Assembly: GCA_022711595.1 (NCBI GenBank)
Contig: JAKLET010000021.1
Location: 1 to 64,000 of the forward strand
DNA length: 64,000 nt
Direction of reading: 5' to 3'
Source: Deltaproteobacteria bacterium
Lineage (GTDB): Bacteria > Desulfobacterota > Syntrophorhabdia > Syntrophorhabdales > Syntrophorhabdaceae
Shown here: in pieces, positions 1 through 64,000 of the stretch
How the letters are laid out: each line of letters begins with the position of its first letter
Position numbering within the stretch: the first letter of the stretch is position 1
Notes under the pieces: model-generated
The model's input: only the letters and a program-made list of their open reading frames with translations
The model's database searches: none
What the model was told of the DNA's origin: nothing
Made by a program: the position numbers and the translations under genes

Positions 1-2
1 TC

Positions 3-95
3 TACAACAGGCAGCGGACACAGGCACGGCTGGGATATCTATCCCCCGTTGCCTATGAACAGAAATATTACAGGGAGAGGATCACAGCGGCATGA
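3..95 (+). CDS. IS3-family transposase OrfB, 3' end only (partial)
   Basis: The first 30 codons of the window read YNRQRTQARLGYLSP-VAYE and continue to a TGA stop. The pattern YN..R.....LGYLSP..YE is the characteristic C-terminus of the DDE integrase-type transposase (OrfB) of IS3-family insertion sequences. The rest of the gene lies before the window, so it is not possible to tell whether the element is intact. I could not define its terminal inverted repeat in the bases after the stop. The remaining bases up to the next gene (96-218) hold no ORF, only a short AAACTTTC-type array just before position 219. Confidence 0.75.
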   Translation, partial: YNRQRTQARLGYLSPVAYEQKYYRERITAA

Positions 96-187
96 TTGTT
101 CATGTCCATTATTGACATCAGGGGTCACTGTTTCCATAGCTTGAATGGAAAGGCGAAAAACTCCCCACTCTTATAATCGCTTCACAA

Positions 188-218
188 ACTTTCAAACTTT
201 CAAACTCTTAAACTGTTT
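188..218. repeat. Period-8 AAACTTTC array next to a stop codon
   Basis: AAAC recurs every 8 bases (ACAAACTTTC AAACTTTC AAACTCTT AAACTG) immediately outside the stop codon of the TPR-CHAT gene. The sequence from about 176, ATCGCTTCACAAAC and onward, is closely matched on the opposite strand at 10212-10257. It is therefore a dispersed repeat rather than chance low complexity. Confidence 0.5.
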
Positions 219-3008
219 TTAGGGTTCTCCCATGTAGACGAAAGCTCCCCAGAAGAAGGGGTTGGTGGTGCCGTGGCGTTTTTTTACTTCTGCGAGTTCC
301 GTGAGGACGGCTTGCCTCAGGGCCTCGGGCCTTTTCATTTTTTTCACCAGGATGTTGGTGTAGAAATTGACCATGAGTTCCTTCGTTTCCCTGTCGGGGA
401 CGCTCCACATGGACATGACGAGGCCCTTCGTTCCCGCCTGGGTGAAGGCGCGCCGCAGGCCGAACACACCTTCGCCGTTCTTTATATCCCCGAGCCCTGT
501 TTCACAGGCTGACAGGACAACAAGGTCAGTGCCGTGAAGCCTGAGCGAAAGGATCTTCTCGGCGGTCACAAGCCCTTCATCACTCCCCGACCTTATTGAT
601 CTGTTAACACCTGCGAGGACGATCCCCGATCTTATCAGCGGGTCCTCGTAAGGTGTTTTTTTATTCTCATCCAGGAGGTCCTGGTCGGTCAGGAAGAAGC
701 CGTGGGTGGCAAGGTGGAGGATCACCGGATTCGCGTATCCCATGAGGACCTCTTCGAGGGCATCCTTGCCTGTGTAGAGGGACGCGTTCTTCATGCCCAG
801 CAGTGCGGCGATGGACTCCGCCTCCTCCCTTGTGCCGGGCAGGGGAGAAAAGCCCTGTATCGACATATCCCGGGAGCGGGTGGTGGAAGATCCTTTCCCG
901 GAAGAGATCATGCCGAGCCTGGACAGTGACGACTTGACTCCGGCCTCGTCGAGGTCGTAATCGGGGTCGCCGATGATAAGCGGTTTTGACGGTTTACCCT
1001 TTACCATGCCGAAGCCGAGGATGTCCCTGCCGGTGCCGAGGTAATTGAAGGTGTAGTCCTCTATCAGGTAACGGCCGTCGGGGCCCTTAAGCACCTCGAA
1101 TGGGATGATGTTCAGGTTCCCGTCGGGGGACAGGTAGATGTCCTTTGTGCCTTTCAGGTCATTCACAAGGGGAAGGAAGATCCGGTCATAGAGCTTCCCG
1201 GAGATGCGCGATGCCTCTTTCCCACCGGGGTCTCCCTGGTAGTTGCCGATGTTCCTTTTGAACTCCCCGATGAGGCGGTCTGTTTCGCCGGCATCACCCA
1301 GGTCGATGAGCGAGGTATCCGAAGCGTCCCCGGACAGAAGAATGAAGGCATAGTAGCGGGGGGAGGCCCACTTTCTTTCGCGGCCCTTTGCTGTGAAGTT
1401 GAACGTGGGGAGCTTTATGAAGTCTATGAGGGCGCTTCCTTTCGGTAAGGCCGCGGCCACTTGCTTCGTGTCCGCCTTTGCCGTCTTTTTTGTTCTGGCG
1501 AAAGCGTTGCTCAATTTACTGAGTTCTGCCTCAAGCCGCTCTTTCTGTGACCCCAGTTCTCCGATATTTTTCCGGTAGGCCTCGGGGCCTTCACTGCCGG
1601 GACCGGAGAAGGTGAGCTTTGATAACTGTGATCTCACCCTGGCCAATTCCTGGAATTTCCTTTGCACTTCAGGGTCATCAGAGAAGACAAGGGCATCCAG
1701 GAATCTCTTCTGGGCCTCCAGGACAACACCTTTCCTCTGGAGCCAGACCGTGAAGGCCTTTTCGATAATGTCCTTTTTGTCCTTCATGTGCCGGCTGACG
1801 AAGGAGAGGAAAACGTAGAGGTCGTTCTCCTTCGTCGCAAGGAATTTCATCTTCTGGTTCTCGGAGGTGAAGCCCATCACCTGGTCGATGAGCCCTGTGT
1901 CAATGCTCTGGGCGCGAAGCATAAGGGGGAGGGCCTCAGCGTACCTGCCGGTCGCGGCGTAAAGCAGGGCCAGGTTGATGAGGGGATTTTCGGGGGTTGA
2001 GGTCTTTTCCCAGATCACGAGGGAACGCTTGTAGAGCGGCTCCGCCTTCGCGTAGTCACCCATTGATCTATAGAGCGCGGCCAGGTTATTGAGGGAAGTC
2101 GCGGTATAAGGGTGGTCGGGTCCGAGCATCTTTTCCCAGATCACGAGGGAACGTTTGTAGAGCGGCTCCGCCTTCGCGAGGTTGCCCGTGTTTCTATAGA
2201 ACAGCGCGAGATTGTTAAGGGACTGGGCGGTATCGCGATGGTCGGGGCCAAGAGCCTTCTCCCTGATCGCGAGGGAGCGTATGAAGAGCGGCTCCGCCTT
2301 CGCGTAGTCACCCATGTCATTGTAGAGCATGGCCAGATTATTGAGCGAGGTCGCCGTTTCTGGATGATCAGGGCCGAGGGCCTTTTCCTTTATCGCAAGG
2401 GAACGTTTGTAGAGCGGCTCCGCCTTCGCGTAATCGCCTATGGCATCATAGAGCAGGGCCAGGTTATTCAGCGAAATTGCGGTTGAAGGGTGGTCGGGGC
2501 CGAGGGTCTTTTCCTTTATCGCGAGGGAACGTTTGTAGAGCGGCTCCGCCTTCGCGTAGTCGCCCATGGCAGCGTATAGCCGGGCCAGGTTGTTCAGTGA
2601 AATTGCGGTTGATGGATGATCAGGGCCAAGGGCCTTTTCCTTTATCTCGATCGCGCGCCGGTGCAGGGGCACCGCCTTCGCGTAGTCGCCCATGCTGCGG
2701 TAGAGTTCAGCCAGGTTGTTCAGCGCGGTCGCGGTGTTGGGGTGTTCGGGGCCAAGGGACCTCTCGCAGATCGCCAGTATCTCCTTTGCCGCGGGCAGGG
2801 CTTCAAGGTAACGGCCTTCCCTGTATAATTGGTTGTATTGCCCGATCAGCCTGTTCACATCCTCGTTCGATTGCGAAGCAGACGGCAGGGGAAGAAAGAG
2901 CACGGAAATAAAGAAGATGATCGACACCAGAAGGAGTTTATCGTTTACAATAACCCCTGGGGTCAGGTCTTGTATTTGATCATTTTCAGGATATCCCCAA
3001 TAAGCCAT
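219..3008 (-). CDS. Secreted or anchored TPR-CHAT domain protein
   Basis: A protein of 929 residues. An N-terminal hydrophobic segment (about residues 22-40, LLLVSIIFFISVLFLPLP) looks like a signal peptide or anchor. It is followed by about seven tetratricopeptide units of the kinesin-light-chain type (roughly residues 70-360), with a 42-residue repeat built on LNNLA.LY...GDYAKAEPLYKRSL. A helical linker leads to a C-terminal CHAT domain with the caspase-like dyad: His769 in HLATHGFF and Cys835 in VLSACETG. CHAT domains are caspase/separase-clan peptidases; the substrate here is unknown. The ATG at 3008 was chosen because GGAAAGG lies 5 nt upstream; an ATG at 3038 lacks a ribosome site. Codons 10-18 are encoded by a copy of the 28-bp dispersed repeat (2957-2984), so the extreme N-terminus is probably acquired. 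No Cas or other obvious partner gene lies beside it. Confidence 0.85.
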   Translation of the reverse strand: MAYWGYPENDQIQDLTPGVIVNDKLLLVSIIFFISVLFLPLPSASQSNEDVNRLIGQYNQLYREGRYLEALPAAKEILAICERSLGPEHPNTATALNNLAELYRSMGDYAKAVPLHRRAIEIKEKALGPDHPSTAISLNNLARLYAAMGDYAKAEPLYKRSLAIKEKTLGPDHPSTAISLNNLALLYDAIGDYAKAEPLYKRSLAIKEKALGPDHPETATSLNNLAMLYNDMGDYAKAEPLFIRSLAIREKALGPDHRDTAQSLNNLALFYRNTGNLAKAEPLYKRSLVIWEKMLGPDHPYTATSLNNLAALYRSMGDYAKAEPLYKRSLVIWEKTSTPENPLINLALLYAATGRYAEALPLMLRAQSIDTGLIDQVMGFTSENQKMKFLATKENDLYVFLSFVSRHMKDKKDIIEKAFTVWLQRKGVVLEAQKRFLDALVFSDDPEVQRKFQELARVRSQLSKLTFSGPGSEGPEAYRKNIGELGSQKERLEAELSKLSNAFARTKKTAKADTKQVAAALPKGSALIDFIKLPTFNFTAKGRERKWASPRYYAFILLSGDASDTSLIDLGDAGETDRLIGEFKRNIGNYQGDPGGKEASRISGKLYDRIFLPLVNDLKGTKDIYLSPDGNLNIIPFEVLKGPDGRYLIEDYTFNYLGTGRDILGFGMVKGKPSKPLIIGDPDYDLDEAGVKSSLSRLGMISSGKGSSTTRSRDMSIQGFSPLPGTREEAESIAALLGMKNASLYTGKDALEEVLMGYANPVILHLATHGFFLTDQDLLDENKKTPYEDPLIRSGIVLAGVNRSIRSGSDEGLVTAEKILSLRLHGTDLVVLSACETGLGDIKNGEGVFGLRRAFTQAGTKGLVMSMWSVPDRETKELMVNFYTNILVKKMKRPEALRQAVLTELAEVKKRHGTTNPFFWGAFVYMGEP
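2957..2984 (+). repeat. Solo copy of the RAYT-associated 28-bp repeat
   Basis: A perfect copy of the 28-bp terminal repeat of the transposase element at 8640-9557, starting CTGGGGTCAGG and ending TTTGATCATT. No inverted partner is visible nearby. It lies inside the 5' coding part of the TPR-CHAT gene, just before the signal-peptide codons. Confidence 0.9.
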
Positions 3009-3080
3009 ACAAACCTTTCCATCGCAGATAAACAGCATACATCAGACGTAACATATTTTGCCGTTAGCCAGACAAACCAG

Positions 3081-3119
3081 AAAAGCTGTTCCGAAGCCCA
3101 ATTCGGAACAGCTTTTTTA
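3081..3119. terminator. Bidirectional intrinsic terminator
   Basis: A perfect 15-bp inverted repeat (AAAAGCTGTTCCGAA at 3081-3095, its complement at 3102-3116) with a 6-nt loop. It has a T run on both strands. It begins directly after the stop codon of the YdcF-like gene on the minus strand and would insulate it from the TPR-CHAT gene. Confidence 0.9.
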
Positions 3120-3893
3120 TCGGACGCGAGACCAGATCATGCCCATGTGTTCGTGGATGACCAGTTCCATCTTTCCCAGCGAGCCGGCACTTGGAAAGAT
3201 GGTGACGGGATCGAACTGCGGGAGTTTATAAACGATGTAACCGGTTGGCGCGGGGATCGGGTCCATGCCTTCTTTGCGGAAAAGGGCCATCGACCTTGGC
3301 ATGTGGAAGGCTGAGGTGACGAGAATGAACTGACCGCGGCCAATGATGCCCGAGATCATTTTCGCCTGGCTTGCCGTATCGAGGGACTTGCTGTCAATGA
3401 CGATGTCGCTCTCTTTTATCCCCATCAACAGGGCTGTCTTCGCAAGTGTTTCAGCCTCTGGTGTTTGGGATGATGCGGCGCCGCCCGATAGAAGGAGCTT
3501 TGAACCCGGGAGCTTACGATGGAGATCTATCCCTTCCAGGAGGCGCACCAGGGACGCCGGAGCAAGCTGGTTGGAAAATGGCAAGCGCGGATCGGAAATG
3601 TTGCCGCCCCCCAGCACAACGATCCATTTGATGTCGCTGATCTGTTGAATGTTTTTAACATCGAGCAGGGGCGGATAACGGTTTTCGAGAGACATGAGCA
3701 GATGGTCGGCCAGCGGCCCAAAGCCGGCCAACAGGAGCAGGCACGTTCCCATGGTAACAAGAATCTTGCCCAGGGTTTGTCTCCTGGTCTTCCACAGGAG
3801 CACCAGGCCGATCACCATCAGGATCAACACCAGGGGCAAGGGCAAAAGAAAGAAGGAAATAATCTTTTTTATGAAGAATAATACAGTGCCCAT
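3117..3893 (-). CDS. YdcF/SanA/ElyC-like DUF218 membrane protein
   Basis: A protein of 258 residues from the chosen ATG, which has GGGG 5 nt upstream; an in-frame ATG at 3929 has no ribosome site. Two N-terminal membrane segments (about residues 8-30 and 40-58) precede a periplasmic DUF218 domain. The domain starts with IVVLGGG and contains LLLSGGAA and the ILVTSAFHMPRS motif. E. coli homologues (SanA, ElyC/YcbC) affect envelope integrity and lipid-carrier or peptidoglycan metabolism, and the enzymatic activity is unsettled for most of the family. It is monocistronic and ends in the strong hairpin at 3081-3119. Confidence 0.85.
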   Translation of the reverse strand: MGTVLFFIKKIISFFLLPLPLVLILMVIGLVLLWKTRRQTLGKILVTMGTCLLLLAGFGPLADHLLMSLENRYPPLLDVKNIQQISDIKWIVVLGGGNISDPRLPFSNQLAPASLVRLLEGIDLHRKLPGSKLLLSGGAASSQTPEAETLAKTALLMGIKESDIVIDSKSLDTASQAKMISGIIGRGQFILVTSAFHMPRSMALFRKEGMDPIPAPTGYIVYKLPQFDPVTIFPSAGSLGKMELVIHEHMGMIWSRVR

Positions 3894-4010
3894 AAGCGCC
3901 CCGGATTTGCCCCCTGTCTTTTCATTCAAACTAAATTATTGCAAATACCTTGATGTAATAAGACAAATATTACTACACAACGCAGAAATTATCATTTCTA
4001 TTATTAACCC

Positions 4011-4173
4011 CTGGGGTCAGGTCTTGTATTTGATCATTATGAAGAAGGCCTGGTCCAGAAATACTCCCCCGCATATCCCCGCGTCCATCTGTGTTGATCT
4101 GTGACGGAGATGACCTTTCCCTGGAACTGCTGTAAGTATTTTAAAAATGATCAAATACAAGACCTGACCCCAG
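4011..4173. mobile_element. Non-autonomous MITE-like element with 28-bp inverted ends
   Basis: The 28-bp repeat at 4011-4038 and its exact reverse complement at 4146-4173 bracket 107 bp of unrelated sequence. The termini are identical to those of the RAYT element at 8640-9557, so this is probably a passively mobilised derivative. It occupies most of the gap between the YdcF-like gene (start near 3893) and the ankyrin gene; the rest (3894-4010) is A+T-rich with no recognised signal. Confidence 0.85.
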
Positions 4174-4192
4174 CTTTTTTTATTATGTTTGG

Positions 4193-4220
4193 TTGACAGA
4201 ATCTTTTTGACTGATATGCT
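4193..4220 (+). promoter_or_regulatory. Sigma-70-type promoter of the ankyrin gene
   Basis: TTGACA at 4193-4198, a 16-bp spacer and TATGCT at 4215-4220, about 50 bp before the ankyrin ATG. It begins 19 bp past the right end of the 163-bp repeat element. Confidence 0.6.
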
Positions 4221-4276
4221 TTTTATATAGACGTTTTCGAATACCATGTAAACAACTAAGGGAAAGGAGATGCCGC

Positions 4277-4909
4277 ATGGTCGAGTTGGTTGCTGACAAG
4301 TACGAAGGTGAGGGGAGCTCGGCTGAGAACACGCAGAAAAAAGGGGGGGTTCAGATACAGAGGGACGTGTACGGCAACACGCCGTTGCACAAGGCCTGCC
4401 AGGCAGGCAACGAGGACGAGGCCCGCGCATTGCTGAAGGCGAATGCCGACGTCCACGACTTCAATATGCTTGATTTCACACCGCTGCATGTTGCCGGCAG
4501 GTACGGCAACTCGGATATTATCAGGCTGCTGATAACCCATGGTGCTGATCCCAATGTCCGCAACAAGCTGGGCAACACACCGCTCCACCTGGCGAGCTCG
4601 ACCGGCCGTATAGATGCCATCAAGACGCTGATTGAGATGGGCGCCGACGTGAACGCCTGCATGGGGGACGGCAAAACCCCGCTGCACCTGGCATATATGA
4701 ACAACCACGCCGGGGCTGTGCGCCTGCTCATGGAGCTTGGCGCGAACATCAAGATAAGGAACGATGACGGCTTCTCACCGCTGGACATGGTGCTGAAGCT
4801 TCCCGATGATGACCCGAAAAAAGAAAAGATGCTGAACATCTTCAGGGAGCTTGCCACGGAGGTGGTGCTCGAGAAGATAGTCGGTTTAAAGAAACCATTC
4901 GGGGCCTGA
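4277..4909 (+). CDS. Ankyrin-repeat protein
   Basis: A protein of 210 residues with no signal peptide or membrane segment, so probably cytoplasmic. About four ankyrin repeats span residues 30-175, each with the G.TPLH.A....... A..LL..GAD.N pattern (YGNTPLHKACQAG, DFTPLHVAGRYG, LGNTPLHLASSTG, DGKTPLHLAYMNN), ending in a capping repeat. Ankyrin arrays bind proteins; nothing here identifies the partner. GGAAAGGAG lies upstream; an ATG at 4270 in another frame is not used. It is flanked on both sides by repeat elements, so it sits in an island of mobile DNA. Confidence 0.9.
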   Translation: MVELVADKYEGEGSSAENTQKKGGVQIQRDVYGNTPLHKACQAGNEDEARALLKANADVHDFNMLDFTPLHVAGRYGNSDIIRLLITHGADPNVRNKLGNTPLHLASSTGRIDAIKTLIEMGADVNACMGDGKTPLHLAYMNNHAGAVRLLMELGANIKIRNDDGFSPLDMVLKLPDDDPKKEKMLNIFRELATEVVLEKIVGLKKPFGA

Positions 4910-4935
4910 CGGCTAAAAAAGTTTCAGAAAACCCC

Positions 4936-5143
4936 CTGGGGTCGGGGACCGTTGCCTTTTGTATTCTGCCTCGATGCTGCCGCTTATTGACCCTGGCAAG
5001 CTTCGAGACCAAGAAGTGAAGGTTTTCTTCCCGTTCTCCGTGGGCTCCTGTAAGGAGCGATAGCGATCCTGCCAGATGTGAGAGGTGACAGACAAGCCTT
5101 TCCAATTATGTGAAAAATGATCAAATACAAGACCTGACCCCAG
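4936..5143. mobile_element. Degenerate MITE-like element
   Basis: The right end (5116-5143) is a perfect inverted copy of the 28-bp RAYT repeat. The left end keeps only CTGGGGTC (4936-4943) before diverging to GGGGACCGTTGCC. About 208 bp in total, it fills most of the gap between the ankyrin and chemoreceptor genes. It is probably an older or hybrid relative of the element at 4011-4173. Confidence 0.65.
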
Positions 5144-5268
5144 CATTAATTCAATATTATTAAGTTATTTATTTATGTGCCGAATATATTTACGTGCAGA
5201 TTTTCCTGCTTACTGCGGGGCTATGTATAGAGTGGGCCGCATGATACCGCGGCCAGAGGAGTAGGGCA

Positions 5269-6927
5269 ATGCTTAACAATCAGAGTATTTCAAAGAAGCT
5301 TTTCATTATCATCTCGGTGGTGCTCATCATATCGATAGGTATCGTATGCGCGTTCTGTGTTTTTAAGATGTCGGGACTTGCAGATTCGATCACAGATATA
5401 ACACTGGGCAAGAAGCTTGACGGGGACGCAAAATCAGCGCACTTTTACCTGGAAAAATACTTCGGTAAGCTGGAGCTTAAAGGCGGAACATTAGTGGACA
5501 AGGACGGCAACTCCATCGACGGAAAAAACGAAATGGTTGATGCCATTTTAAATGATCTTGGCGATACGGCGACCATCTTTGTAAAAGAAGGCGATGATTT
5601 CAAGAGGATCGTCACGAATGTGAAGAAGCCTGACGGGTCCCGCGCGGCGGGCACCATGCTTGGCAAAGACAGCGCCGCATACCCCGGTATCATGCGGGGC
5701 AGCTCATACGCGGGCGACGCAAACATACTCGGTAAACCGTATCTTACAAGCTATGCGCCGCTCAAAGGGGCAGACGGAAATGTCATAGGCATCCTTTATA
5801 TCGGGATCCCCAAGGAACAGGCGCATCTTCTGGCATCCCGGAGCGTCAGGAACACCCTTATCCTGAGTTCCATCATAGGCATTGTTATCACGGCGATCTT
5901 TGTGTTCCTCTCAATAGTGGTTTTCAGAAAGGTTGTGGTAGCGCCCATCTCACGCATGGTCGAAGCGCTCAAGGATATCGCCGAGGGTGACGGGGACATC
6001 ACAAAAAGGATAGAAGTGTCGTCGCAGGACGAGATAGGCGAGATGGGGACGCACTACAATACGTTCGTGGAAAAGCTCCACAGCACCATAGAGATCGTTG
6101 CGAGGGACAGCGGCACGATAGCCGGCGCCGCGGAGAACCTGGATGCCGACTCAAAAGAGATGACCAGGAAAGTGGAAAAAACGCTTGAACAGGCGAATTC
6201 ACTCGCTACCGCCACGGAAGAGATGTCCAAGACAACGTCGGAGATAGCGCAAAACTGCGTGGTTGCAGCGGGAAGTTCAGAAAAGACCAGTGAAGCGGCC
6301 ACTTACGGGGAAACTGTCATAAAAGATACCATTGGGGCCATGGACAGGATAAGCGAGATGGTCAGGGCCTCGGCGGCCACCGTTGAAAACCTCGGCAGTC
6401 AGTCTGAGGAGATCGGGAAGGTGGTGGACCTTATAAACGACATAGCTGACCAGACGAACCTTCTCGCGCTCAACGCCGCCATTGAAGCGGCCCGTGCCGG
6501 TGAACACGGCAGAGGTTTTGCCGTTGTGGCAGACGAAGTGCGCAAGCTCGCAGAAAAAACAGGTGAGGCGACAAATGATATAAAGCTGAGCGTGGATGCC
6601 ATACGGAATCAAGTGGGAAAAACGGTGGAAACGATCGAGAAAGGCGTGACCGAGGTTGAAGTGGGCGCCAATGATGTAAAGAAGCTTGAAGTAAGTTTCA
6701 AGAACATGTTCGAGCAGATCAACAATGTGACAGAGCAGCTCCGTCAGATAGCGGTGGCATCGGAGGAGCAGGCCATGGCAACAAATGAAATTTCGAGCAA
6801 TATCAACGAAATATACACTGCGGTACAGGAGATGGCCAACAAAATTGAAGGAAATGCCATGGCCTCATCGCAATTTGCGGGCCTTTCCAATGAACTCCAG
6901 GGATTGACAAGGCAGTTTAAACTATAG
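5269..6927 (+). CDS. Methyl-accepting chemotaxis protein
   Basis: A 552-residue chemoreceptor. TM1 is at residues 11-33 and TM2 at about 195-217. The periplasmic domain between them (about 160 residues, with [28 protein letters not shown] and [16 protein letters not shown]) fits a single Cache (sCache) ligand-binding fold. A HAMP domain follows TM2 and then the long antiparallel signalling coiled coil, whose tip carries the diagnostic [19 protein letters not shown] hairpin that contacts CheA/CheW. No C-terminal CheR-tethering pentapeptide is seen. GAGGAG precedes the ATG. No che gene lies in the window, so it is an orphan receptor. The ligand is unknown; sCache_3-type domains often bind small organic acids. 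Confidence 0.95.
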
Positions 6928-6972
6928 AAATCCCTGAAACTGCTGTAAGGGCTGAAACGCTGGAGCTGTTCT

Positions 6973-8016
6973 TTATTCCAGATATTCGATCCGTGACGGG
7001 CCGATGGTGATGACACGGTCACCGGGATCTATCTGCGTCATCTTTGACGGATTCAGATCGATCCCCTTCGAGGTAGCTGCGCCAAGAGCTATGTGGCCTT
7101 TCTCCCGGCATTTTTCGACAAGTTCGCCGAATGTTCTTTTCTGTTTTGCAACGATAAAATAAAACTGCTGCCCGCCCTTGATGCTGAGAAGGTCTTCGAT
7201 GACCTCCTGAACCCCGGGATTGAGCAGTTCCTGACTGAGAAAATGCGAGCCGAACCGGGAGGTGCAAACGACCTTATCGCAGCCCGCCTTCTTCAGCAGC
7301 TCTTCTGAGGCAGGATCGACTATCTCCACGACGGTATTTACCTTCTGGCTCCTCCCCTCAATGGCGAGGGCTATGGTGACATTGAGATTATCAGAGCTGG
7401 TGAGCCCTTCATTCCTGCTCAATATCACCGCATGCCGCGCACTGTCGATGCAGGCCCTGTTCAACGTTTCGTCACGAACCGGGTTTCCCCTTACATAATG
7501 GACACCAAGCTTTACAAGTTCCGCAGGAAGCTCGTCGAGCCCTTCATCAACAAGCACCAGGGGTGTATGCTTTCCGATGGAGGGGTCAAGAAGAAGCTCT
7601 TCGATGAGACGAAGCAGTTTCGAGACTCCGGGGTAATTGAAAAAAACTATGTGGTCTTTCAGCGAGAAAGATGACATGCCTTTCATCTCCTTTGTCTGTG
7701 ATGTGACAAATGCTGCGGCTATGAGCGACAAGGCATAGCCGAGCAAACCAATGCCGAATGCCATAACGGGCCATCCTATCAGGAAACGCCCTCCGGAGGT
7801 TTTTGGAAAGAAATCGCCATACCCAACGGTCGTCATCGTCACGACGGTGTACCAGAGCCCGTCAAGCCACGTGATGTCAGGGTTTGCCGAAAGCTCGAAA
7901 TAGAGGAATCCCGTTGTTCCGTAGGCAAGGATGGCGACAATAAGTACGAGGATGCGAAGCGGCGCCGGTGGGTTCCGCATAAGATATTTAAAAAAATATT
8001 GCATCACGTGATACAT
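6973..8016 (-). CDS. Two-TM potassium channel with RCK (TrkA) domains
   Basis: A protein of 347 residues from the chosen start. TM1 is at about 21-40, the pore helix and K+ selectivity filter TVGYGD at 63-68, and TM2 at about 82-104. Cytoplasmic TrkA-N and TrkA-C (RCK) domains follow. The N-domain keeps a Rossmann-like order but its first glycine-rich loop reads NYPGVS. The family forms ligand- or nucleotide-gated K+ channels (MthK/Kch/GsuK type). The ATG at 8016 overlaps the stop of the upstream nuclease-like gene (TAATG) and has GAGG 11 nt upstream. An in-frame ATG at 8037 would overlap by 22 bp and has no ribosome site. Coupled translation with the nuclease-like gene is likely. Confidence 0.9.
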   Translation of the reverse strand: MYHVMQYFFKYLMRNPPAPLRILVLIVAILAYGTTGFLYFELSANPDITWLDGLWYTVVTMTTVGYGDFFPKTSGGRFLIGWPVMAFGIGLLGYALSLIAAAFVTSQTKEMKGMSSFSLKDHIVFFNYPGVSKLLRLIEELLLDPSIGKHTPLVLVDEGLDELPAELVKLGVHYVRGNPVRDETLNRACIDSARHAVILSRNEGLTSSDNLNVTIALAIEGRSQKVNTVVEIVDPASEELLKKAGCDKVVCTSRFGSHFLSQELLNPGVQEVIEDLLSIKGGQQFYFIVAKQKRTFGELVEKCREKGHIALGAATSKGIDLNPSKMTQIDPGDRVITIGPSRIEYLE

Positions 8017-8594
8017 TACCGGGTCTGCCTCTGCCATTCTTTAATAAGTGCCGTGGCGCGCTGAACGGCATCGTTGTTTGCCCATAGTCCGCGCTTTGCC
8101 GATCTCGCCGTCTCCTGCGCCTGCAGATACATGCTCATGGCCGGGAAGGGATAGACCGTATAGGCGATCACGAGACCGTCCTGGATCATTTTCAACCCCA
8201 CATCGTGGTCATCGACGTAAAGCGTTGCTATATAACGCCCGAAACGGTCTTTCGCTCCATTTTGCAGCATGATCCTTATCGGTTTGTTGCCGAGTGTTTG
8301 TTCGAGGGACCCAAAGGCCGCTTTTCCGTAGGGGGACACAACATCCTTTTCTATCTTGGCGTCGAAGGACTTGATCCCCAGTATCCTGACGTGGGCCGGG
8401 TTCTGCCCCTCCTGTGCGACGAGCACCGTATCCCCGTCGATGACGCGAACCAGGCTGACGATCGCGCCGTTTTCGATCTTGCCGTCTCTGCCCTGTATTT
8501 CCCGCTGCTGAACCGAGGCGCCAATACCAAAGAAGATCGATGAGCCGAAGAGAATAACAATAAACCCCCAGAAAAGTGCGGTAAGCCTACCCAT
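8016..8594 (-). CDS. Membrane-anchored thermonuclease-fold (SNase-like) protein
   Basis: A protein of 192 residues with an N-terminal membrane segment (about residues 6-26) and an exported staphylococcal-nuclease fold (VRVIDGDTVLV ... DRFGRYIATLYV ... AKRGLW). Aligned by eye to S. aureus nuclease, Arg35 and Arg87 are kept (Arg70, Arg120) and the DGDT aspartate is kept. However, the Ca2+ ligand Asp40 is replaced by Lys75 and the general base Glu43 by Asp78. It may therefore be weakly active, altered in metal use or catalytically dead. No Shine-Dalgarno sequence precedes the ATG, and the promoter at 8603-8630 would start the mRNA at or next to it. It is translated in tandem with the K+ channel. 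Confidence 0.85.
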   Translation of the reverse strand: MGRLTALFWGFIVILFGSSIFFGIGASVQQREIQGRDGKIENGAIVSLVRVIDGDTVLVAQEGQNPAHVRILGIKSFDAKIEKDVVSPYGKAAFGSLEQTLGNKPIRIMLQNGAKDRFGRYIATLYVDDHDVGLKMIQDGLVIAYTVYPFPAMSMYLQAQETARSAKRGLWANNDAVQRATALIKEWQRQTR

Positions 8595-8602
8595 CTACAG
8601 AT

Positions 8603-8630
8603 TGTATATATGTGCCGACTTCTTTTTCAA
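8603..8630 (-). promoter_or_regulatory. Promoter of the nuclease-channel operon, near leaderless
   Basis: On the minus strand, TTGAAA (8630-8625), a 16-bp spacer and TATACA (8608-8603). The expected start site, about 8596, is within 2-3 nt of the ATG at 8594, so the transcript is predicted to be leaderless. Confidence 0.55.
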
Positions 8631-8639
8631 CAAAAAAAC

Positions 8640-9557
8640 CTGGGGTCAGGTCTTGTATTTGATCATTTCTTGTGATATTCTGGATCCATGGCACGTCCGC
8701 TTCGCGTAGAATATCCAGGCGCTTTTTATCACATCACCTCCCGAGGCAACGCCGGGGACAGGATATTCAGAAGCGACAGAGACCGGAGGATATTTCTCGA
8801 GGTACTCAGCGAGACAGTGGAACAGTTTCGCTGGATCTGCCACGCTTACTGCCTGATGGAGAACCATTATCATCTTGTCATCGAAACCCCTCAGGCAAAT
8901 CTTTCCCGCGGGATGAGGCATCTGAACGGTGTTTACACGCAAAAATATAACTGGCACCACAGCCGGATGGGTCATGTGTTCCAGGGGAGGTTCAAGGCCA
9001 TTGTTGTCGACAGGGACAGCTATCTCCTTGAGCTCTCCAGGTATGTCGCATTAAACCCCGTCCGCGCCAATATAGTGAAACATCCAGGTGAATGGAAATG
9101 GAGCAGTTACCTCGCCACTGCAGGCAAGGACCGCCTGCCTGTATTTCTAACTACGGATTTCATCCTCGCCCTTTTTGCCAAACGCAGAAGCCGCGCCCAG
9201 GAGCTCTATGCTTCCTTCGTGATGGAAGGAGTAACCCTGGAATCACCATGGAAGGAGCTTAAAGGGCAGATATTTCTCGGCGGCAATGATTTTATCAGAC
9301 GGTGCAAGGCCCTGCTTTCGCACCAGGAGTCGCTTGAGGTGCCCAGGCGCCAGCGTCATGCAGAGAGACCGCCCCTTCAGGTACTGTTTAATGCTGAAGG
9401 AAGTAAAAAGGACAGGAACGAGAGTATTACCCGGGCTTTCTGCGAATATGCTTACACCCTGCAGGAGATTGCCGATGCGTTGGGGATACACTACTCATCG
9501 GTGAGCAGGATTGCGCGGGCAGGGAAAAAAATGATCAAATACAAGACCTGACCCCAG
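8640..9557 (+). mobile_element. RAYT (REP-associated tyrosine transposase) element with 28-bp inverted ends
   Basis: A 918-bp unit bounded by the 28-bp repeat (8640-8667) and its exact reverse complement (9530-9557). It carries one transposase gene, whose last codons and stop lie within the right terminal repeat. The same repeat bounds the shorter element at 4011-4173, forms one end of 4936-5143, and occurs alone at 2957-2984. Confidence 0.9.
8688..9551 (+). CDS. REP-associated tyrosine transposase (TnpA_REP, Y1 superfamily)
   Basis: A protein of 287 residues. The N-terminal Y1/HUH domain (MARPLRVEYPGAFYHITSRG, then MENHYHLVIE with the metal-binding H-x-H, then a tyrosine in SRYVALNPVRAN) matches the RAYT branch of IS200-like single-strand transposases. 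A C-terminal helix-turn-helix (LQEIADALGIHYSSVSRI) probably reads the repeat DNA. RAYTs cut and move REP-type repeats, and many behave as domesticated single-copy genes. The final residues MIKYKT and the TGA stop are encoded inside the terminal repeat, tying gene and repeat together. The ATG is preceded only by a weak ribosome site. Confidence 0.95.
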   Translation: MARPLRVEYPGAFYHITSRGNAGDRIFRSDRDRRIFLEVLSETVEQFRWICHAYCLMENHYHLVIETPQANLSRGMRHLNGVYTQKYNWHHSRMGHVFQGRFKAIVVDRDSYLLELSRYVALNPVRANIVKHPGEWKWSSYLATAGKDRLPVFLTTDFILALFAKRRSRAQELYASFVMEGVTLESPWKELKGQIFLGGNDFIRRCKALLSHQESLEVPRRQRHAERPPLQVLFNAEGSKKDRNESITRAFCEYAYTLQEIADALGIHYSSVSRIARAGKKMIKYKT

Positions 9558-9620
9558 GGTCCTGGCCTTTCTACGATTTCTTTTGTTTCTGCGGCCGAAA
9601 ACCCGGATATTTACCGGCCA

Positions 9621-9691
9621 TGCAAACCATGGTGATCAGGCAGAACAGAGAAACCAGACAGATCAGATCGATGAGATCAACCATATAAACC
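9621..9691. repeat. Degenerate AAACC/GGTTT intergenic array
   Basis: Contains GCAAACCATGG, GAGAAACCAGAC and CCATATAAACC right up to the stop codon of the 9693-10031 gene. It resembles the clearer 9-bp-periodic arrays elsewhere in the window but lacks their T-rich arm. Confidence 0.4.
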
Positions 9692-9692
9692 T

Positions 9693-10031
9693 TCAATTAT
9701 ACTTGTTCTTCAATTTCAGAAAACCGGCGTAATCCGTGGCCCTCCAGTAATATATCTCATCGTCTGCAATGGAGAAGGTTGGGGTGTTTTCCAGTCCCAT
9801 CGTTCCTACCCATTTCCATTCGTTCTCGACAAGAACCTGGGCCTGGGCATGGTGCGTCCAGATGCCCGCGCCCCACAGCAGCCCATCGGGGCCCACCTTA
9901 TAGACGGCTATGCGGGTTTGAAATCCTTTCGCGGCATAGTGGTTGGCGTCCTCCACGGACGTGACCCTGCACGTTGTGCAACCCAAGAAGGGTATGAGCG
10001 CGATGATGACTATGATCAAAAGTGTTTTCAC
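9693..10031 (-). CDS. Small putative lipoprotein, unknown function
   Basis: A protein of 112 residues. The GTG at 10031 was chosen because GGAAGG lies 7 nt upstream and it gives a clean hydrophobic N-terminus (KTLLIIVIIALIPFLGC). The cysteine after FLG could be a lipidation site, though the -3 residue (Phe) is not ideal. The mature part has no recognised domain; it is rich in Trp and Tyr (EWKWVGTMG, DEIYYWRATDYAGFLKLKNKYN). The 360 bp upstream hold no gene, only AAAC-type repeats. Unrecognised; real by ribosome site and start, function unknown. Confidence 0.6.
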   Translation of the reverse strand: MKTLLIIVIIALIPFLGCTTCRVTSVEDANHYAAKGFQTRIAVYKVGPDGLLWGAGIWTHHAQAQVLVENEWKWVGTMGLENTPTFSIADDEIYYWRATDYAGFLKLKNKYN

Positions 10032-10211
10032 TGGGCACCTTCCATTCCCCGGCCGTCCGTTCCAATCCACTGACAACGACACAAAGCATTTCTTGATTGA
10101 CGGTGCTGCGATATGCTCGCTGCGTTCCCATCGTGAATTATTTATCGGCAGTTATGCCCCGGGATTAAGGATGCAGGGATGGCGGGGAAAAGCGGGGAAA
10201 ATGGGACCAAA

Positions 10212-10257
10212 AGACAGTTTAAATGTTTGAAAAGCGTTTGAATGTTTGTGAAGCGAT
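10212..10257. repeat. Period-8 TTTGAAAA/TTTGAATG repeat
   Basis: The reverse complement (ATCGCTTCACAAACATTC and onward) matches 176-222 with a few changes, including CTTCACAAAC and TTAAACTGT. It lies between the lipoprotein gene and panD. Confidence 0.5.
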
Positions 10258-10280
10258 ATGGAATGGGGAAGAAAAAAATC

Positions 10281-10390
10281 TGGTTTGTCCGGCCAGGTTA
10301 ACCAGACAAACCAGAGTGATTGAATAAACCAGAGAAAAAAGAGAAACTAAAGAAACCGTATAAACCTAATAAACAGAATAAACTAAAAAC
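10281..10390. repeat. 9-bp-periodic GGTTT/AAACC array downstream of panD
   Basis: GGTTTGTCC and a GGTTAACC junction are followed by a long AAACC-rich arm (AAACCAGAG, AAACCGTAT, AAACCTAAT and variants). It ends 6 bp before the panD stop. One of eight such arrays in the window. Confidence 0.65.
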
Positions 10391-10395
10391 GTTTT

Positions 10396-10767
10396 TCAGT
10401 TCACTGCGTGGAGGTGCTCTGTTTTGATCCTGTTCGCGCTGTCTACGTAGACCTTTTTCGGCTTGAAGGTCTCCAGTTCCTGCTCCTCGAAGCTCGCATA
10501 GGTGGCGATTATGATGATATCGCCCTTTTTTGCCTTGTGGGCGGCGGCGCCGTTGATACAGATAACGCCTGAGTCCTTGTCACCCCGTATGGCGTAGGTC
10601 GTGAAGCGCTCTCCCGATGTAACATTATAGATATCGACCTGTTCGTAGGGGATGATGTTGGCTTTATCCATGAGGAGAGAGTCGATGGTGATGCTCCCTT
10701 CGTAATCGAGATTACTGTCGGTCACGATGGCCCTATGGATCTTTGATTTCATCATGGTCCTTCTCAT
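10396..10767 (-). CDS. panD: Aspartate 1-decarboxylase
   Basis: A 123-residue proenzyme that decarboxylates L-aspartate to beta-alanine for pantothenate synthesis. It begins [20 protein letters not shown]. The self-cleavage site is Gly24-Ser25 in DYEGSITID, where Ser25 becomes the pyruvoyl cofactor. The downstream [12 protein letters not shown] and IIIATYA motifs are intact. GGAGG lies 8 nt before the ATG at 10767, and the start overlaps the panC stop (ATGA), so it is translationally coupled as the last gene of panBCD. Confidence 0.97.
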
Positions 10768-11615
10768 TTTGATGCCTCCGTTAAGATCGTGTTGTCTATC
10801 AGTCTTGTTTTGCCCACCCGGCATGCCACGGCAAGGACGGCCCTGTCTTTTATGATGGGGACATCTTCCAGTGTTGCGGTGTCGCAAATATCTATATATT
10901 CGACGTCGATGCCGTCCTCCAGGTGAAGGATATCATCCACGGCTTTCCTGATCGTATTGGCCTTTTTTTCGCCTGCGCCTACCATTTCCTGCGCTTTTTT
11001 CAGGGAAGCGCTGATAAGGAGGGCCTTTTTCCTTTCTGTTTCGCTGAGGTACGTGTTCCGCGAACTCATGGCGAGGCCGTCATGTTCGCGGATGGTGGGA
11101 TAGGGGACTATCTCGACGTCCATGTTGAGATCTTTCACCATTCTTTCGATGACGGTCAGCTGCTGGTAGTCTTTCTGGCCGAAGACGGCATAGTGGGGCT
11201 TGACTATATTGAAGAGCTTTGTCACCACGGTGGCGACGCCGGTGAAATGACCGGCCCTTGTTTTGCCGCAGAGATGGTCCTCGAGCTTTTTTACCTCCAC
11301 GTAGGTGGTGAAGCCGTCCAGATACATCTGACCGTCGTCGGGGTAGAAGATGATATCGGTGCCTTCTTTTTCCAGGAGTGCCCTGTCGCGTTCGAAATCG
11401 CGGGGATACCGGGCAAGGTCTTCCGTGGGCCCGAACTGGATGGGATTGACAAATATGCTCACGACGACGATGCCGGCAAGCTCGCGGGCACGCCTGACAA
11501 GGGCCAGGTGGCCTTCGTGGAGGTAGCCCATGGTCGGAACGAACGCAATGCGCTTGTCCTTTCTTAATTCATCGGAAAGCTTCTGCATTTCAGTGACGGT
11601 CCGTATTATCTTCAT
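10764..11615 (-). CDS. panC: Pantothenate synthetase
   Basis: A 283-residue ATP-dependent ligase joining pantoate and beta-alanine. The ATP-binding signature [19 protein letters not shown] is near the N-terminus; [32 protein letters not shown] and the KMSKS-like [10 protein letters not shown] all match the family. The ATG at 11615 gives the standard N-terminus MKIIRTV and the usual length. It lies just past the panB stop; in-frame codons up to 11639 are probably not translated. Confidence 0.97.
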
Positions 11616-11616
11616 G

Positions 11617-12414
11617 TCAGTGGAATGATTGGCTGTCATCGGGAAAGGTCCCTGACGTAACCTCGCTTATGTAGGATTTGACGGCAGTATCTATAATATC
11701 GGAGAGATTGGCGTATTGTTTTACGAATTTTGGCCTGAAATCGCCCAGAAGGCCAAGGAGGTCGTGGAACACGAGGACCTGACCGTCACAGTCGGGCCCG
11801 GCGCCGATGCCTATCGTCGGGATGGAGAGCATTTCGGTGATCTCCTTCGCAAGCTGCCTCGGAACGCATTCAAGGACAACCATGAAGGCCCCGGCCTGTT
11901 CCACGGCCTTTGCGTCCTCAATGAGCTTTGATACGTCCTCTCCCTTGCCCTGGACCTTGTATCCGCCCATGCGGTGGATGGACTGGGGGGTAAGACCGAT
12001 GTGGGCCACGACGGGGATGTCCACGTCGACCATGGCCCTGATGGTTTCCCGCATGGCGCTGCCGCCTTCGAGCTTGACCGCTTCCGCGCCGCTTTCCTTG
12101 AGCATCCTGCCGGCGTTGCGCTTTGCCTGTTCGATGCTTTCCTGGTAGGACATGAAGGGCATGTCGATGATGACCAGGGCCCGTTTCGTCCCTCTGACGA
12201 CAGCCCGCGTGTGGTGGATCATCTCTTCAACGGTCACGGGGATGGTGTTGGGATAGCCAAGCACTACGGGGCCCACGGAATCTCCGACCAGAATGGTGTC
12301 CACGCCTGCTTTATCGAGGATCTTTGCGGTGGGATGGTCGTAGGCGGTGAGCATGGTGATCTTTGCTCCACCTTTCATGCTTTTTAATGACGGTACCGTT
12401 ATTTTGTCCATCAT
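11617..12414 (-). CDS. panB: 3-methyl-2-oxobutanoate hydroxymethyltransferase
   Basis: A 265-residue TIM-barrel enzyme that adds the one-carbon unit of methylenetetrahydrofolate to ketoisovalerate to make ketopantoate, the first committed step to pantothenate. Family motifs are [33 protein letters not shown] and [13 protein letters not shown]. First gene of panBCD. AAGGG precedes two adjacent ATG codons (12414, 12411). The ribosome site lies just after a leader terminator at 12424-12457, so expression is probably controlled by attenuation. Confidence 0.97.
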
Positions 12415-12423
12415 GTTCCCTTA

Positions 12424-12530
12424 CAAAAAAAACCTTCCGAACTGGTATCAGAAGGTTGTCAATCGCTGCGTTCCTTCCGTCTCGGTCCAGTCTTAAGGAT
12501 CCAAGCGGTATGTGGTAATATGAAACACCC
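12424..12530 (-). promoter_or_regulatory. panB leader with intrinsic terminator (candidate pan-motif RNA)
   Basis: On the minus strand, AACCTTC and GAAGGTT (12457-12451 and 12437-12431) form a stem followed by eight U residues, ending about 10 nt before the panB ATG. Upstream, GGAAGG (12479-12474) can instead pair with the CCUUC of the terminator's 5' arm, giving mutually exclusive structures. A further small stem is CCG-AGA-CGG. The published 'pan' RNA motif occupies the same place ahead of panB operons, including in Deltaproteobacteria. The match to its consensus was not checked. Confidence 0.6.
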
Positions 12531-12567
12531 AATCCCGGGAAAAGTCAATAATATATTTTATCGGCGG

Positions 12568-12765
12568 TTATAATGCCCCTTTGTTCCTGTATTCGTCGTA
12601 CCTCATCAAGGCGATGAATGCTTCTTCATCGTCAAGGAACTCATCATAGCTGAGCTCCTTGATCACCTGACTGCTCCCGCAATTGGGGCAGAAGAGCTCC
12701 GGCACCTCACCATCGAGAAATGAGTATCCGCAGAGTTTACAGATGTATTCGTCGGGTATTCGCAC
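12568..12765 (-). CDS. Small rubredoxin-like / zinc-ribbon protein
   Basis: A protein of 65 residues. Two metal knuckles, Cys9-x2-Cys12 (YICKLCGYSF) and Cys26-x2-Cys29 (LFCPNCG), have the CxxCGY...CPxCG pattern of rubredoxin domains such as those ending rubrerythrins. The acidic C-terminal tail (SYDEFLDDEEAF) is unassigned. It uses a GTG start with GGAGG 6 nt upstream. Possible roles are electron transfer or simple zinc binding; partners are unknown. It stands upstream of the panB leader and downstream of the metallo-hydrolase gene. Confidence 0.8.
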   Translation of the reverse strand: MRIPDEYICKLCGYSFLDGEVPELFCPNCGSSQVIKELSYDEFLDDEEAFIALMRYDEYRNKGAL

Positions 12766-12846
12766 TTGTTGCCTCCTTCAAAACTAACACATCAAAAATA
12801 CATGCATACAGGGTTTTTTGTCAATGACATTCGTCACCCTGACTGC

Positions 12847-13500
12847 TTAAAAGAACTCATCAATGACCACCTTGAAATTTTTCTTAATTGTATCGCTACC
12901 TTTCACGATATCCCCGTGGCCGGGAATGAGGTATTCGATGTCAAGTGCAGAGAGTTTCTTGATGCTTTGGGCAAGGGCCTGCATATTTCCGCCCGGCAGG
13001 TCGGTCCTGCCCACACCCATATAGAAGAGGGTGTCTCCCGAGATGAGGAGCTTTTTTTCTTCCCAGTAGAGGCATAAGGAACCCGGTGAATGACCGGGGG
13101 TGTCCAGCACCTGGAGTCTCTTTTCGCCGATATTCAGCATCCCCTCTTTCAGGAGGAAGGAAAAGGGCTTTCTCGGCATCTCGCAGCCTGTCATCATGAA
13201 AAGCTCCCTGCCGCCGCCGGACATGTAGTCGAACTCCGCCTTCCCTATTGCCCTCATCACGGAATCGTCGAATGAATCGATAGCCTCGATGTGGTCGGGA
13301 TGACCGTGGGTGCCTATGATGAGCTTCACATTCCGGATGTCCCTGCCGTCGCCCGCCATGCCGTTTGAGACATGTCCGAGGAAGTTAAGATGTCCGGGGT
13401 CTATGAGGGCCGGCGTCGGGCCGTCGATGAACAGGGCGTTGCAGTTATTCGCCTCGTATGAGGTCCAGGGGTATACGTAGATGTCGTCGATGAGTTTCAT
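12847..13500 (-). CDS. MBL-fold metallo-hydrolase
   Basis: A protein of 217 residues of the glyoxalase II/beta-lactamase superfamily. The metal motif THGHPDHIEAID, then a histidine in DTPGHSPGSLCLY, the aspartate in SGDTLFYMGVGRTDLPGG, and a final IPGHGD supply a complete dinuclear site. The compact size and the GRTDLPGG stretch resemble the ETHE1/glyoxalase II-like branch, which acts on glutathione or persulfide thioesters; the actual substrate cannot be read from sequence. It lies 12 bp after the PP-loop gene, in the same direction. Confidence 0.9.
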   Translation of the reverse strand: MKLIDDIYVYPWTSYEANNCNALFIDGPTPALIDPGHLNFLGHVSNGMAGDGRDIRNVKLIIGTHGHPDHIEAIDSFDDSVMRAIGKAEFDYMSGGGRELFMMTGCEMPRKPFSFLLKEGMLNIGEKRLQVLDTPGHSPGSLCLYWEEKKLLISGDTLFYMGVGRTDLPGGNMQALAQSIKKLSALDIEYLIPGHGDIVKGSDTIKKNFKVVIDEFF

Positions 13501-13512
13501 TGTAGTCTCCCG

Positions 13513-14499
13513 TTATATGAGCATAGCATCGCTGTCGATCTCCTCCGGTGAGAAGGAAAAGGTCCTTTTCGCGCCGTCGTTGATCTCGACGGTGGCGGTG
13601 CCGGCCATGCCCTTGCCGTAGTGGGCGATGACCTGCGCCGATGTCATGATGTTATCTTTTGTCGCGTCTCCCTTGAGGATGACATGGGGACCGGTGAATC
13701 CGACGGGGTACATCAGCACGTAAGGGGTCTCCCATAAGGCCGTGAGGCGCCCGTTCTCGCGCTCGTTCCTGCCGACGATGAGCTTCGCGGAGGGCGAGAG
13801 CCTCAGGTGCCTCCCCATCGTCAGAAGCTCGATATCTTTCGTGGTGTAGGCCGTATCGGTCGCGATGAGGTCCTTGAACTTTCTCGAAAAGATGGGGTCC
13901 GTCAACAGGCAGCCGCCGCCGGGGAGCCCGAACTCGGTGAGCTTGTATGTGTCCACGAGCTGATATTGCACGTGACGTCCCCTGCCGGCGATGTCGAGGA
14001 GTTTTTCCCTGTCGATGATCCCCTCCTGTTCGGGGATGGTCGGCGGGAAGTGCTTCGCGGACAGCGGCCGGACAATGAGACCCTTGAGGCCGCTTTGCTT
14101 CTCTATGAGCTCCATGGTGTTGCGGCGCTGCGACATGGGCCTCTGGCCCAGGACCTCTCCGGTGACGACAAAGGACGCGTCGAGTTCGCCAAGGAGGTCT
14201 TTTGTCAGCCTGAGCATGTATATCCTGCAATCGATGCAGGGGTTCATGTTCTTGCCGTATCCGTACCGGGGGTTCTTGATGATCTCGATATAATCGTCCC
14301 CCTTTTTCTTCGTGATCATTTCTATGCCCAGTTCACGGGCGGTCCTGTGCGCCTGCAGGCCGCGCTCCTTGTCGCGCTTGCTCGCGAAGATGGAGGTGAA
14401 ATGGAGGCCTATGACCTCGATCCCCTGGTCGATGATGAGCTTTGTCCCGACGGCGCTGTCGAGTCCGCCGGAAATGAGCGATATGGCGCGTTTTTTCAT
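13513..14499 (-). CDS. PP-loop ATPase (ThiI/MnmA-type AANH domain) with NFACT-R-like tail
   Basis: A protein of 328 residues. SGGLDSAVG at the N-terminus is the PP-loop (SGG.DS) of adenylating N-type ATP pyrophosphatases used in tRNA thiolation. The cysteines of MNPCIDCRIYM and the following region resemble ThiI/MnmA-like thiolases. The C-terminal third (LRLSPSAKLIVGRNERENGRL ... GPHVILKG) resembles the RNA-binding NFACT-R/DUF814 module. A tRNA sulfur-insertion role is likely but unproven. It overlaps nothing and sits between the DUF39 gene and an MBL hydrolase, both plausibly linked to sulfur chemistry. Confidence 0.8.
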   Translation of the reverse strand: MKKRAISLISGGLDSAVGTKLIIDQGIEVIGLHFTSIFASKRDKERGLQAHRTARELGIEMITKKKGDDYIEIIKNPRYGYGKNMNPCIDCRIYMLRLTKDLLGELDASFVVTGEVLGQRPMSQRRNTMELIEKQSGLKGLIVRPLSAKHFPPTIPEQEGIIDREKLLDIAGRGRHVQYQLVDTYKLTEFGLPGGGCLLTDPIFSRKFKDLIATDTAYTTKDIELLTMGRHLRLSPSAKLIVGRNERENGRLTALWETPYVLMYPVGFTGPHVILKGDATKDNIMTSAQVIAHYGKGMAGTATVEINDGAKRTFSFSPEEIDSDAMLI

Positions 14500-14537
14500 G
14501 TCATGGTGTCCATCGAAACCTTAAAGGGAGGATAAGG

Positions 14538-15749
14538 CTATTGCATTTCCTCCGGGGTCCGTTCGTCAAGGGTGACAAGGCTTATGCCTGAATCGACCCC
14601 GGGCAGCGGTTCAACAGGGTTGGTCAACAGAAAACCGCCCGATCCGATCCATCCTTTCAGGGCGGAAGCTATCTCACGGGCCTTCGAATAGCTTGAGATG
14701 GGATAGGTGGGGACATCTTTCCCGTTAATGGATATCATGCCCGATTTCAATTGAGCGTAGGTCACCTCGCAGAGGCTTTTCGGTATCCGGTTCGGGTAAT
14801 CGCCGGAGTAATCGACCACCTGCGCGCAGAAGTCCTCGTCGCTTCGCGAGGTGAAATAGGCCATTTCTTCGTCAAGGACGGGTATGGGTATCCCGAGGCC
14901 GACGAACATGGTCGGCCCGTAGCCGAGGAAACTTGCCCCTTTGAGATAGTCCCCGCTCATCTTTTTGGCGTCACCGATGACGGCAAGCGTGCCGGCGCCG
15001 CCCTTTGGAAGCCCTTCGGGTGTCCTCGCCGCGCAAGGGTTGTGCTGGGTGCCGTTCCACGCGACATAACCGATGCCGCCGCCGAGGAATATCCGTGTGC
15101 CGATGCCGATCGTCCTGTATTTGGGGTCTTTCAGCAGGGGCGACAACTGGCCGGCACTGCAGTAATTCGCGCTCCCCAGGTTCGGCTTGATAACGCCCAT
15201 ATATGTGTGGATGACCTTTTTCGAGACATTGACGCCGACGTTGTAGTTCTGGTAGGAGTTGCGGGGGCTGTATATGTAGGCCTCATTCACCGTTTCCTTG
15301 TTGATGTATGTTTCGATCCTTTTGCGGGGATAACAATCGGTACCGTAGGTGGATGCTTCGAGCCTGATGCTCTTACCGCTGACGAAATCTTCTATAACGT
15401 GACCTCCGCCGTACTTGAAAGCGCCGGGATAGACGGTATTACGGGGGTCGTCATCCGGCATCGCTGTGGCTCCGAGGTAAACATCGACGGCTGCGATCCC
15501 GCAGTACGCGGGGACGTCGTTGAAGTAGCATTTCCCTCCGCCGATCTTGATCCTCGGCTTGGAGTGGCCGAGGTTCATGAACATGCCGCTGGAACACATG
15601 GGACCGAAGGTCCCCGTTGTCACAACGTCAACCTGCTGAGCAGCCTTTTTGGTGCCGCTTTTTTTGACGATGTCCACCATTTCTTCAGCGGTGACGACTA
15701 CAACCTTGCCCTTTTTGATCTTCTCGTTTATTTCAGCTATGGTTTTCAA
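14538..15749 (-). CDS. DUF39 homocysteine biosynthesis protein (L-aspartate semialdehyde sulfurtransferase type)
   Basis: A protein of 403 residues with the HcyBio (PF01837) signature: TTGTFGPMCSSGMFMNLGHSKP, AYCGIAAVDVYLGAT, EASTYGTDCYPRKR and GIGTRIFLGGGIGYVAWNGTQH. In methanogens and some anaerobic bacteria this family, often with a NIL/ferredoxin partner, makes homocysteine directly from aspartate semialdehyde and sulfide, bypassing the O-acylhomoserine routes. No NIL-ferredoxin gene is adjacent. Cysteines in PMCSSG and TDCYPRK are candidate catalytic or persulfide residues. The upstream non-coding DNA holds a repeat array. Confidence 0.9.
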   Translation of the reverse strand: MKTIAEINEKIKKGKVVVVTAEEMVDIVKKSGTKKAAQQVDVVTTGTFGPMCSSGMFMNLGHSKPRIKIGGGKCYFNDVPAYCGIAAVDVYLGATAMPDDDPRNTVYPGAFKYGGGHVIEDFVSGKSIRLEASTYGTDCYPRKRIETYINKETVNEAYIYSPRNSYQNYNVGVNVSKKVIHTYMGVIKPNLGSANYCSAGQLSPLLKDPKYRTIGIGTRIFLGGGIGYVAWNGTQHNPCAARTPEGLPKGGAGTLAVIGDAKKMSGDYLKGASFLGYGPTMFVGLGIPIPVLDEEMAYFTSRSDEDFCAQVVDYSGDYPNRIPKSLCEVTYAQLKSGMISINGKDVPTYPISSYSKAREIASALKGWIGSGGFLLTNPVEPLPGVDSGISLVTLDERTPEEMQ

Positions 15750-15842
15750 CCCTTTCCTCCCCGCGGACTTCGTATAGAGCGATATTATACAACATTCCGG
15801 CCGTTTTTTCAGTTCAAACGTTATGGTTTATTCAGTTTTTCA

Positions 15843-15926
15843 AGTTTCTTTGGTTTCTATAGTTTCTTTGGTTGTTAACCAGATAAACCAGACAAACCAT
15901 ATAAACCATATAAACCAGATAAACCG
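15843..15926. repeat. 9-bp-periodic GGTTT/AAACC palindromic array downstream of tsaB
   Basis: A T-rich arm of GGTTTCTAT/AGTTTCTTT units, a GGTTGTTAACC centre, then an A-rich arm of AAACCAGAC/AAACCATAT units. It ends 6 bp before the tsaB stop. The two arms can form a long imperfect hairpin. Confidence 0.75.
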
Positions 15927-15932
15927 TTCAGT

Positions 15933-16619
15933 TCAGTCGATGTTTATGTTCAGTTTGATCTCTGCTTCGGAGCGCCTGCCGTAGATGGGCATGAGGCTTC
16001 CGCGGCGGTCGGAGGACATTGCCGCAAGTCTTTCGTCGACGAGGGCCTTACCGGATATGTGGTCGTGCTCCGCGTGCAGGATGGTGACATCGCTCATGCC
16101 GGAAAGATATTTTTCGCATGCCGCTGTGCCTGTTCCAAAGAGGACGCAGGGAGTTCTGACGGTTTTCGGCACATCCTCCGGTTTTAAGGCCCCATATGAG
16201 GTGAGCCGTTTAAGGGCTCCCCGGGATACATGGTAGAGTGAAGAGAAGACCTCTCCCTTTTTTGCGTCGATAAGAGGGCACAGGTAAGACCCTTCACGGT
16301 CGGCCAGTGCGAAGGCCAGGGCATCGAGCGTGGGGATGCCGGTGACGGGCACGCCTGTGGCGGCATTCAGGCCCTTGCAGAAGGCCAGCGCGACCCTGAT
16401 CCCGGTGAAGGACCCGGGGCCGAGGGTGACGATGATCCCCGTCAAATCCCCGACCGAGAGGTCTCTGTCCCCGAGGATGGAACGGACGCTTTCGGGTATG
16501 ATCTGGGAGGGCGCCCTGGTTTCCTTGATCTGGCGCTCTTCAATGAACCCCTGACCGGAGGCCAGCGCAAGGGTCAGGTAATCGATGGTGTTGTCGATGG
16601 CGAGGACAAGTCTATTTGC
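15933..16619 (-). CDS. tsaB: tRNA threonylcarbamoyladenosine biosynthesis protein TsaB
   Basis: A 228-residue ASKHA-fold partner of TsaD in t6A37 synthesis. It begins MANRLVLAIDNTIDYLTLALA and contains the family's VTLGPGSFTGIRVALAFCKGL and IPTLDALAFA segments, followed by LIDAKKGEVFSSLY. The ATG at 16619 was chosen because it gives the standard N-terminus; it overlaps the rseP stop by 8 bp, and the upstream in-frame codons to 16673 look untranslated. It is the last gene of the rpsB-rseP housekeeping cluster. Confidence 0.93.
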   Translation of the reverse strand, partial: ANRLVLAIDNTIDYLTLALASGQGFIEERQIKETRAPSQIIPESVRSILGDRDLSVGDLTGIIVTLGPGSFTGIRVALAFCKGLNAATGVPVTGIPTLDALAFALADREGSYLCPLIDAKKGEVFSSLYHVSRGALKRLTSYGALKPEDVPKTVRTPCVLFGTGTAACEKYLSGMSDVTILHAEHDHISGKALVDERLAAMSSDRRGSLMPIYGRRSEAEIKLNINID

Positions 16620-17700
16620 CATGGAAGTACTTGCTGAAATTGAAGATCCTGTCAAAGTCGTTATAGAAGGCAAAGACCATGATAAGAAGGAGGACCACCA
16701 GGCCGACGGTCTGGGCGACCTCCTGTATCCTGGGTGAGATCCTCCTGCGGATGACGATCTCTATGAGGTTGAAGAGTATGTGCCCTCCGTCGAGGATGGG
16801 GATCGGCAGGAGGTTGATTATACCGAGATTGATGCTTATGAGGGCAAAGAAAAAGACGAAGTCACCGAGGCCTTTCTTTGCCCTTTTGCTTGCTTCCTGA
16901 AATATGAGGACAGGTCCGCCAATGTTCTTTGGCGAGATGGTCCCCTGGATGATCTTGACGATCCCAACGACGGTTATCCGGGAAAATTCATAGGTCATAT
17001 AAAAGGCCATCCCGACCGCCTTGTCGGGTGACTGCCTGCGCTTGATCACCTCTTCGGACCTTTCGATGCCCAGTATTTTGCGTTTGTAGGATTCCCCGAA
17101 GATGTTCTTGTCTTCGATGGCCATTGGTTTGACGGTAAGCTCTATCGTCTGTCCGTCGCGTTCCAGGGCGACCCGGACGGTGTCCTCTTTTGCCTGGTCC
17201 ATGCCGAGGGCTATGTCGGTGAATTCACCGACGGCTTTATCGTCGATCTTCGTGATAACGTCGCCCGCCTTGATGCCGGCTGCCTGCGCGGGCGTGTTGT
17301 CGGCGACCTTTCCGACCCTTGCCGAAGGTACGTTGTAGCCGATGATGGAAACGAGGTAAAAGACCACGAGGGCGAGGAAGATGTTGAACATGGGGCCGGC
17401 CAGCGCGATGAGTATCCTGACATACGGGGGTTTGTGGGAAAAGGACCTTTCTTTGTCCTCTTCGCTCACCTCTTCATCGGGGGATTCGCCGAGGAGTTTT
17501 ACATATCCGCCCATGGGGACGGCCGAAATGGCGTATTCCGTTTCTCCCCTATTGAAGCGGAAGAGTTTTTTCCCGAAGCCGATGGAGAAGGTTATGATCT
17601 TGATGTTGAAGAGGCGCGCCACGAGGAAGTGACCGAATTCATGCACCAGAATGAGCAGTGCAAGGGCAATAAGAAAATAAATAAAAGAGATAATGTTCAT
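16612..17700 (-). CDS. rseP: RIP zinc metalloprotease (site-2 protease)
   Basis: A 362-residue inner-membrane protease. HEFGH in LVHEFGHFLVARLF (about residues 20-24) and the distal NLLPIPILDGGHILFNLIE supply the zinc site. One PDZ domain (about residues 120-210: GKVADNTPAQAAGIKAGDVITKIDD) lies between the membrane segments. It cleaves membrane-bound anti-sigma factors in regulated proteolysis of envelope stress responses. The start overlaps the dxr stop (ATGA). E. coli RseP has two PDZ domains, so this is the shorter single-PDZ form. Confidence 0.95.
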   Translation of the reverse strand: MNIISFIYFLIALALLILVHEFGHFLVARLFNIKIITFSIGFGKKLFRFNRGETEYAISAVPMGGYVKLLGESPDEEVSEEDKERSFSHKPPYVRILIALAGPMFNIFLALVVFYLVSIIGYNVPSARVGKVADNTPAQAAGIKAGDVITKIDDKAVGEFTDIALGMDQAKEDTVRVALERDGQTIELTVKPMAIEDKNIFGESYKRKILGIERSEEVIKRRQSPDKAVGMAFYMTYEFSRITVVGIVKIIQGTISPKNIGGPVLIFQEASKRAKKGLGDFVFFFALISINLGIINLLPIPILDGGHILFNLIEIVIRRRISPRIQEVAQTVGLVVLLLIMVFAFYNDFDRIFNFSKYFHGK

Positions 17701-18854
17701 TTCCGTCCTATTATATCGGTTATTTTATGCATCGCCGCTTCCTTTGTCCAGGATGCGATCAGATTTATCGTTTCCAGGTCGTTCACGACAGGCTCGGCCG
17801 GGTGTTTTTCGATGGCATCGGCAACGATGCCCGGTATGTCGGTGAATTTTATCTTTCCGTCTATAAAGGCCTGGACGGCCGCTTCATTGGAGACGTTGAA
17901 GACGACAAGCGCGCTGTCGCCTGCGGCGAGCGCCTCGTACGCGAGCTGGACCGAGGGGAACCGCCTCCGGTCCGGCGGGTAGAATGTCAGTTTCGAGACA
18001 CGCTCAAGGTCAAGCGGGGCGAAGGGCAGGGGGAGGCGCTTTTTCTCATTGAGGGCGTAGGCTATGGGTATCTTCATATCGGGTGAGGCCATGTAGGCGA
18101 GAAGGGAATTATCCGCAAGCTCCACGATGCCGTGGAGGATGCTCTCCGGATGAATGAGGACCTTTATCCTCGACGGCTCCAGATCGAAGAGCCAGCGGGC
18201 CTCGATGACCTCAAGGCCCTTGTTCATGAGCGTGGCGGAATCAAGGGTGATCTTTTGTCCCATCTTCCATGTGGGGTGGTTCATTGCCTCTTCAAGATTG
18301 ACCTTTTCCAGCGCCTTTTTCGTGTGTTTCCTGAAAGGGCCTCCTGAGGCGGTGATTATTATGGATCTCAACTCCTTCATGGGGAGGCCTTCGAGGAGCT
18401 GATAGATGGCGGAATGTTCGCTGTCCACGGGGATGAGGGCGCTGCCCATTTCAGCGACAAGGCCCCTGATGATCCTTCCCCCCATAACAAGACTTTCCTT
18501 ATTGGCAAGGGCGAGGGTCTTTTTACAGCGGATGGCCTCTATCGTCGGCTCAAGCCCGATACTGCCCGGAAGGGCGTTCACGACGGTGTCCACATCGGAG
18601 CGGATCATTTCCTTCATGCCTTCGATGCCGGTATATATGCGTGCCCGGCCCGCAGCCACCCTGTCTTTCTGGTATTCGTCGAAGACGCAGACCCCGGCCG
18701 GTTTGAAGCGCGCGATCTGTTCGTTGAGCAGGTCCACATTATTCCTGCATGCAAGCCCGTATACCTCGAAGGACCCGGGGTCGTTGGCGATGACCTCTAG
18801 GGCGGCCGTGCCTATGGAACCTGTTGAGCCTAATATGAGGACCTTTTTCTTCAT
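17697..18854 (-). CDS. dxr: 1-deoxy-D-xylulose 5-phosphate reductoisomerase
   Basis: A 385-residue NADPH enzyme of the MEP isoprenoid pathway, making 2-C-methylerythritol 4-phosphate. LILGSTGSIGTAALEVI is the nucleotide-binding loop; LANKESLVMGG, PVDSEHSAIYQLLEG, TASGGPFR and HPTWKMGQKITLDSATLMNKGLEVIEA are the metal and substrate motifs. The ATG at 18854 gives the normal MKKKVLILG start; the reading frame continues upstream over cdsA but with no family similarity. It supplies isoprenoid precursors for uppS two genes upstream. Confidence 0.97.
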   Translation of the reverse strand: MKKKVLILGSTGSIGTAALEVIANDPGSFEVYGLACRNNVDLLNEQIARFKPAGVCVFDEYQKDRVAAGRARIYTGIEGMKEMIRSDVDTVVNALPGSIGLEPTIEAIRCKKTLALANKESLVMGGRIIRGLVAEMGSALIPVDSEHSAIYQLLEGLPMKELRSIIITASGGPFRKHTKKALEKVNLEEAMNHPTWKMGQKITLDSATLMNKGLEVIEARWLFDLEPSRIKVLIHPESILHGIVELADNSLLAYMASPDMKIPIAYALNEKKRLPLPFAPLDLERVSKLTFYPPDRRRFPSVQLAYEALAAGDSALVVFNVSNEAAVQAFIDGKIKFTDIPGIVADAIEKHPAEPVVNDLETINLIASWTKEAAMHKITDIIGRK

Positions 18855-18858
18855 GTTC

Positions 18859-19653
18859 TTATATCGTCCACACAAGGCATATATAAAGGAAGGGTGCCGT
18901 AAATGTAAAGCTGTCGATGCGGTCAAGGAGCCCGCCGTGCCCGGGAAGGAGCGACGAGGAATCCTTGGTTTCCAGGACCCTCTTGCAGGACGACTCCAGG
19001 AGGTCGCCCGCCTGACCGAGAACACCCATGGCCGCCCCCACGATAAGCGCCTTGACCATTGTAAAGCCGAGGAGCTGATGGGCGGCGGTCACGATCACCA
19101 TGGAGCCCAGAATAGAGCCGAAAAGGCCTTCAATGGTCTTTTTGGGACTGATCTGCGGGGCAAGGGAATGCTTGCCGAAATTCTTCCCTATGAAGTAAGC
19201 GGCAATGTCGCTTGCCCATATGGAGAAAAGAAGGATGAGCGGGAAGAGGTTCTCAAGTTCCTTGAGGACATAGATGTAGAAAAACGGCAGGACGATGAAA
19301 AAATTGCTGAAAAGGACAACGGTGCATTCTGCCATGAGCTCGCGGTTTGCCTTTTCAACCGGGGTTTTTCTCGCGAGGACCCTGATGATGATCAGGATGC
19401 ACACAACGGCCATGACCCAGAGCATGTAGATCTGGAAGAACCGCATGTAAAGGGGCGCGAGACCGAGGATGACAAGGATGGCGATGATGTACTTCATGGA
19501 TGTCCCTGCCAGGCGGGCGGCCTCATATACGGCCACGGCGCATACGGCCGCCAGCAGGAGAAGGAACCAGAGCTGCGGCAGGATGTAAAAGAGAAAGGCT
19601 ATGACCGGGGCGGTGCACAGACCCGTGATAACGCGTTTTTTCAGTTCACCCAA
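18859..19653 (-). CDS. cdsA: Phosphatidate cytidylyltransferase
   Basis: A 264-residue polytopic inner-membrane enzyme that makes CDP-diacylglycerol from phosphatidate and CTP. The C-terminal signature SLLPGHGGLLDRIDSFTFTAPFLY and the preceding SPKKTIEGLFGSILG are diagnostic. It uses a TTG start directly after the uppS stop codon, with AGGA 7 nt upstream, so it is coupled to uppS. Confidence 0.95.
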   Translation of the reverse strand: MGELKKRVITGLCTAPVIAFLFYILPQLWFLLLLAAVCAVAVYEAARLAGTSMKYIIAILVILGLAPLYMRFFQIYMLWVMAVVCILIIIRVLARKTPVEKANRELMAECTVVLFSNFFIVLPFFYIYVLKELENLFPLILLFSIWASDIAAYFIGKNFGKHSLAPQISPKKTIEGLFGSILGSMVIVTAAHQLLGFTMVKALIVGAAMGVLGQAGDLLESSCKRVLETKDSSSLLPGHGGLLDRIDSFTFTAPFLYICLVWTI

Positions 19654-20373
19654 TCAGTATTCCTTTATGTTCCCAAACCTTCTCTCGCGCCTCGCAAAAT
19701 CGCGCAGGGCTTCAAGATAGGCCTTTTTTCTGAAATCCGGCCACAGGATGTCCGTCACGTAGATCTCCGTGTAGGCCACCTGCCAGAGCAGGAAGTTGCT
19801 GAGGCGCATCTCGCCGCTCGTACGGATCAGGAAATCCGGATCGGGTATCGCTGGGGCGTAGAGGTACCGCTTGAATGTCTTTTCATCTATTCTTTTAATG
19901 ACCCCCTTCTTCGCGTCCCCGGCGATGAGACGGGCGGCCCGCACGATCTCCCTGCGGCCGCTGTAGCTCAGGGCGATCGACAGGACAAGGTTCCTGTTGC
20001 GGGAGGTGCTCTTGATGACATTGTCGAACTGAGACTGGAGCGCCTTAGAAAAATCACCCGTTTCCCCGATGACATTGAAACGGATGCCGTTTTTCATCAT
20101 GAAAGGGAGCTCCAGTTCGAGATACAGGCCGAGCAGCTCCATCAGCGTCTTGACCTCTTCCCTGGGGCGGGACCAGTTCTCTTTTGAGAAGGCATATAGA
20201 GTGAGATAAGGTATGCCGAGTTCGCGGGTCACTTCGGTGATCTCGCGGACGGAGTCGATGCCGACCTTGTGGCCTTCGACCCTGTTGAGTTTTTTGTGCC
20301 TGGCCCACCTGCCGTTGCCGTCCATGATGATGGCAACGTGGGTTGGAAGCCTATCTGGGATCGCCTTTTTCAT
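19654..20373 (-). CDS. uppS: Isoprenyl transferase (undecaprenyl diphosphate synthase)
   Basis: A 239-residue cis-prenyltransferase producing the C55 lipid carrier for cell-wall and O-antigen precursors. HVAIIMDGNGRWARHKKLNRVEGHK carries the catalytic Asp and phosphate loop; YLTLYAFSKENWSRP and FLIRTSGEMRLSNFLLWQVAYTEIY complete the family signature. It lies 14 bp after frr and runs into cdsA without a gap. Confidence 0.97.
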   Translation of the reverse strand: MKKAIPDRLPTHVAIIMDGNGRWARHKKLNRVEGHKVGIDSVREITEVTRELGIPYLTLYAFSKENWSRPREEVKTLMELLGLYLELELPFMMKNGIRFNVIGETGDFSKALQSQFDNVIKSTSRNRNLVLSIALSYSGRREIVRAARLIAGDAKKGVIKRIDEKTFKRYLYAPAIPDPDFLIRTSGEMRLSNFLLWQVAYTEIYVTDILWPDFRKKAYLEALRDFARRERRFGNIKEY

Positions 20374-20387
20374 TCAATATGGCCGGT

Positions 20388-20945
20388 TCAGATGGAAAGG
20401 ATCTCTTTCTCTTTTTCTGAAAAAAGCTTTTCCGCCATCTCGATATGTTTGTCCGTCATCTTCTGGACGTCGTCCTGTCTCTTTTTCAGATCGTCCTGGG
20501 AAATGGCTTTGTCCTTTTCCATTTTCTTGAGCTTTTCGTTTATGTCCCTCCGGACGTTTCTCATGGCCACACGGGTGTTTTCGAGCATTTTACTGCCCAG
20601 CTTGGTGAGCTCTTTACGGCGCTCCTCCGTGAGCTTGGGAAATGAGAGCCTGATGACCTTGCCGTCGGACATGGGATTGACGCCGAGATCCGATTTCTGG
20701 ATCGCCTTTTCAATGTCTCCTATAACGGTATTGTCCCACGGCTGGATCGTGATTGTCCTGCTGTCGGGAACACCGATCGCCGCGACCTGGTTGAGCGGTG
20801 TGGGCTGGTTGTAATATTCTATTTTGATATCTTCAAGCAGGGAGACGGAAGCGACGCCGCTGCGGAGTTTCGAGAAATCCTTTTTCAGCGCGGCGAGCGA
20901 TTTTTTCAGCTTGTCTTCAAGTTCGGTCATGACTTCATTGCTCAT
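20388..20945 (-). CDS. frr: Ribosome recycling factor
   Basis: A 185-residue factor that splits post-termination ribosomes with EF-G. The RRF signature is GVASVSLLEDIKIEYYNQPTPLNQVAAIGVPDSRTITIQPWD, and the C-terminal helical hairpin ends KLFSEKEKEIL. AGGAGG precedes the ATG. Fourth gene of the rpsB-tsf-pyrH-frr order found in many bacteria. Confidence 0.98.
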   Translation of the reverse strand: MSNEVMTELEDKLKKSLAALKKDFSKLRSGVASVSLLEDIKIEYYNQPTPLNQVAAIGVPDSRTITIQPWDNTVIGDIEKAIQKSDLGVNPMSDGKVIRLSFPKLTEERRKELTKLGSKMLENTRVAMRNVRRDINEKLKKMEKDKAISQDDLKKRQDDVQKMTDKHIEMAEKLFSEKEKEILSI

Positions 20946-20949
20946 TAGG

Positions 20950-21657
20950 TTACCTCCTGACGATCGTCCCGACTTTTTTTCCGAGGACCACTTTTTTAAG
21001 GTTGCCCCTGACCCGTATGCTGAATACGGCTATGGGGATATTGTTCTCCTTGCAAAGTGTGATGGCCGTGAGATCCATTACCTGCAGGTCTTTGCTGAGG
21101 ACCTCGCCATAGGATATCTCCGGATAGAAGAGGGCATCCCGGTGGACCTCGGGGTCTTTATCATACACGCCGTCCACCTTGGTGGCTTTCATGACGATGT
21201 CCGCCTTTGTCTCAACGGCCCGAAGCGCCGCCGCGGTGTCGGTGGTGAAATAGGGATTGCCTGTTCCGCAGGCGAAGATGACCGTTTTGCCTTCTTCGAG
21301 ATACCTTATCGCCCTGGTGTGATCGTAGGGCTCCGCGATCCTTTCAAGGGCGAGGGCGGTCTGTACAACGGCGGGAGTGCCTGTTTTTACAAGGGTGTCC
21401 TGGAGCACCAGGGCGTTGATGACCGTTGCCACCATGCCGACGTAATCCCCGGCGACCCTGTCCATGCCTTCTTTTTCGCCTTTTTTGCCCCGGTATATGT
21501 TCCCGCCGCCGAGAACGATGGCGATCTCTACGCCGAGTTTGCGAATTTCCCCTATTTGAAGGGCAATGTCACGTACGGTATCGTGGTCGATACCGTGTCC
21601 CTCGTTTCCCATGAGGACTTCGCCGCTGAGCTTAAGGAGAATCCTCTTGTATTTCAT
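20950..21657 (-). CDS. pyrH: UMP kinase
   Basis: A 235-residue amino-acid-kinase-fold enzyme that phosphorylates UMP to UDP. KYKRILLKLSGEVLMG, IVLGGGNIYRG, FACGTGNPYFTTDTAAALRA and MKATKVDGVYDKDP are all present. The ATG at 21657 gives the standard N-terminus and lies 1 nt past the tsf stop. In-frame codons to 21678 overlap tsf. Confidence 0.97.
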   Translation of the reverse strand: MKYKRILLKLSGEVLMGNEGHGIDHDTVRDIALQIGEIRKLGVEIAIVLGGGNIYRGKKGEKEGMDRVAGDYVGMVATVINALVLQDTLVKTGTPAVVQTALALERIAEPYDHTRAIRYLEEGKTVIFACGTGNPYFTTDTAAALRAVETKADIVMKATKVDGVYDKDPEVHRDALFYPEISYGEVLSKDLQVMDLTAITLCKENNIPIAVFSIRVRGNLKKVVLGKKVGTIVRR

Positions 21658-21658
21658 G

Positions 21659-22264
21659 TCAGTCCTGGAGCGTTTCACCGAGCTGGAATCTCACGAAACG
21701 GTTGATGACGATCTTTTCACCTGTTTTCACGAGCAGTTCTTCAAGAAGGTCCTTAATGGTGACGTCAGGGTTCTTTATGAACGATTGTTCTATAAGGCAG
21801 ACCTCCTGATAGAACTTTTCCATTTTTCCTTCAGCGATCTTGTCGATTATCTTTTCCGGTTTCCCTGATTCGAGGGCCTGGTTCCTGTATATGGTCTTTT
21901 CACGCTCTATGTGCTCCTGCGGGACATCTTCACGCTTGACATAGAGCGGGTTGGATGCCGTTATCTGCATGGCGATGTCTTTCACAAATTCCTGGAACTG
22001 ATCAGTCTTTGCCACGAAATCGGTCTCGCAGTTGACCTCAACTATGGAGCCCACCTTTCCGCCGGTGTGGATGTAGGAGGCGACAGTGCCTTCAGAGGCG
22101 ACCCTCCCCATTCTTTTCTGCATCTTGGCGAGTCCTTTCTCACGAAGGTAATCTACGGCCTTTTCCATATCGCCGTTCGAGTTTTTCAGGGCCTCCTTGC
22201 AATCCATAAGGCCGACGCCTGTCTTTTCACGTAGTTTTTTTACCGCATCAGCAGAGATATCCAT
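21659..22264 (-). CDS. tsf: Elongation factor Ts
   Basis: A 201-residue guanine-nucleotide exchange factor for EF-Tu. It starts MDISADAVKKLREKTGVGLMDCKEALKNSNGD, contains GTVASYIHTGGKVGSIVEVNCETDFVAKTD, and has one dimerisation-domain half. This is the short form (about 200 residues) typical of many non-gammaproteobacteria. GAGGAGG before the ATG at 22264 fixes the start. Confidence 0.97.
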   Translation of the reverse strand: MDISADAVKKLREKTGVGLMDCKEALKNSNGDMEKAVDYLREKGLAKMQKRMGRVASEGTVASYIHTGGKVGSIVEVNCETDFVAKTDQFQEFVKDIAMQITASNPLYVKREDVPQEHIEREKTIYRNQALESGKPEKIIDKIAEGKMEKFYQEVCLIEQSFIKNPDVTIKDLLEELLVKTGEKIVINRFVRFQLGETLQD

Positions 22265-22275
22265 GGAAATCCTCC

Positions 22276-23070
22276 TCAACTATTAGCTTCATACTCATCG
22301 TACTTTTCTTCTTCCAATACACTTTCGTCGACGAACGGTTTGGGCTCTTCAGCGGGCTGGTCGTCTTTTCCCTGGAACTCCTCGACGTACAGGGCCCTTC
22401 CTTCCATGACGGCGTCTGCTACCCTGGCGGTGATGAGCTTGATGGCGCGGATGGCGTCATCGTTGCCGGGTATGATGAAATCGATGTCATCAGGGTCACA
22501 GTTGGTGTCGACGATGCCAACCGTGGGGATGCCAAGCTTTTTAGCTTCATTGACAGCGATATATTCCTTTTTAGGATCGACGACATAGATGGCCCCGGGG
22601 AGCCGGTCCATACCTTTTATGCCGCCGATGTTCTTTTCGAGTTTATCGATCTCTTTTTCGATGCCTATGGCCTCCTTTTTGGGGAGTACCTTGTAAATGT
22701 CGCTCTGTCTCAGTTCCTCGTATTTTCTAAGCCGGTCTATGCTCTTTTCGATGGTTTGAAAGTTTGTCATCGTTCCGCCGAGCCAGCGGTTGTTGACATA
22801 GAACGCGCCGCAGCGCTTTGATTCTTCGGAAATGGCTTCCTGCGCCTGTTTCTTGGTGCCGACAAAGAGAATGTATTCGTTGCGCGACGCGATCTCCTTG
22901 ACGAAATTGTAGGCCTCCTTGAACATCTTCAGCGTTTTCTGCAGGTCGATGATGTAGATACCGTTGCGTGCGCCGAAAATGTAAGGTTTCATCTTGGGGT
23001 TCCAGCGTTTTGTCTGGTGCCCGAAATGAACGCCTGCCTCGAGTAACTGTTTGATGGTAAGATTTGACAT
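22276..23070 (-). CDS. rpsB: 30S ribosomal protein S2
   Basis: A 264-residue protein with the S2 signatures [35 protein letters not shown] and [29 protein letters not shown]. The C-terminal acidic extension ([16 protein letters not shown]) is longer than in E. coli S2 (241 residues). GGGAGG precedes the ATG. First gene of the nine-gene housekeeping operon. Confidence 0.98.
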
Positions 23071-23104
23071 GTGGCCTCCCGGTTAGTCTTCCGCCTTTCG
23101 CACC

Positions 23105-23139
23105 TTGACGGCAGACAGTTGCCTGCACCCTGACGTCAA
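23105..23139 (-). promoter_or_regulatory. Possible rpsB leader hairpin
   Basis: TTGACG (23105-23110) and CGTCAA (23134-23139) enclose GCAG/CTGC, giving a nested hairpin about 35 bp before the rpsB ATG. rpsB-tsf leaders are often sites of S2 autoregulation, but I do not recognise a named motif here. Confidence 0.3.
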
Positions 23140-23215
23140 TTGAAAGACGTGCAAATTTGTTTGAAAGATTAAAATATCATATGATTATCTGTATTTCAAG
23201 GATAAAGATAAAACC

Positions 23216-23310
23216 GGTTTCTTCGGTTTGTACGGTTTCTCTGGTTTCTTTAGTTTCTTTGGTTGTCAAACCATATAAACCATATAAACCATACAAACCA
23301 TATAAACCGG
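23216..23310. repeat. 9-bp-periodic GGTTT/AAACC palindromic array
   Basis: The clearest array in the window. About six GGTTTNNNN units on the left meet at GGTTGTCAAACC, then five AAACCATAT-type units follow. It ends 10 bp before the stop codon of the PAS protein and lies between that gene and rpsB. Confidence 0.8.
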
Positions 23311-23320
23311 TTTGAAGGTT

Positions 23321-25339
23321 TTAGTCCCCGTTATCGGGCGGTTCGTTGTCCCTTATGATGGCCTGAATATATTTTTTACCGCCGAGCTCCAATTCGTTCA
23401 GGGTTACCGTGGTGTCAAAGGTGGTGCCGTCGGATCTTTGGTGCTGCCACTTGAAGAATTGCGGTACGCCTTTCAGCGCCATCCCGATCTTCTTTTGTGT
23501 TTTATCGGCCGAACTGCTCCCGTCGGGCTGCTGAGGCGGAGAGATCGTTGAAGGCGTCTGCCCGATAATATCCTCCTTGGAGCAGCCGAAGATGGAAAGC
23601 GCCTTGCGGTTGCAGTCAATGAAGGTCTCGCCGTCCATCAGAAAGATCGCGTCATTTGCGCAGTCAAAAAGGGTGTGGAACTTCATTTCGCTGTCCCTGA
23701 GGGCATCGGAGGCGAGTTTGCGCTCAGTGACATCCCTGAAGAAGGCCAGCGTCACCGCCTCACCCCTGAATGTCGAATTGGCCGCTGAAACCTCGATGTA
23801 CAAGATACCCCCGTCCTTCCTGATGCCCTTGAACTCATACCTTTTCGGCACTTCTTCGCCGCGCTGTCTTCTTGCGTTAATATCCTGTACTTTCGCGAGG
23901 TCATCGGGGTGGATGGTCTTCACGTGGGTTTCGCCGATGATCTCGTCGGGGGAATCGAATCCGAATATCTCGCAGAACCTCTGGTTCACATAGAGATGGG
24001 TGTTGCCTTTGACAATGGCGACGCCGTCGTTCGAGTATTCGATGGCGGTCCTGTAACGCTCCTCAGACTCCCTGCGCCTTTCCTCGGCCTCTTTTTGCCC
24101 GGTGATGTCCCGTATTGACTGGATGACGCCGGTGATGTTGCCGTCCATGTCGTAAACTGGACTTGCCTTGGCCCAGAGATAGATGGACCTGCCGTTCACT
24201 TTCAGAGGCGTGAGGGATTCGGCGATAAGGCGGTCCATGTCCTTGTCAATGAAGGAATACTTCTTTTCCGCGTTCCGGTCGGGTTTGAGGACAAGATCGG
24301 CAAGCATCGGCTGGCGTTTTCCGTAAAAAGGAATGGAGTGTTCGTAATTAGCCTTGCCGAGGATCGCCACGGCCTTGATCCCCGTCATCTCCTCTATCGC
24401 CCTGTTCCAGGCGATTATCTTGCCTTCCCTGTCAAGCGCGAAGGTGGCATCGGGAAGGAAATTGATGATGTCGGTGAGGCGCCTTTCCGATTCGATCATT
24501 GCGTCCCGGTCCTTTTTCTGCTTTGTGACGTCCTGTATGACCGTGAGGATGGTCTTTTCGCCGGCGATGACGTGGGGCACGATATTGACCATCGCGTGGA
24601 AGACCTCACCGTTCTTTCTCCTGAGGTCAACGTGATAATCCCTCAATGAGCCCTTGCTCCTCAGGTCTCTCAAGAGACGGTCCTTTTCGTATTTTCTTGC
24701 ATAGAAGTTCTTCGTGTAGGCGTTCGCCATGTCGGCCCTTGTGTATCCCGTTATTTTTTGGAGCGTGGGATTGTATGCGATGATCCTGCCGTCAGGGCTG
24801 TTGATGCAGATACCCACGGGAACGTTCTCGAACAGCGCTCCATAGCGGTCCTCGCTCTTGCGGAGGGATTCCTCGAAGTGTTTTTGTTCGGTGATGTCCG
24901 AAACAAGGGCATAAACGCCTTCTATTTTTTGAGCGGGCCCGCAGTGGGGTACAAGGGTGCCCCGTATATAGCGGGTCATGTTATTTTTGTATGTTATCTT
25001 TTCTTCATAGTTGACCGTTTCCCCATTAAGCGATCTTTCGATATATTTATGTATGGCTGCCCACGCCTGATCGCCTATGATCTCCCTGACATGCTTGCCC
25101 TGTATGTTTCCATGTGTTTCTTTGTGGAGCGATTCGTAGGCCTTGTTAACGAAGCGGTACCGAAAATCCTTGCCGATATATGCTATGAGTACCGGCAGGG
25201 AGTCGGTTATCAGGCTGAATTTTATATCTTTTTCAACGTTACCCGTTCCCGCCGTTTTCACATTTGCGGAACCTGGGGCAGGGTTTGCCGTATCAGCTGT
25301 ATCGTCATTGCGGGAAGCTCTCCGAGAGGGATCTGCCAT
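23321..25339 (-). CDS. PAS-only multidomain sensor protein
   Basis: A protein of 672 residues made of five consecutive PAS/PAC units (starting near residues 38, 163, 288, 417 and 543), each with the family's NpxxxxxxGY-type core and a TERK/TEQK-like PAC end (DITEQKHFEESL, DVTKQKKDRDAM, DITGQKEAEERR, DVTERKLASDAL). It has no transmembrane segment and, unusually, no output domain. The chain stops after the last PAS at AIIRDNEPPDNGD, with no histidine kinase, GGDEF, EAL or HTH module. It may act as a partner-binding or truncated sensor. AAGGAG precedes the ATG. Confidence 0.92.
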   Translation of the reverse strand: MADPSRRASRNDDTADTANPAPGSANVKTAGTGNVEKDIKFSLITDSLPVLIAYIGKDFRYRFVNKAYESLHKETHGNIQGKHVREIIGDQAWAAIHKYIERSLNGETVNYEEKITYKNNMTRYIRGTLVPHCGPAQKIEGVYALVSDITEQKHFEESLRKSEDRYGALFENVPVGICINSPDGRIIAYNPTLQKITGYTRADMANAYTKNFYARKYEKDRLLRDLRSKGSLRDYHVDLRRKNGEVFHAMVNIVPHVIAGEKTILTVIQDVTKQKKDRDAMIESERRLTDIINFLPDATFALDREGKIIAWNRAIEEMTGIKAVAILGKANYEHSIPFYGKRQPMLADLVLKPDRNAEKKYSFIDKDMDRLIAESLTPLKVNGRSIYLWAKASPVYDMDGNITGVIQSIRDITGQKEAEERRRESEERYRTAIEYSNDGVAIVKGNTHLYVNQRFCEIFGFDSPDEIIGETHVKTIHPDDLAKVQDINARRQRGEEVPKRYEFKGIRKDGGILYIEVSAANSTFRGEAVTLAFFRDVTERKLASDALRDSEMKFHTLFDCANDAIFLMDGETFIDCNRKALSIFGCSKEDIIGQTPSTISPPQQPDGSSSADKTQKKIGMALKGVPQFFKWQHQRSDGTTFDTTVTLNELELGGKKYIQAIIRDNEPPDNGD

Positions 25340-25608
25340 ATCGCATACTCCTTATCGGTCAGTCTATTTGTGCTCTTGTTTATAATAATATCACGATTTT
25401 CCATGTTGTGAAGCGGAACTTGGGGAGAAGGAAGGAGACAAAGGGCCGGAGAGGATCGAAGGCGAAAGAATGAGATGTTTTTGCCATGCATTTTCCATCC
25501 CCCCCGGCCTTTAGCCCCGGGCCATTACCGGGTACCCTGTTTTCTCCAAATCCTTGAATCTCCTGATTTTCTATGTTATGTTGAGTCAAAATTATCAAGG
25601 AGGAACCG

Positions 25609-25740
25609 ATGCCGTCCCTTTCGAAAAAAACTGAATTGAAGCGAAAAAGGAAAAAGGCAAGCCAGAACCCGAAACGGAAGAAGGCAATGTCCAAGGCATC
25701 TACACCGGCATTTGCCGTTCACGTAGATAAGAATGACTGA
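25609..25740 (+). CDS. Small highly basic protein (43 residues)
   Basis: A small ORF with AAGGAGG 6 nt before its ATG. It encodes a very Lys/Arg-rich N-terminal half (KKTELKRKRKKASQNPKRKK) and the tail STPAFAVHVDKND. Its stop overlaps the start of the radical SAM gene (ATGACTGA), so the two are translationally coupled. Unrecognised family; the basic composition suggests nucleic-acid or ribosome binding, but that is only inference. Confidence 0.7.
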   Translation: MPSLSKKTELKRKRKKASQNPKRKKAMSKASTPAFAVHVDKND

Positions 25741-26890
25741 CAGGCCGCTCAGGTACGAGATTGGGCCGATACGCCCGCCCAACGAGGCCTACAGCCTTCT
25801 TCTGCGCTTCACGAGAAACTGTTCCTGGAACAAGTGTTCTTTTTGCCAGCTGTACAAGGGAAAACGTTTCGAAAAGCGAACGATCGAAGAGATCAAGTCG
25901 GATATCGACACCGTAAAGGCCATATACGACGAAATCAAAAAAATGTCAGTGAAGCGCGGTTTTAACGGCAGGATAACCGATTCTCTCGTTGAAGGGATAT
26001 TCGACAGCCACACCATCAACGAGGGCTACAAGTCGGTGGCGGTATGGATGTATTTCGGCTGCAAGAACGTCTTTATCCAGGATGCCAATTCGCTTGCCAT
26101 GAAGCCCGATGTCATCATCGAGGCCCTGCAATATCTCAAGGGGATCTTCCCGTCGATTGACAGAGTGACATCATACGCCCGGTCCCGTACTATCGCCAAA
26201 GGCGTGTCGGCGGAAAACCTGAAAAAGATGAAAGACGCCGGTCTGACGAGACTCCATGTGGGATTGGAATCGGGCAGCGACACCCTTTTGCAGTATATGA
26301 ACAAAGGCGTGACGAAAGAAGAGCATATCCTCTGCGGAAAAAAGGTGAAAGAGGCAGGCATCGAGCTTTCGGAGTACGTGGTCCTCGGTATGGGAGGCAA
26401 GAAGTGGTGGAAAGAGCACGCCCTTGCAACCGCCGATGTCTTGAACCGTATAGATCCCGATTTCATAAGATTCCGTACATTGAAGGTGCTAAGGGCCATG
26501 CCCCTCTTTGAAAAGCTCGAGAGCGGCGATTTCCTGCTGCCGGATGATGAGGACGTCCTGCGTGAAGAGAGGCTCATCATTGAAAACCTTGAAGGCATAA
26601 CCAGTTATGTCAAGAGCGACCACATCCTCAACCTTCTTGAAGAGATCGACGGAAGACTTCCCCCTGACAAAAAGAGATTCCTTGAAACCATCGACCGCTA
26701 TTTCGATCTCACCGACGAACAAAGGCTTGCTTACCGCTTCGGGAGGCGCTCGGGTATTTACCGGAGCCTCGATGACTTAAACGATGAGCTTACATTTTTC
26801 CGCATCAGGAAATCGATCCGTGAGATGGAAGACAGGGAGCCCGGCAGCGTTGAAAAGACCATCTCGCTCCTTCTCGAGAACTACATCTAA
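25733..26890 (+). CDS. Radical SAM protein, unknown substrate
   Basis: A protein of 385 residues. The cluster-binding cysteines are Cys30, Cys35 and Cys38 in NCSWNKCSFC, giving CX4CX2C rather than the canonical CX3CX2C. The central barrel carries TRLHVGLESGSDTLLQYMNKGVT, the SAM-binding GxE-type motif of Elp3/HemN-like proteins, and GIELSEYVVLGMGGKKWWKEHA. No B12 domain or extra Fe-S cluster motif is seen. It is coupled to the 43-residue basic ORF upstream. The reaction cannot be assigned. Confidence 0.85.
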   Translation: MTDRPLRYEIGPIRPPNEAYSLLLRFTRNCSWNKCSFCQLYKGKRFEKRTIEEIKSDIDTVKAIYDEIKKMSVKRGFNGRITDSLVEGIFDSHTINEGYKSVAVWMYFGCKNVFIQDANSLAMKPDVIIEALQYLKGIFPSIDRVTSYARSRTIAKGVSAENLKKMKDAGLTRLHVGLESGSDTLLQYMNKGVTKEEHILCGKKVKEAGIELSEYVVLGMGGKKWWKEHALATADVLNRIDPDFIRFRTLKVLRAMPLFEKLESGDFLLPDDEDVLREERLIIENLEGITSYVKSDHILNLLEEIDGRLPPDKKRFLETIDRYFDLTDEQRLAYRFGRRSGIYRSLDDLNDELTFFRIRKSIREMEDREPGSVEKTISLLLENYI

Positions 26891-26911
26891 AAGACAGTTC
26901 TTTGATTATCT

Positions 26912-26939
26912 GTAAACCGGACGAACTAAAGAAACCGGT
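26912..26939. repeat. Short AAACC-type repeat
   Basis: GTAAACCGGAC, GAACTAAAG and AAACCGGTC, a short relative of the 9-bp arrays, 20 bp after the radical SAM stop. Confidence 0.4.
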
Positions 26940-26967
26940 CATCTCACCTGTAGCCTGTCTTTTCTAT

Positions 26968-26997
26968 TTGAACATCCTCCTTCATGGACGTTATAAT
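26968..26997 (+). promoter_or_regulatory. Promoter of cobA-hemD, near leaderless
   Basis: TTGAAC (26968-26973), an 18-bp spacer and a perfect TATAAT (26992-26997). The expected start is at about 27004, next to the ATG at 27005. Confidence 0.55.
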
Positions 26998-27004
26998 AAT
27001 TCCC

Positions 27005-28495
27005 ATGGGCAAGGTTTATTTGATAGGCGCAGGCCCCGGTGACCTGAAGCTTATAACGATAAGGGGCCTCGAACTTATCGGCCAGGCTGATGTCATCATT
27101 TACGATAACCTTGTCAATAAGGAGCTCCTTCGTTTTGCACGCGCCGGTGCCGAGATCCTTTACGCGGGGAAGAAGGCCTCCAAGCATGAGCTTCCCCAGA
27201 AAGATATAAACGCGCTTCTTGCCCGGACAGCGAAAAGCAACAACGTGGTGGTCCGTCTCAAGGGCGGAGACCCCTTCATATTCGGCCGGGGGGGTGAAGA
27301 GGCCCAGTACCTTGCCTCGCGGAAGATCCCCTTCGAGATAGTGCCCGGCATCACCTCTGCCATATCCGTTCCCGCTTATGCGGGGATCCCCCTTACACAT
27401 CGCGACCATGCATCAACGGTTGCTTTCATTACCGGTCACGAGGATGAGAAGAAGGCCGGATCCACCATTAATTGGCCGGAGCTGGCAACGGGGCCGGACA
27501 CGCTTGTCTTTCTCATGGGCATGAAGAACCTCGAAGAGATCGCAAAACGGCTCATCAATGGAGGCAGGGACCCTGCCACCCCTTCATGCGTCATTCATTC
27601 AGGCACTCTGCCGGCACAGAAGGTCGTCACAGGCACTTTGCGCACGATCGCAAGGAAGGTGCGCGCAGAAGGTCTTACCCCTCCGGGGATCATCGTCGTC
27701 GGCGATGTTGTCGGCCTCAGGGATTCTTTGAACTGGTTCGAGAAAAAACCGCTTTTTGGAAAGAAGATCGTCATAACGAGGGCGCAGCACCAGTCCCGAA
27801 AATTCGGCGAGGCCCTTGCCGAAAGCGGGGCCCAGCCCGTCTACCTCCCCTCCATCGATATCGAACCGATCATTCCCAACAGCCGGCTTAGAAGCGCCGT
27901 CAACAAGATCTCTTCCTACGATTCGATAATATTTACGAGCGTTAATGCCGTTGCTATCTTTTTCGCGCACCTGAGGGGTTCGCGCAAGGATGCCCGTGCC
28001 CTGTCCGGGGCGACGGTCATCGCCATTGGAGAGGCAACCTCCGCCCGTCTGGCCCTTTTCGGTATAGAGGCCGATCTCGTTCCGGAAAAGTTCACCTCCG
28101 AGGGGATCGTATCCCTTCTTGACAAACTGGATGTCCCGTCCAAACGTTTCCTCCTGCCCCGTGCCAGGGACGCACGCGATATTATCGTCAGTTACATAAG
28201 GGAGAAAGGCGGCATTTGCGATGTCATACCCATATACCGCGCAACAGCTCCATTGCCCGTTGAACCGATCCCCGGCGATCTGGACATCTTTACCTTCACA
28301 AGTTCTTCAACGGTGAAGAACTTCATTTCGATCTATGGCAAAGAGATGCTGAAAGAAAAGATCATTGCCTCTATCGGCCCCGTAACTACCTCGACCCTCG
28401 TTGGATCGGGCATTTCTGTTGATATAGAGGCAAAGCGCTCCGATATCCCCGGCCTCATCGCGGCCATAGAATCGTTCTTCAGGGCGAAAAACTAA
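27005..28495 (+). CDS. cobA-hemD: Fused uroporphyrinogen-III C-methyltransferase / uroporphyrinogen-III synthase
   Basis: A bifunctional protein of 496 residues. Residues 1 to about 245 are SUMT (CobA): MGKVYLIGAGPGDLKLITIRG, VVRLKGGDPFIFGRGGEEA, VPGITSAISVPAYAGIPLTHRDHASTVAFITGH. Residues about 255-490 are HemD, with weakly conserved class III synthase features (IIFTSVNAV, FTSSSTVKNF). Together they close the tetrapyrrole ring and divert it to precorrin-2, towards sirohaem or cobalamin. The ATG at 27005 fits the family start; an in-frame ATG at 26984 lies inside the promoter spacer. Such fusions are common in clostridia and Desulfobacterota. Confidence 0.95.
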   Translation: MGKVYLIGAGPGDLKLITIRGLELIGQADVIIYDNLVNKELLRFARAGAEILYAGKKASKHELPQKDINALLARTAKSNNVVVRLKGGDPFIFGRGGEEAQYLASRKIPFEIVPGITSAISVPAYAGIPLTHRDHASTVAFITGHEDEKKAGSTINWPELATGPDTLVFLMGMKNLEEIAKRLINGGRDPATPSCVIHSGTLPAQKVVTGTLRTIARKVRAEGLTPPGIIVVGDVVGLRDSLNWFEKKPLFGKKIVITRAQHQSRKFGEALAESGAQPVYLPSIDIEPIIPNSRLRSAVNKISSYDSIIFTSVNAVAIFFAHLRGSRKDARALSGATVIAIGEATSARLALFGIEADLVPEKFTSEGIVSLLDKLDVPSKRFLLPRARDARDIIVSYIREKGGICDVIPIYRATAPLPVEPIPGDLDIFTFTSSSTVKNFISIYGKEMLKEKIIASIGPVTTSTLVGSGISVDIEAKRSDIPGLIAAIESFFRAKN

Positions 28496-28579
28496 AAAAA
28501 CAAAAATGGCCCTGGAACCTTTACTGAAAATTTAAAGGATTTAAAGGACTGGACCGAATGAGATTGTCTTTGTGGATCC

Positions 28580-28861
28580 CTACCTGTTCCTGCCCGCGAA
28601 AGCGCCGATGACAAAGCGGATGTATCCATTCATATTTATAATGTTGTGTCTTGACGGGTCAAAGGTAACGGTGCTCCCCTTTTCGTTGTTCACGAGAACC
28701 AGCGCCCCTCCTTTGGGGATCTTTTGAATACCCAGAAAGCTCACGTTCTCCTTTTTTTGAGACCCCGACATGGTTTCTCGGCCGGTCCGGTCGGATATGG
28801 CTGTACTTACCGGCTTCTCCCGATCTTCATCTTTTAACGTGCTGTCAAATTCCAGGCACAT
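28580..28861 (-). CDS. Hypothetical protein, possibly coupled to the next small gene
   Basis: A protein of 93 residues from an ATG 4 nt after the stop of the 28866-29060 gene (a GTG at 28897 is an alternative). No ribosome site is visible, so it may be coupled. The C-terminal half (NVSFLGIQKIPKGGALVLVNNEKGS ... NGYIRFVIGAFAG) looks like a small beta-rich domain, but I do not recognise it. Low certainty that it is expressed. Confidence 0.4.
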   Translation of the reverse strand: MCLEFDSTLKDEDREKPVSTAISDRTGRETMSGSQKKENVSFLGIQKIPKGGALVLVNNEKGSTVTFDPSRHNIINMNGYIRFVIGAFAGRNR

Positions 28862-28865
28862 GCCG

Positions 28866-29060
28866 TTACAGGGCTGCAGACATGGAGTGAATATCACAAA
28901 ATTTATTTTTAATAACGCAGTAAAAAAGATCTTCTGATAGGTCCGTGTCTTCGTTCTTCATCTCCAGGACACAGACAACCTCTCTCCTCCTTTGAAGCCG
29001 GCGTGCTTCATCTTTGTTGACCCATTTGCTGACCCCGTTTGTTAAAAACACGTTAAACAT
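28866..29060 (-). CDS. Small hypothetical protein
   Basis: A protein of 64 residues with a strong ribosome site (AAGGAGGGTGAG before the ATG at 29060), which makes it a credible gene. It is basic in the middle (KDEARRLQRRREVV) and has two cysteines late in the chain. No family is recognised. Confidence 0.55.
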   Translation of the reverse strand: MFNVFLTNGVSKWVNKDEARRLQRRREVVCVLEMKNEDTDLSEDLFYCVIKNKFCDIHSMSAAL

Positions 29061-29191
29061 CTCACCCTCCTTTTTCCATGCGGCCGATAACTTGACCTGT
29101 GTTTATGGCAATGATTTTACTTGCGCGCAGATCGTATCGAAATCTAAATACAGTAAACCTGCCCGATAATGGGATGATTCAACAAATAAAA

Positions 29192-29345
29192 AAAGTTCCA
29201 GCCGTTTCAGCAGTAAAAAGCAAAATCGCACGGCCGGCAGGATTTTTTCCGGTCCTGTGTTCTTGACGGCTGAAAGGGCCGGAACAGTTTTTTGGAAGAA
29301 GGCCGGGGCTTATGGGGTAACATGGTGTCGTGTTGCCCCGGCCTG
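29192..29345 (+). ncRNA. Structured non-coding element, candidate small RNA or leader
   Basis: Two strong hairpins in DNA without a credible gene. The first pairs about 29195-29211 (GTTCCAGCCGTTTCAGC) with 29269-29285 (GCTGAAAGGGCCGGAAC), 17 positions with two mismatches. It has an internal CAGGA/TCCTG stem and is followed by GTTTTTT. The second pairs GGCCGGGG (29301-29308) with CCCCGGCC (29336-29343). No riboswitch family is recognised. The rest of the 540-bp gap holds only the 29451-29516 array and the nikR promoter. Confidence 0.4.
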
Positions 29346-29450
29346 GTGGAATGGTGCAACTACAGGGGTTTGTTGTGCTGCAAATATACAAAAAAGAAGT
29401 TCCAGGTACAAACTCAGTGGGGTGAACATGGCAATAAACGTGGTAAAAAC

Positions 29451-29516
29451 AGTTTCTATAGTTTCTTCAGTTTCTTTTGTTTCTATGGTTGTTAACCAGA
29501 CAAACCAGACAAACAG
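29451..29516. repeat. 9-bp-periodic palindromic array upstream of nikR
   Basis: AGTTTCTAT/AGTTTCTTC units, a GGTTGTTAACC centre, then AAACCAGAC units. Unlike the others, it is not next to a stop codon. Confidence 0.65.
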
Positions 29517-29542
29517 CTTTTTTTCGTGGAAAGGTGCTGTTG

Positions 29543-29571
29543 TTGACAGAACGGGCCCTCTGTGCTACCCT
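29543..29571 (+). promoter_or_regulatory. nikR promoter
   Basis: TTGACA (29543-29548), a 17-bp spacer and TACCCT (29566-29571), 30 bp before the ATG. No classic NikR operator half-sites (GTATGA...TCATAC) were found. Confidence 0.6.
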
Positions 29572-29600
29572 GAAAATAAAACGTAATATTGCGGAGGGTT

Positions 29601-30017
29601 ATGTCCGGACTGGTACGATTCGGAGTTTCACTCGAGGATGAACTGCTCAGGAAGTTCGACCTTTATATCAAGGAAAAGAATTATCCCAACCGTTCAGAGG
29701 CGTTCCGGGACCTTATCAGGCAGGAGCTTATCAAAAAGGAATGGGACACGGGCAAAGATGTGGCCGGTGCCATTACGCTTATCTACAACCATCACCAGAG
29801 AGAACTTCTGAGCAAGATCACCGACCTGCAGCACGATTTCCAGAATGTCATCATTTCAACACAGCACGTGCATCTTGACCACGACAACTGCCTTGAGATC
29901 GTTGCGGTAAAAGGCAGGTCCAGGGAGGTCAGGAAACTGGCGGAGATGCTCAAGGCCATAAAAGGCATCAAGCACGGGACCCTGAGCATGTCCAGCACAG
30001 GAAAGGACATCTCTTAG
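29601..30017 (+). CDS. nikR: Nickel-responsive transcriptional regulator NikR
   Basis: A 138-residue ribbon-helix-helix regulator. The N-terminal RHH domain reads VRFGVSLEDELLRKFDLYIKEKNYPNRSEAFRDLIR. The ACT-like C-domain carries the square-planar Ni2+ ligands in the exact spacing of E. coli NikR: His (76) in LQHDF, then H-V-H (87, 89) and Cys (95) in QHVHLDHDNC. GGAGG precedes the ATG at 29601; in-frame codons upstream (29589) overlap that site. It normally represses nickel uptake when nickel is plentiful; no nickel transporter gene is in the window. Confidence 0.95.
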   Translation: MSGLVRFGVSLEDELLRKFDLYIKEKNYPNRSEAFRDLIRQELIKKEWDTGKDVAGAITLIYNHHQRELLSKITDLQHDFQNVIISTQHVHLDHDNCLEIVAVKGRSREVRKLAEMLKAIKGIKHGTLSMSSTGKDIS

Positions 30018-30169
30018 CACATAAGAACGGTTTCATAATTTCATTGTTTCAAGGTTTCAGGACCGGAAGGAAAGGGACCTCCTTCTTTTGCATCTGACCG
30101 CGAAGCGGTTCTCAAACCTCTGAAACGCTGAAACTGTTCTTTATTTGTGACAATACAGGAGGGGACAGT

Positions 30170-33100
30170 ATGGTGAGGAAGGTATTGTTTGTTCTCGTCA
30201 TGGCGGTGTTTTACATGGTTTTTGCAGGCAATGTGAGCGGCGCAGGGGTTGAGCTTTTTTCACCCGAAGGGACAGTGAAAGGCGTACGCCAGGTAACGGC
30301 CCGGTTCTCTGACCAGATGGTCGCCTTTGGCGACCCCCGCCTTGGCGACCCCTTTGACGTACAGTGCCCTGAAAAGGGAAAGGGCCGCTGGATAGACGGA
30401 AAGAACTGGTCCTATGATTTCGAGAAGGACCTGCACGCCGGTCTCGCCTGCAGCTTCACCCTGAAGCAGAACCTCAAGACACTCGCCGGTGTTCCGCTTA
30501 CCGGCAAAAAGAAGTTTACCTTCAACACCGGAGGACCGTCGATAATAGACAGCGATCCGTACGAGGGAAGCAAGGAAATAGACGAGCAGCAGGTGTTTCT
30601 ATTCTGGCTCGATTCCCCCGTTGACGAGACATCTGTCCTGAAGAACGTTTCCTGCGCCATAGAAGGTGTTCGTGAACGTGTCGGCATACGGTTGATCGCC
30701 GGGGAGGAGAGAAAACAGTTTTTTTCGGCAACAAAGATCCCAACGAAAGGCCAGAACATCGTTCTTTTTCAGTGCCGCCAGGCATTTCCTCCCAAGGCCA
30801 ACGTCAGGATCGTCTGGGGCAGGGGGGTCAAAGCAAAAAGCGGCATTGCCGCAGCCGCGGACAAAGTCATCGCTTACCAGGCGCGCGGCCCTTTCACCGC
30901 AAAGTTCAGGTGTATGAAGGAGAAACCCCAGGGAGGCTGCATACCCCTTTCGCCAATGAGGCTCTCTTTTTCCGCCCCCATATCATTAAAAGATGCCGGA
31001 AGGATCATTATCCAGGCCGATAAAAAAACAGGGAAGGACGCGGTCTGGAAAGCGAAGGTGGCAGGCGACGAAAGGGATTTTTTCGAATTCCTTACCTTTC
31101 ACGGCCCCTTTCCTGAGAAAAGTTCCTTAAGTGTTCATATCCCGCAGGATTTGAAAGATATCTCGGGCCGTGCTCTGTCAAACGCGAACAAGTTCCCTCT
31201 TGTCGTGAAGACGGACACCTATCCGGCGCTTGCAAAATTCTCTGACAGGTTCGGTGTCATTGAAGCAAAGGAGGGTGCTTTTTTACCCGTTACCGTCCGT
31301 AATATAGAGGAAGAGATCAAGGCCTGGCTCGCCAGGGATGATGGAGGACCGTCGTCTCAAAAGCTTAAGGCTGCCGTCCCCGGCAGGGACAAGGACGCAA
31401 AAGAGGGCGCAGAGGCGGTCAAGGGCGGTATCCACAAGATACCGGACAATAGCGACGAAGCGGTCATGGAATGGCTTTTCAAGCTGGATAGCGTACCGCG
31501 GGAAAGGTCGGTCTTTGCCGGTTTGCCGAAAAAGGAACCCTTTACCATAGCCAGGCCCGGCGGATCGAAGGAATTCGAAGTGATCGGCATCCCTCTGAAA
31601 AATACCGGATTCTACGTGGTGGAGATCGAGAGCCTCATGCTTGGCAGCAGGCTTCTCGCGAAACCTGCGCCGATGTACGTGCCCACCGCCGCACTGGTGA
31701 CTAATATGGCCGCCCATTTTAAATGGGGAAACTCGTCATCCATTGTTTTTGTCACGGCCCTTGACAACGGCGAGCCGGTGTCCGGGGCATCCGTTACCCT
31801 CAGGGATTGCAAGGGGGGTGTTGTCTGGCAGGGTGTGACCGGCGAGGACGGCATCGCCCGGATCAATAAACGATTGGCCGGTCCCAAGGGCTTGCCCCAG
31901 TGCGGCCGGACCAAGCAGGAGAAGGGTTTTTACTATGAGTCTTCGCGGGTCCTCTCCGGCATCTCGGAAGGGCTTTTTGTCTTTGCCCGCAAAGGCGCGG
32001 ATATGACCTTCACCCACTCCAGCTGGGATGACGGGATAGAATCCTGGCGTTTCAACCTGCCCGAGCGATACGGGGAAGGGAACGAAGGTTTCATTGCCCA
32101 CACGGTGTTCGACAGAACGCTCCTGCGCGTCGGTGATACGGTCCACATGAAGCATTTCGCGCGGCAGCGCACGATGGAGGGCCTCTTTGTGCCGGCAGGC
32201 CTGAAGGACATCAGGGAAGCCGTTATCGAACACGTGGGCACCAATGAAAAGTATACCTTTCCCTTAACATGGAACAACAACGGCACCGCCGTGACGGAAT
32301 GGAAGATCCCCAAAGGATCGAAGCTGGGAACATACGAGGTGTTTCTCAAGGGCAGGTCACCTGCCCCCGGAAAGAAGTCGGAAACACTGGACACTTCAGG
32401 TTCCTTCCGGGTGGAAGAATTCCGCATTCCCCTTATGCGCGCTTTTCTCAGGGGTCCGAAGGAACCGGCTGTGAACCGGACATCGATAGATGTCGATGTC
32501 GATCTGAGATACCTCTCGGGCGGAGGCGCGGCCGATTACCCGGTAAAGATCCGCTCGCAGGTTGAAACCCGACCGGTCACCTTCCCTGACCTGGAAGAAT
32601 TCACTTTCGCCGCAGGGCGTGTGAAGACGGGCATTGATAAATACGATTCAGACCGCTACGGTTCACCTCGCGAAGAGGGGGCCGACGAAGAAGACGAGGA
32701 GGGGAAGGAGGATGAGACGGGCTCCTCCGACCGCTTCGGACGGCGCATGATCAGGCTCAAAACGATGGACCTCAATCTCGACAAGAACGGGACGGCGCGT
32801 GTGACCTTGAAGGACCTCCCAAAGGTGGATGCTCCCCATGACATCGTGAGCGAACTGGAATTCAGGGACCCCAATGGCGAGACCCAGACATCATCGGCAA
32901 GGATACCGCTATATCCCTCCATGCTTCATGTGGGGTTATACCCCGGCAGCGGGGAGTTCTTCACCGATACGCTGAAATACCAGGTGCTTGTTGTCGATAT
33001 GAAAGGCAAGCCGGTTGAAGGGGCGCAGGTCAGCACGAAGCTCTTCAAGAGGGTCACATATTCACACAGACGAAGGATCACGGGCGGGTTCTATGCCTTC

Positions 33101-35965
33101 GAGCATGTCTCGGAGACGAAAGAGGCCGGCGATCATTGCTCGGGAAAGACAGCAGCCAACGGAATACTCTATTGCGAAGGCAAGACACCCGTCACGGGCA
33201 GGGTAGTCATCCAGGCCGAAACGAAGGATGCCGGGGGCAATCAGGCATTTACCAACCGTGATGTCACTGTTTACGGCAAAGAGGACGCCTGGTTCGAATC
33301 ACGCAACGACGACCGCATCGAGCTTATTCCGGAAACACGTTTTGTGGAATCGGGAGATACCATGCGTTTCCAGGTGCGGATGCCGTTCAAGAAGGCTACC
33401 GTTCTGGTCACAGCAGAGCGGGAAGGCGTCATGGACGCATATATCAGGAAGGTGACCAGGGACAGGCCGGTGATCGAAATACCCGTCAAGGACAATTACG
33501 TCCCGAATGTTTTTGTCTCTGCCCTGGTAGTGAGGGGCAGGGTAGCCGGTTCACCCCCGGGCGCCACCTTCGATCCCGGAAAACCCGCCTATAAGCTCGG
33601 GATAACCGAGGTGAGAGTGGGCTGGAAACCGCACACGCTGAAGGTGAAGGTTGCCACCGATAAAAAGGCGTATGCCGTGAGGGAGGCGGTCAGGGCGCAT
33701 ATCGAGGTCAAAGGCCCGGCAGGCGGCACGGCGCCCAAAGGCGGCGAAGTGACTGTCGCCGTTGTTGATGAAGGATTGCTGGAGCTAAAACCGAATACAA
33801 GCTGGGGCCTGCTTGAAGGAATGATGCGCAAGAAAGGCTATGAAGTGAGCACGGCGACCTCGCAGATGATGGTCGTAGGCAAGCGCCACTTCGGGCGCAA
33901 GGCGCTTCCCCACGGGGGAGGCGGAGGGAAACAGCTGACGAGGGAGCTTTTTGACACGCTCATATACTGGAAGGCGTCGGTGCCGCTCAATGACAGCGGC
34001 GAGGCGGATGTGACGTTCAATCTCAACGACTCGCTCACATCATTCAAGGTTGTAGCCATCGCGAACATAGGCGCAAATCTTTTCGGTACGGGAGATGAAA
34101 CGATCAGGACAACCCAGGACCTGATGCTCCTTTCGGGCCTGCCTGCCCTCGTGCGTGAAGGCGACCGGTTTACCGCCGGATTTACCGTCCGGAACACTTC
34201 GCAGCGTGAAATGAAGGTTGCATCAACGCTGAAGCTCAAGGACACCGCGTCCCGGGACCTCGATCCCATTACGCTGACGATACCGCCGGGCGAAGCCCGC
34301 GAGGCGCTCTGGCCGATCACGGTGCCTTACGGCATCGGAAAGATCGAATACGTCGCATCCGCGCAGGACACGGCGGGGGGACCTGCCAGGGACATGGTGA
34401 AGGTGACCCAGAAGGTTGTTCCTGCCGTCGCGCTCCGGGTTTTCCAGGCCACCCTGACGCAGCTGAAAGACACATTTAAAATGGATGCGGCGCGACCGGC
34501 CGATGCCGAGCCCGGCCGGGGAGGCATCTCTGTCGTTATGAAACCGAGGATATCGGACGGGCTGCAGGGGGTTGTCGATTACATGCGCCTTTACCCCTAT
34601 GTCTGTCTCGAACAGAAGACATCGAAGGCCGTCGCCCTTCGTGACCGCGAGATATGGAAGGACATCATGGGGGAACTGCCGGCGTACATGGACGGCGACG
34701 GTCTTGCGAAGTATTTCCCTCTCATGCTGCGCGGCAGCGATACGCTGACATCTTACCTGCTTTCCATCAGCAATGAAGCCGGGTATGAGATACCGCAGAA
34801 CCTCAGGGCAAGGATGCTCAAGGGCCTGAAAGGGTTTGTGGAGGGGAAGATCGTTCGGTATTCGTCGCTTCAGACGGCGGACCTTTCCATCAGGAAAATG
34901 GCGGCCGTGGAGGCCTTGTCCCGTTACAGGGAGGCAACACCCGAGCTATTGACAACGATCGACATAGACCCGAAGCTGTGGCCCACATCCGCCGTTCTTG
35001 ACTGGATCAACGTACTGCACCGCATGACGGGTATCACCGGAAGGGATAAAAAACTCAAGGAGGCCGAAAACATCCTCCGCAGCCGTCTTAACCTGCAGGG
35101 GACGACCATGGGGCTATCGACGGAGAAAACTGACTATCTCTGGTGGCTGATGGTCTCCACGGACCTCAACGCGGCCCGAACGCTTATGGCCTCCATGGAG
35201 TTTGACAAATGGAAAGAGGATGTGCCGCGGATAGTTCGGGGCCTCGTGGGCAGGATGAAGAAAGGCCGCTGGGACACGACGACGGCGAACGCCTGGGGAG
35301 TGCTCGCTATGGAAAAATTCTCCCGAAAGTTCGAGGCGGTCCCGGTATCCGGTGTATCATCCGCTTCGCTGGGACAGAAGAAAAACACCTTCCGATGGGC
35401 AGATGAACCGAAAGGCAAGGCCATGATGTTTGCCTGGCCCGACAGGAAGGACACGCTGCGCGTCGACCATCAGGGAAGCGGAAGGCCGTGGGTGACGATT
35501 CAGAGCCTGGCGGCCATACCGCTCAAAGCGCCTTTCTCATCTGGATACCGCGTGAAAAAGACGATATCTCCGGTGCAGCAAAAAACACCCGGCGTCTGGA
35601 CGAGCGGCGATGTTATGCGGGTCCTTCTCGAAATAGACGCTCAGTCGGACATGACATGGGTTGTCGTGAGCGATCCTGTCCCATCGGGCTGTGTCATTTT
35701 AGGCAGCGGCCTCGGGAGGGACTCTGCGATGCTTTCAAAAGAAGGCAGGCAGAAAGGATGGGCATGGGAGGCATACCGCGAGCGGTCCTTTGAGGCGCTG
35801 AGGGTCTATTACGAATATGTACCTAAAGGGACCTGGACGGTTGAATATACCCTGAGACTCAACAATGACGGGATTTTCCGCATGCCCGAAACCCGTGTGG
35901 AGGCGCTCTACGCACCCGAGATGTTCGGTGAGACCCCGAACAGGGAAGTGGAGATCAAAAAGTAA
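30170..35965 (+). CDS. Bacterial alpha-2-macroglobulin family protein
   Basis: A protein of 1931 residues with a signal peptide (VRKVLFVLVMAVFYMVFAGNVSG). Tandem macroglobulin-like domains lead to the thioester motif CLEQ (Cys1479) in YPYVCLEQKTSK, then a TED-like helical domain and a C-terminal receptor-binding-like domain. The family traps proteases entering the periplasm by covalent thioester attachment. Lipoprotein attachment is not obvious: no lipobox cysteine is seen. Oddities are an acidic low-complexity insert near residues 835-860 (EEGADEEDEEGKEDE) and a Gly run before the bait-side region. It is followed after 11 bp by the PBP1C gene, the usual YfhM-PbpC pairing for post-breach defence and wall repair. 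Confidence 0.95.
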   Translation: MVRKVLFVLVMAVFYMVFAGNVSGAGVELFSPEGTVKGVRQVTARFSDQMVAFGDPRLGDPFDVQCPEKGKGRWIDGKNWSYDFEKDLHAGLACSFTLKQNLKTLAGVPLTGKKKFTFNTGGPSIIDSDPYEGSKEIDEQQVFLFWLDSPVDETSVLKNVSCAIEGVRERVGIRLIAGEERKQFFSATKIPTKGQNIVLFQCRQAFPPKANVRIVWGRGVKAKSGIAAAADKVIAYQARGPFTAKFRCMKEKPQGGCIPLSPMRLSFSAPISLKDAGRIIIQADKKTGKDAVWKAKVAGDERDFFEFLTFHGPFPEKSSLSVHIPQDLKDISGRALSNANKFPLVVKTDTYPALAKFSDRFGVIEAKEGAFLPVTVRNIEEEIKAWLARDDGGPSSQKLKAAVPGRDKDAKEGAEAVKGGIHKIPDNSDEAVMEWLFKLDSVPRERSVFAGLPKKEPFTIARPGGSKEFEVIGIPLKNTGFYVVEIESLMLGSRLLAKPAPMYVPTAALVTNMAAHFKWGNSSSIVFVTALDNGEPVSGASVTLRDCKGGVVWQGVTGEDGIARINKRLAGPKGLPQCGRTKQEKGFYYESSRVLSGISEGLFVFARKGADMTFTHSSWDDGIESWRFNLPERYGEGNEGFIAHTVFDRTLLRVGDTVHMKHFARQRTMEGLFVPAGLKDIREAVIEHVGTNEKYTFPLTWNNNGTAVTEWKIPKGSKLGTYEVFLKGRSPAPGKKSETLDTSGSFRVEEFRIPLMRAFLRGPKEPAVNRTSIDVDVDLRYLSGGGAADYPVKIRSQVETRPVTFPDLEEFTFAAGRVKTGIDKYDSDRYGSPREEGADEEDEEGKEDETGSSDRFGRRMIRLKTMDLNLDKNGTARVTLKDLPKVDAPHDIVSELEFRDPNGETQTSSARIPLYPSMLHVGLYPGSGEFFTDTLKYQVLVVDMKGKPVEGAQVSTKLFKRVTYSHRRRITGGFYAFEHVSETKEAGDHCSGKTAANGILYCEGKTPVTGRVVIQAETKDAGGNQAFTNRDVTVYGKEDAWFESRNDDRIELIPETRFVESGDTMRFQVRMPFKKATVLVTAEREGVMDAYIRKVTRDRPVIEIPVKDNYVPNVFVSALVVRGRVAGSPPGATFDPGKPAYKLGITEVRVGWKPHTLKVKVATDKKAYAVREAVRAHIEVKGPAGGTAPKGGEVTVAVVDEGLLELKPNTSWGLLEGMMRKKGYEVSTATSQMMVVGKRHFGRKALPHGGGGGKQLTRELFDTLIYWKASVPLNDSGEADVTFNLNDSLTSFKVVAIANIGANLFGTGDETIRTTQDLMLLSGLPALVREGDRFTAGFTVRNTSQREMKVASTLKLKDTASRDLDPITLTIPPGEAREALWPITVPYGIGKIEYVASAQDTAGGPARDMVKVTQKVVPAVALRVFQATLTQLKDTFKMDAARPADAEPGRGGISVVMKPRISDGLQGVVDYMRLYPYVCLEQKTSKAVALRDREIWKDIMGELPAYMDGDGLAKYFPLMLRGSDTLTSYLLSISNEAGYEIPQNLRARMLKGLKGFVEGKIVRYSSLQTADLSIRKMAAVEALSRYREATPELLTTIDIDPKLWPTSAVLDWINVLHRMTGITGRDKKLKEAENILRSRLNLQGTTMGLSTEKTDYLWWLMVSTDLNAARTLMASMEFDKWKEDVPRIVRGLVGRMKKGRWDTTTANAWGVLAMEKFSRKFEAVPVSGVSSASLGQKKNTFRWADEPKGKAMMFAWPDRKDTLRVDHQGSGRPWVTIQSLAAIPLKAPFSSGYRVKKTISPVQQKTPGVWTSGDVMRVLLEIDAQSDMTWVVVSDPVPSGCVILGSGLGRDSAMLSKEGRQKGWAWEAYRERSFEALRVYYEYVPKGTWTVEYTLRLNNDGIFRMPETRVEALYAPEMFGETPNREVEIKK

Positions 35966-35976
35966 GGAAGCGGGAC

Positions 35977-38133
35977 ATGCCCCTGGTGCGTTTGAAGGGC
36001 CCGGCGTTGATATGCCTGGCCGCAGTCTGTTTTTTGTTGTGCCTGGCCGCGGCGGCCGGTATCTTCGCGGCAAAGTCGGTCAGGGACACAAAGACATCTG
36101 CCTTTCGTGACGTCAGGGCTTCCTGGCGCACCTCTGATGCGGTCCTTTTCGACCGCAACAAAGAACCCATACATACGCTCAGGACCGATGACCGGGGTAG
36201 GAGGCTCGAATGGACGTGCCTTGGCGATGTGTCGCCCTCTTTTCTGAAGGCGATCATCTTTGTTGAGGACCGCCGTTTTTTCAGCCACCGCGGGGTCGAT
36301 CCCCTTGCCTTCATGTCCGCATTCGCGAAGAACATTACCTCCGGAAGGCTGCGCGGGGCAAGCACCATTTCCATGCAGGTCGCGTCGATCGTCACTGAGG
36401 ACCTGAAGCCGAAGGCCGCGAGGAGAGACCTTGGCCAGAAATGGCGTCAGGTCATTGCCGCCCTTGCCCTGGAGAGGCATTGGAAAAAAGAGGAGATCCT
36501 CGAGGCGTACATCAATCTCATATCCTATCGCGGCGAGCTCCAGGGTGTCAGGGCCGCGTCAAAAGGCCTTTTCGGGAAGCAGCCGTCGGGTTTGACGGAG
36601 GCGGAATCTTTTGTCCTTGCGTCACTCATTACGTCTCCCAACGCACCGCAGGAGAGGATAGCACGCAGGGCCTGGCTGCTCGCTCAAAAGGCGGGGGTGG
36701 AGGCGACACGTGAAGATATGGATAGAAAGACACGGGCGGCCCTCTCATCTCCATACCGGATAACGCCCGATGCCGCGCTTGCGCCCCATGTCGCGCGCAT
36801 ACTCCTGGCAGGCGGGCGGGAAAGGGCAATTACGACCCTTGACGGAAAGCTGCAGCGGTTTGTCATGGAGGCGCTCGGGAACACCCTCACGCAGCTTCGC
36901 GGCAGACACGTCTCGGACGGCGCGGTCATGGTGGTGGAGAATGGAACAGGGGAGATCCTGGCCTATGCCGGCAACGGGGGCAGGGTGTCGAGTGCCGTGT
37001 GGATAGACGGCATACGGGCACGCAGGCAGGCTGGGTCCACATTGAAACCGTTCCTGTATGAACTGGCCATCGAGAAGGGCTATCTCACCGCGTCATCCAT
37101 ACTCGAAGATACGCCGCTTTCCGTCATGACTCCCACGGGCCTCTATGTTCCCCAGAATTATGACAATCAGTTCCGCGGGACCGTCAGCGTCCGCACCGCG
37201 CTCGCATCATCCCTTAATGTACCTGCCGTCAAAACGCTGCTTGTGGCGGGACTTGCGCCTTTTGTGGACCGCCTGAAAGGGCTGGGTTTTCACAGCCTCA
37301 CGGAAGATGCCGACTTCTATGGCTATTCCATAGCCCTGGGATCGGCCGACATCGAGCTCTACGAGCTTGTCGGCGCCTATCGCAGCCTTGCGCTGGGAGG
37401 TATGCAAAGCGACATGAGGCTGACCCCGGGCGGAAAGACACCGCCGAGCAGGCGGGTCATGGACCCAAGGGCCTCATTTATAATATCGCAGATACTCTCC
37501 GACAGGGAATCGCGTTCCACAACTTTCGGCCTGGAGAACCCGCTGGCGACACGCTTCTGGTCTGCCGTCAAAACCGGGACCAGCAAGGATATGCGTGACA
37601 ACTGGTGCGTGGGTTTTTCCGCCCGCTACACTGTCGGGGTCTGGGTGGGTAATTTTTCCGGGGAGCCCATGCGCGACGTGAGCGGTATCACCGGGGCGGC
37701 CCCGATCTGGCTGGATGTTATGAACCATCTTCACGGTCTGGCACCGTCGCGTCCTCCGAAAAGGCCGGCGGGCGTCGTTACGGCGAAGGTCCGCTTTGAA
37801 AAGGATTTCGAGTCCTCCCGCGAAGAATATTTCATTGAAGGCACCCAGCCGGTGATGACAGTGAAGACGCATACAACCCATCAAAAACCCCGCATTGTCT
37901 ATCCCCAGGACGAAACGCTGATAACCATGGACCCTGATATACCGGAAGCCCTTCAGCGTGTGCCGCTTCGTTTCGAACCGGAAAGGAAACGCCTGAAATG
38001 GGTGCTCAATGACTCCTATACGGGCGTTGACACGCACCTTTTTCTCTGGAAGCCCCGGCCCGGAAAGTACGTTCTCTCTATTGTCGACGATGCAGGCAAA
38101 GCAATCGACACCGTCAGTTTCACAGTGAGGTGA
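35977..38133 (+). CDS. pbpC: Penicillin-binding protein 1C
   Basis: A 718-residue class A PBP. An N-terminal anchor (about residues 8-29) precedes the GT51 glycosyltransferase (IIFVEDRRFFSHRGVDPLAF ... GRLRGASTISMQVA). The transpeptidase has Ser354 in the S-T-L-K box, SLN in ASSLNVPAV and KTGTSKDMRDNW. A BiPBP_C domain ends the chain. It polymerises and, weakly, crosslinks peptidoglycan, and is thought to repair the wall at damage sites guarded by its alpha-2-macroglobulin partner. AAGGAAG precedes the ATG; the two genes form one operon. Confidence 0.97.
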   Translation: MPLVRLKGPALICLAAVCFLLCLAAAAGIFAAKSVRDTKTSAFRDVRASWRTSDAVLFDRNKEPIHTLRTDDRGRRLEWTCLGDVSPSFLKAIIFVEDRRFFSHRGVDPLAFMSAFAKNITSGRLRGASTISMQVASIVTEDLKPKAARRDLGQKWRQVIAALALERHWKKEEILEAYINLISYRGELQGVRAASKGLFGKQPSGLTEAESFVLASLITSPNAPQERIARRAWLLAQKAGVEATREDMDRKTRAALSSPYRITPDAALAPHVARILLAGGRERAITTLDGKLQRFVMEALGNTLTQLRGRHVSDGAVMVVENGTGEILAYAGNGGRVSSAVWIDGIRARRQAGSTLKPFLYELAIEKGYLTASSILEDTPLSVMTPTGLYVPQNYDNQFRGTVSVRTALASSLNVPAVKTLLVAGLAPFVDRLKGLGFHSLTEDADFYGYSIALGSADIELYELVGAYRSLALGGMQSDMRLTPGGKTPPSRRVMDPRASFIISQILSDRESRSTTFGLENPLATRFWSAVKTGTSKDMRDNWCVGFSARYTVGVWVGNFSGEPMRDVSGITGAAPIWLDVMNHLHGLAPSRPPKRPAGVVTAKVRFEKDFESSREEYFIEGTQPVMTVKTHTTHQKPRIVYPQDETLITMDPDIPEALQRVPLRFEPERKRLKWVLNDSYTGVDTHLFLWKPRPGKYVLSIVDDAGKAIDTVSFTVR

Positions 38134-38193
38134 CAGGCAGGTCCTGAACTGTTTTCCTTTATGATATCAAGGTGTCCCGCTAAAAAAATAAGC

Positions 38194-38222
38194 TTGACAG
38201 GTTTTTTAAATAAGAATAATAT
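38194..38222 (+). promoter_or_regulatory. Strong promoter of the cold-shock gene
   Basis: TTGACA (38194-38199), a 17-bp spacer and TAATAT (38217-38222), giving a leader of about 45 nt. Confidence 0.8.
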
Positions 38223-38274
38223 AGCTTTTAAAAGCACAATTGCTTCAAATCATTGACGAAAGGAGTCACGCAGT

Positions 38275-38478
38275 ATGCCAGTAGGTAAGGTCAAATGGTT
38301 TAACGATTCCAAGGGTTATGGTTTTATTGAGCAGGACGGCGGAGAAGATGTCTTCGTGCATTTCTCCGCGATCCAGCAGGATGGTTTCAAATCACTTAAA
38401 ACTGGCGAGCAGGTGGAATTTGAGGTGGTAAAAGGCCCGAAAGGCCCACAGGCGGCGAACGTAATGAAGACCGATTAA
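38275..38478 (+). CDS. Cold-shock / CspA-family RNA chaperone
   Basis: A 67-residue OB-fold protein: [30 protein letters not shown] contains RNP1 (KGYGFI) and RNP2 (VFVHF). It binds single-stranded RNA and melts secondary structure. AAAGGAG precedes the ATG, and its own consensus promoter lies upstream. It is monocistronic and converges on mazG. Confidence 0.97.
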
Positions 38479-38492
38479 AAAACAGGGGGGTT

Positions 38493-39248
38493 TCATTCCT
38501 CCTCATTTTCCATAGACTTGCTGTCATTCCAAAGCTTGTCCATCGTATCGAGGGTAGCGTTCCTGATATCCGTGTTGTTCTCTATATAACTGAATCTCCT
38601 CGTGAACTTGTCCGATGTCGACCGGAGTGCGTCCTCAGGGTCTACATTCAGGAACCTCGCGATGTTGACGATGGTGAAAAGCAGATCGCCGATCTCCTCC
38701 CTGATGTGAGCGGTGTCGCCAGAGGCCTGCGCTTCTTTCAGTTCGCCGATCTCCTCGTGCATCTTGCCGTAGACATCATCGACCTTTTCCCAGTCAAAAC
38801 CAACCTTTGCCGCCCGTTTCGTTATGACGTATGCCCGAAGGAGCGCGGGCATGGCTGAGGGTATGTTGGCGAGGAGAGAATAATCATCTTTTTCAGTTTT
38901 TTTGATCTCTTCCCATTTTACCTCCACCGGCGTGTCGAGGGGCTGTTTCTGGAAGACGTGAGGGTGGCGGTTATACATCTTCCGGTACACTGAATCAATA
39001 ACCTCGATGATGTCAAAGGCGCGGTGCTCCTTGCAGATCTGGGCGATAAACACTATGTGGAACAGAAGGTCTCCCAGTTCCTCCTTGAGATTCGCCATAT
39101 CGTTGTGCTCTATGGCCTCTATGATCTCGTAGACCTCTTCGAGCATGAATGTCTTGAAGGCCGAAACGGTCTGTTTGCGGTCCCAGGGACATCCTTCATT
39201 GCTGCGGAGCGTTGCCATGAGGTCCACCAGTTTATCGAATGATTCCAC
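38493..39248 (-). CDS. mazG: Nucleoside triphosphate pyrophosphohydrolase MazG
   Basis: A 251-residue protein with two MazG domains, each with the EExxE...ExxD metal motif (MLEEVYEIIEAI..ELGDLLFHIV; EEIGELKEAQ..EIGDLLFTIV). It hydrolyses (d)NTPs to monophosphates as a house-cleaning enzyme. The GTG at 39248 was chosen: AAGGAG lies 7 nt upstream and VESFDKLVDLMATLR matches the family start. The reading frame is open far upstream, but that part overlaps waaA and is not family-like. It overlaps the waaA stop by 17 bp. Confidence 0.95.
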   Translation of the reverse strand: MESFDKLVDLMATLRSNEGCPWDRKQTVSAFKTFMLEEVYEIIEAIEHNDMANLKEELGDLLFHIVFIAQICKEHRAFDIIEVIDSVYRKMYNRHPHVFQKQPLDTPVEVKWEEIKKTEKDDYSLLANIPSAMPALLRAYVITKRAAKVGFDWEKVDDVYGKMHEEIGELKEAQASGDTAHIREEIGDLLFTIVNIARFLNVDPEDALRSTSDKFTRRFSYIENNTDIRNATLDTMDKLWNDSKSMENEEE

Positions 39249-40512
39249 CCTGTTTCTCCTTTTTTGCATTGAGGATGCCCGTGATGATCCCCGCGCTGCG
39301 GTCCATGACATGCTGCTGGTCGGCAATGATCCGGAGGCCGGCCTTTTGCGCGGCACCGTAAAGGGCATCGTCTCCGAGAAGCCTTTTGACGCAGAGGTGT
39401 ATGTCGCTGCCTGACCTGACGAGAAAACCGGCCTTTTTTTCAAGGATGGCTTCGGCAATGTCCCTGAAGTTTTCCGTGAAGGGGCCGAACAATACCGGAG
39501 TGCCCGCAAAAAGCGGTTCGAGCATGTTCTGGCCGCCGTAGGGGGCGAGGGACCCTCCCACGAATGCGACGGCGCTCCTTCCGTATATGCCCATGAGATC
39601 GCCCACGGTGTCGACCACGACGACATCGAAGCCGGTGATGTCCTGCGCGCTGTCATCACGGAGCTTTGAATACCTGGCCGTCCTGAAGGTCTCAGAGAGG
39701 TCTTTTTCAATTGTGCCGGACAGATGTATCTCGCGGGGCGCGATGCAGACCGTGTGATCGGGCAGGTCACCCTTTATGAGCGTGACCGCCCGGTAGATCT
39801 CGTCGAGCTCCTTTTCTTTTACGCTTCCAAGGGTGATTATCTTTTCATGGAGCGTGCCCGCTGCCGGGTTGTCCCCGGCGGGCCGGTAATATTTGATATT
39901 GCCCGTGGCGAAGACCCGTTCGGGGGACATGCCGATGGAGATGAAGCGGCCGCGGTGTTCTTCCGATTGGGCGATGACCGCGTCGATGCCTGCGAGCGCG
40001 GACTTCATGAAAAAAGACATCCGCTGGTAGCTCGCGAGCGTTGAGTCGGAGATCCGTCCGTTGATCACGATGACGGGAATGCCCCGCCTGACCGACTGCC
40101 AGATGAGGTTTGGCCATATCTCGGTCTCGACGACGATGATAACCGATGGTCTTTCCTGATCGAGAAACCGTGTGACTGAAAAAAGAAGGTCGAAGGGCAG
40201 GCTTCTTGCCCGCCTGTCCGGTGAGCCTTGCGTCCTTTTTTTCAGCATCTCCAGGGCATAAGAGGTGTTCGTGGTAAAGAGGAAGCGGTGAAGACCGGTA
40301 TTTTCTTCGAGGTATCCGGCGATGCCGAGCGCGATCATCGCTTCGCCGATGGAGGCCCCGTGGATCATGCACTCGCCTTCCGCCGGCCTTTCGTGTACCG
40401 AGGGGGCCAGGCGCTGACGGAAGTTCTTCCTCATTTTGCTTTTGGCAAGACCTATCACGATAAGAAAAGGAAGGGCGCAAAGGGTAAGGAGGTTATAGAT
40501 TATCTTCCACAT
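39232..40512 (-). CDS. waaA: 3-deoxy-D-manno-octulosonic acid transferase
   Basis: A 426-residue GT30 enzyme that adds Kdo to lipid IVA at the inner-membrane face. It has an N-terminal membrane anchor (IIYNLLTLCALPFLIVIGL), the KMRKNFRQRL and HGASIGEAMIALGIAGYLEE substrate segments, and the donor site GGSLAPYGGQNMLEPLFAGTPVLFGPFTENFRDIAE. It starts inside the 3' end of the acyltransferase gene (13-bp overlap) in the lpx-msbA operon. Confidence 0.96.
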   Translation of the reverse strand: MWKIIYNLLTLCALPFLIVIGLAKSKMRKNFRQRLAPSVHERPAEGECMIHGASIGEAMIALGIAGYLEENTGLHRFLFTTNTSYALEMLKKRTQGSPDRRARSLPFDLLFSVTRFLDQERPSVIIVVETEIWPNLIWQSVRRGIPVIVINGRISDSTLASYQRMSFFMKSALAGIDAVIAQSEEHRGRFISIGMSPERVFATGNIKYYRPAGDNPAAGTLHEKIITLGSVKEKELDEIYRAVTLIKGDLPDHTVCIAPREIHLSGTIEKDLSETFRTARYSKLRDDSAQDITGFDVVVVDTVGDLMGIYGRSAVAFVGGSLAPYGGQNMLEPLFAGTPVLFGPFTENFRDIAEAILEKKAGFLVRSGSDIHLCVKRLLGDDALYGAAQKAGLRIIADQQHVMDRSAGIITGILNAKKEKQGGIIR

Positions 40513-41164
40513 GCCGCATTTTCCGCTTTTTCCGTAAGGTCAACGAGTGTTCTTTCAAGTTCGATGCGCTTTTCTTCGATCTGCTGCGCTGTCAGATCAG
40601 GGCCGACAGAGATGGGGTCGCCCCACAGGAAAACAACTTTTGAAAAGGGATAGGGGAGGACAAAACGGTCCCAGGAATGAAAGGTTTTTTTTTACGTGCC
40701 CCGTAGCTGACGGGGAGCAGGGGTTTGCCGGAGAGCCTGGAGAGCTCCGCGATACCCTTCTTGACGACGTGGCGGGGACCCTTGGGCCCGTCGGGGGTGA
40801 TGGCGATATCTATGTTGTTCCTGAGATTCTGCAGTATCTCCCTGAGAGATGAAACACTGCCTTCTTTCCGATATGAGCCCCTAACGGTGCCGATCCCGAA
40901 ATAATGGACGATGCGCGCGATGAGCTCGCCGTCGCGGTGCCGGCTGATAAGCACCTTGCCGCCGCCGCCCTCTTTGGCGAAAGGCATCATGAGGAGCCTG
41001 CCGTGCCAGAAACAGACGATGTAATTGAACGCGGTCCCCCATTTATCGGATGACGGCCGGTTCACATGTTCTATGCGAAGGGTCATCCTCAGGAGATAAA
41101 GGAAGGCAAAGACAAGCGGCGGTATGATATGGATCATAAGGAAGGATTTGACCCTCTTTTTCAT
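40500..41164 (-). CDS. lpxJ: LpxJ-like (DUF374) acyltransferase, interrupted by a frameshift at A9
   Basis: The uninterrupted frame runs MKKRVKSF...SYGARKKKPF and then into non-family sequence, stopping at 40592. At the run of nine A residues (minus strand, 40685-40693), moving to the next frame restores the family C-terminus (KTFHSWDRFVLPYPFSKVVFLWGDPISVGPDL ...), ending at a TAA at 40500 that overlaps the waaA start. The full product would be about 220 residues, the usual DUF374 length. The motif FWHGRLLMMPF (His54) and TPDGPKGPRHVVKKG mark the LPLAT fold. DUF374 proteins include LpxJ, a late lipid A acyltransferase, which fits the msbA-waaA location. Sequencing error, slippage or a true mutation are all possible. 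Confidence 0.75.
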
Positions 41165-42918
41165 GAGACCTTCTTTCCTATGGGAATGACCTTCTTGCGG
41201 GCCCCCGCCTTGAACTGTATCTCGTAGAGCTTCCTGTAAGGGCCTTCCTGCTCCATGAGCGAAGTGTGCGTGCCTTCCTGAACGATCGCGCCCTTGTCGA
41301 GGACGATGATGCGGTGGGCGTTGATGATCGTCGAGAGCCTGTGGGCGATGATGATCGTTGTCCTGCCCTTCATGAGGTTTTCGAAGGCCTTCTGGACCTC
41401 GATCTCCGATTGAGCGTCAAGGGAACTTGTCGCTTCGTCGAGTATGAGGATCGGAGCGTTCTTGTATAGCGCGCGGGCTATGGCTATGCGCTGTTTCTGG
41501 CCGCCGGAGAGCCTCACGCCCTTTTCACCCGCAACCGTGTCGTATCCTTTGGGCAGTTTTAGAATGAAATCGTGAGCGAATGCCATCCGTGTCGCTTCGA
41601 AGAGCCTTTCCTCGTCTGGTTCGACCCCGTAGGCGATGTTGCTCCGTATCGTATCGTTGAAGAGAATGACATCCTGGGTCACAAGGGCTATGTTCCTCCT
41701 CAATGAATCCAGGGTGATGTCGTGGATATCGTTGCCGTCCACTTCAAGGCGGCCGCTGGTGATGTCGTAGAACCTGGGAATGAGATTCACGAGTGTCGTC
41801 TTTCCCACTCCGCTCTTTCCCACGACAGCAAGGATCTCGTTCTTTTCTATCCTTAGATTTATGTTGTTGAGGACCATCTTGTCATCGTAACGGAAAGAGA
41901 CATTGCTGAAATCGATAACCCCCTGGACGTTTTCAAGGTTCCTGGCGTCAGGTTTTTCCTGTACCTCCGGTTTCCTGTCGATGAGTTCGAAAACGCGCTG
42001 GCTTGCGGCGAGGCCCTGCTGGATGTTGTGGTTTTCCTTGTTCAGTTTTTTGATCGGTTCATAGAGCATGATCAGGGAGGTCATAAAAGAGAAGAAGGTG
42101 CCCGGAGTCGAGTTGCCGAGGATGACCTCTCTGCCGCCGTACAATATGACGGCGCCTATCGCGACGCCGCCGATGACCTCCATGACGGGATGGGACAGCG
42201 CCCTGATCCTGGTGCGTTTCATGACGATCCTGAAAAGGGTCTCGTTTTCCACGACGAATCTCTTGTTCTCGTATTCTTCCATGGAAAAGGCCTTGACTAT
42301 CCTCTGGCCGGTGATGGTCTCGTGAAGGAAACTGGTCAGGCGGGCTATGTAGCGCTGTAGGTTAAAGCCTATCTTCCTCAGCCTCTTACCGAAGGTCACG
42401 ATGGGATAAATGGAGAAAGGCAGGACGACGAAGGCTATGAGCGACAGCTTCCATTCCATATGGATGGCAACCGCGATGAGGCCTATGATGCTCAGTATGT
42501 CCTTAAGGATGGCTGCAACGGAATCGGAAACGGTGCTCTGGATGAGCGCCGTGTCGTTCACGATCCGTGATATGTTCGAACCGGTGGGCGTTTTGTCGAA
42601 AAAGGACAGGGGCTGCTTTTGCATACTGCGGAAGACGAGTTCCCTTATATCGGTGACGACGCGCTGGCCAACATAGCCGATGAAATAGCCCTGGAGGTAT
42701 TCAAAGATGCCCTTGATGAGGAAAAGGAGGACGACGGCACCGGGTATGATGTAAAGCTTCGTCATGTCCTTGTTGACAAAGATATAATCCATGACGGGTT
42801 TGACGAGGTAAGCGCTGAGGCTTTGGGCGCCGGAACACAGTGACATGAAGGCCATGGCGAGGATCAGTCTTGTTTTGTAGGGTAAAGCGAATTTAATAAG
42901 TCTCAGGTACAGGTCCAT
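41161..42918 (-). CDS. msbA: Lipid A export ABC transporter MsbA
   Basis: A 585-residue half-transporter: a six-TM type IV exporter domain (residues 1 to about 325), then an ATPase with Walker A GKSGVGKTT, Q-loop, signature LSGGQKQRIAIARALY and Walker B ILILDEATSSLD, and the switch His in IIIAHRLSTI. It flips lipid A-core across the inner membrane as a homodimer. The context (after lpxB, before the acyltransferase and waaA) supports MsbA over other exporters. The stop overlaps the next start (ATGA). Confidence 0.93.
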   Translation of the reverse strand: MDLYLRLIKFALPYKTRLILAMAFMSLCSGAQSLSAYLVKPVMDYIFVNKDMTKLYIIPGAVVLLFLIKGIFEYLQGYFIGYVGQRVVTDIRELVFRSMQKQPLSFFDKTPTGSNISRIVNDTALIQSTVSDSVAAILKDILSIIGLIAVAIHMEWKLSLIAFVVLPFSIYPIVTFGKRLRKIGFNLQRYIARLTSFLHETITGQRIVKAFSMEEYENKRFVVENETLFRIVMKRTRIRALSHPVMEVIGGVAIGAVILYGGREVILGNSTPGTFFSFMTSLIMLYEPIKKLNKENHNIQQGLAASQRVFELIDRKPEVQEKPDARNLENVQGVIDFSNVSFRYDDKMVLNNINLRIEKNEILAVVGKSGVGKTTLVNLIPRFYDITSGRLEVDGNDIHDITLDSLRRNIALVTQDVILFNDTIRSNIAYGVEPDEERLFEATRMAFAHDFILKLPKGYDTVAGEKGVRLSGGQKQRIAIARALYKNAPILILDEATSSLDAQSEIEVQKAFENLMKGRTTIIIAHRLSTIINAHRIIVLDKGAIVQEGTHTSLMEQEGPYRKLYEIQFKAGARKKVIPIGKKVS

Positions 42919-44065
42919 GTTCTTTCCCGAGGAAATTGTTTATCGCGGCGGCCGCCAGGTTGTAGGAACCATGCTGCATAAGCTTGTCTATGACCGGTTC
43001 CAGTTCGCCGGCAATGCCCTGTCTTCCTTTATGTATCATAGAAAGAGCCTCTTTAGCAATTATTTCGGGCTCAAGGTGCTGTATGAACTCGGGGAAGACC
43101 TCTTTGCCAGCTATGATGTTGGGAAGGCCGATATGGTCTATGCGGACGACAATCCGGGCGATGGCGTAGGAAAACCGTGATATCCGGTAAATGATGACCG
43201 TAGGCGCTTTGAGGAGCGCCGCCTCAAGTGTGGCGCTGCCAGAGGCGACAATGGCCGCGTCGCAATGGGCGAGGGCGTTGTGTGAGCCTCCCTTCAGAAG
43301 CGTGATGAACTCAACGTCGCAGATCAGGGGCCTGACCATATCTTCGCCTATATTGTCTGCCAGCGGAAGAAGGATGGCGAGTCCGGGTATATGGCGGCGC
43401 ATGATGTCCGCCGCTTTTACCATGACAGGCATGTGCCTTCGTATCTCGTTCTCCCTGCTGCCAGGCATGATGGTGAGGATGGGCCGGTCATCGGGGACGC
43501 CGGCGGCCCTTAAGAATTCCCCGCGGCCGAGGGTCGGTTTTACTGTTTCAGCGAAGGGATGGCCGACATAGACCGCTTCGATCCCCGCACTGGCGTAAAG
43601 GTCTCTTTCAAAGGGGAGGATGCAGACGACCATGTCCACGTATTCCCTGATCTTTTTCATGCGGCTTGAGTGCCAGGCCCAGACCTGAGGAGGGATGAAG
43701 TAGACGACCGGTATGCGGAGAGAACGGGCGAAACGGGCTATCCTCATGTTGAAACCGGGGAAGTCCACAAGGATGACAAGATCGGGGACCTCTGAGCTCA
43801 GGTGTTGTTTTACCGTATTTATGGCTTTTTTGATGTGGAGGATGCGTGATGCAACCTCGCTGAGGCCCGTGACGGAGATCTCTTTATAGTCGCATATGAT
43901 CCTTGAGCCGGCCGAAGCCAGCTTGTCCGAGCCCATGGCTGAGATCTGATAGGAACCTGTCAGCCGGAGCGCTTCGACGAGATGGAGTGCGTGGGTTTCG
44001 CCTGAGAGCTCTCCCGTGGATATGAAGATCTTTTTATCGGTGCGGTTTGCTTTGTTTGTCGGCAA
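42893..44065 (-). CDS. lpxB: Lipid-A-disaccharide synthase
   Basis: A 390-residue GT19 enzyme that condenses UDP-2,3-diacylglucosamine with lipid X. Motifs are KIFISTGELSGETHALHLVEAL, FPGFNMRIARFAR, YFIPPQVWAWHSSRMKKI, LTIMPGSRENEIRRHMPVM and ASGSATLEAALLKAPTVIIYR. The start is uncertain: a TTG at 44065 with AGGGG 5 nt upstream is preferred to a TTG at 44095. Either start overlaps the end of the oxidoreductase gene and so implies tight coupling. Confidence 0.95.
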   Translation of the reverse strand: MPTNKANRTDKKIFISTGELSGETHALHLVEALRLTGSYQISAMGSDKLASAGSRIICDYKEISVTGLSEVASRILHIKKAINTVKQHLSSEVPDLVILVDFPGFNMRIARFARSLRIPVVYFIPPQVWAWHSSRMKKIREYVDMVVCILPFERDLYASAGIEAVYVGHPFAETVKPTLGRGEFLRAAGVPDDRPILTIMPGSRENEIRRHMPVMVKAADIMRRHIPGLAILLPLADNIGEDMVRPLICDVEFITLLKGGSHNALAHCDAAIVASGSATLEAALLKAPTVIIYRISRFSYAIARIVVRIDHIGLPNIIAGKEVFPEFIQHLEPEIIAKEALSMIHKGRQGIAGELEPVIDKLMQHGSYNLAAAAINNFLGKEHGPVPETY

Positions 44066-44969
44066 TGAAGCCCCTGATCCTGTTGGCGGCGTCAAGCGCC
44101 TTCAATCCGTCGATGCCCTTGACACTTGGCGCGCCCTGTCCCCTGATGGCCCCGATGAACTGGAGAAGTTCGTCTTTCACGGCGTCCATGGATTCGGCGG
44201 TGAACTCAGATGTGCTCATCAGGGAGCTTTCGTCCCTGGTAATGCTTGTAAGCTTGCCCTGCATAAGGTCCATTGCGAAATAACGGTCCCGTTCGTAGAC
44301 CGTTAGAGACCTTTCCCTGAACGTGGATACCCTGCTGGCCGTCAGGTTGGCAACACACCCTCCGGCAAATTCGATGCGGGCGCTGACGATATCCAGCATG
44401 TCCGAGACCAAAGGGGTCCCCTGGGCCGATATATCCTTTATTTCTTCGCCGACCAGAGAGATAACAAGATCGAGGTCGTGTATCATGAGATCGAGGACAA
44501 CGTCCACATCGGTGGACCTTCCGGTAAAGGGGCTTATCCTGCGGGCTTCTATGAGCAGAGGCTTGCGTATCAGGGGGGAGGCGTGGGTAAATACCGGGTT
44601 CAATCTTTCGAGATGTCCCACCTGGAGCACGAGCCCCCTGGCTGCCGCCAGGTCGACAAGCTGCTGTGCCTCTTCCAGGCTCGCGGTGATAGGTTTTTCA
44701 ATGAAGACATGCACGCCCGCTTCAAGGCATGCCTTTGCGATAGCGAAGTGGCTTTGCGTGGGGGTGGCAATGATTGCCCCTGACGACGCGCCGAGGATGT
44801 CTTTGTAGTCTGAAAAAGAGGGGACCGAGTACTTCTGCGAGTGCTCGACGGCAAGCTTTTCGTCTATATCGACAATGCCCGGCACCGCAACGTCATCGAA
44901 TGCGCATAATTTGCCAAGGTGGATGCGGCCCATATGTCCGAGGCCGATGAGCGCAATGTTTATCGGCAT
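44034..44969 (-). CDS. Gfo/Idh/MocA oxidoreductase between lpxA and lpxB (GnnA-like candidate)
   Basis: A 311-residue dehydrogenase: NAD-binding INIALIGLGHMGRIHLGKL, the catalytic-region EKPIT motif (HVFIEKPITASLEEA) and VGHLERLNPVF. A member of this family in the same position, GnnA, oxidises UDP-GlcNAc at C3 so that GnnB can aminate it, giving lipid A with amide-linked chains at position 3. No GnnB-type aminotransferase is next to it or elsewhere in the window. Function by context is therefore probable but unproven. It overlaps lpxA by 10 bp. Confidence 0.85.
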   Translation of the reverse strand: MPINIALIGLGHMGRIHLGKLCAFDDVAVPGIVDIDEKLAVEHSQKYSVPSFSDYKDILGASSGAIIATPTQSHFAIAKACLEAGVHVFIEKPITASLEEAQQLVDLAAARGLVLQVGHLERLNPVFTHASPLIRKPLLIEARRISPFTGRSTDVDVVLDLMIHDLDLVISLVGEEIKDISAQGTPLVSDMLDIVSARIEFAGGCVANLTASRVSTFRERSLTVYERDRYFAMDLMQGKLTSITRDESSLMSTSEFTAESMDAVKDELLQFIGAIRGQGAPSVKGIDGLKALDAANRIRGFIADKQSKPHR

Positions 44970-45727
44970 ATGCCCCTCTGCGATGATTCTATGAACTCTA
45001 TCAGATAGCGTATATTGTCTCCGTCGAGGTCTTCCTTGATGATCTTCAGGGAAGTTTTCAGGGGCAGGGCCGACCTGAAAAGGATACGGTATGCCTTCTT
45101 TAATTTTAATATCTCTTCCTTGGGAAAATTATGCCTTTCAAGCCCTACCAGGTTGAGGCCGTAAAGCTTGGCCCTGTCACCGGCAGCGATAACGAAGGGG
45201 GGCACGTCTTTGGGGATTCCCGTCAGACCGCTGATGAAGGCGTACCTGCCGACCTTGCAGAACTGATGGACGGCGCAAAGGCCGCTGAAGATGACAGAGT
45301 CGGATATCTCCACGTGGCCCGCGAGGGTTGCGCCGTTCGCCATGATGATGTTGCTGCCGACCTTGCAGTCGTGGGCGATATGGGCGTAGGCCATGATGAA
45401 GTTGTTGCTGCCGACCTCGGTGACCCCGCCGCCTTTTGTGGTCCCCCTGTTGATGGTAACGTATTCCTTGATGGTGTTGTTGCTTCCTATGACCACCGTC
45501 GTGGGCTCGTATTTGTAACCTATGTCCTGAGGAGGGCCCCCGATGGAAGCGAAAGGGCTGATCGAACAATTCGTGCCTATCGTGGTGTTCCCCTGGATGA
45601 CAACATGGCTTCCAAGCCTGGTTCCGGAGCCGATGCGGGCTCCCTCTTCGACTATAGAGTAGGGCCCGATCTCGACGTCGGCCGCAATTTCAGCTTTTTT
45701 ATCGACAATGGCAGTTGGATGTATCAC
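44960..45727 (-). CDS. lpxA: UDP-N-acetylglucosamine acyltransferase
   Basis: A 255-residue left-handed beta-helix trimer that transfers 3-hydroxyacyl from ACP to UDP-GlcNAc, the first step of lipid A. Hexapeptide repeats (I.ADVEIGPYSIVEEGARIGSGTRLGSHVVI) run to the catalytic histidine in FIMAYAHIAHDCKVG and to GLCAVHQFCKVGRYAFISG, then a C-terminal helical tail. If the preceding Gfo/Idh/MocA enzyme makes a 3-amino sugar, this LpxA should form an amide instead of an ester. Confidence 0.96.
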   Translation of the reverse strand: MIHPTAIVDKKAEIAADVEIGPYSIVEEGARIGSGTRLGSHVVIQGNTTIGTNCSISPFASIGGPPQDIGYKYEPTTVVIGSNNTIKEYVTINRGTTKGGGVTEVGSNNFIMAYAHIAHDCKVGSNIIMANGATLAGHVEISDSVIFSGLCAVHQFCKVGRYAFISGLTGIPKDVPPFVIAAGDRAKLYGLNLVGLERHNFPKEEILKLKKAYRILFRSALPLKTSLKIIKEDLDGDNIRYLIEFIESSQRGICR

Positions 45728-45730
45728 GTT

Positions 45731-46165
45731 CTACTCCTCATTTCTTTTAAGCATGGCCATGATGCGCGCCTCGGCGACAACATCGTTTTCCACGTAAGAT
45801 TTTGCATCGAAGACCCATATCTCCCTTCGGTGCTTCAGGACTTCCACGACCATTTTGAGCTGATCGCCGGGTACGACGGGTTTTCTGAAACGGGCGTCAT
45901 CAATGCCGGTGAAGAACACAACGCCTTTCATTTCAGGAAATGACTTGAATGCGAGGACCCCTCCGGCCTGTGCCATGGCCTCGAGGATAAGGACGCCGGG
46001 CATGATGGGCCGCGTCGGGAAATGACCGGGGAAAAACGGTTCATTGAAGGTCACGTTCTTAATGGCCACAATCCGCTTGGACGGTTCAAACTCGACGATC
46101 CTGTCCACGAGCAGGAAGGGATAGTTGTGGGGCAGCAGCGTCAGTATCTCATTTATGTCGATCAT
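45731..46165 (-). CDS. fabZ: 3-hydroxyacyl-ACP dehydratase FabZ
   Basis: A 144-residue hot-dog-fold dehydratase of fatty acid synthesis. The catalytic His is in [26 protein letters not shown] (His and Glu 14 residues apart). It begins [23 protein letters not shown]. It overlaps the lpxD end by 17 bp and lies 3 bp before lpxA, the standard lpxD-fabZ-lpxA order. Confidence 0.97.
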
Positions 46166-47189
46166 CGTTGTCCTCCGGCGGCAATTTATTCTCTATTTTT
46201 TTTATCCTTTCGAAGAGGGCAGGGAGCTTCTTTATATATATTTGAAGTTTCATCCATTCTTTATGCGGTGCGTGCGGAGTGCCCCAGATCAGGGAACCGG
46301 GAGGTACGTCCTTGGTGATGCCTGTTCCCCCTCCCGCCATGACCCCGTCGCCCACCGTGGTGTGGTCCTTGACGCCTACCTGTCCGGCAAGCACCACGTT
46401 ATTGCCTATGCGGGCGCTGCCGGCTATGCCTACCTGGGAAACTATGATGGAATTCTGTCCGATCGTAACATTGTGCGCGACCTGGACGAGGTTGTCTATC
46501 TTGGTGCCCTTTCCTATGACGGTTGTTCCCAGTGATGCCCGGTCTATGGAGGTGTTTGACCCTATTTCGACATCGTCTTCGATGATGACAGAACCGATCT
46601 GGGGGATCTTTGCATGTTTTCCGCCGTCCCAGGTGTAACCGAAGCCGTCGCATCCTATTACTGTATTGGCGTGGATGGTGACGTTCCTGCCTATCTTTGT
46701 ATCGTGATAGATCGTAACGTGAGGGTGAATAACACTTCCCTCGCCGATGACGCAGCCGCTGCCGATATATGCGAAGGAATGGATGACAGCCCTCTCGCCG
46801 ATGACAGCGCCGCTCTCAATGCATGCAAAGGGCCTGATGGATGCGCCGGGTGCTATCTCGGCGCTTTCCGAGACATATGCAAGCCTGTCTATTCCCGGGG
46901 TTATCGGCGGCGGCGCCTCAAACATCTCCGCAACGCGGATATAGGCAAGATCGGGGTTGTCTACGATAATGACATTGAAACCCCTGACGTCATCGAGAGA
47001 AGTTTTTTTCCCTACGATGACGCCTGAGGCCCTGCACAGAGGCAGGTATTTTGTGTAGCTTGCGTGCGTGAGAAAGGTGATCTCACCTTCAGAAGCCGCC
47101 TGGATACCCGCAATGCCATGTATCCGGATATCTCCGTCACCGATCAATTGACCGTTGATTGCGGCAGCGATAACGCCGAGTGTGGCCAT
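46149..47189 (-). CDS. lpxD: UDP-3-O-(3-hydroxyacyl)glucosamine N-acyltransferase
   Basis: A 346-residue enzyme. An N-terminal uridine-binding domain ([22 protein letters not shown]) precedes a hexapeptide beta-helix. The catalytic His is in [16 protein letters not shown]. It adds the second acyl chain in lipid A synthesis. It starts on the base where ompH stops, so the two are coupled. Confidence 0.96.
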
Positions 47190-47722
47190 TACTTGAGAGG
47201 TTTCTTTTTCGCAACTTCGTTAAAGAGGGTTATCACCTTATTTGTTATGTCGATGGAAGGTACGCCGTAAAGAATGCCTGCCTGGCTTTTTTCAAGGATC
47301 AGGGAATATTTTTCACGTTCTCCCATGCCCCGGACGATCTCCTCGATCTCTTTGAGGACCTTCTGCGTGTATTCAACATCCTTCTGCTGAAGCTCAGTCT
47401 GATAATCGTTGTAGAGCCTCTGGTAGTCCTTCAGTTTTGCCTGGTACTGTTTTTCTCTGTCCGCACGCGCCTCGGGCGTAATGGTGGCGCCCTGTTTTTC
47501 TATGGCGTCTTTCAGTCTCTGCAGTTCGGCTTGTTTGCCGTCAAGGTTCCTTTTCAGCCTCTCTGCGTCATCAGTGAGGATCTTGCGGATCTGTTTACCC
47601 TGTTCAGACTCAAGCATGACCTTCTGCAGATCGATATAGACGATGTTCAGCGACTGACCGAATGAGAGAAAGGGCGTCAGCAGAATGGCTACGACAAAAA
47701 AGACCGTAAAAAAGCGTTTCAT
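47189..47722 (-). CDS. OmpH/Skp-family periplasmic chaperone
   Basis: A 177-residue protein with a signal peptide ([23 protein letters not shown]), the [17 protein letters not shown] start of the family and a long charged coiled coil (about residues 45-145) forming the jellyfish arms. It escorts unfolded outer-membrane proteins to BamA, whose gene is 12 bp upstream. Confidence 0.93.
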
Positions 47723-47734
47723 AAAACCTCCTTG

Positions 47735-49984
47735 CTAATATTGTGTGCCGATTGCGAAGTCGAAGAGACTCTTTCTCTCATTATCCTTAGGATTGAGATT
47801 GAATCCCAGTTCGAGGCGGATGGGCCCGAGAGGCGAGAACCAGCGTATGCCGAGTCCTGCCGAGGTCCTCATCCGAAGATTGTTCCAATCGTCAAAGCCG
47901 GCACCTGTGTCGGTGAAGATGACACCCTTGACCCCTGCCGGTTTGTAGATGGGGAATATCCATTCGAGGTTAAAAAAGAGCTGGTTCTTTGCGCCGACGG
48001 GTTCATCGTTCTCATCCATCGGACCCGCTTCGCCGTAGCGGAAACCGCGGATCGAGTTGAGTCCGCCAACGTAGAACTTTTCGGTTATGGGAACTTCCCT
48101 GCCGCTATAGCCGCCGATCGTGCCATAAGTGCCCTTGAGGAAGAAGGAACTATCCAAGAATTTGATCGGTATGTATCTGCCGTAGAAAACATTGAAGGCC
48201 ACGAAATAGTTGTCGCCGCCCAGCGGACCGCCGGCTGCCTCAATAGAGATACCGGCGTTGACCCCTTTGGTGGGGTTAAGTATATCGTCAATGGAGTTTT
48301 TCTGCAGGGCGAAGGTAAGGCTGCTTGTGAGGCTCACGCCTTCCTGTTGCTTGATATAAGTGCTTGCATAACTTTCAACATCGGAAACGTCGATATTTTC
48401 GAGCCTGTACCGGAGGGTTGCCTTGATGTCATCGGTAAGAGGCTTGATAAGCGTTCCGTAGCCGCCGGTCTTCTTGTAGTCGTATGTGTCCATGATACGC
48501 TTGAAATTGAAAGCGGTGAACCCTGCAGAGATGTTCTTGTCGAAGATGTACGGTTCCAGATAGGAGAAGCGGAATTCCGTCGTATAGCTGCTGAGGGCCG
48601 CCTCAAGGGAGAGCCTTCTGCCGGTGCCGAGGAAATTTTCCTCTGAGATCGAGCCGGAGGCAATGACCTTTTCCGAGGTGCTGTATCCGGCGCCGACGGT
48701 GAAGGTGCCCGTAGGCTTCTCTTCTATGGTGAGGTCAACATTGACCTTCTTTGGGTCGTCGGTTTTAACGACCTTAAAATCGGTGTCTTTGAAAAAAGTG
48801 GTGTTTTTAAGCTTTTTCTTGCTGTCCTTGATATTTGTTATGGAGAACCTGTCTCCCTCGGCGAATTTCAGTTCGCGCCGCACCACCTTGTCACGGGTCC
48901 TCTTGTTTCCGACAATGTTGATCCTGTTGAAGAAGACTTCCTGGTTCTTTGCCATGTTGAATGTGACGTTCACTTTATTTGCGCTGTCATCGATGGCGGT
49001 AAGGGGTGTGACCTCACAGAAGGCAAAGCCTTTGTCCTGGTACATATCTGTGATCTTCATGACGTCTTCATAGAAACGGGTGATCCTGAAAACATCTCCT
49101 GACCGTGTCTTCAAAGCCTTCAGAAGGTCTTCCTTGGGAAAGATCAGGTCGCCGGCAAACTCAATGGCGCCGACACGATGGATAGGGCCTTCATCGACGG
49201 TCATGCTGATGGATATGCTCTTTCCGTCCTTGGACAGGGTAATGTCGGGCACTCCCACCTGTATCTTGGTATAGCCGTTATCCTGGTAAAAAGTTTCCAC
49301 ATTTTTCCGGTCTTCGACAAGGGCGTCCTCGTCGAGGATGCCAGAGCCGGTGAACCATGAGAAGATGCCTTTTTCCTTTGTGCTCATGTAACCCTTGAGC
49401 GTGCTGTCCTTGAATGCCTTATTGCCGGTGAAGGAGATCTTTTTAACATAGGCCTGTACCGGTTCTTCTATGACAAAGTTAACGGTGGCATCGTATTTTT
49501 CGCTGTAGTCTATCTCGTAGGTGACCTTCGTTGCATAATAGCCTTTGCCGGCATAGAACTTCCTGATCTCGTCCATGCTTTCTTTGACCTTTTCGGTATT
49601 GAGGACCGTCCCGGTCTTGATCTTCAGTTTGTCGACGAGGTCGTCGGTCTTTACTTTTTTATTGCCGGACACCAGGATCGACTTTATAGGGGGTCTTTCG
49701 ATGACCACGAATGTGATGACCTTGCCTTTATCGCTGTCCTTCACGTCTATCTGGACGTCGCTGAAGAAGCCTGTTCTGTAAATGCTCTTCATGTCTTCCC
49801 TGATCTTGTCGAGATCGTAGGAATCACCTTCTTTTGTTTTGACGCTGTTTGATATGAAGGCGGTGTCGATACGTTCGTTGCCGGTTATCTCGACCTTTGC
49901 CACACGCTGGGCGTTATTGGCATAAATCAATGCGGGAAGGCACAGAACTATGAACAGACAGATTGCAATCTTCAATTTTTTCAT
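47735..49984 (-). CDS. bamA: Outer membrane protein assembly factor BamA
   Basis: A 749-residue Omp85 protein. A signal peptide is followed by five POTRA domains (about residues 25-410; e.g. KVEITGNERIDTAFISNSVKTKEGD) and a 16-strand beta-barrel. The barrel contains the conserved lid-loop sequence GGLNSIRGFRYGEAGP and ends in a C-terminal aromatic signature (FDFAIGTQY). It is the core insertase of outer-membrane proteins. First gene of the bam-lpx-msbA-waaA-mazG operon. No Shine-Dalgarno sequence precedes the ATG. Confidence 0.97.
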   Translation of the reverse strand: MKKLKIAICLFIVLCLPALIYANNAQRVAKVEITGNERIDTAFISNSVKTKEGDSYDLDKIREDMKSIYRTGFFSDVQIDVKDSDKGKVITFVVIERPPIKSILVSGNKKVKTDDLVDKLKIKTGTVLNTEKVKESMDEIRKFYAGKGYYATKVTYEIDYSEKYDATVNFVIEEPVQAYVKKISFTGNKAFKDSTLKGYMSTKEKGIFSWFTGSGILDEDALVEDRKNVETFYQDNGYTKIQVGVPDITLSKDGKSISISMTVDEGPIHRVGAIEFAGDLIFPKEDLLKALKTRSGDVFRITRFYEDVMKITDMYQDKGFAFCEVTPLTAIDDSANKVNVTFNMAKNQEVFFNRINIVGNKRTRDKVVRRELKFAEGDRFSITNIKDSKKKLKNTTFFKDTDFKVVKTDDPKKVNVDLTIEEKPTGTFTVGAGYSTSEKVIASGSISEENFLGTGRRLSLEAALSSYTTEFRFSYLEPYIFDKNISAGFTAFNFKRIMDTYDYKKTGGYGTLIKPLTDDIKATLRYRLENIDVSDVESYASTYIKQQEGVSLTSSLTFALQKNSIDDILNPTKGVNAGISIEAAGGPLGGDNYFVAFNVFYGRYIPIKFLDSSFFLKGTYGTIGGYSGREVPITEKFYVGGLNSIRGFRYGEAGPMDENDEPVGAKNQLFFNLEWIFPIYKPAGVKGVIFTDTGAGFDDWNNLRMRTSAGLGIRWFSPLGPIRLELGFNLNPKDNERKSLFDFAIGTQY

Positions 49985-49993
49985 ATTTTAGCA

Positions 49994-50023
49994 AAATTAC
50001 CAAAAAAGCGTCCCATTTGTAAA
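49994..50023 (-). promoter_or_regulatory. Promoter of the bamA operon, near leaderless
   Basis: TTTACA (50023-50018), an 18-bp spacer and TAATTT (49999-49994) on the minus strand. The expected start lies about 3 nt before the bamA ATG. Confidence 0.5.
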
Positions 50024-50082
50024 GGTAAAAATTTATAAACAGGATTATCTGGATTCAAATTGTTACCTGTGTTATTTTCACG

Positions 50083-51384
50083 ATGGCCATGTTCCTTTAT
50101 CCATTATGGATTCTTTTCATTGGCGCCCTTGCCGTTTTGCTTGCCGGATCGAACACGAAAAGGGGGCTTTTTCCGTCTCTCCTGTCTTTTTTTGTAATTA
50201 CAAGCAGCACCCTTGTGCTCATCCCCTATGTTTTTTTCGGACGCCCCCGGGCGGTTGCCGGACCGGGCGGCCTGTTCCTTTTTACCCTTGAACCTTTGAG
50301 CACGGGCTTTGCCCTTTGTCTGTCCATCATCGGGGCGGGCCATATCATCCAATTGGCCGGTTGGGGCCCCCTTAAGGGCGGAAACGGTAAAGAGGGGGCA
50401 TCGGCCCTTTTCGGTCTTGGGCTCGCCATGGGAACAGTATTTTCTTCCGACCTGCTGACCATGGCCTTTTTTGCGGAGGCAGCCTGTCTGTTCTTCTTTA
50501 TGATGGTCAAAAAACGGTCACAGGGCGTTTGCTTTTCTGTTGTTCACGATGTGTTCTTTTTTCTTCCCACCGCCGTTATCGCTTTTATGCTGATCTTCCA
50601 GGGGATGACCGGCGGGTTGGATCAGCTGCATACGGGGAATATGCATGAGTTATCCTGTTTATTTCTTGGTGTCTATATCCTGCTGAGATTGTTCTTGCTG
50701 CCTTTTTCCTTTTTCCCGGACGCAATGGCGGGTGTATTCGGTGAACCCCTGCTTGCAGGACTTGCTGTTTTTACTTTATTCGCATCGGTTATCATGACCG
50801 TGAGGGCCCTGTCGGCAGGTCCCGGGGTTGCCTTTGCCGTCTTTATGATATCTTCGATGGTCGCGGGTATATATTCCGTCATGGCTTACCGTCAGAGAGA
50901 TTTTACCCGCCTTGCTTGCTGTATCTTTATTGTTGAGACCGCGTGTATTGCGGGCGCGGCCGGACTGCATTCGCTCATGTCGGCCTCGGCAGGCAGGGGG
51001 CTGTTTCTCATGATATGCAATCATTTCACAGCAGCAACGGGAACGGTCTTCACAGCCGTTATGATGCAAAGGAACGGCGGCCGGGTCCCGTCCGTGTTCT
51101 TCATCGTTTTCATGCTGGCCCTTGTCGGTCTGCTGCCATGCGCAGGCCTTGCGGGAAAGATCTTACTCTACCGGGAGGCATTAAGGGAAGGGGGGAATGT
51201 CGCGGCCGCCGCCCTTGTCCCCGCGTTTTTCAGCGTTCTCCCGGTCCTCTTTTTTGTGCGGTGGTTCGGAACGGTCAAAAAAGGCCTCACCGCGGCAGGC
51301 GCGAGAGTGGACGCCGCCCAGGCCGTTTTTCTCGCAATACTCGCCGCGAACCTCTACCTGCCGCTCCTTTATTCCATGAAATGA
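50083..51384 (+). CDS. Orphan NuoN/MrpD-like antiporter-fold membrane protein
   Basis: A 433-residue protein with about 12 hydrophobic segments. Its layout resembles the Mrp antiporter / complex I NuoL-M-N fold: a Glu in the TM5-like MAFFAEAACLFFFM, a TM7-like segment (VYILLRLFLLPFSFFPDAM) matching the family's IK.P.FPFH.WLPDA but with Arg in the Lys area, and AYRQRDFTRLACCIFIVE where the family has a Lys-containing helix. No other nuo/mrp genes are adjacent. It is divergent, so ion transport is only an inference. The start (50083 or 50089) has no clear ribosome site. Confidence 0.6.
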   Translation: MAMFLYPLWILFIGALAVLLAGSNTKRGLFPSLLSFFVITSSTLVLIPYVFFGRPRAVAGPGGLFLFTLEPLSTGFALCLSIIGAGHIIQLAGWGPLKGGNGKEGASALFGLGLAMGTVFSSDLLTMAFFAEAACLFFFMMVKKRSQGVCFSVVHDVFFFLPTAVIAFMLIFQGMTGGLDQLHTGNMHELSCLFLGVYILLRLFLLPFSFFPDAMAGVFGEPLLAGLAVFTLFASVIMTVRALSAGPGVAFAVFMISSMVAGIYSVMAYRQRDFTRLACCIFIVETACIAGAAGLHSLMSASAGRGLFLMICNHFTAATGTVFTAVMMQRNGGRVPSVFFIVFMLALVGLLPCAGLAGKILLYREALREGGNVAAAALVPAFFSVLPVLFFVRWFGTVKKGLTAAGARVDAAQAVFLAILAANLYLPLLYSMK

Positions 51385-51390
51385 TCTTTT

Positions 51391-51468
51391 TGGTTTCTCT
51401 GGTTTATACGGTTTCTTTGGTTTCTTAGGTTAAGGGAATATTTATAACCAGACAAACTAGAGAAACTA
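51391..51468. repeat. 9-bp-periodic palindromic array between convergent genes
   Basis: GGTTTCTCT, GGTTTATAC, GGTTTCTTT, GGTTTCTTA on the left, a degenerate centre, then TAACCAGAC and AAACTAGAG. It starts 6 bp after one stop codon and ends 5 bp before the other. Confidence 0.7.
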
Positions 51469-51473
51469 TTTCA

Positions 51474-52136
51474 CTACCGGGACTTCGTTACGTTCTGTTT
51501 CGCGCAGAGGCCTTCTATGGGACACTGGCTGCACCTGGGAGACAGGGGGGTGCAGATGCGTTTGCCGAAGGTGACGAGCAGGGAATTGTAGATGATCCAG
51601 TATTTTTCAGGCAGTACACGCCGCAGTTCGAACTCGGTGCCGTGAGGGTTTTTTGTCCTGACGATCCCCAGCCTGTTGGATATTCTGTGGACGTGCGTGT
51701 CGACGCATATCCCTGGTTTACCGTAGCCTTCGGTGACAACGAGGTTTGCCGTCTTGCGCCCGATACCCTTTATGGTGAGCAGTTCATCGATGCTGTCGGG
51801 GACCTTCCCGCCGTATGTGCCGATGATGGCGGCGGCGACATACTTTAAGGTCCTGGCCTTGTTGCGGTAGAAGCCGACGGGGTAGATCATCTTTTCCAGC
51901 TCGCCGTCGGAAATGCGAAGAAGGTCTCCGGGGGTTTTTATGCGGGGCGTAAGCGCCTCCATGACCTTCTCGGTGGTCTCGTCCTTTGTGCGGAGGCTCA
52001 GGAGCGTTCCCACAAGGACGGTAAAGGGATCGCTTTTTTCGCTCCTGGATATGCGGGTGATGATCGGAGCGGCCTCCCCGGGAAAGAATTCCGTAAGAGC
52101 CGTCATCATCTCATCGAAGGGAAAACCTTTTTTCAC
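51474..52136 (-). CDS. nth: Endonuclease III
   Basis: A 220-residue HhH-GPD DNA glycosylase/AP lyase for oxidised pyrimidines. The helix-hairpin-helix LLTIKGIGRKTANLVV carries the catalytic Lys; the Asp is in CVDTHVHRISNRLG. The 4Fe-4S loop is CTPLSPRCSQCPIEGLC (C-x7-C-x2-C-x5-C; one residue longer than the usual C-x6 spacing). It uses a GTG start. The upstream gap holds the 52151-52234 array. Confidence 0.95.
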   Translation of the reverse strand: MKKGFPFDEMMTALTEFFPGEAAPIITRISRSEKSDPFTVLVGTLLSLRTKDETTEKVMEALTPRIKTPGDLLRISDGELEKMIYPVGFYRNKARTLKYVAAAIIGTYGGKVPDSIDELLTIKGIGRKTANLVVTEGYGKPGICVDTHVHRISNRLGIVRTKNPHGTEFELRRVLPEKYWIIYNSLLVTFGKRICTPLSPRCSQCPIEGLCAKQNVTKSR

Positions 52137-52150
52137 CTCTATACCCTTAT

Positions 52151-52234
52151 GGTTTATGCAGTTTGTATGGTTTGTTTTGTTTGTCTGGTTAAAAAACCGT
52201 ACAAACCATATAAACCATATAAACCATATAAACC
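52151..52234. repeat. 9-bp-periodic palindromic array downstream of the Mut7-C gene
   Basis: GGTTTATGC/AGTTTGTAT/GGTTTGTTT units, a GGTTAAAAAACC centre, then four AAACCATAT units. It ends 14 bp before the Mut7-C stop. Confidence 0.75.
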
Positions 52235-52248
52235 GATCCCAAGACCCA

Positions 52249-52698
52249 TCACCGATTACCTATCACTTTATCGATCCACGCGCGCATCTCGTCGGCGTGG
52301 GAGCCCTCCCAGTAGACCTTTTTGCAGGAGGGGCAGGTTTTGAACCTTTCGTGGTGGTGAAAGACGTATTCGGGCACGAGCTGTTCTATATCTTCCTTTG
52401 GTATGTCGGCGAGAAGCGTATTGCAGTCGAGGCACCGCGACATCAGCGCAGAAGGATCGAAGTGCCTCCTGATGTATTTTTTGATCTCCAGCAGCTGTTC
52501 TTTCGGGTCGTCGGCCTTGATGAGCAGCGCGCGTCCGCAGGAGGTGACACCCCTTCTTTTGGTCAGGAAAAGTGATCCTTCCGACGGGGCTGGAAAAAAG
52601 GCGATGTCCTCGCCCTGACGGACATAGCGCGCATCGAGGCCGAGCATCCTCAAGTAGCGCGCAAGTTTTCCAAGCATGACGTCACAGACGAATATCAT
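52249..52698 (-). CDS. Mut7-C (PIN-like) RNase-type protein with zinc ribbon
   Basis: A 149-residue protein starting MIFVCDVMLGKLARYLRMLGLD, the Mut7-C signature with the PIN-like acidic residue; FLTKRRG and a four-cysteine ribbon (CLDC ... CPSC) follow. The family is predicted to be an RNA nuclease from its fold. The ATG at 52698 overlaps the stop of the amidohydrolase gene (ATGA), so the two are coupled. Upstream in-frame codons to 52794 lie inside that gene. Confidence 0.85.
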   Translation of the reverse strand: MIFVCDVMLGKLARYLRMLGLDARYVRQGEDIAFFPAPSEGSLFLTKRRGVTSCGRALLIKADDPKEQLLEIKKYIRRHFDPSALMSRCLDCNTLLADIPKEDIEQLVPEYVFHHHERFKTCPSCKKVYWEGSHADEMRAWIDKVIGNR

Positions 52699-53951
52699 CG
52701 TTTGACGAGTGAGTGCGCCGCTTCCGATGCCCTTGCCATGATCTCGTCCTCGCCCGGGACGGCGCGGTTCTCCATGACCACCTCTCCCATGCATATGACG
52801 GTGTCGACGGCGGAGCCGTTCGCGGCGTAGACCATGTCGGAATAGATGTCGAAGTTGGGCACAAACTCGGGCCGCTTTAAGTCTACCAGAATGATATCGG
52901 GGCTGTTTCCTTGCGCTATCGACCAGGCCCCGAGACGGAAGATCCCGGCGGCTGTCCGGGTGGCCATGTCGAAGGTTTCGCGCGCGGGCAGCATGGTCGG
53001 GTTATGGGTGAAGAACTTGGCAAGGAGCGAGGCGAACTTCATCGTCTCCAGGACATCGAGGTGGTTGTTGGAGGCGCACCCATCCGTGCCGAAGCAGTAC
53101 GGTATCCCCGATTCCTGCATGAGGAAATGGGGAAAGACCCTTCCCACGGAGAGCTTCAGGTTGGACACGGGTACATGGACAAGCCTGGCGTTGTGCTCTC
53201 TCAGGATATTCGTGTCGCCATCGTCAAGCATGCAGCCGTGGCAGCCGATGTAGCGCTCGGAGAAAAGGCCGATTGAGTTGAGGAATTCGACGGGTGTCAT
53301 GCCGTATTTTTCCTGGGCGAAATGGGATTCATCGATCGTTTCGGCAAGGTGCATGTGGATGAGGATGTCCTTTTCCTTCGAAAAGTCACGCATCCATTCC
53401 AGGCTCTCCCTGGAAACAGTGTAGAGAGCGTGGGGGCCGAAGGTGAAGGTCACGTAGGGTTCATACTTTTTTGACAGTTCGTACAGTTCCAGGTTGCGGG
53501 CTATCTGCTCCCGGCCTTTATTTTCGTCGAACATATCGATAAAGACGGCGCTTATGAAGCCGCGTATCTTCATCTCCGCCACGGCCCGGGAGGTTGCCTC
53601 CCAGTGCCAGTACATGTCATTGAAGACGGTGACGCCGTTCTTTATCATCTCCAGGCAGGCAAGCTTTGCCCCAAGGTAGACGTCCTCTTCGGTGAGCTTT
53701 GATTCCAGGACCCATATCTTGTCCTCGAGCCAGCTCTTGAGGGGCATGTCGTCGGCGTACCCGCGGAAGAGCGTCATGGCGGCATGGGTATGGCCGTTGA
53801 TAAGCGAGGGAAGGGCGGCCTTGCCGCGGCCGTCTATGACCTTTTCAGCCTGCCTGCTGCAGCAGGGGGAGATCTCGGTGATAAGGCCGTCATCGACAAA
53901 GATGTCCCGTTTCTCGCCGTCGAGGAGTACATCCTTGATGAGTATTTTCAT
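52695..53951 (-). CDS. mtaD: Amidohydrolase, MTA/SAH deaminase type
   Basis: A 418-residue metal-dependent deaminase of the TrzN/MtaD family. Metal ligands are H-x-H in LINGHTHAAMTLFRGYADD, His in ILIHMHLAET, and Asp in CFGTDGCASNNHLD. Bacterial relatives deaminate 5'-methylthioadenosine and S-adenosylhomocysteine to the inosine forms. The adjacent phosphorylase supports this; other amidohydrolase substrates remain possible. The ATG at 53951 overlaps the phosphorylase stop (ATGA). Confidence 0.85.
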   Translation of the reverse strand: MKILIKDVLLDGEKRDIFVDDGLITEISPCCSRQAEKVIDGRGKAALPSLINGHTHAAMTLFRGYADDMPLKSWLEDKIWVLESKLTEEDVYLGAKLACLEMIKNGVTVFNDMYWHWEATSRAVAEMKIRGFISAVFIDMFDENKGREQIARNLELYELSKKYEPYVTFTFGPHALYTVSRESLEWMRDFSKEKDILIHMHLAETIDESHFAQEKYGMTPVEFLNSIGLFSERYIGCHGCMLDDGDTNILREHNARLVHVPVSNLKLSVGRVFPHFLMQESGIPYCFGTDGCASNNHLDVLETMKFASLLAKFFTHNPTMLPARETFDMATRTAAGIFRLGAWSIAQGNSPDIILVDLKRPEFVPNFDIYSDMVYAANGSAVDTVICMGEVVMENRAVPGEDEIMARASEAAHSLVKR

Positions 53952-54643
53952 GGGAGGCCTTTCGTGATGAAATGATCGAGAATGTCCTCGATGGTCTTCT
54001 CGTTCTTCGATACGTTCTCGTATATCTTGTCCATGGTCAGCGGCACCTTCGCGATGCCGTTGCAGTAGTTGTCGACGGAGCATATGCTCGCGTAGGGGAT
54101 GCCCTGCTCGATGGCAAGCGTTGCCTCCGAGGCGAGCGTCATCCCGATGATGTCGCCGAAGCGCCTGAGCATATTGATCTCGGCTTTTGTTTCCAGGCGC
54201 GGGCCCAGTGTCTGAACATAGACGGCCCCCATCCGGACCGTCTTCGTGTGCTCCTTGCATATCTTGAAGACCTTTCTGGCGAGGCCTTCGTCCATGGAGG
54301 GTATGAGAAAGCGCATGTCATCGTCATGGAAGGTCGGTATGTGCCAGGGGCAGATAAAGTCGCCGGGTATGGCGAGACTTCCCGGTTTGATGGCCGCCTT
54401 CAGGCTTCCCACGGAGTTGACGGCGAGTATCTTTTCCACGCCGAGCTTTTTTAAGGCCGCGATATTCGCCCGGTGATCGATCCTGTGCGGGGGAAGGGGA
54501 GGGTTGCCGTGTCTCTGGAGAAAGACGGTCTTTCCCTTTGCCTTGACCGCCACGGTTCCAAAGGGTGTCTTTACCTTTTTATCGGACCATCCGGAAAAGA
54601 TCCGCGACCCGAGAAGTGATGTCCCGCCGATGATAGCCTGCAT
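53948..54643 (-). CDS. Methylthioadenosine/methylthioinosine phosphorylase family protein
   Basis: A 231-residue PNP/MTAP-family trimer: IIGGTSLLGSRI, the phosphate-binding FLQRHGNPPLPPHRIDHRANI, NSVGSLK and ETKAEINMLRRFG. Base-recognition residues near ICSVDNYCNG differ from the human MTAP pattern. Together with the coupled deaminase, this favours phosphorolysis of 5'-methylthioinosine (deamination first, then cleavage, as in Pseudomonas). That assignment is inference. The pathway would recover purine and methylthioribose 1-phosphate from SAM by-products. Confidence 0.85.
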   Translation of the reverse strand: MQAIIGGTSLLGSRIFSGWSDKKVKTPFGTVAVKAKGKTVFLQRHGNPPLPPHRIDHRANIAALKKLGVEKILAVNSVGSLKAAIKPGSLAIPGDFICPWHIPTFHDDDMRFLIPSMDEGLARKVFKICKEHTKTVRMGAVYVQTLGPRLETKAEINMLRRFGDIIGMTLASEATLAIEQGIPYASICSVDNYCNGIAKVPLTMDKIYENVSKNEKTIEDILDHFITKGLP

Positions 54644-54709
54644 GGTTTCCAGATATTTTCTACAGGGTAATGGTATCCTGAGTCAATAGAATTGTTCAAG
54701 GCGGTTCTT

Positions 54710-55171
54710 TTAGTAGGTAATGGTGACAACGAGAGTGTCACTATACGCCCCGGTGGAAATGTCCTGACTTGCGGGTATTCTACCGTAAGCGGTAAGGGTG
54801 ACGGGATTGTTTCTGAAGACAAGGCGGATCACATTCGAGGTTCCGCCGGTGCCGTCTCCCCAGATGTTGGTCCTGGTCGCGTTTGTGTAGAGATTATAGT
54901 TCATGAGGTCCGACCCCGTTGCGAGCTGCATCTGCCTGGGATTGAAGGTACCGGAATATGAACTGCGCCCGATGTCTACGGTGACTACCTGGAGGAAATT
55001 AGTACAGGAAATGGTGATCTGTCCTGTCGTATCGAGTGCTGTTGTTGACAGCGTGTTGTAGGAGCCGAAACTGGCACCTGTTGTAGTGACGGTGCACGCG
55101 CCGTGCGCATTGCCGGCAAGAAAGGCCAAACAGACTGTTAACAAGAGATATTTAAGGACGGTTCTCAACAA
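54710..55171 (-). CDS. Spore-coat-U domain protein, Csu-type pilus tip/minor subunit
   Basis: A 153-residue protein with a signal peptide (LKYLLLTVCLAFLAGNAHG) and one SCPU domain (CTVTTTGASFGSYNTLS ... GRIPASQDISTGAYSDTLVVTITY). The pair of cysteines and the C-terminal beta strand are those completed by donor-strand exchange in Csu pili. CsuE-like tip adhesins have two such domains; this one has one, so a minor pilin is also possible. Last gene of the pilus operon; its start overlaps the usher end by 20 bp. Confidence 0.88.
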   Translation of the reverse strand: MLRTVLKYLLLTVCLAFLAGNAHGACTVTTTGASFGSYNTLSTTALDTTGQITISCTNFLQVVTVDIGRSSYSGTFNPRQMQLATGSDLMNYNLYTNATRTNIWGDGTGGTSNVIRLVFRNNPVTLTAYGRIPASQDISTGAYSDTLVVTITY

Positions 55172-57512
55172 TTACGCTCCCGATATTAACGATCGATTCG
55201 TCAGACCGCGGTATCATTATATCAAATTGACGTATTTTGTCCATGTCCTGCAATGTTCCCTTATAATGTCCGGGCGGTATGTTCTCCAGGTAGAACTCGC
55301 CGCCCCTTGCCGTTACGAAGTCTATCTTTTTCCCGTTGACGGACAGTGTCGCCTCTTTGAGCTCCAGGGGGACGGTCTTTCCATTCTCTTTTGTCTCCAT
55401 GCGTCCGATGAAAGCCTGGACCTTTATGGCATCAAAAGAAAGATAGGTGCCGCCCCTGTATGGCGGGGAGACATTCCTGGTCACTTTCTCAAGGGAGTAT
55501 TCGACAGGTATGTCTTTATCCTCTATAGTGACATAATTGTCTATATAGGAGGTCATATTGGGGATGAAGACCTTTCCCGACCGGTTGGTGTGCCCGATGA
55601 GCTGGTTATTGTGATAGACCGCTACCCCTTTAAGGTCGCCAATCTCCACCACGCCGTAGCTGTCGCTTACGGGCCGGCCGAAGGCCACTGTCCTGCCCAC
55701 GTATGCGATGCCGCCGGAGGCGTTGAGGTTGAATATTTCGTCAGCGGCCCCTTTGTTCGGATAGTTGCCGATGAATTCGGCGCTGTAGATACCGTATCTT
55801 CCGTTGTATTGGAAATAGGGATTGATCGAGTTGATCTCACTCTCTATGGTATTTGACCTCGAGGCGGAGGCGCGGTAACCGTAGCCTTCCCCGGCAGGAG
55901 CGTTCTTTTGGATCTGGAGTGTCTGACTGTCGGTGTCCTTGTCCTTCTGGAGGTTCAGGGAAAGCAGGGTTTCTTTCCATGGATAGTAGAGCAGACCAAG
56001 GGTGAATTTGGTGTTGGAACCGTCATCCTTCGTGTGGCTCACCGACAGGTAGATGTTCGAGTCTTTTGTTATGTTTCGTGAATAATTGAGAGTATAGCTC
56101 TCCCGGTCCTGTCCGGTGTATTTGCTGATCCTGGCGAAGTCGAAGGATATGGAGCCGAGGGTCTTTGTGCCGTAACCAATGCCCGCTCCCAGCTCGTATC
56201 GGGTCTTCTCATCTGTAGACCGTGTTGTTATTGTTGAATAGTCTTCAGTATAACTATTGCAGAGAAGCCTGAAGTTTATCTTGTCCTGCTGGTAAGTATA
56301 GCTCAAGGATCCGGCGAAGCCGCTCGAGTCGCTTTTGCCGAAACTCGCACCCGTCGAGAGGCTCAAGACCCCATAGTTCTTGATAAGGAACGAAACCTGC
56401 GGCCCTATGTTGGCAAGGTCGCTCAGGCCCTCACCCCGAACACCGACGGTGAGCGAATCTGTGATGCCGTAGTTGTGGAAAAAAGAATAGGCGAACCTGC
56501 TGTAGTCGTTGCTTTTGACCCCATAATCCTCACGGAGGAATCCCGCGTTGTAGCTGAACTCGCTGAGCCCTTTTTTCAGGAGGATGTCCGTGGTGTAGAA
56601 AGGGTATCTCAGCGTTTGTTCCCTGCCGAAGGCGTCCTTGATGGTGATTTCCATGTCATGGACCCCGTTGAAGGAGAGAATGTTTTTAAGGTCGAAACGT
56701 CCCGGGGATATCTTGTCCGATTTTACCTGGGTGCCGTCTATGGAAACTTTAACCTCCGATGGCAGCGTGGCGAACCCGGTGTAGTCGACCATGGGCTGCC
56801 TGATGAAATAGGGATCGATGTTGAAGTTCCTTGAAAAGCTTATCCCGCCCATGTTCACAGCACTTCCGAGATATCCTGATGTGGCATAGATGTCGCCGAG
56901 GACTCCGCGGTTGAGGTCGAGCCTCGATTCGTAGGTCATGTTCGTTGAGAGCCGAACGAACCTTTCACTGGTCTCGTCGTTGGTGTACATGGAATCGTTG
57001 AGGAAGAGGACATCTCCTATGCGTGCGCCCAACTGGGTCGTCCCGGTGAAAGACTTGTAGTTGAGAAGCCCATCGCCCGTGTAATTGAGGCCATAGTTGA
57101 AGAAGGCGCTGCTGTCCTTCGGGTAATAGACATCGGTGCGCCTCACAGGCCTGAAATCAACGGCCTGTTTCTGGAGGAGGTTGGGCACCGCGGTGATCTC
57201 AAGCGAGAGCGTCTTTTCATTGAACACGAAGGTGACGCCTTCCATGGAACGCAGAGAGATGTATGGTTTTCCCTGTATTTCGGTTATTTTACCGGCAGGG
57301 TCATCAAAGCCTATTGAGCGCAGGTCTTCCTTGCTCATGAGATAATCCCCGTCGCTGGTGAGGTAGGCGAAATATTCTCCTTTCTCTTCTGAATTGAGGA
57401 TGACCCCGAAGACCACATGTTCCATTGCAAGGCAATCAAAAAAAGGCAGGAGAAGGAGCAGGCAGCCGAGCAGGCAAAGCAGGGTTATCTTGTGTTTGCC
57501 TATCGCCCGCAC
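55152..57512 (-). CDS. Chaperone-usher outer-membrane usher (FimD/CsuD-type)
   Basis: A 786-residue protein with a signal peptide, an N-terminal periplasmic domain and a large beta-barrel (about residues 130-600, with IDPYFIRQPMVDYTGFATLPSEVKVSIDG and FGREQTLRYPFYTTDILLKKG). The C-terminal region includes GRTVAFGRPVSDSYGVVEIGDLKGVAVYHNNQLIGHTNRSGKVFIPNM. It secretes and assembles the SCPU subunits. It uses a GTG start directly after the stop of the MshEN fusion gene. Confidence 0.93.
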   Translation of the reverse strand: MRAIGKHKITLLCLLGCLLLLLPFFDCLAMEHVVFGVILNSEEKGEYFAYLTSDGDYLMSKEDLRSIGFDDPAGKITEIQGKPYISLRSMEGVTFVFNEKTLSLEITAVPNLLQKQAVDFRPVRRTDVYYPKDSSAFFNYGLNYTGDGLLNYKSFTGTTQLGARIGDVLFLNDSMYTNDETSERFVRLSTNMTYESRLDLNRGVLGDIYATSGYLGSAVNMGGISFSRNFNIDPYFIRQPMVDYTGFATLPSEVKVSIDGTQVKSDKISPGRFDLKNILSFNGVHDMEITIKDAFGREQTLRYPFYTTDILLKKGLSEFSYNAGFLREDYGVKSNDYSRFAYSFFHNYGITDSLTVGVRGEGLSDLANIGPQVSFLIKNYGVLSLSTGASFGKSDSSGFAGSLSYTYQQDKINFRLLCNSYTEDYSTITTRSTDEKTRYELGAGIGYGTKTLGSISFDFARISKYTGQDRESYTLNYSRNITKDSNIYLSVSHTKDDGSNTKFTLGLLYYPWKETLLSLNLQKDKDTDSQTLQIQKNAPAGEGYGYRASASRSNTIESEINSINPYFQYNGRYGIYSAEFIGNYPNKGAADEIFNLNASGGIAYVGRTVAFGRPVSDSYGVVEIGDLKGVAVYHNNQLIGHTNRSGKVFIPNMTSYIDNYVTIEDKDIPVEYSLEKVTRNVSPPYRGGTYLSFDAIKVQAFIGRMETKENGKTVPLELKEATLSVNGKKIDFVTARGGEFYLENIPPGHYKGTLQDMDKIRQFDIMIPRSDESIVNIGSVIVENRP

Positions 57513-58601
57513 CTACAAGGACTGTGCGGATATCATCAGGGGCCAGCGGTACGTGCCTGGTTTTACGTTTTCCGAGATGAACATCCGGTAGTTGAGGTCG
57601 ATGGTCATTGGGCCCTTGTGGTGAGGCCTGTGAATGAAGCCGTTTCCGGAGGAGATCTGCAGCTGGCTGCCGAGACAGCCCACGTGGATGGCCTTGAAGG
57701 GGCCCATTTCTCCTTCAAAGTTCAGCATATATCCCGAAATGTTGTTAGAGCGAACCTCTATCTTGGAGCCGTTCTTTATATCCACATAACCTTTCTTGAT
57801 ATCGGCATGCGTGATCACCACTTCCTGGACCTGGCGGATCGTTTTCATTGTTGTGCGGGCAACTACGCTGGCGGTCACCATGAATTTTGAGCTGGCAGAG
57901 CCCGCATGGGCAGTATTGCCGCCGGGGATTGAGGCGAAAGAAAGAATTGCTGTCAGAGCGGCGGTGACGAGCATGTGCTGGAGCTTGAGCCCTTTTGAAA
58001 CTTGCGAGGGTTTGATGTGGCCAGATTCGATGAGTATCTGGCCTATCTTTTTCTTGGAGAGTTTCTGCTTTTTCAGGGCTTCTTCAAGCTGCTGCCTGGT
58101 GATCTGTCCCGTTGAGACGAGCAGTTCGCCAAGGCGCAGAGGGGCTGGTTCGAAGTTCGTGGAGGCTTGTTGATGCTGGAAGGCAAGCATGGCGTCAAGC
58201 TCGCTGGCGGAGATAAGTCCAAGCCTGACCATCGTCCCGCCTATCTTTTCGCCGGCCCTCTTTTGCTCCGCCAGGGCCGTATCGAGCTGCCGTGAGGTAA
58301 TACGCTTCGTTTCGGTGAGCATCTCGCCCAGGACGTGGTGCACGCCGGCTGCGACCTTCATCGCGTCGGGCAGCGACGTAAGATTGTTCTGTATGGAGAG
58401 GGCGGCCTTGAGCTGGGTCTCGTCAAGGGCCCCCATGTCGACGAGTATCCTGCCGAGCTGTTCGTTGGTGGCGTGCTGCCGTTCCAGGGCATTCTTGAGG
58501 GCTGCTTTAGATATGAACCGGCCGTCAACGAGTATCTGGCCGAGAAGGCGCCTGTGCGGGTATTGAAGGTTATCTGCGGTGTTTGCGTTGAGCGAGCTCA
58601 T
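57513..58601 (-). CDS. Triple MshEN (c-di-GMP-binding-type) domain fused to an exported pilus-like domain
   Basis: A 362-residue protein from the ATG at 58601 (a GTG at 58631 lacks a ribosome site). Residues 19-71, 90-142 and 156-208 are three MshEN/GspE_N modules. Each is two 24-residue repeats (LG..L[VT]..G.I.....L..AL..Q) separated by exactly five residues, the published c-di-GMP-binding layout. Module 3 (RLGELLVSTGQITRQQLEEALKKQ) is the most canonical. A hydrophobic segment (210-230) then ends AHA-GS, resembling a signal-peptidase site. The last 129 residues (SKFMVTASVVAR ... VKPGTYRWPLMISAQ) look exported and beta-rich. An internal ATG at residue 210 could allow a second product. It sits between chaperone and usher genes. 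Confidence 0.8.
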   Translation of the reverse strand: MSSLNANTADNLQYPHRRLLGQILVDGRFISKAALKNALERQHATNEQLGRILVDMGALDETQLKAALSIQNNLTSLPDAMKVAAGVHHVLGEMLTETKRITSRQLDTALAEQKRAGEKIGGTMVRLGLISASELDAMLAFQHQQASTNFEPAPLRLGELLVSTGQITRQQLEEALKKQKLSKKKIGQILIESGHIKPSQVSKGLKLQHMLVTAALTAILSFASIPGGNTAHAGSASSKFMVTASVVARTTMKTIRQVQEVVITHADIKKGYVDIKNGSKIEVRSNNISGYMLNFEGEMGPFKAIHVGCLGSQLQISSGNGFIHRPHHKGPMTIDLNYRMFISENVKPGTYRWPLMISAQSL

Positions 58602-58664
58602 TATGTCACCAACCTTGATAAGGTTCAACACTATAACAGATTATCGCGTTTTTTGCCATTATCA

Positions 58665-59465
58665 TTATCTTCCCCGCGGCGAACACATGTCCTTTGAAAA
58701 GTTCAGATCTTTCTGTATGGAATTCCTTGTTGTTTTGAGTGCAACGGACAGTTTGAATATTTTATTACATGCCTGGAGAGGAATATCCGTTTCATAGGTC
58801 CGCGCGATGCCGCTCAAGAGGTACCAGCCCCCGAACTCCCTGGAGAATATCTCGGCACCCTGCTCATTTCTGCCCGTCAGTTTAAGCGAAGTGATAATGA
58901 AATGAGCATTTCCGTCGTTCTTTACCTTTATGGCTGCTTTTCCATTTTGCACAGTAAAGGAATCCAATGCTGCCTTTCCATCATTTTTCAGGGGATTGAT
59001 GAATACCGGGACCCCCACCTTCATGGCTATACGCAGGCCAACCCCTTCGGTTTGGGGTTTTTCAACGGGCAATTCCTCAACGTATATACGGTAAGTGCCC
59101 TCCAGTGCGGAAGGGTGCAATGTGGTTCCGACCCGTATTATCTTTTCCTCTCCTTTTGGGACCTTCATAACCTTGGGGAATACGACTATGTCCGATGTTT
59201 CGTCGTAGATGTCCTTGCCTTCGCTATTCTGCGACCATTTGTAGGCTTTTACCTGCAAGGAGAGGTCGTCGTCACTCACATTCTTGATCATCAGTTTTTC
59301 TGCACGTGTTTTGGCGTTGAAGAATATTCTGATCGGTTGAATATCGAAGCTTGCACTGTCCGCTGGCCCGATGAACAACAAGAGCGGTCCTAAAAATATA
59401 ATGAAAAAAAACAGAATGCGGCGGCCGGGATCAGTAACCGGCCGCCAGCTTAAAACGCTTTTCAA
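58665..59465 (-). CDS. Fimbrial periplasmic chaperone (PapD/CsuC-type)
   Basis: A 266-residue protein with a signal peptide (LFFFIIFLGPLLLFIGPADSA) and two immunoglobulin-like domains. The first contains VKAYKW.Q and VFPKVMKVPKGEEKIIRVGT, and RIYVEELPVE follows. It stabilises SCPU pilins by donor-strand complementation and delivers them to the usher. It uses a TTG start with GGGG upstream, 24 bp after the second pilin gene. Confidence 0.92.
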   Translation of the reverse strand: MKSVLSWRPVTDPGRRILFFFIIFLGPLLLFIGPADSASFDIQPIRIFFNAKTRAEKLMIKNVSDDDLSLQVKAYKWSQNSEGKDIYDETSDIVVFPKVMKVPKGEEKIIRVGTTLHPSALEGTYRIYVEELPVEKPQTEGVGLRIAMKVGVPVFINPLKNDGKAALDSFTVQNGKAAIKVKNDGNAHFIITSLKLTGRNEQGAEIFSREFGGWYLLSGIARTYETDIPLQACNKIFKLSVALKTTRNSIQKDLNFSKDMCSPRGR

Positions 59466-59489
59466 CGTAAAGTCCCCGTGTTTATCGTT

Positions 59490-59960
59490 CTAATATTCTA
59501 CCGTCGCTGTCAGTGTCTGAAGAAAGGTCCGGCCAGCCGTGACGTCCTGTTCGGCAGGGATCCTGCCGTAAATGTTCTGTGTCTGCGCGGCGTTGCTTGC
59601 TGACGATGTACCTGCGCCTGTCTTAACCAACGGGAAAGAAGCCGTCCTGGCGGCGTCGGTGTATAGTTCAAAATTGAGGGTCTCGCCTGCCGGTGTTGAA
59701 GCCATGGACCGTGCACCGGTTATATAGAGCCAGTAAGTTGTGCCCTTTGTGCATCTGAAGGTCATGTTACCCATCGCATCGGCAGGGGTTGCGTTAGTGG
59801 GATCGTAATCGCCGAATGCAACGTTCGTTGTCCCTGTTATCCTGCAATTACCTGTAGCGGTGGCTGTTACATTGAAGGTTGCTGTCGATGTTGCCGCCAT
59901 AGCCCCTATTGAGAACATCAGGATTGCCATCATCGTAACTGCTGTCAGAAAAAGTTTCAT
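59490..59960 (-). CDS. Spore-coat-U / Csu-type pilin subunit
   Basis: A 156-residue protein with a signal peptide (KLFLTAVTMMAILMFSIGAMAA) and one SCPU domain: CRITGTTNVAFGDYDPTNA ... GRIPAEQDVTAGRTFLQTLTATVEY. It has its own consensus promoter (60011-60039), which suggests it is the major, highly expressed subunit. Its sequence is close to the pilin at 60267-60755. Confidence 0.93.
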   Translation of the reverse strand: MKLFLTAVTMMAILMFSIGAMAATSTATFNVTATATGNCRITGTTNVAFGDYDPTNATPADAMGNMTFRCTKGTTYWLYITGARSMASTPAGETLNFELYTDAARTASFPLVKTGAGTSSASNAAQTQNIYGRIPAEQDVTAGRTFLQTLTATVEY

Positions 59961-60010
59961 TTTGTGCCTCCTTGCAAAGATGTGTGTTGTCTATAATGCC
60001 TACTTTCAGC

Positions 60011-60039
60011 ACTATAATAATTATTCATCTCTCTGTCAA
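60011..60039 (-). promoter_or_regulatory. Strong promoter within the pilus operon
   Basis: On the minus strand, TTGACA (60039-60034), a 17-bp spacer and TATAGT (60016-60011), 50 bp before the second pilin ATG. It allows the major pilin and downstream genes to be transcribed separately from the first pilin. Confidence 0.75.
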
Positions 60040-60204
60040 TTGATAAAAGTCACAAATATTCAATAGTTAAAATCAATTTACGCCAATTTTCTTAAATAAT
60101 GTGACATCTGTCAATAAAAAAATGGCATGGGGCCTGCCGGCGGATATTTGTGTGGAACATGATGGTAATTGATCCCGAGGTGTCGGTTTTTCTGCACGAT
60201 CGAA

Positions 60205-60244
60205 GCAGGGGACTGCCCGGTCAGTTTATATCGGGCAGCCCTGC
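60205..60244. terminator. Strong hairpin between the two pilin genes
   Basis: GCAGGG-GA-CTGCCCG (60205-60219) pairs with CGGGCAG-CCCTGC (60232-60244) around a 12-nt loop with a 2-nt bulge. It follows the first pilin gene. A weak U run makes it a partial terminator or an mRNA-stabilising structure. Confidence 0.55.
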
Positions 60245-60266
60245 TATGTCTGTTGCTGCAAGGTTT

Positions 60267-60755
60267 TTAATACTCCACGACCGCGGTAAGTGTTTTTGAA
60301 AAAACAAGTCCTGATCCGACATTCTGGCCGGCCTCTATCCTGCCGTATATCGTCTGTGTCTGGGGCTCATTGGTGGTCAATGCCGGGAATGTTTTTCCCT
60401 GGGATGCGGCAGGGTAAATGTTTGTATAGGCGCTATCGGTATAGAGCTCAAAGTTGAGTGTTTGCCCGGTTTCCTCGTTTTTCATCGTCCTTGTCCCGTC
60501 TATGTAAAACCCGAATGTGACCCCGGCCACACACCGGTAGGTCATGGTTGTTGACGTATCGGTGTGATTTTTACTCAACGGATTGTAATCGATGAAGCTC
60601 ATGGTTTCTACCTTGTCGATATCGCAGCCCCCTGTCGTGTTTGCGCTGACAGTGAAGCTGTGTGTTGGTTCCGCAACGGCATTGGCGCAAAGAAAAGCAG
60701 ATACCATAATGATAATGACCGATAGGATGATAGGGATGCTGAACAGATGTTTCAT
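60267..60755 (-). CDS. Spore-coat-U / Csu-type pilin subunit
   Basis: A 162-residue protein with a signal peptide (IPIILSVIIIMVSAFLCANAVAE) and one SCPU domain (CDIDKVETMSFIDYNPLSKN ... GRIEAGQNVGSGLVFSKTLTAVVEY). GAGGAGG precedes the ATG. First gene of the operon, separated from the second pilin by 306 bp that hold a hairpin and a promoter. Confidence 0.93.
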   Translation of the reverse strand: MKHLFSIPIILSVIIIMVSAFLCANAVAEPTHSFTVSANTTGGCDIDKVETMSFIDYNPLSKNHTDTSTTMTYRCVAGVTFGFYIDGTRTMKNEETGQTLNFELYTDSAYTNIYPAASQGKTFPALTTNEPQTQTIYGRIEAGQNVGSGLVFSKTLTAVVEY

Positions 60756-60909
60756 GATGGCCTCCTCGAATTATGTTTTCAAAACAATGGCATATGAGGA
60801 AGGCCGGAAGTCTGATCGGGTGCTTAAAATGACGGAAAATGTGTTGAACAGCCGAGGAAAGATGGAGGGAGCGGGGGATGGAAAAGACTTTAGACGGAAG
60901 GTTTAAGGA

Positions 60910-62967
<2,058 letters not shown>

Positions 62968-63052
62968 TCATATCCCAGGTGTTATTTTCGAGTCCAGAGA
63001 ATTGCTTTATACGTGTGTACAATATGTTGTTGCTGCAAAAAAATTATTAAAT

Positions 63053-63082
63053 TTATCAAAAAAATGTGAATGCCGATATAAT
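63053..63082 (+). promoter_or_regulatory. Possible promoter of the TonB-dependent receptor gene
   Basis: TTATCA (63053-63058), an 18-bp spacer and TATAAT (63077-63082), about 39 bp before the GTG. Confidence 0.4.
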
Positions 63083-63120
63083 AAGAAGTGCAACTCACTT
63101 AAATTGTTGGGGATTAGATA

Positions 63121-64000
63121 GTGATTGAACATCTTAAGATTACTATAAAATTAAGGTTTATTATTGCAACACTCTGTGTCGGCCTGTCGCTTTTGAACCT
63201 GGCGGCAGGTATGTCCGTGTGCTTTGCCGCATCGGCGGACAGACCCCGGGACCTCACCGATCTGCCCCTTGAAGAACTGATGAAGGTCGAGGTGTCCACC
63301 GTTCAGGGCGCGTCGAAATACGAGCAGAGGATATCGGATGCGCCCGCCTCCGTCAGCATAGTCACATCGGAGGATATAAAACACCACGGCTACAGGACCC
63401 TGGCGGATGTTCTCAACAGCGTGCAGGGATTCTATATCACATACGACAGGAACTACAATTATCTTGGTGCGAGGGGTTTCGCCAGGCCGGGCGACTACAA
63501 CACGAGGATGCTGATGCTTGTTGACGGGCACAGGATCAACAACAATATATACGATACCGCCGCGGTGGGATCGGAATTCATCATCGATATCGATCTCATC
63601 GACCGCGTCGAGGTCATACGCGGGCCCGGTTCGTCGCTGTACGGGAGCAATGCCTTTTTCGGTGTCATTAACGTGGTGACGAAGAGACCGTCGGCCTTGA
63701 AGGGGCTTGAAGTTTCGCTGGAGGCTGGCAGCAGCGATACGTACAAGGAAAGGGTTTCGTTCGGGCACAGGTTCGGCAGCGGTCTGGAGATGGTCCTGTC
63801 GGCGACCAATTACAGAAGCAAGGGCGGGAGCCTCTATTACAAGGAATATGACAGTCCGGAAACAAATTTCGGTAGGTCCGACGGGAACGATTCCGACGCA
63901 TTCAAGTCATTCTTCGCCGACTTCAAATTTTCCGGGTTGAGAGTTCAGGGCGCTTATGCGGCAAGGACGAAAGGGATCCCGACCGGTGCATGGAACACCG
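63121..64000 (+). CDS. TonB-dependent receptor (5' part; runs off the window)
   Basis: The first 293 codons are present with no stop. The GTG at 63121 follows GGGGA. The chain has a signal peptide (LRFIIATLCVGLSLLNLAAGMSVCFAA), a TonB-box-like DLTDLPLEELMKVEVSTV, and the plug domain (APASVSIVTSEDIKHHGYRTLADVLNSVQGFYI ... MLVDGHRINN ... VEVIRGPGSSLYGSNAFFGVINVVTK). The first barrel strands follow. It imports a scarce nutrient (siderophore, cobalamin or similar) across the outer membrane; the substrate is unknown. Confidence 0.93.
   Translation, partial: MIEHLKITIKLRFIIATLCVGLSLLNLAAGMSVCFAASADRPRDLTDLPLEELMKVEVSTVQGASKYEQRISDAPASVSIVTSEDIKHHGYRTLADVLNSVQGFYITYDRNYNYLGARGFARPGDYNTRMLMLVDGHRINNNIYDTAAVGSEFIIDIDLIDRVEVIRGPGSSLYGSNAFFGVINVVTKRPSALKGLEVSLEAGSSDTYKERVSFGHRFGSGLEMVLSATNYRSKGGSLYYKEYDSPETNFGRSDGNDSDAFKSFFADFKFSGLRVQGAYAARTKGIPTGAWNT

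Follow-up and report, generated by a model that had tools for sequence, protein, structure and literature searches.

Chaperone-usher pili are assembled in the periplasm and at the outer membrane, and the c-di-GMP control that we know of for them acts at gene transcription. MrkH, by which c-di-GMP raises the type 3 fimbriae, works at that level. LapD and Alg44 are inside-out c-di-GMP effectors, in which a cytosolic receptor acts on a periplasmic output controlling adhesion or matrix export. Csu-type operons, which belong to the archaic class of chaperone-usher systems, encode a two-domain tip adhesin. Pilus terminators are represented by PapH and FimI. For archaic pili, the existence of a PapH analogue is described as yet to be determined (PMC10104325). 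The MshEN (GSPII-B) domains of the ATPases MshE, PilB and PilF and of NfrB are built on a 53-residue 24-5-24 motif with ligand-contact Leu, Gly and Gln residues. In MshE, the residues of RLG and LxxxLxxQ hold the base of c-di-GMP; mutation of the Gly and Leu residues costs most affinity, and mutation of Arg9, Asp12 or Gln32 changes it up to fivefold (PMC5013675). XpsE is a relative that does not bind c-di-GMP and has lost several ligand-contact residues (PMC5013675).

In the window, the whole stretch of 64,000 nucleotides that was analysed, one gene encodes three tandem copies of the same 24-5-24 motif, with its ligand-contact Leu, Gly and Gln, followed by an export signal and a pilin-like domain (Table 1). 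Unlike MshE, PilB, PilF and NfrB, this fusion protein carries no ATPase or glycosyltransferase, and of its modules only the third has Arg1, the RLG arginine. With the archaic SCPU pilins (Csu, CupE) and the terminators PapH and FimI it has in common the operon setting, an alternating N-terminal extension, a Gly at position -14 and possibly an Ig-like fold, predicted with modest Z scores, whereas it lacks a sequence match to SCPU pilins and SCPU-type cysteines, and has a long, presumably cytosolic N-terminus before the signal segment. As in LapD and Alg44, a putative cytosolic c-di-GMP receptor is linked across the membrane to a periplasmic output, but the receptor domain and the output are different ones, the export signal looks cleavable and the likely target is chaperone-usher assembly. 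c-di-GMP might raise a chaperone-usher pilus here as it does with MrkH, the difference being that the sensor here is built into a protein of the pilus operon. In the open-access papers searched, no description linking MshEN to chaperone-usher pili or to signal peptides was found; a single paper, a Salmonella review, mentions MshEN and chaperone-usher once each.

Translation and the Pfam matches of the neighbours confirmed the coordinates, the order of the parts and the setting between chaperone and usher genes that an earlier note had read from this DNA. The archaic-type chaperone and usher genes and three SCPU pilin genes surround the fusion gene on the same strand, and the GTG of the usher directly abuts the fusion gene's stop codon, with zero gap. 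The pilin encoded after the usher has a single SCPU domain (153 aa), unlike the two-domain tip adhesin of Csu-type operons. Because nine GGDEF genes above the cut-off were found in the source genome, it very probably makes c-di-GMP.

Table 1. Coordinates of the fusion gene, its parts, its operon and the kinase-receiver gene pairs of relatives (positions in the window unless a locus is named)
Feature	Coordinates	Strand	Remarks
Fusion-protein gene	57513..58631	-	372 aa from GTG 58631; full-length conserved family
Likelier start of fusion gene	ATG at 58601 (57513-58601)	-	362 aa
MshEN module 1	58389..58547	-	LLGQ...ERQ-HATNE-QLGR...SIQ; without Arg1
MshEN module 2	58176..58334	-	VLGE...AEQ-KRAGE-KIGG...AFQ; without Arg1
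MshEN module 3	57978..58136	-	adjoins membrane segment; canonical RLG; kept in one-module relatives
Hydrophobic core and c-region	57903..57971	-	core LVTAALTAILSF; c-region ends at signal-peptidase-like AHA-GS
Exported pilin-like domain	57516..57902	-	129 aa; new family without Pfam match
N-terminal extension of exported domain	57861..57902	-	candidate donor strand; near-invariant alternating V9-A11-V13, strand-free in model
Conserved Gly	57555..57557	-	14 residues from C-terminus
Outer-membrane usher	55152..57512	-	usher match 3.3e-30
PapD-like periplasmic chaperone	58665..59465	-	PapD_N 3.7e-16
SCPU pilin	54710..55171	-	3' of usher, 20-base overlap with usher
SCPU pilin	59490..59960	-	
SCPU pilin	60267..60755	-	
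PAS-histidine kinase and REC fusion	L076 7413-10335	+	
PAS-histidine kinase and REC fusion	L075 9762-11880	-	
PAS-histidine kinase and REC fusion	L077 3280-6103	+	

We propose, at slightly better than an even chance, that the fusion protein is a signal-gated pro-pilin or precursor component of an archaic chaperone-usher pilus. The N-terminal 218 residues would stay in the cytoplasm, where the three modules would bind c-di-GMP, and a Sec signal segment would take the 129-residue domain to the periplasm to meet the chaperone and usher encoded by its neighbours. Occupancy by c-di-GMP would then control insertion, signal-peptidase cleavage or tethering, and hence whether the subunit joins or terminates the pilus; a subunit still tethered via its N-terminal donor-strand region would not assemble normally. 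The effect on the pilus could thus be licensing, anchoring or termination. Direct cytoplasmic input to a chaperone-usher pilus, as suggested by the earlier note, is the natural reading, because the modules are MshEN by profile and the fusion is conserved under purifying selection and travels with chaperone-usher genes; it is strengthened by relatives in which a receiver domain replaces MshEN. We read the N-terminal half as the gating input since it is conserved, can be swapped for a different cytosolic input domain and meets the export signal with no linker between them. Gating of insertion, cleavage or tethering was preferred in view of a site that seems cleavable and an exported part that resembles a pilus subunit. 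A point against the proposal is that, with rapid and constitutive cleavage, c-di-GMP would have to act before export. If the proposal is true, a cytosolic receptor of c-di-GMP or of a phospho-signal is covalently joined to an exported pilin-like subunit, giving the cell's internal state a direct and fast route to pilus assembly at the level of one subunit. For the carriers, which are soil and sediment bacteria, the analysis suggests direct control of a pilus for surface attachment by the signal state inside the cell.

The fusion recurs in other genomes. The 21 three-module proteins found came from seven family groups within the phylum of the window, among them relatives of the window's family and Geobacter-type bacteria, and from a single genome beyond it (G554), where the gene adjoins a chaperone and an usher gene. 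A sequence search with the 153-residue tail found it in 11 of 297 genomes of the phylum, and profile searches gave hits in 10 of the 46 genomes searched from the class, in 11 of 141 from the order that includes G025 and in 17 of 395 from the phylum; outside the phylum, the counts were 3/274 in the class of a beta-proteobacterial relative and 1/398 in the phylum of that relative, which is itself included in both. For the contig scans, the exported-domain profile was built from four alignment rows, a ten-row alignment being too diverse. Named carriers of the exported-domain family were Deltaproteobacteria UBA4796, Syntrophorhabdus, Geobacter and Geobacteraceae, and a plasmid search gave no match. 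Among the 28 loci that encode half a module or more, 22 had chaperone and/or usher genes in the stretch retrieved around them, and SCPU pilin genes stood beside three more. In some loci the gene precedes the chaperone gene; in others it sits between the chaperone and usher genes, or follows the last pilin gene in convergent orientation. Since the order varies, the association with chaperone-usher genes does not come down to the inheritance of a single operon arrangement.

The N-terminus varies among the relatives. Besides the three-module proteins (the first module of L058 is degenerate), there are five with a single module, two with just the last half-module and several with nothing but an ordinary signal peptide. 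The one-module forms retain the membrane-proximal module, with RLG or KLG. In G321, G322 and G325, the same export signal and exported domain are headed by a receiver domain (REC) instead of MshEN; REC of L076 matched PF00072 at E 1.8e-20 and retains the Lys, the acidic residue pair and, in FLDIVMPKMDG, the phospho-acceptor Asp. In all three genomes there is an 8-base overlap between the REC-fusion gene and a preceding gene for a PAS-histidine kinase, an apparent two-component system with the exported protein as its output. These REC forms do not adjoin chaperone-usher genes, and G322 and G325 have an additional three-module copy beside usher genes. In the exported-domain tree, the REC forms made one clade (support 96/87; the REC label of L053, a C-terminal fragment, is an assumption), the one-module Geobacter-type forms were nested among the three-module ones, and the window's exported domain was nearest to the REC forms. 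The N-terminus therefore looks like an exchangeable signal input, and the MshEN/REC exchange makes its input role directly testable. Replacement by REC, like the pilin-like character of the exported domain, goes beyond what the earlier note had seen. More broadly, and tentatively at somewhat below even confidence, we suggest a family of chaperone-usher pilus subunits, possibly terminators or anchors in archaic pili, in which a cytosolic domain, either a kinase-driven receiver or MshEN binding c-di-GMP, stands ahead of an internal cleavable export signal and, as an exchangeable input, gates export or release post-translationally.

The exported domain had no match by sequence in Pfam, NCBIfam or the PDB, and its hhalign comparison with SCPU pilins was negative (probability 0.1%). 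AlphaFold models of the domain (11 sequences) reached a pLDDT of 91 and were all-beta, with residues 1-16 strand-free, in agreement with the beta-rich domain expected in the earlier note; a full-length model was poor (pLDDT 67, pTM 0.36), usable for module 3 and the exported domain and unusable for modules 1-2 and the membrane segment. Foldseek returned no match to the exported domain at E ≤ 0.001 (best overall E 6e-3), and its similarity to pilins was not significant there. Structural ranking gave CanA at Z 9.1, FimG at 7.1, PapA and CfaB at 6.5 and FimA at 6.2-6.4, with CBM35 domains at 7.2 in the same range as the pilins, a Z of about 7 lying within the common-fold range. Many of the pilin structural alignments start after the donor strand. 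The Gly at -14 is found in nearly all family members that reach the C-terminus and in the window's SCPU pilin at 59490-59960. The extension, the predicted fold and this Gly agree with a donor-strand pilin, without proof. A terminator or anchor role, for which the fusion protein is a candidate, is an attractive inference because none is known for archaic pili (PMC10104325). In L029 (9893-11039, + strand), the exported domain occurs twice in tandem, both copies having a plain signal peptide, convergent with a chaperone-usher operon.

The single hydrophobic segment with its AHA-GS cleavage-like site was present as the earlier note had described. The final MshEN helix passes straight into it (LKLQ-HM-LVTAALT), and most family members have a small-residue -3/-1 site after the hydrophobic core. 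Compared with shuffled c-regions, the signal-peptidase site was marginal (P 0.046; strict A-x-A, P 0.065). The main rival of the gated-subunit reading is an uncleaved membrane anchor, in which c-di-GMP would shift the oligomeric state of MshEN and the periplasmic domain, not itself part of the pilus, would relay the signal to chaperone or usher, as in LapD or Alg44. The layout of cytosolic sensor, single membrane pass and periplasmic domain fits such a relay, the sensor is exchangeable (MshEN, or REC with its kinase) as in transmembrane signalling proteins, and the sensor half is under purifying selection; moreover, the orthologue L016 has a poor signal-peptidase site. However, the hydrophobic core is short throughout the family, with an uncharged run of 13-19 residues, and ends in a signal-peptide-like c-region. 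Furthermore, the predicted cut falls exactly 129 residues before the C-terminus in seven members of MshEN, REC or half-module kind, at AHA-G in the window, AYA-G in REC, AEA-G, VHA-G and SEA-G in one-module and VEA-G in half-module forms. In relatives without an N-terminal domain, the same segment is an ordinary signal peptide at which the protein starts, and the pilin-like features of the exported domain also speak against a stable anchor, which we consider unlikely but a serious competitor.

The gated-subunit reading also presumes that the modules bind c-di-GMP. The NCBIfam profile NF053729 (MshE-related c-di-GMP motif; cut-off 38 bits) matched three stretches of the fusion protein (E 8.3e-45, 150 bits), and a genome search placed them at 58389-58544, 58176-58331 and 57984-58136, each above the curated cut-off. 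The motif was likewise matched in the relatives. A second profile, made solely from five MshEN stretches that belong to longer proteins encoded elsewhere in the source genome, also found the three modules, at 39-44 bits each. Scored against the consensus RLGxx[LVI][LVI]xxG[LVI][LVI]xxxxLxxxLxxQ, with a 5-residue spacer between the halves, modules 1, 2 and 3 reached 18, 17 and 18.5 out of 22, compared with a top score of 13.5 in 2000 shuffles of the N-terminus. The three modules of 24-5-24 spacing recognised in the earlier note thus held up; of the two profiles that it had named, MshEN was borne out by the NCBIfam motif, and the Pfam type II secretion N-domain was not reported on the fusion protein. 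The PDB matches were PilF, MshE (5HTL) and PilB. Pfam reported DUF4388 and chance-like helical matches instead; those to DUF4388, the fumarase C-terminus and DUF2949 fell on the MshEN helices and were set aside.

Conservation was assessed in 19-20 three-module proteins. Leu2, Gly3, Leu17, Leu21 and Gln24 are near-invariant in all three modules, with Ile/Val at positions 2 and 17 of half-motif 3b, and Gln24 is retained in 16-20 of these proteins in all six half-motifs. The ligand-contact Leu, Gly and Gln positions, Arg1 left aside, had mean entropies of 0.34, 0.25 and 0.56 bits in modules 1-3, compared with 1.60, 1.50 and 1.58 bits at non-contact positions; Gly3 and Gln24 are the more telling, because some contact Leu positions also hold the helix bundle together. 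dN/dS over the modules was 0.04-0.15, as low as over the exported part. In the window's protein, half-motif 3a alone carries the RLG arginine, with L, Q, V, K and K in its place in the remaining five; across the three-module proteins, half-motif 3a has Arg (16/19), 2b and 3b mostly have Lys, and Arg1 is lost in 1a, 1b and 2a. Because Arg1 is retained only in 3a, module 3 is the likeliest c-di-GMP binder, and modules 1 and 2 may bind more weakly.

These losses of Arg1 in modules 1 and 2 also speak for a second rival, in which the modules have lost c-di-GMP binding and act purely as an n-region with a structural or oligomerising role. XpsE provides a known non-binding relative (PMC5013675), and two family members retain only half a module. 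However, Gly3 and Gln24, which have drifted in XpsE, are among the most conserved residues in all three modules, the MshE mutants point to Gly and Leu rather than to Arg9 as the costlier losses, and module 3, the one always retained, is canonical. We therefore regard the loss of binding as improbable.

It is very unlikely that the exported protein arises from an internal start, with the MshEN frame yielding a product of its own or being a leader in decay. At residue 220 of the window's protein, immediately ahead of the hydrophobic core, there is an ATG, and the earlier note had suggested that an internal ATG could release the exported domain. However, only three of the 16 module-bearing proteins checked, the window's included, have an ATG there, no obvious ribosome-binding site was seen upstream, and selection is strong over the whole frame. 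A chance gene join or a single-genome assembly artefact, for which no supporting point was found, can practically be dismissed given the 21 three-module proteins from many independent assemblies and the one-module and REC forms.

Several further relatives were observed. In L081 (9246-9746, - strand) and L086 (9756-10382, + strand), only the last 24-residue half-motif precedes the export signal; such members would have to dimerise to bind c-di-GMP, if they bind it at all. A one-module relative in L080 (2508-6812, - strand) stands in a run with HD-GYP-like and HEAT-repeat proteins, with no chaperone or usher found nearby, and is probably cytosolic since the hydrophobic segment is absent. Three G321 contigs (L055, L056 and L053) all end within one shared exported-domain stretch, LKILHQAR, and near-identical copies were therefore probably collapsed in this assembly. 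In the same genome, a three-module member is immediately preceded by a gene for a GAF-adenylate/guanylate cyclase (L092, 14947-17526, + strand).
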